The notes beneath the pieces were generated by a model, which saw only the letters and a list, made by a program, of their open reading frames with translations, was not told where the DNA came from and searched no databases. 35,869 bases of DNA from Rhodospirillales bacterium. Its GTDB lineage: Bacteria; Pseudomonadota; Alphaproteobacteria; Rhodospirillales; Casp-alpha2. The first letter of the stretch is position 1. Every line of letters begins with the position of its first letter. Positions 1 through 35,869 of the stretch are shown piece after piece. The stretch is taken from positions 1 to 35,869 of the forward strand of contig JABMOY010000081.1 in assembly GCA_013203955.1 (NCBI GenBank). The letters are read 5' to 3'. The position numbers were made by a program, and so were the translations under genes.

Positions 1-1
1 G

Positions 2-1186
2 TACTCGGGCGTGCGCGGCATTACCGACCTGATCGTCAACCCCGGCATCATGAATCTCGACTTTGCCGACGTGCGTTCGGCGATGAGCCAGATGGGCAAG
101 GCGATGATGGGCACCGGCGAGGCCAAAGGCGAACGCCGGGCGCTTGATGCCGCGGAAGCCGCAATCGCCAACCCGCTGTTGGATGAAATGTCGATGAAGG
201 GGGCCAATGGCGTTCTCATCAACATCACCGGCGGTATGGATATCACCTTGTTTGAAGTCGACGAGGCGGCGAACCGGATTCGCGCCGAAGTCGATGAAGA
301 CGCCTACATCATTGTCGGTTCAGCCTTCGATTCTTCAATGGATGGACTTATGCGGGTTTCCGTCGTTGCCACCGGCATCGACGCCAGTGCTCAGCAAATG
401 CCGCTGCCGACGATGCTGCATCTTGCCGAGCAGCTCGAACAAACGAAGGACTACCGCTCGGTTACTAAAATTGAGGCCGAGGTAGAAGCCGAAGCAGCCC
501 CCGAACCCGTCATGGAAGCCGATCCTGAGCCTGTGTCTGAATTTGAACCCGAACCCGAATTGGAAACCGAAACGTCGGTCGAATCTGATGCCGAGGAGGA
601 AGAGGCCCAGATTGAGTCACAGATAAGCGACTCGACGGATGAGGCTCAAGCCGAATCGGTGGCCGAATCGGCTCAGAAAATGGAAACAGAAGCACCTCCG
701 CCCGCTATGCCGTCTGTAGGCGCAACGGACGCCTTTATCCCGCCGGTGGCGGCAACGGCCGGTGACGCGGAGGATGTCGCTGGCTCGGAACCCGTTGCTG
801 AAATTGCCGAGGATTCCTCTGAATCCAATATAGAGACGCAAGCCGAGCCCGACGTGGCGGCCCCGCGGAAGGGTATGAGCCTTTTCGAACGGGTCACTGG
901 CGGCAGCCGGACGCCCTTCGGTAAAAAGACACCAGCGCCTGTTGAATCCCTGCCCGAATCACCAGAAGTAACGGAAAATAAAGAACTTTCTTCTACAGAA
1001 GAGGTGATTGAGCCGAAGCCGGAGGAGGCTCAACCCGATAATGCCACGACCCTTGATGAGGTGGCGGAGTCGGTTGAGGAAGAAACTCAGCTTGGCGGAA
1101 TGGATCCTGAGGACCGGATAACGACCAGCGAAAGCGACGAAGATCTGCTCGATATTCCGGCTTTTCTCCGCCGCCAAGCGAACTGA
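2..1186 (+). CDS. ftsZ: Cell division protein FtsZ, C-terminal part (5' end outside window)
   Basis: FtsZ is the tubulin-like GTPase that forms the cytokinetic ring. Only the C-terminal 394 residues are in the window; the GTP-binding N-terminal domain lies upstream. The reading frame is open from base 2 and begins inside the family block around [17 protein letters not shown], followed by [10 protein letters not shown] and the conserved [20 protein letters not shown] stretch of the FtsZ C-terminal domain. From about nt 480 to 1140 there is a long, Glu/Pro/Ala-rich acidic linker of roughly 220 residues, expected to be disordered. The protein ends in [13 protein letters not shown], the alphaproteobacterial conserved tail that binds FtsA and other partners. 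lpxC follows about 190 bases downstream, as in other alphaproteobacterial division clusters. The stop codon lies in a 13-bp tandem duplication. Identity is near certain. Confidence 0.97.
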
Positions 1187-1203
1187 TAAGGCGAACTGAT
1201 AAA
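1178..1203. repeat. 13-bp tandem duplication spanning the ftsZ stop codon
   Basis: Two copies of GCGAACTGATAAG/A stand head to tail (1178-1190 and 1191-1203) and differ only at the last base. Each copy carries the last Ala-Asn codons and the TGA stop of ftsZ, so the end of the gene has been copied once. The second copy is untranslated. Confidence 0.85.
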
Positions 1204-1376
1204 ACGGCAATTAACCGCGCTTTTGGGGGACCCGATCGAGAGAAACAATTGGAAACAAAGAGTGATTTGAGTGGCTTGTGGGTTGTTGTTAAACACAATC
1301 TCATAAAGCCGCTCAACGCTGGTTGTTTGCTGGCTTTCGGGGACAAGGGGCGCTCGACCGTTTTCGGGCAGAGAGA

Positions 1377-2342
1377 ATGGATATTTCCGTGGACGTTTAT
1401 ATGGACAAGAAGACGGAAAACAGGGACGCCGTAAAACAGCGCACCCTAAAGACGTCCATTGATTGTTCCGGCGTCGGGCTGCATTCCGGCGCCAAGGTGT
1501 CGATGGTGCTAAACCCCGCCGACATCGGCCACGGCATCCAATTCAAACGCACCGACATTTCCGGCGGAGTCGTTATTCAGGCTCGGTGGGACAACGTCGT
1601 CGACTCTCGTATGCACACGACCCTTGGCAACGCCGACGGTGTCACCATCGGCACCGTTGAACATCTTATGGCGGCGCTTTCCGGTTGCGGTATCGACAAT
1701 GCGTTGATCGAACTGGATGGTCCTGAAGTGCCGATCATGGACGGCAGCGCACATCCCTTCGTGTTCTTGTTGGAATGTGCCGGCGTTGTCGAACAGGATG
1801 CGCCCCGCCGCATGATCAGGATTTTAAAGGACGTTTCCTCTGGGGATGGCAATGCCCGTCTTTCCCCCGGCTCGCATCTGTCTCTGGATTTTGAAATTGA
1901 TTTTGCCGACGGTGCTGTTTCCCAACAGACCCTTTCCATCGGCATCGTCAACGGTAGTTTCGCTAGGGAACTGGCCCGTGCCCGGACTTTTGGGTTCTTG
2001 AGCGATGTCGAAAAGCTTCGCGCCGCTGGATTGGCCAAAGGCGGCTCTTTGGACAACGCTATTGTCGTTAGCGGCGATAAAATACTGAACAAAGGCGGAC
2101 TTCGGTTTGAAGACGAATTCGTCCGCCATAAGGCCCTGGATGCGGTCGGCGACCTCTACCTGGCCGGGGCTCCGATTATCGGTAAATTCCATGGTGTGTG
2201 CTCTGGCCACGCAGCCAATAACGCCCTTTTACATGCGCTTTTCGCCGACCCGGATGCTTGGTGTTATGACGTTTACCAAGGTGAAGAAGCGCTTTCAGCG
2301 ATAGATGGCGGCATTTCCCCGGAATTGGCGGAATCAGCTTAA
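1377..2342 (+). CDS. lpxC: UDP-3-O-acyl-N-acetylglucosamine deacetylase LpxC
   Basis: This zinc-dependent cytoplasmic enzyme removes the acetyl group from UDP-3-O-acyl-GlcNAc, the committed step of lipid A synthesis. Starting at ATG 1377 the protein has 321 residues, near the usual 300-320. It shows the N-terminal block [16 protein letters not shown], the [17 protein letters not shown] motif with the catalytic Glu and a zinc His at about residues 95-96, the [14 protein letters not shown] motif with the other zinc His and Asp, and [20 protein letters not shown] with the catalytic His. The frame is open further upstream (TTG at 1323), and ATG 1401 is an alternative start; homology begins only near residue 22. 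The 190-base gap after ftsZ has a weak promoter-like pair (TTGAGT at 1267, TAAACA at 1290, 17 bases apart). A terminator follows directly. Confidence 0.96.
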
Positions 2343-2378
2343 AGTTTTAACCCCCTTATTTTTTTTGATGGGCCTATT

Positions 2379-2400
2379 CCCTGCTTCGGCGGGGTTTTTT
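2379..2400 (+). terminator. Rho-independent terminator after lpxC
   Basis: The stem CCCTGC pairs with GCGGGG (one T-G wobble) around a stable TTCG tetraloop and is followed at once by six T residues. It lies 36 bases past the lpxC stop codon and separates lpxC from bamD. Confidence 0.8.
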
Positions 2401-2480
2401 ATTGGCTTCTTAGGCTTTTTTTCGGCCTTGAAACCCGTTCTTAGAACCTTCACATATACCCCCCATATACCTCAGGGCCA

Positions 2481-2489
2481 TGATATAAT
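2481..2489 (+). promoter_or_regulatory. Extended -10 promoter for bamD
   Basis: TGATATAAT is a perfect extended -10 element (TGN plus consensus TATAAT). It lies downstream of the lpxC terminator and about 70 bases before the bamD start. No good -35 hexamer is seen, which fits the extended -10 class. Function is inferred from sequence alone. Confidence 0.5.
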
Positions 2490-2559
2490 TCGGCCAAATG
2501 AAGGGCGGCCGAGGCGCGAACCCGTGCCAAAGGCTGCCGGTAAAACAGGCGCTAAAACC

Positions 2560-3366
2560 ATGTTCCATGTTGTTAACTTTCGGGGGCTCTTGATTGTCGC
2601 CTTAACCCTGTTTTTGGCGTTGGGCCTTGGCGCCTGCACGACGAAAAAGAAAGAATACAAGGAACGGCCCGTAGAAACTCTCTACAACGATGCCATGGAT
2701 TCATTGTTGGCCAAAGACTACGGAAAGGCCGTCGAATCTTTCGACGAGGTTGAACGCCAGCACCCTTATTCGCAATGGGCGACGAAGGCGCAATTGATGA
2801 GCGCCTATGCCTATTACCTTAAGAACGCTTATGACGACGCCATCGTTGCCTTAGACCGGTTTATTCAATTGCACCCTACCAACAAGGACGTGGCTTATGC
2901 GTATTACTTGAAGGGGCTCAGTTACTACGAACAGATTTCGGATGTCGCCCGAGACCAGCAAATGACGAAATTGGCGTTATCCACCCTGGACGAGTTAATG
3001 AAGCGTTTCCCAAACAGCAAATACGCACGCGATGCCCGGTTGAAAATTGACCTGACCAATGATCATTTGGCCGGCAAGGAAATGGAAATCGGTCGGTACT
3101 ATCAAACAAAAGGGCATTTCCTTGCAGCCATTAACCGTTTCAAGGTTGTCGTCGACGATTATCAAACGACAACCCATGTTCCCGAAGCGCTGCACCGGTT
3201 GACGGAAGCTTACCTGTCCTTGGGCGTGGCAGAAGAAGCCCGCAAGACGGCGGCGGTATTGGGGCACAATTTCCCAGGCAGCGAATGGTATCTCGATTCA
3301 TACGGAATCGTTGAAAACAAGGATATGCGGCCGAAGAAAGATAAACCCTGGTACAAACCTTGGTAG
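2560..3366 (+). CDS. bamD: Outer membrane assembly lipoprotein BamD (ComL)
   Basis: BamD is the essential lipoprotein of the BAM complex, which inserts beta-barrel proteins into the outer membrane. From ATG 2560 the product has 268 residues with a hydrophobic signal (about 7-24) and lipobox LGAC at 23-26, giving Cys26 as the lipidated residue. The next residues are Thr-Thr, not Asp, so sorting to the outer membrane is expected. The mature part is a TPR-like array starting at PVETLYNDAMDSLLAKDYGKA with QHPYSQWATKAQL and HPTNKDVAYAYYLKGLSYY, all typical of BamD. The open frame reaches back into lpxC (2305), but that extension overlaps the terminator and promoter and has no homology, so the lipoprotein start is preferred; GTG 2524 is an alternative. 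recN starts 4 bases after the stop. Confidence 0.93.
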   Translation: MFHVVNFRGLLIVALTLFLALGLGACTTKKKEYKERPVETLYNDAMDSLLAKDYGKAVESFDEVERQHPYSQWATKAQLMSAYAYYLKNAYDDAIVALDRFIQLHPTNKDVAYAYYLKGLSYYEQISDVARDQQMTKLALSTLDELMKRFPNSKYARDARLKIDLTNDHLAGKEMEIGRYYQTKGHFLAAINRFKVVVDDYQTTTHVPEALHRLTEAYLSLGVAEEARKTAAVLGHNFPGSEWYLDSYGIVENKDMRPKKDKPWYKPW

Positions 3367-3370
3367 GGGC

Positions 3371-7125
<3,755 letters not shown>

Positions 7126-7179
7126 ACTTTTTTTTTAGCTTCGTTGGCAAGCCGGCCCTGGTAGGGTTAAGATTCGAGG

Positions 7180-7437
7180 ATGAGCACCGCATTGGAATGG
7201 AATGCCTTGCGGCTTCGTCTGGAAAACCAGATCGAAGATATCGCGGCAAAAATTCAGAGCTACCCCCCGCCGATTACGGGCTGTGACGAACAGTTCAACC
7301 ATTTCCTGGAATTGCGCCGTGTGTTGCCGCAAGAACTAGCGCGTCTCGACAACGTGGTTCGGGACCGGTCGCTGACGATCCATGAATTCATCGTCACATC
7401 ACCCATCGAAGAAATTCTATCGGACTTGAGTTCTTAA
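7180..7437 (+). CDS. Small conserved-looking hypothetical protein (85 aa)
   Basis: I do not recognise a family. The 85-residue product starts MSTALEWNALRLRLENQIED and looks wholly alpha-helical and soluble, with no signal peptide, membrane segment or metal motif; a single Pro-rich stretch (SYPPPITGC) interrupts it around residues 27-35. A GAGG sequence is close to the ATG. It follows ligA by 54 bases on the same strand and could be the last gene of that operon. Its stop overlaps the stop of the convergent MFS gene: the palindrome TTAA at 7434-7437 supplies TAA on both strands. Coding status is supported by typical codon use and fit to the gap, function by nothing. Confidence 0.6.
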   Translation: MSTALEWNALRLRLENQIEDIAAKIQSYPPPITGCDEQFNHFLELRRVLPQELARLDNVVRDRSLTIHEFIVTSPIEEILSDLSS

Positions 7438-8645
7438 CCGGCGGGGACCGGCACAATCACGGCATCCTCGCCGGACGTGGCGGGGAGCATAAGAGCCGCC
7501 AGGACGACCAGACAGGCGGCGCCGGCCAGAACCATCATCACCGTTTCGAACCCGCCGCCGGCGGCCAAAATGTAACGAGCGACCAAAAGCGCCAGCGCCC
7601 CGATGACGAGATTTAGCAGGAATTTCCACGACAGCACCTTGGCCCGCCAGACATCCGGAACATAACGGGATAAAACCGCATCCGTGATCGGGATTTGGCC
7701 GAAAACGAAGACCATGGCCAACAGCGCGGCGAAGAAAAGCGCGTAATCCGTCTGCAGGGACATCAGGGCGATTAACGGAGGCTGCCCCAAGGCAATCGTT
7801 ACCAAAACCGGTTTGATCCGGCGCTTGTCGATGATGCGCCCGACGGCCATTTGCGCCCAAGCGGCGACGCCGTAGACAATGGCCGCCAGCATCCCGGTTA
7901 CGGCAATATCGACACTGACCCCCGGCATACTGACCTCGAACATTCTGGGGATGATGAAGGTCATGGTTCCAAAGACGAAACCGCCCGCCGCCGTCACCAG
8001 GCCCAAAGAAAGCAGCGCCCGTTTCCAGCCGGGCGTAAAGCCGACCATGGCTTTTTCACGGGGGCAGTCCTCGGGCGGTTGCATGCGTCCGGACCTAACG
8101 AAGGCGGTAAAACTCAACCCCACCAGGATGGAAATCACCCCTGGAAGGATAAAGGCCAGCCGCCAGTCGTAATCGGCCAGGATAAACCCGGTAATCAATG
8201 GCGCCGCCGCAACCCCCATATTGCCCCAGACGCCGTTGACGCCCAACCGCCAGCCGACGTTGCCACCGCCTTGGATGACCATGGCGATGCCGACCGGATG
8301 GTAGATGGCGGCGAAAAAACCGAGAGACGCCAAACCGATGCCTATTTGCAAGGGGGTCTGGGCGAAGCTGGTGGCGATGGCGGCCAGCCCTATGCCGATG
8401 AAGAAAACGGAAATCATGCCGGACCTGTTCCACTTGTCGGCGAAGTGGGCGGCAATCGGTGCGCACGCCCCGAACAGAATAAGCGCCGGCACGCCATAGG
8501 GGATCATTTCCGCATACGCGCCTTCTTTCGCCAGCCCGAAGGATAGGCCCGCGCTGAAGGCCGCCTTGGCAAAGATCAGCATGAATAGATGGTCGGTGAA
8601 ATGACCGACGTTCAGGAATAACCTACGAATTTTTTGAGCATTCAC
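7434..8645 (-). CDS. Major facilitator superfamily transporter
   Basis: The product is a 403-residue inner-membrane protein with about twelve hydrophobic segments, the size of a standard MFS carrier. It resembles drug/metabolite exporters of the fosmidomycin-resistance type: the N-terminal half has DKWNRSGMISVFFIG (loop 2-3, a degenerate motif A region), GFFAAIYHPVGIAMVIQGG and GVNGVWGNMGVAAAPLITG, and the second half has GRIIDKRRIKPVL as its own motif-A-like loop. The substrate cannot be told from sequence. The start is GTG 8645, 12 bases after atpF on the same strand, so it is probably the last gene transcribed with the Fo operon, which is an unusual neighbour. It ends on a TTAA shared with the convergent small ORF. 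Confidence 0.85.
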   Translation of the reverse strand: MNAQKIRRLFLNVGHFTDHLFMLIFAKAAFSAGLSFGLAKEGAYAEMIPYGVPALILFGACAPIAAHFADKWNRSGMISVFFIGIGLAAIATSFAQTPLQIGIGLASLGFFAAIYHPVGIAMVIQGGGNVGWRLGVNGVWGNMGVAAAPLITGFILADYDWRLAFILPGVISILVGLSFTAFVRSGRMQPPEDCPREKAMVGFTPGWKRALLSLGLVTAAGGFVFGTMTFIIPRMFEVSMPGVSVDIAVTGMLAAIVYGVAAWAQMAVGRIIDKRRIKPVLVTIALGQPPLIALMSLQTDYALFFAALLAMVFVFGQIPITDAVLSRYVPDVWRAKVLSWKFLLNLVIGALALLVARYILAAGGGFETVMMVLAGAACLVVLAALMLPATSGEDAVIVPVPAG

Positions 8646-8657
8646 CGCCAGAGCCCT

Positions 8658-9146
8658 CTAGTGCAGGTTTCCCGGCAAGTCCTTGATGGCCGCGTCAATA
8701 AGGGCCTCGGCCTGCTTGTCTTTCAGCTGATCGGCTAAAAACCCGCGGGTCGCGTTCAGCGCGATATCGACGGTCTTGGCGCGGACCGTGTCTATGGCTT
8801 GGACCTCGGCCTGGGCGATGCGGTCCATGGCCAGCTTTTCGCGCCTTTCCAGCACCGCTTCCAGGCGTTCGCGGCCTTGCTGTATAAGCCGTTCGGCCTC
8901 CGTCTGGGCTTGCACGATCATGGCTTCGGCTTCTTGGATGGCGTCTCGTTGTTTTCGTTGGTAAGTGGCCAAAAGATCTTGGGCTTCTTCGCGCAGATTT
9001 TCGGCTTCTTCGAGGTCGGCTCTGATCTTATCGGACCGGGTATCAAGGCTTCCAGTGATCAACTTACCTGCCGGTTTGGCCATGGCGCCAACGAAAATGA
9101 CGAAAGCAACGGCAACCCAAAAAGTGGGATCACTCAAAAAAGCCAT
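8658..9146 (-). CDS. atpF: ATP synthase Fo subunit b
   Basis: Subunit b forms, with b', the peripheral stalk that holds the F1 head against rotation. The 162-residue protein has one N-terminal membrane helix (FWVAVAFVIFVGAMAKPAG), then a long charged coiled coil rich in Glu, Ala, Arg and Gln (about 35-130), and a C-terminal part that binds subunit delta. Length fits the alphaproteobacterial b subunit (about 160). It begins 3 bases after the atpF' stop, in the order expected for separate alphaproteobacterial Fo operons. Confidence 0.93.
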   Translation of the reverse strand: MAFLSDPTFWVAVAFVIFVGAMAKPAGKLITGSLDTRSDKIRADLEEAENLREEAQDLLATYQRKQRDAIQEAEAMIVQAQTEAERLIQQGRERLEAVLERREKLAMDRIAQAEVQAIDTVRAKTVDIALNATRGFLADQLKDKQAEALIDAAIKDLPGNLH

Positions 9147-9149
9147 GAT

Positions 9150-9647
9150 CTACGCACTCCCCCCGGCCTTAAAGGCCTGGTCGACGGCTTCGGAGACTTC
9201 TTTTTCCGGGGCTTTTTCGCCGGTCAGCCGTTGCAACGCCGCCCCGGCAACCTCTACCGCTACTTCCTGGACGTTTTCCATGGCGTTGCGGATGGCCTTG
9301 TCGATCCCGGCTTCACTTTCCGCGATCCTTTTACTCAGGCTTTCGGCCAGCTTTTCCTCGCGCTCGGTTGCTTCTTCGGAAAGCTGCTGTGAAGCCTTGG
9401 CGAGGAGCGCTTGGGCTTTGGTGCGGGCCTCGGCCATGGCCTGCTCATAGGCGGCAAGCGTTTCCTCGGCTTCGCGTTTCAACTCTTGAGCCTTTTCCAA
9501 GTTGTCTTCCATACGCTTCTGGCGGGCTTCCAGCACGTTGGCGATGCGCGGCACCGCCACGCGCCACATGATCAGGTAAAGTGCTGTGAACGAGATCAGC
9601 AGCCATACGACCTGCGGCAGAAAAGTGTGGAAGTCCAGTTGCGGCAT
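9150..9647 (-). CDS. atpG: ATP synthase Fo subunit b'
   Basis: This is the second, diverged stator subunit (b', also named atpX or atpF2) found in photosynthetic and alphaproteobacterial ATP synthases, which use a b/b' heterodimer rather than a b homodimer. The 165-residue product starts MPQLDFHTFLPQVVWLLISF, with a membrane helix at about 10-28, followed by VPRIANVLEARQKRMEDNLE and a long coiled coil. It lies between the c-subunit and b-subunit genes, its standard place. Assignment as b' rather than b rests on gene order and the MPQLDF-type N-terminus. Confidence 0.92.
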   Translation of the reverse strand: MPQLDFHTFLPQVVWLLISFTALYLIMWRVAVPRIANVLEARQKRMEDNLEKAQELKREAEETLAAYEQAMAEARTKAQALLAKASQQLSEEATEREEKLAESLSKRIAESEAGIDKAIRNAMENVQEVAVEVAGAALQRLTGEKAPEKEVSEAVDQAFKAGGSA

Positions 9648-9678
9648 GTTCTGTTTGCCAGTCTAGCCGGTTTTCAGG

Positions 9679-9906
9679 CTAGAACGTGTAAAGCAACAAA
9701 AACGCGATTAACAGGGCGAAAATAGCCAGCGCCTCGACCAAGGCGAAGCCGACCATCGTCCATGTGAAGACGGCGCTGTGGGCGGCGGGGTTGCGTCCGA
9801 CGGCCTGGATATAAGCGGCAAAAACAAGGCCGATGCCGATACCCGGGCCAATAACGCCAAGAACGGCCATACCCGCGCCGATCAACTTAGCTGCACCAAT
9901 TTCCAT
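9679..9906 (-). CDS. atpE: ATP synthase Fo subunit c
   Basis: The c subunit forms the proton-driven ring of Fo. The 75-residue hairpin has two membrane helices (about 8-33 and 48-73) joined by the polar loop with the conserved Arg-Asn-Pro at 38-40. The proton-carrying acidic residue is Glu58 in GFALVEALAIFALL. There is no sodium-type glutamine signature in helix 1, so proton coupling is expected. The glycine-rich first helix (GVIGPGIGIGL) is typical. A good AGAGGA-like ribosome site precedes the ATG. Confidence 0.96.
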   Translation of the reverse strand: MEIGAAKLIGAGMAVLGVIGPGIGIGLVFAAYIQAVGRNPAAHSAVFTWTMVGFALVEALAIFALLIAFLLLYTF

Positions 9907-9941
9907 AAGTTTAAGTCCTCTTTCTAGTTTGAATAATCTGA

Positions 9942-10673
9942 TTAATGCAAATGAAGGGCGTCATGCAGGTACATGCAAGTCAAAATCGTGAAGATAAACG
10001 CCTGCAAGAACGCGATTAGGAATTCCAGCCCCATCAGGGCAACCATCAACACCAAGGGAGCCACCCCGAAGACGCCCAGGGCAATGATAAACCCGGCGAT
10101 AACCTTCAGCAACGTGTGCCCGGCCAGCATGTTGGCGAAAAGCCGCAACGACAAAGTAACGGGCCTGGATAAATAGGAAATCACTTCGATGGGGATAAGC
10201 AAGGGCGCCATGAATATCGGCACGCCCGGCGGGAGGAAAAAAGAAAAGAAATGAAGCCCGTGCTTGAACAGCGCAATTATGGTGACGCCTAAAAACACGG
10301 CCATGGCCATCGTAAAGGTGACGATGATGTGGCTGGTAAAGGTGAAGGCGTAGGGCATCATGCCGAGCATATTGCCGAACAACACGAACATGAAAACCGT
10401 GAAGATGAGCGGGAAATAAGGCCTGCCCTCGGTGCCGACGGTGTCTTTCACCAGGCTGGCGATAAAGACGTAACTGAGTTCCGCCATCGATTGCCATCGC
10501 CCCGGCACCAGCGCGTTGCGGCGCATGCCGAGTACCAGAAAAACGCTGACGCCAAGCACCGTCAACATCATGAAGGCCGCCGAATTGGTGAACGAAACGT
10601 CCAAGTCGCCGATCTGCATCGGCACCCAGCGTTTGATTGTAAATTGCTCGAGGGGGCTATGACCTACGGCCAA
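9942..10673 (-). CDS. atpB: ATP synthase Fo subunit a
   Basis: Subunit a carries the two proton half-channels next to the c ring. The 243-residue polytopic protein has the essential Arg at about residue 177 in TLSLRLFANMLAGH, the most conserved block of the family, plus the upstream NMLGMMPYAFTFTSH motif. The start appears to be TTG 10673: a GAAGGA ribosome site lies 8 bases upstream, homology (HSPLEQFTIKRW) begins within a few residues, and no ATG is available before residue 19. It follows atpI by 5 bases. Confidence 0.95.
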   Translation of the reverse strand: MAVGHSPLEQFTIKRWVPMQIGDLDVSFTNSAAFMMLTVLGVSVFLVLGMRRNALVPGRWQSMAELSYVFIASLVKDTVGTEGRPYFPLIFTVFMFVLFGNMLGMMPYAFTFTSHIIVTFTMAMAVFLGVTIIALFKHGLHFFSFFLPPGVPIFMAPLLIPIEVISYLSRPVTLSLRLFANMLAGHTLLKVIAGFIIALGVFGVAPLVLMVALMGLEFLIAFLQAFIFTILTCMYLHDALHLH

Positions 10674-10678
10674 CGTTT

Positions 10679-11068
10679 TTATCCTTCAATCCCTGGTCCC
10701 TGGTCAGGGCCCTTGTCTCCGGGGTCTTCGTTCCCGGAATTTTCTTCCTGTTGGTAACCCGCCGCGTAACCATATCCGCGGGTTAGCCTAAAAATATTCA
10801 AGATGCCGGCGGCACCCCCTAAAAGAATGAACACCAGCATTAGCCACGGACGGGTATCGAGCCATGTATCGAGCAACCAGCCGATACCCAAGCCGACGGC
10901 AACGGCAGAAATTAACTCAACACCGACGCGGAAAGCAAGGGCGGCTGAGCTTTCTTTTGGCTCGTCTTCAGGCCCCCCATCAGGGCGGGAGTTCCGGGCA
11001 GCACTTTGGGCTACCCGCAGGCGCGCCTCCAGCTTATCCAGGTCTTGGTGGGGATGCTCTTCGCTCAC
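10679..11068 (-). CDS. atpI: ATP synthase assembly protein AtpI
   Basis: AtpI is a small membrane protein encoded first in Fo operons and implicated in c-ring assembly and Mg2+ supply. The 129-residue product has a charged N-terminal region (about 1-45), two membrane helices (about 50-68 and 74-93, the first with GVELISAVAVGLGIGWLLD, the second WLMLVFILLGGAAGILN), and an acidic Gly/Asp/Pro-rich tail. That two-helix, F0F1-AtpZ/AtpI layout matches alphaproteobacterial members. The start is GTG 11068 with a GGGAG ribosome site that also sits in a weak GGGA-TCCC hairpin. Only 27 bases separate it from the smc stop, so transcription probably continues from smc or from a promoter inside smc. Confidence 0.88.
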   Translation of the reverse strand: MSEEHPHQDLDKLEARLRVAQSAARNSRPDGGPEDEPKESSAALAFRVGVELISAVAVGLGIGWLLDTWLDTRPWLMLVFILLGGAAGILNIFRLTRGYGYAAGYQQEENSGNEDPGDKGPDQGPGIEG

Positions 11069-11095
11069 TTAGGGAAACTCCCAAAGCCTATAGCT

Positions 11096-14000
11096 CTAGG
11101 CCGTGGCCCGGAGCTCCTCAGCCCGGTTTAGGTCCACTGAAACCAGCTGTGAGACCCCGCGTTCAGACATGGTAACGCCGTAAAGGCGGTCCATGCGGGC
11201 CATGGTCATGCGGTGATGGGTGATGACGACGAACCGGGTTTCGTCGGTTTTGGTCATGCTTTCGAGCATCGAACAGAACCGGTCGACATTGGCATCGTCC
11301 AAGGGTGCGTCGACTTCGTCGAGAACGCAAATCGGCGCTGGGTTGGTTTGGAACACCCCGAACAAAAGCGCGATTGCCGTCAAGGCCTGCTCGCCGCCGG
11401 AAAGCAGCGACAAGATCTGCAATCGTTTGCCGGGCGGGCTGGCCATGATTTCGAGCCCCGCTTCCAGGGGGTCGTCGGATTCGGTCAGTTCCAGATGCGC
11501 CCGTCCGCCCCCGAACAACTTCACGAATAATTCCTGGAAATGTTTGTTTACTTCCTCGAACGACGTCAACAACCGCTGGCGGCCTTCGCGGTTCAATTCG
11601 GAAATGCCCCGGCGCAGCTTGTCGATAGCCTTAGTCAGGTCTTCGCGCTCCGATTCCAGAGTCTCCATCTGCTCTTTCATCTCTTCGGCTTCCTGTTCGG
11701 CGCGAAGGTTGACCGGACCCATGGTGTCGCGTTCCCGGAGCAACCGCTCGACCTTGTGCTCGGTGGCTTCCAGATCGGGTAGGTCGGCGTCGGGCTTTAG
11801 GGCGGAAATTTCAAACAACTGATCCGGCGTGCAATCCAGGCGGTCCATGATGCGCTCAGCTATGGCCTGGCAGGCCTGCTCGGCCTGTTGGCTGGCGCCT
11901 TCGGAGCGGACCATGCTTTCACGGGCCGCCGCCAGTTCGGATTCGGCGGCGCGCAAGGCTTTGTCGGCTTCCGCCAAGGCCGTTTCCGTTTCTGCCAGCC
12001 GATCGGCCAGACCTTTGCGCTTTTCCTCGGCCTTATCGATGGACCCCAGCAATTCGTCCCGTTGCTTGGCGATTTCGGCCGGGCGGGCATTCAGGCGTTG
12101 TAATTCCTGTTCCAGGCCCTGGCGGCGTTCTTCCAATTGCTGAAGGCGACTTTGCGCAGCCTGGGCACGGTCCCGCCAGGAAGCCGTCTCGGCCTCGATG
12201 GTGGCCAGACGCTGGCGGCGTTCCCGAGCGGCATGTTCAAGCACGTCGTGGCGGCTTTGGCATTCCACCTGATGCGAACGCCGGCCCGCCAATTCGGCGC
12301 GAAGGGAGGCGATTTCGCCCCGTGGTCCAGAAGATTCCGGGATAGCGTCAAGGGTATCCAGAGCGTCTTTTTCTTCCGTTTCCAGGTGCTCTTGGTCGCC
12401 TTCGATGGCGGCGGTCTGTTCCCTCAAGGCTTCGAGAAGGGAAATTTGCCCGGCGGCGCGTTCCTTGATCATCGCCACCTCGTCGCGGGCCTGACCGAAC
12501 GCGTCATCGGCCGCTATGGCGGCGTTACGCGCCGCCCGCTCGGCATCCCGGGCGTCGGTTTCGGCTTTTTGGGCGGCAGCCATTTGGTCATTGGCGGCTG
12601 TGGCGGCGTTTTTCGTTTCTGTCAATTTCCCGCGGATATCATTAAGCCGCTTGCGTTGTTCGAGCCGGGCGCGGGCGGCGGTTTCGGCGCTGGCAGCGAT
12701 GGTCAAGCCGTCCCAGCGCCAAAGCCCGCCTTCGCGGCTGACCAAACGCTGGCCTTGCGCCAAATCGGCGGCCAAGCGGCGGCCTTCGTCTTCGCCCTCG
12801 ACGACGCCGATCTGGGACAGGCGCCGGCCAAGGGCTTCGGGTGCGCGGACAAAGTCACTTAAACGCTTAGCGCCGTCGGGAAGTGTTGGCGCGTTGGACA
12901 ACGGCGCCAAAGCCCGCCAATGGCTCGGCGCCGCTTCGTCGCCGGACGCCGTCAGGTCGTCGCCCAAGGCCACGGCCAGGGCCGATTCGTAACCGGGATC
13001 GATATCCAGGGCGTCGAATACCGGCGGCCATTTTTCACTGTCTGTGGTTTCCAGAATATCAGCCAACGCCCCGGCTTCGGCTTCAAGCCGGGTTGCGGCG
13101 GCGTTGGTGGTTTGAGCTTTGGCAATGGCTGCACTGGCTTTGTCGGTCGCCTCGGCCCGGGCGATTTCGGCCGCGTCCGCGTTCTTGCGGGCCTGATCCA
13201 GGGTTTCGCGGGCATCCGTTAATTTCAGCTCGGCCTCGGCTAGGCCGGCCGTTTCGGGGGTTTCGGTTTCAAGCTTTTGGCGTTGATCTGTGATAACGCG
13301 ACTGCGGGCCAAAAGGCGGTCCATGCGCTGTTTCAGGTCTTCGATCTTGTTTTCCATTCCGGCGCGCCGGGCTTCGTCCTTGGCGACTTTTTCCGTCATC
13401 GCCGTCAATTTTTCTTCGAGCTCATGGGCGGCGGTATTGGCGGCGGCCAAGTTCTCCGCCGCTTCGGCGCGGGCGTTTTCGTCTTCTTCCTGGGGCGTTT
13501 GAATCTGGTTTGTTTCTTCTCCGAGGCGTTTCAAGGCGGCTTCGGCATCGTTGATCATTGTCCCTTCGTGGGCTTTATCCGTCGCCGTCTGCTCCAGGCG
13601 CTCGCGGCGGTCGATGGCGGCAGCCTCTATCCGTCTTTCTTCGGCGTCCAAACCCTCCCGGGCGAGGTTAAAGCGTTGAAACTCAGCCGCTGCTTCGGCT
13701 TCGGCCATGCGGCGCTTCGGCAGTTCGGCGGCGTGTTCGGCTTGTACGGCTGCCGCCGCGGCTGCGGTGCCGGTCAAATTGGCGACGATCGCTTCCATTT
13801 CCGCATATTCTTTTTTCGCCGCTTCCAGGTCTTCTTGGGCATTGGTCCAGCGCAGGAAAAACAATGTCGCTTCGGCCTTGCGGATATGATCCGAAATATT
13901 CCGGTAACGGGTTGCTTGGCGCGCTTGTTTTTTAAGGTTCTGAAGTTGCGCTTCCAACGTCACTAAAATGTCGTCCAGGCGTTCAAGATTGGTTTCCGCA

Positions 14001-14560
14001 CCGCGAAGGCGCAACTCGGCCTCGTGGCGGCGCGAATGCAGCCCGGTAATGCCGGCGGCTTCTTCCAGAATTCGGCGGCGTTCCTGGGGCTTGGCCGCGA
14101 TCACGGCGCCGATGCGGCCTTGGCTGACCATCGCCGTGGACCGTGCGCCGGTGGCGCTGTCGGCGAACAAAAGCTGCACATCCCGGGCTCGAACCTCGCC
14201 CCCGTTGACCCGATAGGTGGAGCCTTTTTCGCGCTCGATACGGCGGCAGACCTCTAATTCGTCGAATTCGTTGAACTGGGCCGGGGCGACGCGGGCGGAA
14301 TTGTCGAGGCTAAGGACGACCTCGGCGATATTGCGGGCGGGGCGGTCGTTGGTGCCGCCGAAAATAACGTCATCCATTTCGCCGCCGCGCATCTGCTTGG
14401 CCGACGTTTCGCCCATGACCCAGCGCAGCGCTTCGACCAGATTGGATTTACCGCACCCATTCGGGCCGACAACTCCCGTCATGCCCAATTCGATGTCCAG
14501 TTCGGAGCCTTCGACGAAGGATTTGAAGCCCGAAAGCCTGAGTTTGTTAAATCGCAACAA
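11096..14560 (-). CDS. smc: Chromosome segregation protein SMC
   Basis: SMC is the ATPase core of condensin and compacts and helps segregate the chromosome with ScpA/ScpB. The 1154-residue protein has Walker A GPNGCGKSN at residues 32-40, two very long Glu/Ala/Arg-rich coiled coils (about 165-500 and 640-1000), a central hinge (about 508-620, containing YESALAVALGDD), the ABC signature LLSGGEQALTAIALLFG near residue 1050, and Walker B with CVLDEVDAPLDDANVDRF. The size is normal for the family. No ATG is available: the start is TTG 14560, followed by a second TTG, with a GAAGGA ribosome site 11 bases upstream. Its place between dsbA and atpI is on one continuous minus-strand run. Confidence 0.97.
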   Translation of the reverse strand: MLRFNKLRLSGFKSFVEGSELDIELGMTGVVGPNGCGKSNLVEALRWVMGETSAKQMRGGEMDDVIFGGTNDRPARNIAEVVLSLDNSARVAPAQFNEFDELEVCRRIEREKGSTYRVNGGEVRARDVQLLFADSATGARSTAMVSQGRIGAVIAAKPQERRRILEEAAGITGLHSRRHEAELRLRGAETNLERLDDILVTLEAQLQNLKKQARQATRYRNISDHIRKAEATLFFLRWTNAQEDLEAAKKEYAEMEAIVANLTGTAAAAAAVQAEHAAELPKRRMAEAEAAAEFQRFNLAREGLDAEERRIEAAAIDRRERLEQTATDKAHEGTMINDAEAALKRLGEETNQIQTPQEEDENARAEAAENLAAANTAAHELEEKLTAMTEKVAKDEARRAGMENKIEDLKQRMDRLLARSRVITDQRQKLETETPETAGLAEAELKLTDARETLDQARKNADAAEIARAEATDKASAAIAKAQTTNAAATRLEAEAGALADILETTDSEKWPPVFDALDIDPGYESALAVALGDDLTASGDEAAPSHWRALAPLSNAPTLPDGAKRLSDFVRAPEALGRRLSQIGVVEGEDEGRRLAADLAQGQRLVSREGGLWRWDGLTIAASAETAARARLEQRKRLNDIRGKLTETKNAATAANDQMAAAQKAETDARDAERAARNAAIAADDAFGQARDEVAMIKERAAGQISLLEALREQTAAIEGDQEHLETEEKDALDTLDAIPESSGPRGEIASLRAELAGRRSHQVECQSRHDVLEHAARERRQRLATIEAETASWRDRAQAAQSRLQQLEERRQGLEQELQRLNARPAEIAKQRDELLGSIDKAEEKRKGLADRLAETETALAEADKALRAAESELAAARESMVRSEGASQQAEQACQAIAERIMDRLDCTPDQLFEISALKPDADLPDLEATEHKVERLLRERDTMGPVNLRAEQEAEEMKEQMETLESEREDLTKAIDKLRRGISELNREGRQRLLTSFEEVNKHFQELFVKLFGGGRAHLELTESDDPLEAGLEIMASPPGKRLQILSLLSGGEQALTAIALLFGVFQTNPAPICVLDEVDAPLDDANVDRFCSMLESMTKTDETRFVVITHHRMTMARMDRLYGVTMSERGVSQLVSVDLNRAEELRATA

Positions 14561-14591
14561 GGTTAAGTATATCCTTCAAAAATAAGGCCGG

Positions 14592-15209
14592 CTATTTGCC
14601 GAGCGCTTTGTCGATGATTTTTTTGAAATTTTCAAACGGTTGTGCGCCGGAAACCGGCTCGCCGGCGATGATGAACGTCGGGGTCGAATTGACCTTGTGG
14701 GTTTCCTGGGCGGTGGCGGCGCCTTTTCGGATGAAGTCCAAAAGCGTCTGCTGTTTCAGGCAAGTATCGACGTCGGCTTCGGAGAGGCCGCCGAAGCGGG
14801 CGATTTGGCTTAACTTACCCAAGGGGTCTTTGTCGCGCGCCCAGGTGTCTTGGCTGCGGAAAATGATTTCGATGAAGCCGAAGAACTTAACAGGCCCGGC
14901 GCAACGCGCGATCATCGAAGCCGCCAACGCCGGGGTGCCGAGCGGGAAATCCCGAAAAATCAGGCGCACCTTGCCGGTTTCAATATATTCCTTCTTGATC
15001 TGGGGCAGGGTGTTGATGTGAAAAGAGGCGCAGTGCGGGCACCCCAATGACGAATATTCGATCATTGTTACCGGCGCATCGCTTTTGCCGATCGACATTT
15101 CGGCCATCGATTCCTGGGGGGAAACGATGCCGGCGGTGGCCGGAAAGGGCGCAAACAAGGGAAGTAGCAGAGCGCCAACAAACCCAAGACTTAGTATAAA
15201 TCGGGACAA
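14592..15209 (-). CDS. DsbA-family thiol:disulfide oxidoreductase (periplasmic)
   Basis: The product is a 205-residue thioredoxin-fold protein exported to the periplasm. A signal peptide with a strong hydrophobic core covers residues 3-25, with probable cleavage after ATA (about 26). The active site is Cys57-Pro-His-Cys60 in SSLGCPHCASFH, the DsbA type, and the cis-Pro loop is NSTPTFIIAG. The insertion between them is helical, as in DsbA/DsbG-like Thioredoxin_4 domains. The start is TTG 15209 with a strong AGGAGG ribosome site 5 bases upstream. It lies 31 bases upstream of smc, a pairing I recall as common in alphaproteobacteria. Whether it oxidises or isomerises disulfides is not clear from sequence. 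Confidence 0.9.
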   Translation of the reverse strand: MSRFILSLGFVGALLLPLFAPFPATAGIVSPQESMAEMSIGKSDAPVTMIEYSSLGCPHCASFHINTLPQIKKEYIETGKVRLIFRDFPLGTPALAASMIARCAGPVKFFGFIEIIFRSQDTWARDKDPLGKLSQIARFGGLSEADVDTCLKQQTLLDFIRKGAATAQETHKVNSTPTFIIAGEPVSGAQPFENFKKIIDKALGK

Positions 15210-15309
15210 AATCCCCTCCTAAACCACAAGATATTGTTCAGATAATAGAATTGGCACGGCGTAAGAGTCGACTCAATTTAGTGCCCCACCAGCCATTATT
15301 TATTCGCCC

Positions 15310-15813
15310 CTAATTGTCCTGGCGCCCGATCACCGCCCGGCCAAGGGCTTGAAGGGCGTCTCGAAGGGCTTCATCCTCGACATCCATAAGGCTTTCGGCC
15401 AAATCCGCCTCTTCTCCGGGCTCCAGCGAACGAACCGGATTGTCGGCCTTTTCGTCGGGTTCCGGCAGTGGCCCCTGGGTGATTTTCAGCCTTTCGATGG
15501 CTCCGTAGCCGAAATATCCGTTGATGCGTTCGACCAGCAACGGTTCCAGGTGTTGCAGCTCGACCGCCATGGAGCCGTTGGCGATGGTCAGGTGAAGGGT
15601 GCCCCCGGCTTTTTCCCCCCTGGGGTAAACGATTTTCTCGGGCTGGGAATAGCGGGCCATTTGATCGCCCGCAATCGTCGGCCAATCCTTGACGATGGCG
15701 CCGTCGGCGAGACCGCGCTTGCCGAAAACGTCCCTGGTGACGGCGGAAAGCGACGCCGCCAATACTTTGGGCCCACCGCCGCGCCTTCTCTTTCGGGTCG
15801 TTTGGGCGGTCAT
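15310..15813 (-). CDS. dciA: DUF721 protein, DciA-like replicative helicase loader
   Basis: DUF721 proteins include DciA, the widespread ancestral loader of the DnaB helicase. The 167-residue product begins MTAQTTRKRRRGGGPK with a basic tail, then a DUF721/KH-like domain with VFGKRGLADGAIVKDWPTIA, the conserved Trp-Pro motif, and LHLTIANGSMAVELQHLEPLL and RINGYFGYGAIERLKI. The C-terminal part is acidic and probably disordered. The start is taken as ATG 15813; the longer open frame upstream overlaps mutY on the opposite strand and has no homology. It is divergent from mutY and about 100 bases upstream of the dsbA-like gene. Assignment to the family is strong, function as a loader is by family. 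Confidence 0.85.
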   Translation of the reverse strand: MTAQTTRKRRRGGGPKVLAASLSAVTRDVFGKRGLADGAIVKDWPTIAGDQMARYSQPEKIVYPRGEKAGGTLHLTIANGSMAVELQHLEPLLVERINGYFGYGAIERLKITQGPLPEPDEKADNPVRSLEPGEEADLAESLMDVEDEALRDALQALGRAVIGRQDN

Positions 15814-15839
15814 TGACTGTATTCCTGATATTTGCGGGG

Positions 15840-15863
15840 CCTTATGGTGGGCCTTATGGTGGG
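15840..15863. repeat. 12-bp tandem duplication in the dciA-mutY divergent region
   Basis: CCTTATGGTGGG is present twice head to tail (15840-15851, 15852-15863), followed by a partial third copy (CCTGGGG). It lies in the 99-base space between the divergent dciA and mutY starts. Read in the mutY frame it would give a Gly-Leu-Met-Val repeat, but that extension is probably not translated. Confidence 0.8.
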
Positions 15864-15912
15864 CCTGGGGGATGATGCTAAGATCACTCGTCATCAAGAG
15901 CAATCGGACAAA

Positions 15913-17001
15913 ATGCCCACCGCCAAACCACCCGATCCTATTTCCGTTCGCCGCCGTCTGCTTCGCTGGTACGACGCCTGTGGGCGCGATCTGCCATGGC
16001 GGGTAGGAAAAGGCGAAAAGGCCGATCCATATCGCGTCTGGCTGAGCGAAATCATGCTTCAGCAAACCACGGTGGCGACGGTATCGACTTATTACGACAA
16101 ATTTGTGGCGCGCTTTCCGACCGTGCAGGCCTTGGCCCGCGCCGATCTGGATAAGGTTCTCCATACTTGGCAGGGGCTGGGCTATTACGCCCGCGCCCGC
16201 AACCTTCATAAATGCGCGGGCCTTGTCGTCGATGACCTGGGCGGCAATTTTCCGGAAACCGAAGAAGCGTTGAAAAAGCTGCCGGGGATCGGCGACTACA
16301 CCGCCGCCGCCATCGCCGCCATCGCTTTTCAGCGCAAAGCGACGCCCGTTGACGGCAACATCGAACGCGTGACGGCCCGGCTCCATGCCGTTTCGGACTC
16401 TTTGGCGCAAACGAAGACCAAAAAGCGCCTATACAATCTGGCCGCCAAACTGACACCCACCAGCCGCCCCAATGGCCGCCCGGGGGACTTCGCCCAGGCG
16501 TTGATGGACTTGGGTGCCACCGTTTGCACGCCTAAGAAACCCGATTGCGGCGTCTGTCCCCTGAAATCGGCCTGTCGGGCCGGGACCAAGGGAGACCCGG
16601 AACGCTATCCGGTGAAGGCGCCCAAGAAACCCCGCCCGCTGCGCCATGGGATTGTTTTTTGGGCGGTTCGCGGCGACGGCGGGGTATTGCTGCGACGGCG
16701 CCCGGAAAAGGGGCTATTGGGCGGGATGATGGAAATCCCGTCCACCGATTGGCGGGAGAAGAGATGGGGTCTAAGCGAAGCCACTGTCGCCGCCCCTGTT
16801 GCCGCCAAATGGCGGCCCCTGGACGGCGTTGTCCGCCATACGTTTACGCATTTTCAACTGGAACTAACGGTGATGGCGGCTGAGATAAACCACCGGGGGC
16901 CTAAAGGGTCGCTTTGGTGCCCGCCGTCAAAGTTTTCTGACCACGCCCTGCCGACGGTGATGAAAAAGGTAGCCCGGCTCGTTAGAGATTATTCGTCGTA
17001 G
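15913..17001 (+). CDS. mutY: A/G-specific adenine DNA glycosylase MutY
   Basis: MutY removes adenine mispaired with 8-oxoguanine. From ATG 15913 the protein has 362 residues. The catalytic Glu46 is in [12 protein letters not shown], the helix-hairpin-helix is [17 protein letters not shown], the catalytic Asp147 is in VDGNIERV, and the [4Fe-4S] loop is C-X6-C-X2-C-X5-C at Cys205, 212, 215 and 221. A NUDIX-like C-terminal domain that reads 8-oxoG begins at [11 protein letters not shown] and includes [10 protein letters not shown]. The frame is open back to TTG 15832 and ATG 15844, but that stretch covers a tandem repeat and lacks homology. The 3' end overlaps the convergent apt gene by 13 bases. 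Confidence 0.96.
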
Positions 17002-17507
17002 GCCATCAAGGTTTCGCAGGGCACGCCGTTGAGCCGTGACCGGCCATTCAGGAAAGTCAGCTCGATAATGCAGGCGGCACCGACGACTTCCGCGCCGATC
17101 TTGGTCAGCAATTCGATAGACGCATTCATCGTTCCGCCCGTCGCCAGCAGATCATCCAGAATAACCACCCGCTGTCCCTTTTCGATGACATTGGATTGGA
17201 TTTCGAGGGTGTCGGTGCCGTATTCCAACTCGTAATCGTGGGAGATGGTGTCGCCGGGAAGCTTGCCCTTCTTGCGGATCATGGTGAACCCGAGGCCGAG
17301 TCGGGACGCCAAGGGCGCCGCCACCAGGAACCCGCGGGATTCGATCCCCGCCAGGATGTCCGGCTGGTATTTTCCAACAAGCTTCGACAACCGGCCCAGT
17401 GCCACCTGCCAAGCGTCGGCATGAGCGAGCAGGGTCGAGATGTCGTAAAATAAAATTCCCGGTTTCGGGAAATCAGGAATTGAGCGGATGTGGTCTTTTA
17501 GGTCCAT
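16989..17507 (-). CDS. apt: Adenine phosphoribosyltransferase
   Basis: Apt salvages adenine to AMP with PRPP in the cytoplasm. The 172-residue protein matches family length. It begins [21 protein letters not shown], a highly conserved Apt start, and has [14 protein letters not shown] and the PRPP-binding loop [13 protein letters not shown] at about residues 114-126 with its acidic Asp-Asp pair. It is transcribed toward mutY and their 3' ends overlap by 13 bases, with no terminator hairpin between them. An 86-base divergent space separates it from the aminotransferase gene. Confidence 0.95.
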
Positions 17508-17593
17508 GTCTTAAATCCTATCGTGATGGCGGGGCTTTCGTAAACGCCTAGGCCGGTGTAGCTTTTTTATACTCTTAAAGTTAGCGGGCTTTA

Positions 17594-18940
17594 ATGACCA
17601 ACATTTTCCAGCGCCAAATCCACGATAATCTGCCCCGCGCCGCAAAAGGCGACGGCATATATATCATCGATACCGATGGAAAGCGTTACCTGGACGCATC
17701 CGGAGGCGCCGCCGTTAGCTGCTTGGGCCATTCCGATGCAGACGTCATCCAGGCGATTAAGGATCAAGTCGACGTTTTGGCGTTCGCGCATACGGGATTT
17801 TTCACATCTGCCCCGGCGGAAGACCTGGCGGAACACCTGATCGGCAAGGCACCCGATGGAATCGATGCCGCCTATTTCGTGTCCGGCGGCTCGGAAGCCA
17901 TCGAAGCGGCGCTAAAAATGGCGCGTCAGTATTTCCTCGAAATCGGCGAGCCCGATAGGGCGCGTTTCATCGCCCGCCGCCAGAGCTATCACGGCAACAC
18001 CCTGGGCGCGCTTTCGACGGGCGGCAACGTCTTGCGCCGCAAACCCTTCGAGCCGATGCTGATGGACGTTAGCCACATCGCGCCGTGTTATGCCTATCGC
18101 GGGCAAGGCCAAGGCGGAAATGAGGGCGAGGGGGAAGAAGAATACGGCCTTCGCGTCGCCGACGAGTTGGAAGCCGAAATCCAGAGACTGGGTCCCGGAA
18201 ATGTCTGCGCCTTTATTGCCGAAACCGTCGTCGGCGCCACCTTGGGCGTTGCGCCGCCTGTGCCGGGCTATTTCAAGCGGATCAGGGAGATTTGCGACCG
18301 CCACGGGGTGTTGTTGATCTTGGACGAAGTGATGTGCGGCATGGGCCGGACCGGAACGATATTCGCCTGCGAACAGGACGGCATCGCGCCCGACATCGTT
18401 TGCGTCGCCAAGGGGCTTGGCGGCGGCTATCAGCCGATCGGCGCGGCTTTGGTGTCGGATAAGATTTTTCGGGCGTTCCGCGACGGCAGCGGTTTTTTCC
18501 AGCACGGCCACACGTACATGGGGCATCCGACGGCTTGTGCGGCTGCGTTGGCGGTGCAACGGAAAATTCAGTCGCTGGGCCTGCTCGCCAATGTTCAAAG
18601 CCAGGGCGAGGCTCTGGAAAAGAACCTGCTGGAACGGTTGGGCAACCACGCCAATGTCGGCGATATTCGCGGTCGTGGCCTTTTTCGGGGAATTGAGTTG
18701 GTCGCCGACAGGGCGACCAAGGAGCCGTTGGATCCGGGCCTGAAGGTTCATGCACTTATCAAGGCCGAGGCCATGGCCCGGGGGTTGATCTGTTATCCCG
18801 GCGGCGGTACCGTTGACGGCGCCAAGGGCGACCATATCCTGCTGGCGCCCCCTTTCATCATCGAAGATTCGCAAATTCGAGACTTGGTGGAAATTTTAGG
18901 GGATTCCATTGATGCGGCCTTGAAGTCCGCCGGAGTTTAG
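17594..18940 (+). CDS. Class III (omega) PLP-dependent aminotransferase
   Basis: The 448-residue product is a fold-type I, class III aminotransferase. It has YFVSGGSEAIEAALKMARQ (PLP phosphate contact), RRQSYHGNTLGALS, LILDEVMCGMGRTGT with PLP-pyridine Asp244, and the Schiff-base lysine at Lys273 in VCVAKGLGGGYQPIGA. The C-terminal GRGLFRGIELVAD block is also typical. Family members act on omega-amino acids, beta-alanine, diamines, taurine-like compounds or as BioA; the substrate cannot be fixed here. A Gly/Glu-rich insert near residues 174-183 is unusual but in frame. It stands alone, 273 bases before a TRAP-TAXI receptor gene on the same strand, so a link to the imported compound is possible but unproven. 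Confidence 0.9.
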   Translation: MTNIFQRQIHDNLPRAAKGDGIYIIDTDGKRYLDASGGAAVSCLGHSDADVIQAIKDQVDVLAFAHTGFFTSAPAEDLAEHLIGKAPDGIDAAYFVSGGSEAIEAALKMARQYFLEIGEPDRARFIARRQSYHGNTLGALSTGGNVLRRKPFEPMLMDVSHIAPCYAYRGQGQGGNEGEGEEEYGLRVADELEAEIQRLGPGNVCAFIAETVVGATLGVAPPVPGYFKRIREICDRHGVLLILDEVMCGMGRTGTIFACEQDGIAPDIVCVAKGLGGGYQPIGAALVSDKIFRAFRDGSGFFQHGHTYMGHPTACAAALAVQRKIQSLGLLANVQSQGEALEKNLLERLGNHANVGDIRGRGLFRGIELVADRATKEPLDPGLKVHALIKAEAMARGLICYPGGGTVDGAKGDHILLAPPFIIEDSQIRDLVEILGDSIDAALKSAGV

Positions 18941-19213
18941 GGGCTGGCGTTAAGGTCTTGAAAGCATAAGGTTCCCTTCAGGTTCCTGCTGTAGAGTGGC
19001 CGCAAGACGGAACTAAAATAATACTTAAAATCAAGAGCCGGAAGTTAATTTCGGCCGATAGGGAGGTGGCCTGCGGGGATACCCAACCACTAATCGAAAA
19101 TCCATTGCTTCCCTTTGGGGCGGTTGCATCGCCGTTGCCATAGGAAATAACGCGATGGGTTTATTTTTTTACTGGACGACCAACAACGAAAGAAACCTTC
19201 AAGGAGGATTTAA
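18941..19213 (+). other. 273-base leader region upstream of the TAXI receptor gene
   Basis: No gene is seen here. It holds an AT-rich patch (about 19014-19030), a hairpin with a 7-bp stem (GCCGGAA at 19037-19043 with TTTCGGC at 19049-19055, loop GTTAA, one G-T pair), and a very strong ribosome site AAGGAGGA just before the ATG at 19214. I could not place a convincing -35/-10 pair, and I do not recognise a riboswitch class. Confidence 0.4.
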
Positions 19214-20191
19214 ATGAGCTTCAAGAAACTTCTCGCCGCATCCGCGGCTGTCGCAGGCCTGACCTTGGCCGTCGGCGTGAGCGGCAATGCCAGCGCCGCT
19301 GAATTCATCACCATCGGCACCGGCGGTGTCACCGGCGTTTACTACCCGACCGGCGGCGCCATTTGCCGTCTCGTCAACAAGGGCCGGAAAAAGCATGGCG
19401 TGCGCTGCTCCGTGGAATCCACGGGCGGTTCCGTTTACAACATCAACACCATCCGCGCCGGCGAGCTGGACATGGGCGTCGCCCAATCAGATTGGCAGTA
19501 TCATGCCTACAACGGGACGGCCAAGTTCAAGGACCAAGGTCCCTTCAAGGAACTCCGGGCCGTGTTCTCGGTCCATGCGGAACCCGTGACCATCGTCGCG
19601 CGCAAGGATTCCGGCATTAAGACCGTCGCCGATCTGGTCGGCAAGCGGGTCAACATCGGCAATCCCGGTTCCGGCACGGAAGCCACCTGGAACGTCATGT
19701 GGAGCGCCATGGGCAAAACCAACAAGGACCTCAAACTGGTCGCTCAGATGAAATCGGCCGAAACGCCGGGTGCGCTTTGCGACAACAAGATCGACGCTTT
19801 CTTCTGGCTGGTCGGCATGCCGAACTCGCTGAACAAAGAAGCGGCGACGACCTGCGATGCCGTGTTCGCTTCCGTTACCGGCCCCGCCGTTGACGGGCTG
19901 GTGAAGAAAAACCCGTTCTATCGTTATGCGAAGATTCCGGGTGGCATGTACCGGGGCAATCCGAACGACATTCCGACCTTTGGTGTCGGCGCGACGTTCG
20001 TCAGTTCCACCAAAGCGCCTGCCAGCACCGTCTATCAGGTGGTCAAGGCCGTGTTCGATAACTTCGCTGCGTTCAAGAAGTTTCATCCGGCCTTTGCTAA
20101 CCTGAAAGAGAAAGAGATGATCAAAGATGCTCTTTCCGCGCCTTTGCATGATGGCGCCATAAAGTACTACAAAGAAAAAGGCTGGATGTAA
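19214..20191 (+). CDS. TRAP transporter TAXI-family solute-binding protein (first copy)
   Basis: This is the periplasmic receptor of a TRAP-TAXI importer. The 325-residue product has a cleavable signal peptide (Lys-rich start, hydrophobic core, NASA-A cut near residue 29) and then the TAXI domain, starting [20 protein letters not shown]. Other family blocks are [43 protein letters not shown] and [19 protein letters not shown]. Four Cys residues (in AICRL, GVRCS, GALCD and TTCDA) recur in the second copy and could form disulfides. It has an excellent AAGGAGGA ribosome site and is followed by a strong terminator before the permease gene. The ligand is unknown; characterised TAXI proteins have been linked to glutamate and other small acids. 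Confidence 0.95.
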
Positions 20192-20199
20192 TTCAGCCA

Positions 20200-20237
20200 A
20201 AGGCGGGGAAGCGAAGGCTTCCCCGCCTTACTTTTTT
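20200..20237 (+). terminator. Strong hairpin terminator/attenuator between receptor and permease genes
   Basis: A perfect 13-bp stem (AAGGCGGGGAAGC with GCTTCCCCGCCTT) closes a GAAG loop and is followed by AC and six T residues. It begins 8 bases after the receptor stop codon. Such an element would release most transcripts after the receptor gene, giving more receptor than permease. Confidence 0.88.
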
Positions 20238-20294
20238 GAATTTTGAATACTCAATTTTCGAATTAATGGGTCTGAAAGCCCGGGGGAGAAAAAT

Positions 20295-22883
20295 ATGAGC
20301 GAGAAAACCGCCGCGGCCGATGACATAGACCAAAAAGCACTGGATGACCTGATCGCCGAGGCCGATACCGGCGGGCGGGTGCCGAGCGGGGCTTCGGCTA
20401 AGGTTCTCTGGTATGTTCCACTGACGTGGGCTTTGTTCCAGCTTTGGTACGCTTCGCCGCTTCCGTTCCTAGTCGGGGCCGGCATTTTCAATTCGACCGA
20501 AGCGCGCTCCATTCATTTGGCTTTTGCCGTATTCTTGGCTTTCCTGGCGTTTCCGGCGTTGAAACGCTCGCCTCGCGATTACATCCCAATTCAGGACTGG
20601 GCGCTGGCTTTGATCGGCGCGCTGGCTACCGGCTATATCTTCATTTTATTCCGGGAAATTTCGGACCGCCCCGGTCTGCCGACGCAAATGGATCTGGTGG
20701 CTTCGGTCATCGGCATTGGCATTATTCTTGAAGCCACCCGCCGCGCCCTGGGCCCGCCCTTGATGGTGGTGGCGGCGGTCTTTCTCACTTACACGTTCGC
20801 CGGCCCCTGGATGCCCGAAATGATCGCCCACCAAGGGGCCAGCCTTAACAAAGGCATGTCGCATTACTACCTGACCACGGAAGGCGTCTTCGGCATTGCG
20901 CTGGGGGTTTCGACGTCCATGGTGTTTTTGTTCGTATTGTTCGGCTCGTTGCTGGAAAAAGCAGGCGCCGGCAACTATTTCATCCGCGTCGCCTTCGCCT
21001 ATATGGGCCATATGCGGGGCGGTCCGGCGAAAGCCGCCGTGGTGGCGTCAGGGATGACGGGGCTGGTGTCCGGGTCCGCCATCGCCAACGTTGTCACCAC
21101 CGGCACCTTTACCATTCCGCTGATGCGCAAAGTCGGCTTTTCGGCGGAAAAGGCTGGCGCCGTTGAGGTGGCGGCGTCCACCAACGGTCAATTAACGCCG
21201 CCGATCATGGGGGCGGTCGCATTTCTGATGGTCGAATATGTTGGCATCACGTATGTCGAGGTCATCAAACACGCTGCTTTGCCGGCGCTGATTTCTTATA
21301 TGGCGCTGGTTTATATCGTCCATTTGGAGTCCCTAAAGGCCGACCTGAAGGGGCTTCCCCGGCGCAGCCCGCCAAATTTCTTGCGCGGCCTGACCAGCTT
21401 TTTTATCACACTCCTCGGTCTTTCCATCCTGACGGTGGTTGTCTATTACGGACTGGGTTGGATGAAAGGCGCCTTCGGCGCTGCGACGCCGTGGATCGCG
21501 TCCGTCCTTTTGGCCATGTCTTATGCGGGGCTTGTGAAGTATTCCGTGGGCGTGCCAGAGTTGGATACTTCCCTGGACATTGTCGAACTACCCGAAGCCC
21601 GCCCGACAGTGAGGGCCGGGCTTTATTATCTCCTGCCAGTGGTGGTTCTGATCTGGTGCCTGACCGTGGAACGGCTGTCGCCGGGTCTGTCGGCTTTTTG
21701 GGCGACCGTGTTCATGCTGTTCGTGCTGTTGACCCAGCGGTCGTTGAAGGCGTATTTGCGCAAGACCGGCGAAGACATTGGCCAATGCCTTCTTGAAGGC
21801 GCCAAGGACATGTTGGAAGGGTTGGTCAGCGGCGCCCGCAATATGATCGGCATCGGCGTCGCCACGGCGGCGGCCGGTATCGTCGTCGGCACCATAACGC
21901 TCACCGGCGTCGGCTTGGTGATGGCCGAATTCGTCGAGTTCGTTTCCGGCGGGCAAGTCCTGATCATGCTGATCTTTACCGCCGTCCTCAGCCTGATTTT
22001 GGGAATGGGGCTGCCGACCACGGCCAACTACATCGTCGTTTCCAGTCTGATGGCACCGGTCATCGTCACCGTCGGTGCGCAAAGCGGGCTGATCGTGCCG
22101 TTGATTGCCGTTCACATGTTCGTTTTCTACTTCGGCATTCTGGCCGATGATACGCCACCTGTGGCCTTGGCGGCTTTTGCCGCCGCCGCGATCTCGAAAG
22201 GCGATCCCATCAAAACGGGTATCCAGGGATTCATGTACGACATCCGGACCGCGATCCTGCCGTTTCTGTTCATCTTCAACACCGAGCTGCTGATGATCGG
22301 AATCGAATCATGGTACCATCTGTTGATTACGATCGTTACCGCCGTCATCGCCATGTTGCTATTCGCGGCGGGAACCCAAGGGTACTTCCTGGTCAAAAGC
22401 CGGCTTTGGGAATCCATCGCCTTGATCCTTGTCGCCTTCACCATGTTTAGGCCTGGTTTTTGGATGGATCAATTAACGCCTGAGTTGCAATCCATCCCGG
22501 CAGCCGGGATTTACGATGTCGCCGGAAAGATGCCGGCCAGTTCCCAGATCAGGATCCAGGTCAAGGGTGAGAATGTGGAGGGGCGCTTGATTGACAAGGT
22601 CGTCATGCTTCCCATGGGGCCAAAGGCGGCGGGCAAAGAAAGGCTGGCTGCGACCGGTCTTGAGCTGCGGTTTGAAAAGGGCAAAACCTTTGTCGATAAT
22701 GTCGTCTTCGGCAGCACCGCCGCCCGCCAGCAGATCGATTTCGATATGGAAATCGCCAGCATTCAAATTAAAGCCGACCGGCCGCCGAAGCAGCTATTTT
22801 ACATACCTGCCCTGCTGCTCCTCGGATTTATCGTTCTTCTGCAACGCCGGCGCCAGCCTAGCCCGGCTTTGGCAACGGCATAA
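20295..22883 (+). CDS. TRAP transporter fused permease (4TM/12TM, DctQM type)
   Basis: The 862-residue inner-membrane protein joins the small (DctQ, 4 helices) and large (DctM, 12 helices) TRAP subunits in one chain, the usual form for TAXI systems. After a charged N-terminus, hydrophobic helices run from about residue 35 to 730. DctM signature regions include GMTGLVSGSAIANVVTTGTF, STNGQLTPPIMGAVAF and GMGLPTTANYIVVSSLMAP, which line the transport path. A soluble C-terminal part (about 740-835, with RIQVKGENVEGRLIDKVVML) followed by a last helix looks like the DUF3394 extension of this fusion family. A GGGGGAG ribosome site precedes ATG 20295. The UspA gene follows 13 bases later. Confidence 0.95.
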   Translation: MSEKTAAADDIDQKALDDLIAEADTGGRVPSGASAKVLWYVPLTWALFQLWYASPLPFLVGAGIFNSTEARSIHLAFAVFLAFLAFPALKRSPRDYIPIQDWALALIGALATGYIFILFREISDRPGLPTQMDLVASVIGIGIILEATRRALGPPLMVVAAVFLTYTFAGPWMPEMIAHQGASLNKGMSHYYLTTEGVFGIALGVSTSMVFLFVLFGSLLEKAGAGNYFIRVAFAYMGHMRGGPAKAAVVASGMTGLVSGSAIANVVTTGTFTIPLMRKVGFSAEKAGAVEVAASTNGQLTPPIMGAVAFLMVEYVGITYVEVIKHAALPALISYMALVYIVHLESLKADLKGLPRRSPPNFLRGLTSFFITLLGLSILTVVVYYGLGWMKGAFGAATPWIASVLLAMSYAGLVKYSVGVPELDTSLDIVELPEARPTVRAGLYYLLPVVVLIWCLTVERLSPGLSAFWATVFMLFVLLTQRSLKAYLRKTGEDIGQCLLEGAKDMLEGLVSGARNMIGIGVATAAAGIVVGTITLTGVGLVMAEFVEFVSGGQVLIMLIFTAVLSLILGMGLPTTANYIVVSSLMAPVIVTVGAQSGLIVPLIAVHMFVFYFGILADDTPPVALAAFAAAAISKGDPIKTGIQGFMYDIRTAILPFLFIFNTELLMIGIESWYHLLITIVTAVIAMLLFAAGTQGYFLVKSRLWESIALILVAFTMFRPGFWMDQLTPELQSIPAAGIYDVAGKMPASSQIRIQVKGENVEGRLIDKVVMLPMGPKAAGKERLAATGLELRFEKGKTFVDNVVFGSTAARQQIDFDMEIASIQIKADRPPKQLFYIPALLLLGFIVLLQRRRQPSPALATA

Positions 22884-22896
22884 AGGAATAGCTGCC

Positions 22897-23325
22897 ATGT
22901 ATAAAAACATTCTGCTTTCCGTTGACCTTAATGATGAAAGTTCATGGAAAAAGGCCCTGCCCACCGCCGTGGGCTTGTGCCAGACATCCGACGCCAGCCT
23001 TCGTGTGCTGACCGTGGTTCCCGATTTCGGGATGAGCATCGTCAATCAATATTTCCCCGAAGGTTTCGAAAAAGAAATGGCGGGCAAGGTGATGGATACC
23101 TTAAAGGCGTTCGTTAAGGACAATGTCCCCGAAGGGGTCGAAGTTCAGCACATCGTCGGCGAAGGAACCATCTACGAGGTCATCTTGAAAATGTCCGAGG
23201 AAACCAAGGCGGACCTTATCGTCATGGCGTCTCATCGCCCGGAATTGAAGGATTACCTTCTTGGCCCCAATGCCGCCCGCGTTGTCCGCCACGCTAATTG
23301 TTCTGTTCTGGTGGTTCGCGATTAG
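22897..23325 (+). CDS. Universal stress protein (UspA family)
   Basis: The 142-residue cytoplasmic protein has the UspA Rossmann-like fold: N-terminal strand MYKNILLSVDLND, DASLRVLTVVP, HIVGEGTIYEVILKMSEE and KADLIVMASHRP, ending in GPNAARVVRHANCSVLVVRD. The usual ATP motif Gly-X2-Gly reads Ser-His-Arg-Pro here (about 112-115), so ATP binding is doubtful, though the GPNAARVV part is kept. ATG 22897 is preceded by AAAGGA and lies 13 bases after the permease stop; the longer frame through the permease gene is not used. In the ectoine TRAP system TeaABC, the Usp protein TeaD binds nucleotide and regulates transport; a similar role is plausible here from gene order. Confidence 0.92.
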   Translation: MYKNILLSVDLNDESSWKKALPTAVGLCQTSDASLRVLTVVPDFGMSIVNQYFPEGFEKEMAGKVMDTLKAFVKDNVPEGVEVQHIVGEGTIYEVILKMSEETKADLIVMASHRPELKDYLLGPNAARVVRHANCSVLVVRD

Positions 23326-23423
23326 CCTAGGAAACACTTGCTCTTTCGGCATTCTCGATTGCCGGGGCTACACTTGGTAACCATTTCGTAGTAGAAACGG
23401 TCCTGAAGGCAGGTGTTGAACCT

Positions 23424-24449
23424 TTGAGAAACATTATTATCAGTGGACTCGTGGCCTTTGTCGTCGGCGTCTTCGTCGGTGCCACGGTTTTGTCGCCTGA
23501 GGTCAGGGTGCTGAAGCAGGCCGACCGGGGCGGTAATTCGACAACCGCATCCGGCGATATCGTCACCATCGGCACCGGTGGGGTGACCGGCGTTTATTAT
23601 CCCGCCGGCGGTGCGATTTGCCTTCTTGTCAACAAAGGACGGAAAGGCCATGGCGTGCGCTGCACGGTCGAAAGCACGGCTGGTTCCGTTGCTAACCTGA
23701 ACAAAATCCGCTCCGGCGATTTGGATTTCGGCATTGCCCAGTCCGATTGGCAGTCCCACAGTTTTAAGGGGACCTCTAGGTTTAAGGATGAGGGCCCGTT
23801 CAAGGAACTGAGATCTGTTTTTTCCCTCCACTCCGAGCCCTTCACCGTTGTCGCGCGCGCCGATGCGGGGATCGCGGTCATTAGCGACTTAAAAGGCAAA
23901 CGGGTGAATATCGGCAACCCCGGTTCCGGCCAACGGGGAACCATGGAAGTTCTGATGAAAGCCATGGGCTGGACTAAGGACAGTTTCCGCGAAGTTTTCG
24001 AACTGAAATCCAGGGATCAATCTGTGGCGCTTTGCGCTGGGCGGATCGACGCCATGGTCTTTACCGTCGGCCACCCGTCGCAATCGATCAAGGAAGCGAC
24101 GACATCGTGTGACAGTGTCCTGGTTAATGTCACGGGTCCGGCCATTGACGGACTGGTCAAGGAGAACGACTACTATAGCTACGCCACTATTCCCGCCGGC
24201 ATGTACCGGGGAACCCCCGGCGACACCAAAACTTTCGGGGTCGGGGCGACGCTTGTGACGTCCGCAGGCGCGCCTATTGAGGCGGTTTACGCCATGGTCA
24301 AATCGGTGTTTGACGGCTTCGATGCCTTCAAAACGCTGCACCCGGCGTTCAAGAACCTAAATAAAGAGGACATGATAAAAAACGGACTTTCGGCGCCGCT
24401 GCATCCGGGCGCGGTGAAATACTACAAGGAAGCCGGATTGTTGAAGTAA
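23424..24449 (+). CDS. Second TAXI-family binding protein, N-terminally anchored
   Basis: This 341-residue protein is a close paralogue of the receptor at 19214: well over half of the aligned residues match by eye, including [48 protein letters not shown] and FGVGAT, and all four Cys positions. The N-terminus differs: it starts MRNIIISGLVAFVVGVFVGA, a single hydrophobic helix with no clear signal-peptidase site, then a short linker to the domain at about residue 49. It is therefore probably a periplasm-facing, membrane-tethered receptor. The start is TTG 23424 with AAGGCAGG upstream. It lies 98 bases after the usp gene and most likely works with the same permease, as a second receptor or a ligand sensor. 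Confidence 0.92.
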   Translation: MRNIIISGLVAFVVGVFVGATVLSPEVRVLKQADRGGNSTTASGDIVTIGTGGVTGVYYPAGGAICLLVNKGRKGHGVRCTVESTAGSVANLNKIRSGDLDFGIAQSDWQSHSFKGTSRFKDEGPFKELRSVFSLHSEPFTVVARADAGIAVISDLKGKRVNIGNPGSGQRGTMEVLMKAMGWTKDSFREVFELKSRDQSVALCAGRIDAMVFTVGHPSQSIKEATTSCDSVLVNVTGPAIDGLVKENDYYSYATIPAGMYRGTPGDTKTFGVGATLVTSAGAPIEAVYAMVKSVFDGFDAFKTLHPAFKNLNKEDMIKNGLSAPLHPGAVKYYKEAGLLK

Positions 24450-24473
24450 TCCCCCAGTTAAGCCCGCAAAAGA

Positions 24474-24506
24474 AAAACGCCGCCGGCAGATGCCAGGCGG
24501 CGTTTT
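24474..24506. terminator. Bidirectional terminator between convergent TAXI and cytochrome c genes
   Basis: AAAACGCCGCC (24474-24484) pairs perfectly with GGCGGCGTTTT (24496-24506), and the loop can add a GGCA/TGCC stem. The A-run on one side and T-run on the other make it work in both directions. It sits between the 3' ends of the two convergent genes. Confidence 0.88.
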
Positions 24507-24530
24507 ATTTTGGAATTTGCGAGGCGTCGA

Positions 24531-24911
24531 TTATTTTATCGATTTCAGATAGGCGATGAGATCGGCCCGCTGGGATTCTTTCTTGAGCCCGTTGAAACTC
24601 ATTTTGGTCCCCTTGATGAATTTTTTCGGCTTCAATAAGAATTTATCCAGGCTGGCATCGTCCCAGGTAACGCCGGAGGCTTTCATCGCGCCCGAATATT
24701 TATAGCCGGCGACTTTCCCGGCGGGCTTGCCGGCAATGTCGAAGATATTGGGGCCGACCCGGTTCGGGCCGCCTTTATCAATGGTGTGGCAGGCCTTGCA
24801 TTTTTTGAAAACTTTTTTGCCTTTGGCGGCGTCGCCGGCGGCCATTGCCGAACCGCTTGCCAGGGCCATCGTGGCGGCAAGCGCCAGGGTGGCAAATTTT
24901 ACTTTATTCAT
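24531..24911 (-). CDS. Class I c-type cytochrome (c2/c550-like)
   Basis: The 126-residue protein is a small periplasmic electron carrier. The signal peptide (1-24) ends SAMA-AG. Heme attachment is Cys38-Lys-Ala-Cys41-His42, and the axial Met is Met104 in GTKMSFNGLKK, followed by the C-terminal helix RADLIAYLKSIK. GGPNRVGPNIFDIAGKPAG and the GYKYSGAMKASG block match mitochondrial-type class I cytochromes of alphaproteobacteria. The mature chain is rich in lysine, as expected for a protein docking to oxidases or reductases. It stands alone, convergent with the TAXI gene, and has its own candidate promoter. Confidence 0.93.
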   Translation of the reverse strand: MNKVKFATLALAATMALASGSAMAAGDAAKGKKVFKKCKACHTIDKGGPNRVGPNIFDIAGKPAGKVAGYKYSGAMKASGVTWDDASLDKFLLKPKKFIKGTKMSFNGLKKESQRADLIAYLKSIK

Positions 24912-24966
24912 GGGGTGCCTTTCAAAAGTAGACGGGGGAACTCGCTTCTTGGTAATTCTGCGCCTC

Positions 24967-24995
24967 TATATATGGGTTTGGCTCCGGCCTTGCAA
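24967..24995 (-). promoter_or_regulatory. Candidate sigma-70 promoter for the cytochrome c gene
   Basis: On the minus strand TTGCAA (24995-24990) and TATATA (24972-24967) are 17 bases apart, each matching 4 of 6 consensus positions. Transcription would begin near 24960, giving a leader of about 50 bases before ATG 24911. Confidence 0.5.
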
Positions 24996-25090
24996 CCGTT
25001 GGCCTAAAAAAGGCTGAATTCTACTGGTTTATTAACGATTCCATTCCCACCTACTGTGATGGAGGACACTGCTAAAGCTTCTGGTTTTTT

Positions 25091-25109
25091 GTATATTTTG
25101 TAAAAATAC
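25091..25109. promoter_or_regulatory. AT-rich 19-bp dyad upstream of the DUF2336 gene
   Basis: GTATATTTTGTAAAAATAC is an imperfect inverted repeat centred on G25100, with seven of nine positions paired. It lies about 47 bases before ATG 25156 in an AT-rich patch that contrasts with the surrounding DNA, a position suited to an operator or an UP-like promoter element. Nothing else I recognise lies in the 244-base divergent space apart from the cytochrome promoter. Confidence 0.25.
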
Positions 25110-25155
25110 GGCTAGATACGACGATCCGTCAGAAGGGGAACAAAGGAAGGCAGGA

Positions 25156-26298
25156 ATGACCAAAAAGAAATTGAACCAGGAAGACGTCGCCAAACTTTTG
25201 TCGGACCCATCGGCAGAAAATCGCGTCGACACGGCCGCCAAGGTGGCCGGGGATTTCAACAGTGGCGCGCTGAGCGATAGCGAACGCCAAATGGCCCAGG
25301 AAATTTTTAACGTTATGGTCAAGGACGCCGAAGTTCGCGTGCGCGAGGCGTTGGCCATAAACCTGAAGGACAACCCTTATCTTTCCCATGATCTTGCCCT
25401 GACGCTGGCAAGGGACGTCGATCAGGTTGCGATGCCGGTTTTGCAGTTTTCCGAAGTCCTGACCGATGAGGATTTGCTTGAAATCATCGCCAGCCAATCC
25501 CCCGAAAAACAGGTCGCAATCGCCAGACGAAAGACGGTTTCCGAAAATGTATCAGGCGCCCTGGTCGGGACGGGCAATGAGCGGGCCGTGACCGCCTTGG
25601 TCTTCAACGAGGGTGCGAATATATCCGAAAGGGATCTGCAAAAAGTGCTGGTCGACCTGGGCGACCGGGAAGCCATTCAAGATGCCCTGGTGCATCGCCC
25701 CAAATTGCCGATCTCCGTGGCTGAGCGTTTGGTCACGGTTGTTTCCGAAAAATTGACGGGCGAACTTCTCAACCGCCACAACCTTCCCGAAGACGCCGTA
25801 ACGGACCTGGTCCTGCAGACCCGCGAGCGGGCGATTATTTCACTATCCTCAGATTCCGATGAAGGTGATGTGGAAACCCTGGTCAAGCAACTTCATAAAA
25901 ACGACCGTTTGTCCCCGTCACTCATTCTGCGTGGGTTGTGCATGGGCGATATAACCTTCTTCGAGGTTTCCGTCGCGGAATTGGCGGGGGTTCCGTTGGT
26001 TAATGCCCGGACCATGATCCACGATTCAAAGGCCCTGGGCCTGAGGACGATTTGTCGCAAGGCCAATATACCGGCCCCGCAGATCGTTGCCGTTAAGGCC
26101 GCCATCGAAGTTTTGCGCGAGATGGATTACGACGGTCGTGACCAAGACCGCGAGCGGTTTTCCAGGCGGATGATCGAGCGGATCATGACCCAATATGATG
26201 ATTTGGGGGTCGAGTTCGAATCCAATGATTTGAATTATCTGTTGACCAAAATGAACAAACTGCCGGGCGACTTTTTGGTTAGCGCCGACGCCGCTTAA
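25156..26298 (+). CDS. DUF2336 family protein
   Basis: The 380-residue product is a soluble, almost wholly helical protein of the DUF2336 family, which is largely confined to alphaproteobacteria and has no settled biochemical function. It begins with LNQEDVAKLLSDPSAENRVDTAAKVA and continues as HEAT-like repeats (VRVREALAINLKDNPYLSHD, LLEIIASQSPEKQVAIARR, LVHRPKLPISVAERLV). The second half (GDITFFEVSVAELAGVPLVNARTMI) is the other conserved block. The C-terminal region has many charged residues and no signal or membrane segment. An AAGGCAGG site precedes the ATG. It is monocistronic, convergent with the DctP gene across 17 bases, and divergent from cytochrome c. The family call is firm, the role unknown. 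Confidence 0.85.
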   Translation: MTKKKLNQEDVAKLLSDPSAENRVDTAAKVAGDFNSGALSDSERQMAQEIFNVMVKDAEVRVREALAINLKDNPYLSHDLALTLARDVDQVAMPVLQFSEVLTDEDLLEIIASQSPEKQVAIARRKTVSENVSGALVGTGNERAVTALVFNEGANISERDLQKVLVDLGDREAIQDALVHRPKLPISVAERLVTVVSEKLTGELLNRHNLPEDAVTDLVLQTRERAIISLSSDSDEGDVETLVKQLHKNDRLSPSLILRGLCMGDITFFEVSVAELAGVPLVNARTMIHDSKALGLRTICRKANIPAPQIVAVKAAIEVLREMDYDGRDQDRERFSRRMIERIMTQYDDLGVEFESNDLNYLLTKMNKLPGDFLVSADAA

Positions 26299-26315
26299 AA
26301 TTTGGCCATTCCTTA

Positions 26316-27713
26316 TTAAGGAAGGCTCAGTTCCCGCCAAATCGTATAGTCCTTACGGAACGCGCTCAGTGATTTCCAGACACGCTTGAAATCACGGTCC
26401 GATTTTGCCTCTTCCTTGGCGACGACGACCCATGCTTTGTTCAAAGCTTCAAGGATTTCACCGGGCCAGCGCCGGATGGCGACGCCCTTGGATTGCAGTT
26501 CCTTAAGCGCTTTGAATTGGCCGGCTTCTCCTTCCGCCAGGCCGAAGCGAATATTATCGCCGCAGACGGCTTCGATCTGGGCCTTGGCCGACACCGACAG
26601 GGCTTCCCATTTTTTAAGGTTGATCATCAGCTCGAAAAGCGTCGACGGCTGATGCCAGCCGGGAAAATAATAATTTTTCACCATCTGGTGCAGGCCCAGC
26701 TTTATATCGATGGCGGGCATGGAAAATTCCGCTGCATCGATAGCCCCGGATTCAAAGGCGACGAAAATATCGCCGGACGTAAGCTGGGTCGTGACAACCC
26801 CCATCTTTTGCATGACCTTGGCGCCGAGCCCGAAAAACCGCATTTTCAGCCCCTTCAGATCCTCGACGGTGCGGATGCGCTTGCGAAACCAGCCTGATGC
26901 CTCGGGCGCGATCAACCCGCAGAAGACACTGTGAATGCCGTTGGCGTGGTAAATTTCGTCAAAAAGCTCCTTGCCGCCGCCGAAGTAAATCCAGGCCAGG
27001 AACTCCTTAGCCGATGGCCCAAAAGGCACGGCGGCGAAAAGTTGCAGCGCCGGCACTTTGTTGCCCCAAAAGGCCGGCGAGGAAAAGGCGGCGTCAATGG
27101 CCCCGGCGCGCACAGCGTCGAACATTTCCAAAGGCGGCACCAAGGCGCCGGGCTCAAAAAACTTAATTTCCAGAGTTCCCGCCGAAACACGCCAAATATC
27201 CCGGTCCAACTTCTTCGCCATCGTCCCCAGTTGCGGCAAGGTGCTGGAATAGGCGCTGGCCATTTTCCAATGCAGCGCCGACGGCTCAGCCGGTGGCGTT
27301 TCTTTAACCTGTACCGGGGCGGGTATGGGCGCTGGCGCGGGTTTTGGGATTTCTTCGGCAGAAGCAATAGGTTCCGGTTTTAGAGCTTTATTCGAGGCCG
27401 GATTGGTCGTCTTTTTGGGTGTTTCCTTAGGTTTTGCCCCAGGTTTTGCTTCGCCCGTTTTCTTCTGTGTATCGGGGGATTCGGATTTCTCCGGCTGACT
27501 TTCAGCCGCATCCCCGTTCGTTTTCCCCCCATCGGTCTCGGGTGTTTCGGGGGCAGGCGGGGCCTTTACGGCGGGCCGGGCCGCTATCTTGATCGGTTGG
27601 ATATTGGCGGTGTTTTGCTTGTTGGCTTGGCCCAGCCGGGGAGCGACGCCGGTCGCGCCGACAACGACGCCGACAACGATGCCTATGACGATGCCGATGA
27701 TCGCGTTGCGCAC
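26316..27713 (-). CDS. TRAP transporter DctP-type binding protein, TakP-like, on an anchored linker
   Basis: The 465-residue product has three parts. Residues 1-27 form a hydrophobic anchor, MRNAIIGIVIGIVVGVVVGA, without a clear cleavage site. Residues about 30-146 are a low-complexity Pro/Glu/Lys/Ala linker, predicted disordered and TonB-like in composition. From about 147 the DctP domain begins (LHWKMASAYSSTLPQLG), with GLKMRFFGLGAKVMQKMG, SGDIFVAFESGAIDAAEFSMP and YYFPGWHQPSTLFELMIN, a pattern close to TakP-type receptors for alpha-keto or hydroxy acids. No DctQ or DctM gene is near, so it is an orphan receptor here. The start is GTG 27713 with AGGGGGAA upstream, 24 bases after the tRNA-Pro 3' end on the same strand. 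Confidence 0.88.
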   Translation of the reverse strand: MRNAIIGIVIGIVVGVVVGATGVAPRLGQANKQNTANIQPIKIAARPAVKAPPAPETPETDGGKTNGDAAESQPEKSESPDTQKKTGEAKPGAKPKETPKKTTNPASNKALKPEPIASAEEIPKPAPAPIPAPVQVKETPPAEPSALHWKMASAYSSTLPQLGTMAKKLDRDIWRVSAGTLEIKFFEPGALVPPLEMFDAVRAGAIDAAFSSPAFWGNKVPALQLFAAVPFGPSAKEFLAWIYFGGGKELFDEIYHANGIHSVFCGLIAPEASGWFRKRIRTVEDLKGLKMRFFGLGAKVMQKMGVVTTQLTSGDIFVAFESGAIDAAEFSMPAIDIKLGLHQMVKNYYFPGWHQPSTLFELMINLKKWEALSVSAKAQIEAVCGDNIRFGLAEGEAGQFKALKELQSKGVAIRRWPGEILEALNKAWVVVAKEEAKSDRDFKRVWKSLSAFRKDYTIWRELSLP

Positions 27714-27737
27714 GAATTTCCCCCTGGGCTCGAAAAA

Positions 27738-27814
27738 TGGTCGGGGTAGTCGGATTTGAACCGACGACCTCTCGCTTCCGAAGCGAGCACGCTACCAGAC
27801 TGCGCCATACCCCG
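27738..27814 (-). tRNA. tRNA-Pro (anticodon CGG)
   Basis: The minus strand folds as a full cloverleaf. The 7-bp acceptor stem CGGGGTA pairs with TACCCCG, the anticodon stem CTCGC/GCGAG holds the loop TTCGGAA with anticodon CGG, which reads CCG proline codons, and the T-loop is GTTCAAATC. The discriminator is A and the 3' CCA is encoded (27740-27738). Starting with C at position 1 is typical of bacterial tRNA-Pro. Confidence 0.96.
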
Positions 27815-27845
27815 ATAAATTCCAAAAAAACATCCGATGATAGGG

Positions 27846-27868
27846 AAAAAGCCCCTGTCACCGGGGGC
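27846..27868 (-). terminator. Probable terminator after the polyprenyl synthase gene
   Basis: On the minus strand GCCCC and GGGGC form a 5-bp all-GC stem with an 8-base loop, followed by five T residues. It lies 38 bases past the stop codon of the polyprenyl synthase and before the tRNA-Pro gene. Confidence 0.6.
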
Positions 27869-27906
27869 GGTTATAACGCTCAGCGGCCACGGGAGCAAGA
27901 TGGGCC

Positions 27907-28923
27907 CTAATACGCCCGCTCAATGCAAAATTCGATAAGCTCGTTGAAGGCGGCTTTTTGCGGGCTTTCGGCGAAGATGCCAAGGGCATCGTGGGCCATG
28001 GCCCCATAATGCCGGGCTCGTTTAACCGAATCTTCAAGGGCCAGATGTTTTTCCATCAAATGGATGGCGTGCTCCAAGTCGCCTTCGCCTTGTTCCAGGT
28101 CTTCCAAAGTCCGGCGCCAGAACAGGCGTTCTTCACTGCCGCCCCGGTGGAAAGCCAAAATCACCGGTAGGCTGATCTTGCCTTCCTTAAAATCATCCCC
28201 GATGGATTTTCCAAGCGTTGCCTGCTTGGCCGAATAATCCAGCACGTCGTCGATGATCTGGAAGGCGATGCCGAGGTTCATGCCATAGGTATCGAGCGCT
28301 TCTTCCTCGACCCGGGGGCGTTCGGCGACGACGGCGCCGATCCGGCAGGCGGCGGCGAACAATTTTGCGGTCTTGGCCTTGATCACGTCCAAATAGGCGG
28401 TTTCGCCGGTTTCGGTATCGTTGGTGGTGATCAACTGCATCACTTCGCCCTCGGCGATTACCGCCGAAGCATTGGACAAAATCCCAAGGACATGCAGCGA
28501 GCCGTCCTCGACCATCAACTCGAAGGAACGGCTGAACAGGAAATCGCCGACCAACACGCTTGCCTTGTTGCCCCAAAGGGCATTGGCAGACGCCAAACCG
28601 CGCCTAAGGTCGCTTTCATCGACGACATCATCATGAAGCAGCGTTGCGGTATGAATGAATTCGACACAGGCCGCCAGCGCCAAATGGCGGGTGCCGGTAT
28701 AGTCGCACATACGGGCCGCCGCCAATGTCAGCATCGGGCGCAGCCGCTTGCCGCCGGCGGCAACGATGTGGCCGGCCAACTGCGGGATCATTTCGACGGG
28801 GCTGTCCATACGCTGGACGATCAAGGAATTAACCGCCTTGATATCGTCGGCGACCAACGCGGTTAAGGCATCCAGGGATGGTTTAGCATCCCGGCCTTCA
28901 TCCAGATTGACAACGATACCCAA
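27907..28923 (-). CDS. ispB: Long-chain trans-polyprenyl diphosphate synthase (octa/decaprenyl type)
   Basis: This enzyme condenses isopentenyl diphosphate onto an allylic primer to make the side chain of ubiquinone. The 338-residue product has GGKRLRPML, the first Asp-rich motif DDVVD at 98-102 (in TATLLHDDVVDESDLRRG), KTAKLFAAACRIGAV, and the second Asp-rich motif in FQIIDDVLDYS. The fifth residue before the first motif is Ala93, small, which fits a long product (C40-C50). Exact chain length cannot be read from sequence, so the symbol denotes the family. The start is TTG 28923 with GGAGG upstream. A good promoter and a leader hairpin precede it. Confidence 0.93.
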   Translation of the reverse strand: MGIVVNLDEGRDAKPSLDALTALVADDIKAVNSLIVQRMDSPVEMIPQLAGHIVAAGGKRLRPMLTLAAARMCDYTGTRHLALAACVEFIHTATLLHDDVVDESDLRRGLASANALWGNKASVLVGDFLFSRSFELMVEDGSLHVLGILSNASAVIAEGEVMQLITTNDTETGETAYLDVIKAKTAKLFAAACRIGAVVAERPRVEEEALDTYGMNLGIAFQIIDDVLDYSAKQATLGKSIGDDFKEGKISLPVILAFHRGGSEERLFWRRTLEDLEQGEGDLEHAIHLMEKHLALEDSVKRARHYGAMAHDALGIFAESPQKAAFNELIEFCIERAY

Positions 28924-28951
28924 CGGATATCCTCCATGGCAGCTTGACGGC

Positions 28952-28974
28952 TTAAGCCCGGATGTTGGGCTTAA
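28952..28974 (-). promoter_or_regulatory. Perfect 8-bp inverted repeat in the polyprenyl synthase leader
   Basis: TTAAGCCC (28952-28959) and GGGCTTAA (28967-28974) pair perfectly around a 7-base loop. The element lies from roughly +12 to +34 of the predicted transcript and about 28 bases before the TTG start. It could be an RNA hairpin or a DNA operator; no T-run follows, so it is not a terminator. Confidence 0.5.
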
Positions 28975-28992
28975 AGACCATTATTTTGATGA

Positions 28993-29021
28993 ATCATAGG
29001 AATACCATTACTTTAGGGCAA
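28993..29021 (-). promoter_or_regulatory. Candidate sigma-70 promoter for the polyprenyl synthase gene
   Basis: On the minus strand TTGCCC (29021-29016) and TATGAT (28998-28993) are separated by exactly 17 bases, matching 4 and 5 of 6 consensus positions. Predicted transcription starts near 28986, about 63 bases before the TTG start codon. Confidence 0.6.
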
Positions 29022-29058
29022 GCTTGTTGGTATTTAACCCGAAAGAGGCCCTCAGCCA

Positions 29059-29295
29059 GTGGAAGAACTCGTACGCACAAACGATCCGGTTTTTATATCG
29101 TGGTTGACCGCCCGCCTGAACGGCGAAGACATTGATTTCGTGGTTTTAGACACCCACACGAGCGTCATGGAAGGCAGCATTTCCGCCATCCCGCGCCGCA
29201 TTATGGTCGAAACCAGGGACTTGGTCCCGGCGAAGCGGATTTTGGCGGAGGGCGAGGAGATTCAGGCCGCTGCCCCAGGTGCCACCGGTGATTAA
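29059..29295 (+). CDS. DUF2007 family protein (putative signal-transducing protein)
   Basis: The 78-residue product matches the short DUF2007 domain: MEELVRTNDPVFISWLTARL, then NGEDIDFVVLDTHTSVMEGSISAIPRRIMV and a final strand. The fold is a small alpha/beta unit in which an effective ferredoxin-like half is seen in relatives; function is not established. The start is GTG 29059. Its end overlaps the start of the methyltransferase gene by up to 17 bases, and the two are probably co-expressed. It is divergent from the polyprenyl synthase gene. Confidence 0.85.
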   Translation: MEELVRTNDPVFISWLTARLNGEDIDFVVLDTHTSVMEGSISAIPRRIMVETRDLVPAKRILAEGEEIQAAAPGATGD

Positions 29296-30055
29296 GGCGG
29301 CCACCAGCCGCGATGCCCTTCTCGGTGGCCGGGTGACGATCATCCAGCCTGAAAACGGCTACCGCGCCGCCATCGATCCCCTTTTGTTGGCGGCCTCGGT
29401 TCCTGCAAAATCCGGTGAAACCGTCCTCGACCTTGGGTCCGGCACCGGCGCAGCCGCCCTGGCGCTGGCGGCGCGCGTCGATGGCGTCAATGTCGTCGGC
29501 CTTGAAGCACAAGGCGCCCTTGTCGCCCTGGCCCGCAAAAGCGCCGAAGAAAGCGGGCTTTCCGACCGCGTGACCTTCGTCGAAGGCGATTTGCTGTCGA
29601 TGCCTGCGGATTTTCCCGCAACCTTCGACCATGTCATCGCCAATCCGCCTTATCTGGCGGCGGGCGGCGGCAACCCACCGCCCGATGTGGCCAAGCGGGC
29701 GGCGACGGTCGAAGGCGAAGCGGTTTTGAGCGATTGGCTAAAGGTTGCCCAGGCCATGGCCGGCGACGGAGCAAGCATAAGCGTTATTCACCGGTTTGAC
29801 CGCAAACAAGAAGTCGCCGACGGGCTGGCCGAAGGCGCCGGGAATATCGTTGTATTCCCGCTGTGGGTGAAGGAAGCCGGAAAAGACGCCAAGCGGGTGA
29901 TCGTCCAGGCCTGGAAAGGGAAGGGCGGCGAGCTTAGGGCGGCGCCCCGAACAGCGCCCCGAACAGCGAAGGGCTTGGTCCTGCATCAAGCAAACGGCGA
30001 TTTTACGCCCGAGGCAGAAGCCGTGCTTCGCGATGCCCAATCGATAAGGCTCTAG
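29279..30055 (+). CDS. TrmN6-like N6-adenine methyltransferase
   Basis: The 258-residue protein is a SAM-dependent methyltransferase of the YfiC/TrmN6 group, which in E. coli methylates A37 of tRNA-Val. It has GGRVTIIQPENGYRAAIDPLLLAAS, a block characteristic of this group, SAM motif I LDLGSGTGAAAL at about 50-61, and the amino-methyltransferase motif NPPY at 122-125. The tRNA target is inferred from family only. The start is GTG 29279, overlapping the DUF2007 gene, with GTG 29288 as an alternative. Near the C-terminus a 12-bp tandem repeat (29942-29965) encodes a doubled Ala-Pro-Arg-Thr. Confidence 0.88.
   Translation: MPPVIKAATSRDALLGGRVTIIQPENGYRAAIDPLLLAASVPAKSGETVLDLGSGTGAAALALAARVDGVNVVGLEAQGALVALARKSAEESGLSDRVTFVEGDLLSMPADFPATFDHVIANPPYLAAGGGNPPPDVAKRAATVEGEAVLSDWLKVAQAMAGDGASISVIHRFDRKQEVADGLAEGAGNIVVFPLWVKEAGKDAKRVIVQAWKGKGGELRAAPRTAPRTAKGLVLHQANGDFTPEAEAVLRDAQSIRL
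29942..29965. repeat. 12-bp in-frame tandem duplication in the methyltransferase gene
   Basis: GCGCCCCGAACA occurs twice head to tail (29942-29953, 29954-29965). Being a multiple of three it keeps the frame and adds four residues (Ala-Pro-Arg-Thr) close to the C-terminus. Confidence 0.85.
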
Positions 30056-30115
30056 GAGCCGCCGCCATCGCCCTGTGCCTTGACCCGGACTCAACGGGGT
30101 CCTAAAAGTGCTGCC

Positions 30116-30385
30116 ATGTTCGGATTCAGCATTCAGAAACTGCTTTTCACCGTCGCCGTCATCACCGCCGTTTGGTACGGCTATAAATGGCTCGGTCGCA
30201 TGAAGGAGATCAGAGACCGCGACGCCAAGGCAAAATTGCGCCGCGAGCGCCAGGGGAATGGCGGGGCTTCCGCATCCGCCGCTCAAGCTGCCGAAGACAT
30301 GGTCGAATGCCCTACGTGCGGGGCCTTTGTCGCTGCAAGCGGGGCGAAATCCTGCGGCAAAGACAATTGCCCTTATACGGGATAA
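30116..30385 (+). CDS. Small membrane protein with C-terminal four-Cys zinc-ribbon-like motif
   Basis: I cannot name a family. From ATG 30116 the product has 89 residues: one N-terminal membrane helix (about 7-24, QKLLFTVAVITAVWYGYKW), a strongly basic helix (RMKEIRDRDAKAKLRRERQ), an Ala/Ser/Gly-rich linker, and a C-terminal Cys4 motif with Cys65, Cys68, Cys80 and Cys85, spaced X2, X11 and X4, likely to bind zinc. The layout predicts a membrane-tethered cytoplasmic zinc ribbon. The frame is open from 30080, but the membrane helix starts best at 30116. Its stop codon lies in a 17-bp tandem duplication. It follows the methyltransferase by 60 bases and precedes glyQ. Confidence 0.7.
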   Translation: MFGFSIQKLLFTVAVITAVWYGYKWLGRMKEIRDRDAKAKLRRERQGNGGASASAAQAAEDMVECPTCGAFVAASGAKSCGKDNCPYTG

Positions 30386-30409
30386 CCACATTTACGGGAT
30401 AACCACATT
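30376..30409. repeat. 17-bp perfect tandem duplication over a stop codon
   Basis: TACGGGATAACCACATT occurs twice without change (30376-30392, 30393-30409). The first copy carries the last Thr-Gly codons and the TAA stop of the small membrane protein; the second lies in the spacer before glyQ. Confidence 0.9.
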
Positions 30410-30423
30410 GGCCATTGGGCCGC

Positions 30424-30452
30424 TTGACCGGCTCTTGGCCCCCGGCTAGTGT
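30424..30452 (+). promoter_or_regulatory. Candidate promoter for glyQ
   Basis: TTGACC (30424-30429, 5 of 6 to consensus) and TAGTGT (30447-30452, 3 of 6) are 17 bases apart. Transcription would start near 30459, about 33 bases before the glyQ ATG. The weak -10 keeps confidence low. Confidence 0.4.
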
Positions 30453-30491
30453 TCGCAACTGCACAATAACTCCGAAAAAGGCCTCTGCGGG

Positions 30492-31370
30492 ATGACGCCT
30501 GCGTCCAAATCCAGCACCAGTTTTCAGGCTCTGATCCTGAAACTTCAGGCCTTTTGGGCGGATAAGGGCTGCGCCATCCTGCAGCCCTATGACGTGGAAG
30601 TCGGCGCCGGCACCTTTCACCCGGCAACGGCGCTCCGGGCCTTGGGGCCAGCGCCTTGGAAAGCCGCCTACGTGCAGCCGTGCCGACGCCCTACCGACGG
30701 GCGTTACGGCGAAAACCCCAACCGCTTGCAGCACTATTACCAGTTCCAGGTGATCCTGAAGCCGTCGCCCGACGACGTACAGGCGCTTTACCTGGAAAGC
30801 CTGGGCGCGCTTGGCGTCGATCCCGGCCTGCATGATATCCGTTTTGTAGAGGACGACTGGGAAAGCCCGACCCTGGGCGCCGCGGGCCTGGGGTGGGAAG
30901 TCTGGTGCGACGGCATGGAAGTCACCCAATTCACCTATTTCCAGCAAGTCGGCGGCATCGATTGCGACCCCGTCTCGGTGGAACTGACCTATGGGCTGGA
31001 ACGCCTGGTTATGTATATCCAAGGGGTCGAAAACGTCTTCGACATCGATTGGAACGGAGAAGGAGTCACCTACCGCGATGTCTTCCTGCAATCGGAGCAG
31101 GAATTTTCAAAATACAATTTCGAAATTGCCGATGTGACTATGCTGAAAGGCCACTTCAAGGACGCCGAGGCCGAAAGCGGGCGCGCATTAGAGGCTGACC
31201 TAGCGCTGCCCGCGTATGATCAATGCCTGAAAGCCAGTCATTTGTTCAACTTGCTCGATGCCCGGGGTGCTATTTCGGCGACGGAACGCGCCACCTATAT
31301 CGGACGCGTGCGCGCACTGGCCAAGGCCGCGTGTGAGATGTGGCGGGATTCGCAAGAAGGCGCTGACTAG
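30492..31370 (+). CDS. glyQ: Glycyl-tRNA synthetase alpha subunit
   Basis: The alpha subunit holds the class II catalytic core of the bacterial alpha2beta2 glycyl-tRNA synthetase. The 292-residue product is full length and carries the highly conserved [22 protein letters not shown] start (shown in part), motif 2 region [53 protein letters not shown] and motif 3 in [15 protein letters not shown]. It ends 2 bases before the glyS start, so alpha and beta are translated together. A candidate promoter lies just upstream. Confidence 0.98.
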
Positions 31371-31372
31371 TC

Positions 31373-33538
31373 ATGCCTGAACTTTTGTTGGAACTGTTAA
31401 GCGAAGAAATCCCCGCCCGTATGCAGGCGCGTGCGGCGGATGATTTGAAGCGGCTTGTGACCAAAGAGCTGGAAGCAGACGGACTAAAATTTGAAAGCAT
31501 TAAAACCTTTGTTACACCCCGAAGACTGACTTTGGTGATCGAAGGATTGCCAAAAAAGATAGCGGCAAAGTCTGAAGAGAAACGTGGCCCCCGCACCGAT
31601 GCACCCGAACAAGCAATCAAAGGCTTCATGGGCTCGCTGCCCAAGGGCGCTAAGATCAAAAGGCGCGAGACAGAGAAGGGGGAATTTTTCTTTGCTGTGG
31701 TTGAGCAGAAGGAGCAGGACACGGCTCAGTTTATGCCTTTTATTGTAGGAGCCTCGATTTTTAATCTCACTTGGCCGAAATCAATGAAATGGGGGAGCTC
31801 GGACTTAACTTGGGTCAGGCCATTGAGCCGAATTCTCGTAATTTTTGATGGAAAGCTCGTAAAAGGCACGGTTCAGCTTGGCACAAATTATAAAATTCCT
31901 GGTTTGAAGGCTGGCAATCCCCCTGAACCAGGAGAAAAGGAAATTAATTTCTCTTCGGAAACTGTAGGCCACCGTTTTCTTGCTCCCGATTCTTTCAAGG
32001 TGACCGATTTTGCTTACTACAAAAATAAACTGAAGAAAGCCTTTGTTTTAGTTGACCCGAAAGATAGGAGAAAAAAAATCATCCAAGCAGGCAGTAAGCT
32101 TGCTTCCGCTGAAGGTTTTCAGATTCCAATGGAGCCCGCTCTTTTGGATGAGGTCGTGGGTCTTGCTGAATGGCCTATTCTGCTAATGGGTTCCTTCGAT
32201 CCTGAATTCTTAGATCTACCTGAGGAGGTGTTGGAAACGTCGATGCGGAAGCACCAAAAATATTTTGCCGTCAGAAAACCAAGTGCTGATGGAAAAGTAT
32301 CTGAAATTGTTCCGCGCTTTGTTTTTGTCGCCAACACGAAACCCTCGGACGGCGGCAAGACTATCGTCGCCGGTAACGAGCGCGTTCTTCGGGCGCGGCT
32401 GTCGGACGCCAAGTTCTTCTGGGATCAGGACCGCAAGCGAACTCTTGAAAGCAGGGTAGACGACCTTGAAAAGCGGATGTACCACGAGAAGATTGGGACA
32501 ATGGGTCAAAAAGTGCATCGCCTTAATGGTCGCATTATTTTTATGGCGCCTTACTTCCCTGATCTTGATAAAGAGGCTGCAAAAAGGGCAGCGCGCCTTT
32601 GCAAAGCAGATCTTTCAACCGGCATGGTGGCTGAATTTCCGGAACTGCAAGGCATCATGGGTTGTTACTACGCCTTGGCCGACGGCGAAAAACCCGACGT
32701 CGCCACCGCCATCGCCGAACATTATTCGCCGCAGGGGCCGGGCGACGACTGCCCATCGGCGCCGGTTAGCATCGCCGTCGCACTCGCCGACAAGATCGAT
32801 ACACTTACTGGATTTTGGAGAGTAGGAGAACTTCCTACGGGATCGAAAGACCCCTATGCACTTAGGCGAACGGCGTTAGGCATTGTTCGGTTGATAATTG
32901 AAAACAAGTTGCGGATGCCTCTACTGGAGCTTTTCAATGACAGCATGTTGGCCCTTTCACGCGGTATGGCGACAACTGACAAGGAAAGGGAAGAAGTCTC
33001 TAAAGACTTGCTGTCCTTCATCGCCGACCGGCTGAAGGTTCATCTGCGGAAGAAAGGTGTCAAACACGATCATATCGATGCTGTGTTCTTATCTGAATAT
33101 CATGATGATTTGGTTCTTCTTCTTGATCAGGTCGAGGCGTTATCAGATTTTCTTAGTACTGAGAATGGTATGAATCTTCTTACGGCTTATCGGCGGGCTG
33201 CCAATATTTTGAAAATTGAAGAGAAGAAAGACGGGATTTCTTATTCTGAAAAACCTAACCCGGATTTCTTCGTGCAAGACGAAGAACAAGCATTGCAAAA
33301 TGCATTGAACAAGGATGGCTCGCTAGCTCTAAATTTTATTGAGCATTCGAAATTTCGAGAGGGTATGGCTGAGCTCGCAAAACTGCGTGCACCCGTAGAT
33401 GCTTTTTTCGATCATGTCACAGTCAATGTGGAAGATGAGCCAGCTTTGCGGGAAAACCGTTTGAAGTTGTTGTCGGGTATCCGTTCCGCCATGAACGCCG
33501 TCGCCGATTTCTCCAAAATAGAGGGCGGCGATAAATGA
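31373..33538 (+). CDS. glyS: Glycyl-tRNA synthetase beta subunit
   Basis: The beta subunit binds tRNA-Gly and is needed for charging. The 721-residue protein has the usual start MPELLLELLSEEIPARMQ, VTPRRLTLVIEGLP, the ETSMRKHQKYFAV block, NERVLRARLSDAKFFWDQD, an HD-like region around LCKADLSTGMVAEFPELQGI, and the C-terminal anticodon-binding domain (DALALR-like) up to FDHVTVNVEDEPALRENRL. The protein is complete and in frame, but base composition is patchy: long AT-rich stretches alternate with short GC-rich ones typical of the neighbours (see findings). Its TGA overlaps the ppdK ATG (ATGA). Confidence 0.96.
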   Translation: MPELLLELLSEEIPARMQARAADDLKRLVTKELEADGLKFESIKTFVTPRRLTLVIEGLPKKIAAKSEEKRGPRTDAPEQAIKGFMGSLPKGAKIKRRETEKGEFFFAVVEQKEQDTAQFMPFIVGASIFNLTWPKSMKWGSSDLTWVRPLSRILVIFDGKLVKGTVQLGTNYKIPGLKAGNPPEPGEKEINFSSETVGHRFLAPDSFKVTDFAYYKNKLKKAFVLVDPKDRRKKIIQAGSKLASAEGFQIPMEPALLDEVVGLAEWPILLMGSFDPEFLDLPEEVLETSMRKHQKYFAVRKPSADGKVSEIVPRFVFVANTKPSDGGKTIVAGNERVLRARLSDAKFFWDQDRKRTLESRVDDLEKRMYHEKIGTMGQKVHRLNGRIIFMAPYFPDLDKEAAKRAARLCKADLSTGMVAEFPELQGIMGCYYALADGEKPDVATAIAEHYSPQGPGDDCPSAPVSIAVALADKIDTLTGFWRVGELPTGSKDPYALRRTALGIVRLIIENKLRMPLLELFNDSMLALSRGMATTDKEREEVSKDLLSFIADRLKVHLRKKGVKHDHIDAVFLSEYHDDLVLLLDQVEALSDFLSTENGMNLLTAYRRAANILKIEEKKDGISYSEKPNPDFFVQDEEQALQNALNKDGSLALNFIEHSKFREGMAELAKLRAPVDAFFDHVTVNVEDEPALRENRLKLLSGIRSAMNAVADFSKIEGGDK

Positions 33539-35869
33539 CCAAGTGGATCTACGAATTCGGCGACGGCACCGCCGATGGCAAGGCTGAAATGCGCGATCTT
33601 TTGGGGGGCAAAGGCGCGAATTTGGCGGAGATGAGCAGCCTCGGCCTGCCGGTGCCGCCCGGTTTCACCCTGACCACCGAGGTCTGCGCCTATTACACCG
33701 ACAACCAAAACGCCTACCCCAAGGAATTGCACAAGAAAGCCCGCGCGGCGCTCAATAAAATCGAAAAGGCCCTGGGCCGCAAGTTCGGAAGTGCGAAAAA
33801 GCCGCTGTTGGTTTCGGTGCGCTCGGGTGCGCGCGCATCGATGCCGGGGATGATGGACACGGTGCTTAACCTCGGGCTCAACGATCAAACGGTCGCGGGC
33901 TTGGCGGCGGACAGCGGCGATGAACGTTTCGCCTATGACAGTTACCGCCGCTTTATCCAGATGTACGGCGATGTCGTCATGGGCGTCGATCACCACAACT
34001 TCGAAGACATCCTGGAAGACCGCAAGGCTGACCGTGGCGTCGATCTGGATACGGAATTAACCGCCGAAGACCTGAAATCCTTGGTCGAAGATTATCTGGC
34101 CATGGTTGAGAAATTACACGGCAGCCCTTTCCCGCAAGAACCCGAAGAACAGCTTTGGGGCGCCATCAGCGCCGTCTTCGGCTCATGGATGAACCGCCGC
34201 GCGCAAACCTACCGGCGACTGCACGGCATCCCCGCCGATTGGGGAACGGCGGTCAACATACAGGCCATGGTCTTCGGCAACATGGGTGACGACTGCGCCA
34301 CCGGCGTTTGTTTCACCCGCAACCCGGCGACCGGCGAAAATAGTTTTTACGGGGAATTCCTGGTCAACGCCCAGGGCGAAGACGTGGTCGCCGGTATCCG
34401 CACGCCGCAGCCGCTGACCGAGGCCGAAAAAAAGATGACCGAATCCGACCAACCGTCCATGGAAACCACCATGCCCGAACTGTACGCGGAATTGGTGGAC
34501 ATCCGGGAAGCCCTGGAAAAACATTACACCGACATGCAGGACATGGAATTCACGGTCGAGCGCGGCAAATTGTGGATGCTGCAAACCCGGTCCGGGAAGC
34601 GCACCACCAATGCGGCCCTTAAAATCGCCGTCGATATGGTCTCCGAAGGCCTGATCGACAAGAACGAGGCGATCGGGCGCGTCGACCCGGCACAGCTTGA
34701 CCAGCTTTTGCACCCGACGCTCGATCCCAAGGCCGAGCGCGATTTGTTGGGGCGCGGTCTGCCCGCCAGCCCCGGCGCCGCCACCGGGAAAATCGTATTC
34801 AACGCGGCCGATGCCGAAGCTTGGGCGACCAAGGGTGAAAAGGTGATCCTGGTGCGCATGGAAACCAGCCCTGAAGACATCGGCGGCATGCACGTTTCCG
34901 AAGGAATCCTGACGACCCGGGGCGGCATGACGTCGCACGCCGCCGTCGTCGCCCGCGGCATGGGAATCCCGTGCGTATCCGGTGCCGGCGACATGCGCGT
35001 CGATGTCGGCGACAAGGTGCTGGTGGCGATGGGCGAAGAATTTGCCGAAGGCGATGTGATTACCGTCGATGGGTCCACCGGCGAGATCATGCGGGGCGCG
35101 GTGGCGATGATCCGTCCGGAATTGACCGGTGACTTCGGGACTTTGATGGAGTGGGCGGACGAGGTCCGCACCATGGGTGTGCGGGCCAACGCCGAAACGC
35201 CGAAAGACGCCGAAACGGCTCTGAAATTCGGGGCCGAAGGCATCGGCCTCAGCCGCACCGAGCACATGTTCTTCGATCCCGGCCGCATCGTCCATATGCG
35301 CGAAATGATCCTGGCCGAGGAAGAAGAACACCGCCGCAAGGCGCTGGAGCGCCTGTTGCCGTATCAGCGCCAGGATTTTGTCGAACTGTTTACCATCATG
35401 GACGGGCTGCCGATTACCATCCGGCTTTTGGACCCGCCGTTAAACGAATTCCTGCCCCACACCGTCGAAGACATGACCGAAGTCGCCGAAGCCGCCGGCA
35501 TTACCATGAACGAAGTCCGCATCAGAAAGGCGGAACTGGACGAATCCAACCCGATGTTGGGCCATCGTGGTTGCCGGTTGGGGATTACCTATCCTGAAAT
35601 CTACGAGATGCAGGCCCGCGCCATTTTTGAGGCCGCCGTCGAGGTCGCCAAGGCGGGCAAGAAGGTGTCGCCTGAAATAATGATCCCGCTGGTTTCCGTG
35701 AAGGCCGAATTCGATATCCTGAAGGAATTGATCGACCGGGTGGCCGACGAAGTCAGGGAAGAAACCGGCCAGGAATTGAGCTACATGACCGGCACCATGA
35801 TTGAGTTGCCGCGCGCCGCCCTCAGGGCCGGTGAAATCGCCGAAGGAGCGGAATTTTTCAGTTTCGGCA
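33535..35869 (+). CDS. ppdK: Pyruvate, phosphate dikinase (3' end outside window)
   Basis: PpdK interconverts pyruvate, ATP and phosphate with PEP, AMP and diphosphate. The window holds 778 codons of an enzyme usually near 880-890 residues, so roughly the last tenth is missing. The N-terminal ATP-grasp domain has WIYEFGDG, LLGGKGANLAEMSSLGLPVP and RSGARASMPGMMDTVLNLGL. The swivelling phospho-His domain has the catalytic His468 in GGMTSHAAVVARGMGIPCVSG (shown in part), and the PEP/pyruvate barrel follows with EGIGLSRTEHMFF and GHRGCRLGITYPEI. The start overlaps glyS by 4 bases (ATGA), suggesting coupling. A long open frame on the opposite strand here is only a shadow. Confidence 0.97.
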   Translation, partial: MTKWIYEFGDGTADGKAEMRDLLGGKGANLAEMSSLGLPVPPGFTLTTEVCAYYTDNQNAYPKELHKKARAALNKIEKALGRKFGSAKKPLLVSVRSGARASMPGMMDTVLNLGLNDQTVAGLAADSGDERFAYDSYRRFIQMYGDVVMGVDHHNFEDILEDRKADRGVDLDTELTAEDLKSLVEDYLAMVEKLHGSPFPQEPEEQLWGAISAVFGSWMNRRAQTYRRLHGIPADWGTAVNIQAMVFGNMGDDCATGVCFTRNPATGENSFYGEFLVNAQGEDVVAGIRTPQPLTEAEKKMTESDQPSMETTMPELYAELVDIREALEKHYTDMQDMEFTVERGKLWMLQTRSGKRTTNAALKIAVDMVSEGLIDKNEAIGRVDPAQLDQLLHPTLDPKAERDLLGRGLPASPGAATGKIVFNAADAEAWATKGEKVILVRMETSPEDIGGMHVSEGILTTRGGMTSHAAVVARGMGIPCVSGAGDMRVDVGDKVLVAMGEEFAEGDVITVDGSTGEIMRGAVAMIRPELTGDFGTLMEWADEVRTMGVRANAETPKDAETALKFGAEGIGLSRTEHMFFDPGRIVHMREMILAEEEEHRRKALERLLPYQRQDFVELFTIMDGLPITIRLLDPPLNEFLPHTVEDMTEVAEAAGITMNEVRIRKAELDESNPMLGHRGCRLGITYPEIYEMQARAIFEAAVEVAKAGKKVSPEIMIPLVSVKAEFDILKELIDRVADEVREETGQELSYMTGTMIELPRAALRAGEIAEGAEFFSFG

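Follow-up and report, generated by a model that had tools for sequence, protein, structure and literature searches.

The glyS gene analysed here, which encodes the beta subunit of glycyl-tRNA synthetase (GlyRS), is a mosaic: diverged pieces biased toward AT alternate with native-looking sequence, one of its alleles occurs in two families, and the same pattern is spread among related bacteria. In several genera the GlyRS beta subunit is hypervariable by module, and this is the new part of the present work. The mosaic has very probably arisen from repeated intragenic homologous recombination, which would maintain hypervariable modules in GlyRS beta.

Results

The glyS Locus

The window, i.e., the whole stretch of 35,869 nucleotides that was analysed, is one entire contig (G000:C57) from a 3.1 Mb assembly of 245 contigs with a completeness of 96.21% and a contamination of 7.17%. 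At the contig end lie glyQ, glyS, and the gene for pyruvate phosphate dikinase (ppdK), in this order, and the start of ppdK overlaps the stop codon of glyS:

30492–31370, + strand: glyQ, GlyRS alpha subunit (PF02091, E 3.8e-146), native flank
31373–33538, + strand: glyS, GlyRS beta subunit, the mosaic gene, an open frame of 721 aa
33535–35868, + strand: ppdK, with PPDK_N and PEP-utilizer domains, native flank, truncated by the contig end

The glyS protein belongs to the GlyRS beta family (PF02092), which it matches with 604 bits over nearly the full profile (residues 4–572, model positions 1–535 of 536), and it has a DALR_1 anticodon-binding domain at residues 603–708. Its tRNA contacts, compared with those given in excerpts of PMC9908026, include both the acceptor-stem loop and the anticodon-contact residues: D493, R498, R499, R608, and F679, equated by eye on the alignment with E. 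coli 476, 481, 482, 585, and 652, all fall in columns that are invariant among 29 proteins. The structure model (pLDDT 87.8) has the predicted GlyRS beta fold, and its 13 PDB matches at E ≤ 0.001 are all GlyRS chains (E from 4e-47 to 2e-29), the first being assigned to GlyRS from its name. The fold, as modelled, and the tRNA-contact residues, as aligned, appear intact, and the gene is probably a working GlyRS beta gene. It is present in single copy: with E up to 0.001, its own assembly, which is incomplete, yields one match and no second or silent copy.

Base Composition along glyS

The first-pass annotation had described glyS by eye as an alternation of AT-rich and GC-rich blocks. This description is borne out; the block limits are correct on recount, and the G+C counts given for three 60-base samples (26, 43, and 23) are exact. 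From the 5′ side, GC and GC3 are 0.44 and 0.43 at 31700–32335, 0.62 and 0.75 at 32335–32455, 0.47 and 0.46 at 32460–32600, 0.65 and 0.77 at 32640–32795, 0.47 and 0.47 at 32796–33010, 0.57 and 0.71 at 33015–33060 (14 codons only), 0.42 and 0.38 at 33061–33470, and 0.54 and 0.64 at 33471–33538. For the whole gene, GC3 is 0.496 in glyS, 0.710 in glyQ, and 0.766 in ppdK. Of 90 stop-to-stop ORFs with 250 or more codons, taken from 171 kb of the assembly including the window, only one has a GC3 below that of glyS. There is a local dip in glyQ, with GC 0.46 at 31032–31151.

The variance of GC3 along glyS exceeds that of codon shuffles by a ratio of 2.2 (two runs, p 0.0005 and 0.003), and the flanks have no such excess (glyQ 1.00, ppdK 0.92). 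However, a change-point model with BIC penalty, based on GC3 only, leaves glyS unsplit within one AT-rich segment at 31347–33460, so that support for the internal blocks comes from the variance test together with the comparison with relatives. The shuffle test is unspecific, since other genes of the window pass it too, and for GC3 heterogeneity the window is 27th among 117 glyS rows, some of which come from one genome. Among the other genes are a 3′ fragment of ftsZ (window 11–1186; ratio 3.15, p 0.001), where the heterogeneity is perhaps that of a conserved domain versus a variable linker, and the ORF at 26316–27713, which encodes a DctP-type solute-binding protein and is mildly heterogeneous (ratio 2.01, p 0.014).

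Native Islands and Foreign-Looking Blocks

The gene was compared with six genus members by their agreement at third codon bases, counted only in codons where the amino acid is kept. The measure is independent of protein conservation, and an altered base bias also reduces it. In counts that pool the six relatives, and hence are non-independent, agreement with the genus is 728/1133 (0.64) in glyQ, 1422/2264 (0.63) in ppdK, and 0.27–0.46 in six AT-rich blocks of glyS. The gene is divided as follows:

31373–31462, + strand: codons 1–30, native-looking start; closest to L013, a member of the genus, nt identity 0.86
31508–32002, + strand: codons 46–210, chiefly B2 and the latter part of B1; allele common to L032, L031, and L157
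32003–32335, + strand: codons 211–321, mostly B3, AT-rich; GC3 0.41, no outstanding relative
32336–32455, + strand: codons 322–361, native-looking GC-rich island; GC3 0.75, third bases 113/178 = 0.63
32456–32632, + strand: codons 362–420, start of the HD domain, AT-rich and foreign-looking; third bases 46/146 = 0.32
32633–32794, + strand: codons 421–474, HD core, native-looking GC-rich island; GC3 0.74, third bases 172/262 = 0.66
32795–32884, + strand: codons 475–504, AT-rich, acceptor-stem loop; GC3 0.33, third bases 33/122 = 0.27
32885–33028, + strand: codons 505–552, hypervariable C-terminal HD loop region; close-pair mean identity 0.43
33029–33397, + strand: codons 553–675, AT-rich, end of the HD domain followed by the first part of the anticodon-binding domain and its hypervariable middle; GC3 0.37–0.40
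33398–33535, + strand: codons 676–721, end of glyS, partly native composition; GC3 0.57, third bases 96/184 = 0.52

Judged by their sequence, both GC-rich islands of glyS are native. Agreement is intermediate over codons 1–105 (217/427), 505–552 (58/104), and 676–721; it is 90/195 over codons 106–210, 124/303 over 211–321, 101/252 over 553–615, and 43/117 over 616–675. Over codons 358–420 the amino acid identity with the genus is 0.45, and far pairs in the set average 0.51. Protein conservation is 0.92 over codons 481–504.

The nearest relatives shift along the gene. The genus member L013 is closest at codons 1–30 and again at 436–480, where its nt identity reaches 0.89. Over codons 46–210 the nearest are L032 and L031, together with the genus member L107 up to codon 120, and the allele in question has about 21 additional residues near 168–190 (105 codons versus 84 in L011). 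At codons 211–330 and 361–405 the best relative has an identity of only 0.50–0.70 and 0.49–0.56, respectively, and none is outstanding.

Conflicting Histories of Gene Parts

Trees were made for three glyS blocks, with 36 rows in each set. In the tree of codons 46–210, the window groups with L032, L031, and L157 (98/99), and the AU test rejects a genus clade (p 0.0153). A genus clade is unrejected for codons 211–320 (AU p 0.448) and 421–480 (AU p 0.366), short blocks of this kind giving poor tree resolution, and the end branch of the window at codons 211–320 is 0.92 versus a median of 0.18. In quick trees the window falls inside its genus both for ppdK (29 rows) and for glyQ (27 rows), each with an SH-aLRT of 99. 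The three relatives belong to the genomes G062, G061, and G084. Their contig numbers and positions recur under family f9, while the window is of family f1 in the same order, and the allele is therefore taken as spanning families.

The PHI test, in our own implementation for codon positions 1 and 2 and gap-free columns, gives z −7.7 (p 0.001) for glyS of seven genus members, z −6.9 when the window is left out, and z −16.3 for 12 genomes. It is significant in no set for ppdK (z −0.7 within the genus). For glyQ it gives z +2.8 in six genus members, and a set of ten genomes is significant (z −2.9, p 0.002). Parts of glyS thus differ in history, as seen from codons 46–210 versus glyQ and ppdK and from PHI, and the flanks keep that of the species, both grouping with the genus and having non-significant PHI within it. 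Third bases, nearest relatives, trees, and PHI in this way support the proposal, made from the composition, that glyS has recombined patchily with a diverged and AT-richer counterpart. As a counterpoint, codons 211–420 are without donor among the matches listed: for codons 211–421 the best of these, from 248 genomes of the order, has 59% identity.

A phage or plasmid carrier of the glyS pieces was considered and rejected, as neither search returned a near relative. A scan of viral contigs for close relatives found none of glyS; 15 phage records match it at 27.5–36.3% identity, several of which, being short or very large, were judged to look like host DNA; and 37 plasmid records match it, all below 60%, with 47% for the best of ten listed.

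Hypervariable Modules of GlyRS Beta

Modules were set by the E. coli domain limits in excerpts of PMC8464048, transferred by eye: the second part of B1 (B1b), the C-terminal loop of the HD domain (HD loop), and the middle of the anticodon-binding domain (ABD-mid). In six close pairs, the mean identity is 0.39 in B1b, 0.43 in the HD loop, and 0.65 in ABD-mid, and outside the modules it is 0.86 in B3 and 0.91 in the HD core. For the three pairs within the genus, the module values are 0.30, 0.30, and 0.50; ABD-mid is not variable in L031, L046, and L072 (0.92–0.95). Far pairs, defined by an overall identity below 0.60 (3393 of 5460 pairs), have 0.43 in B1b, 0.35 in the HD loop, and 0.44 in ABD-mid.

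Controls were 205 pairs from outside the clade with equal divergence in B3 and the HD core. In these pairs, whose rows lean on Azospirillum and may include repeat readings of clade genomes, the identities are 0.76, 0.69, and 0.68 (5% points 0.65, 0.60, and 0.53). All six close pairs lie under the 5% point for B1b, five for the HD loop, and three, which are the genus pairs, for ABD-mid. Close genomes accordingly differ about as much as far ones in B1b and the HD loop, and those of the window's genus do so in ABD-mid too. The identity of the window with its genus in B3 is only 0.55, and far pairs usually have 0.57–0.71 there; since the window is less like its genus than far pairs usually are, fast change is possible in this domain.

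Relatives with the Same Pattern

Amino acid identities of glyQ, ppdK, and glyS are 0.97, 0.96, and only 0.76 between L031 and L072, 0.90, 0.93, and 0.68 between L068 and L107, and 0.90, 0.93, and 0.70 between L002 and L013. For L031 and L072 the nt identity is 0.96 in glyQ and 0.97 in ppdK; over glyS codons 106–210 it is 0.56, with third bases at 0.37 versus 0.92–0.95 in the flanks. Divergence by blocks is clearest in this pair and in L031 with L046, where 30-codon windows go from 0.97–1.00 to 0.32–0.60. When all pairs with a glyQ nt identity of at least 0.82 are considered, 11 of 307, part of them belonging outside the window's clade, have at least one tenth of their glyS windows below 0.65, and 240 of 307 have none. 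In genus g7, two pairs are even along glyS.

Within a pair, one member or both are AT-enriched in the diverged blocks: in the six close pairs mean GC3 is 0.59 over 42 diverged bins and 0.85 over 91 retained ones, these bins being non-independent. In the genome G027, two 30-codon bins of glyS have nt identities of 0.48 and 0.39 with L008, and GC3 in these regions goes down to 0.33–0.43, while it is about 0.8 over most of the gene. L008 is low in the same bins when compared with L010 (0.49, 0.44), without an AT shift of its own.

AT-rich stretches in an otherwise GC-rich glyS are also seen in L114 (G020) and L113 (G027), two further genera of the family. The clade with mosaic glyS consists of alphaproteobacteria, part of them marine. 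In G001, G009, G012, G029, G030, G034, and G036, glyS is split or has a contig ending inside it; contig breaks within the glyS of relatives are to be expected if the gene varies inside populations.

Divergence outside glyS

The extent of diverged DNA outside glyS was measured in two genome pairs, in samples that are small parts of their genomes. In the 90,084 bases aligned between G061 and G064, segments with less than 70% identity total 4,364 bp, of which glyS carries 789 and 257 bp, the former being the longest segment of all. The next longest are 532 bp at L230 2224–2755, where there is no ORF of 150 aa (the longest overlapping ORF has 92 aa), and 326 bp in two adjoining segments at L182 896–1221, mostly between two ORFs; the remaining diverged stretches have at most 204 bp. 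The L230 stretch sits between quinone-oxidoreductase-like and Hsp20-like ORFs, named from their translations. In the 14,107 bases aligned between G007 and G008, glyS has stretches of 295, 319, and 368 of 1,844 diverged bp, and there is a diverged stretch of 159 bp in glyQ.

An ORF-level screen of G061 and G064 (59 reciprocal pairs, 53 aligned, 38 passing a 90% window threshold) returned ORFs apparently as mosaic as glyS. These were judged to be wrong-frame, antisense, or cut by contig ends, and the DNA-level control was used instead. In the window itself, three transport-related ORFs at 19214–24449, one an NMT1-like binding protein and the others named TAXI/TRAP from their translations, have 38–73% identity to genus members where matched, which is in the glyS range or lower.

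Alternative Explanations

Consider the case in which reads of related species had been joined inside glyS, at its conserved stretches, during metagenome assembly. The number of contigs (245) and the contamination (7.17%) are in line with such a chimera, and so are the contigs that end in or split glyS in G001, G009, G012, G029, and G034, although true hypervariability in the population would likewise split contigs. The block patterns recur, however, in open frames of separately deposited assemblies, and G027, which is one contig of 3.9 Mb, also has AT-rich diverged glyS blocks, so that assembly chimeras are unlikely as the general cause. The first-pass annotation had named chimerism as an alternative; it is unsupported by these comparisons, and we regard it as very improbable, if less firmly so for the window itself. 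Hardly more probable is fast evolution of glyS without recombination, in which preferred codons ending in G or C are kept only in conserved segments for the sake of translation accuracy. The GC-rich islands do coincide with conserved protein, as had been remarked from the sequence, and GC3 in the window is 0.55 at conserved sites versus 0.41, a difference for which 117 glyS rows have a median of +0.03 and a 95% point of +0.17. Conservation alone is nevertheless insufficient as an explanation: codons 481–504 are conserved like the islands, and yet third-base agreement at 475–504 is 0.27. Moreover, third bases of L031 and L072 agree at 0.37 in glyS against 0.92 or more in the flanks, one allele is common to two families, and the two g7 pairs are even along the gene. 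A single replacement of the whole gene by an AT-rich glyS, followed by restoration of native islands, would fit a gene that is mostly AT-rich and that GC3 segmentation returns as the one segment 31347–33460. Compositional drift would not, however, restore the third bases of the genus in two islands only, and codons 46–210 have close relatives where codons 211–420 have none among the matches listed; we find this course of events improbable.

Recombination without selection, in which a tolerant gene takes up pieces that then drift, is a less remote case, to which we give a minor share of the probability. The modules that are swapped are also the least conserved between far pairs (0.35–0.44), and hence tolerate change. 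Against this stand the glyQ and ppdK flanks, which are hardly touched, and the largest diverged stretch outside glyS in G061 and G064 (532 bp), which lacks an ORF of 150 aa. Control pairs with equal divergence in the core hold B1b at 0.76, so that tolerance alone fails to have this effect elsewhere.

Discussion

With repeated intragenic recombination as the preferred reading, diverged and mostly AT-richer pieces of glyS would replace stretches between retained native sequence, the incoming pieces recombining homologously at conserved stretches. Module swapping would leave glyQ, ppdK, and the HD core in place; relatives from two or more families of the order would exchange B1b and the HD loop, and the genus of the window also ABD-mid. 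The AT bias suggests a circulating pool of alleles that is not adjusted to each host.

We infer that the diversity of the modules is selected. An active-site inhibitor would hardly select for changes in outer modules and a protein binder could; a phage protein or competitor toxin that attaches to the exterior of GlyRS beta is a tentative candidate. An arms race, in which such a protein binds the outer modules and its hosts evade it by exchanging alleles between genera and between families, is a more doubtful proposal. If true, this essential synthetase would resemble a surface antigen in its behaviour.

Genes of tRNA synthetases commonly serve as backbone genes in bacterial trees. In these bacteria, trees based on glyS would mislead, as the gene is a shuffled patchwork. 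One would not expect such a patchwork in a housekeeping gene, and it hints at a natural agent that targets GlyRS. If the diversity is selected, this agent acts on the bacterial type of GlyRS, which is discussed as an antibiotic target in excerpts of PMC9908026, and the modules name the surface to examine. A limited literature search found no report of mosaic or hypervariable glyS. In excerpts of PMC2784778, one row of a table concerns glyS in a Salmonella serotype. Those of PMC9426551 hold phages responsible for the diversity of bacterioplankton; tRNA, ligase, and aminoacyl are words absent from its text.

Among known systems, the bacterial alpha2 beta2 GlyRS beta, exemplified by E. coli GlyS (PDB 7yse, 7eiv), has the same family, domain order, fold, and tRNA contacts. 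The clade described here differs from it in exchanging modules by recombination and in the extra B1 residues of some alleles. Cassette switching, as in vlsE and pilE, goes with silent donor cassettes, and the present assembly, which is incomplete, has a single glyS match. Replacements of hundreds of bases with changes in length also look unlike the target of a diversity-generating retroelement. Whole aminoacyl-tRNA synthetase genes transfer horizontally, for instance with antibiotic resistance. As in such transfer, glyS sequence has been acquired from other lineages; unlike it, only pieces of the gene have moved, native islands are in place, and there is no second copy in the assembly. A phage T4 protein binds the host valyl-tRNA synthetase, which illustrates the principle that a phage can target a host synthetase and is an analogy for the proposed cause only; we know of no T4-like synthetase-binding protein in this system. 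In the penicillin-binding proteins of Neisseria and pneumococcus, essential genes have become mosaic under drug selection, and we know of no drug that selects for mosaic glyS. The likeness to these proteins lies in an essential gene with imported diverged blocks between conserved stretches and with flanks that are little altered, and the difference in that the exchange of glyS spans families and involves several separate modules of a synthetase.
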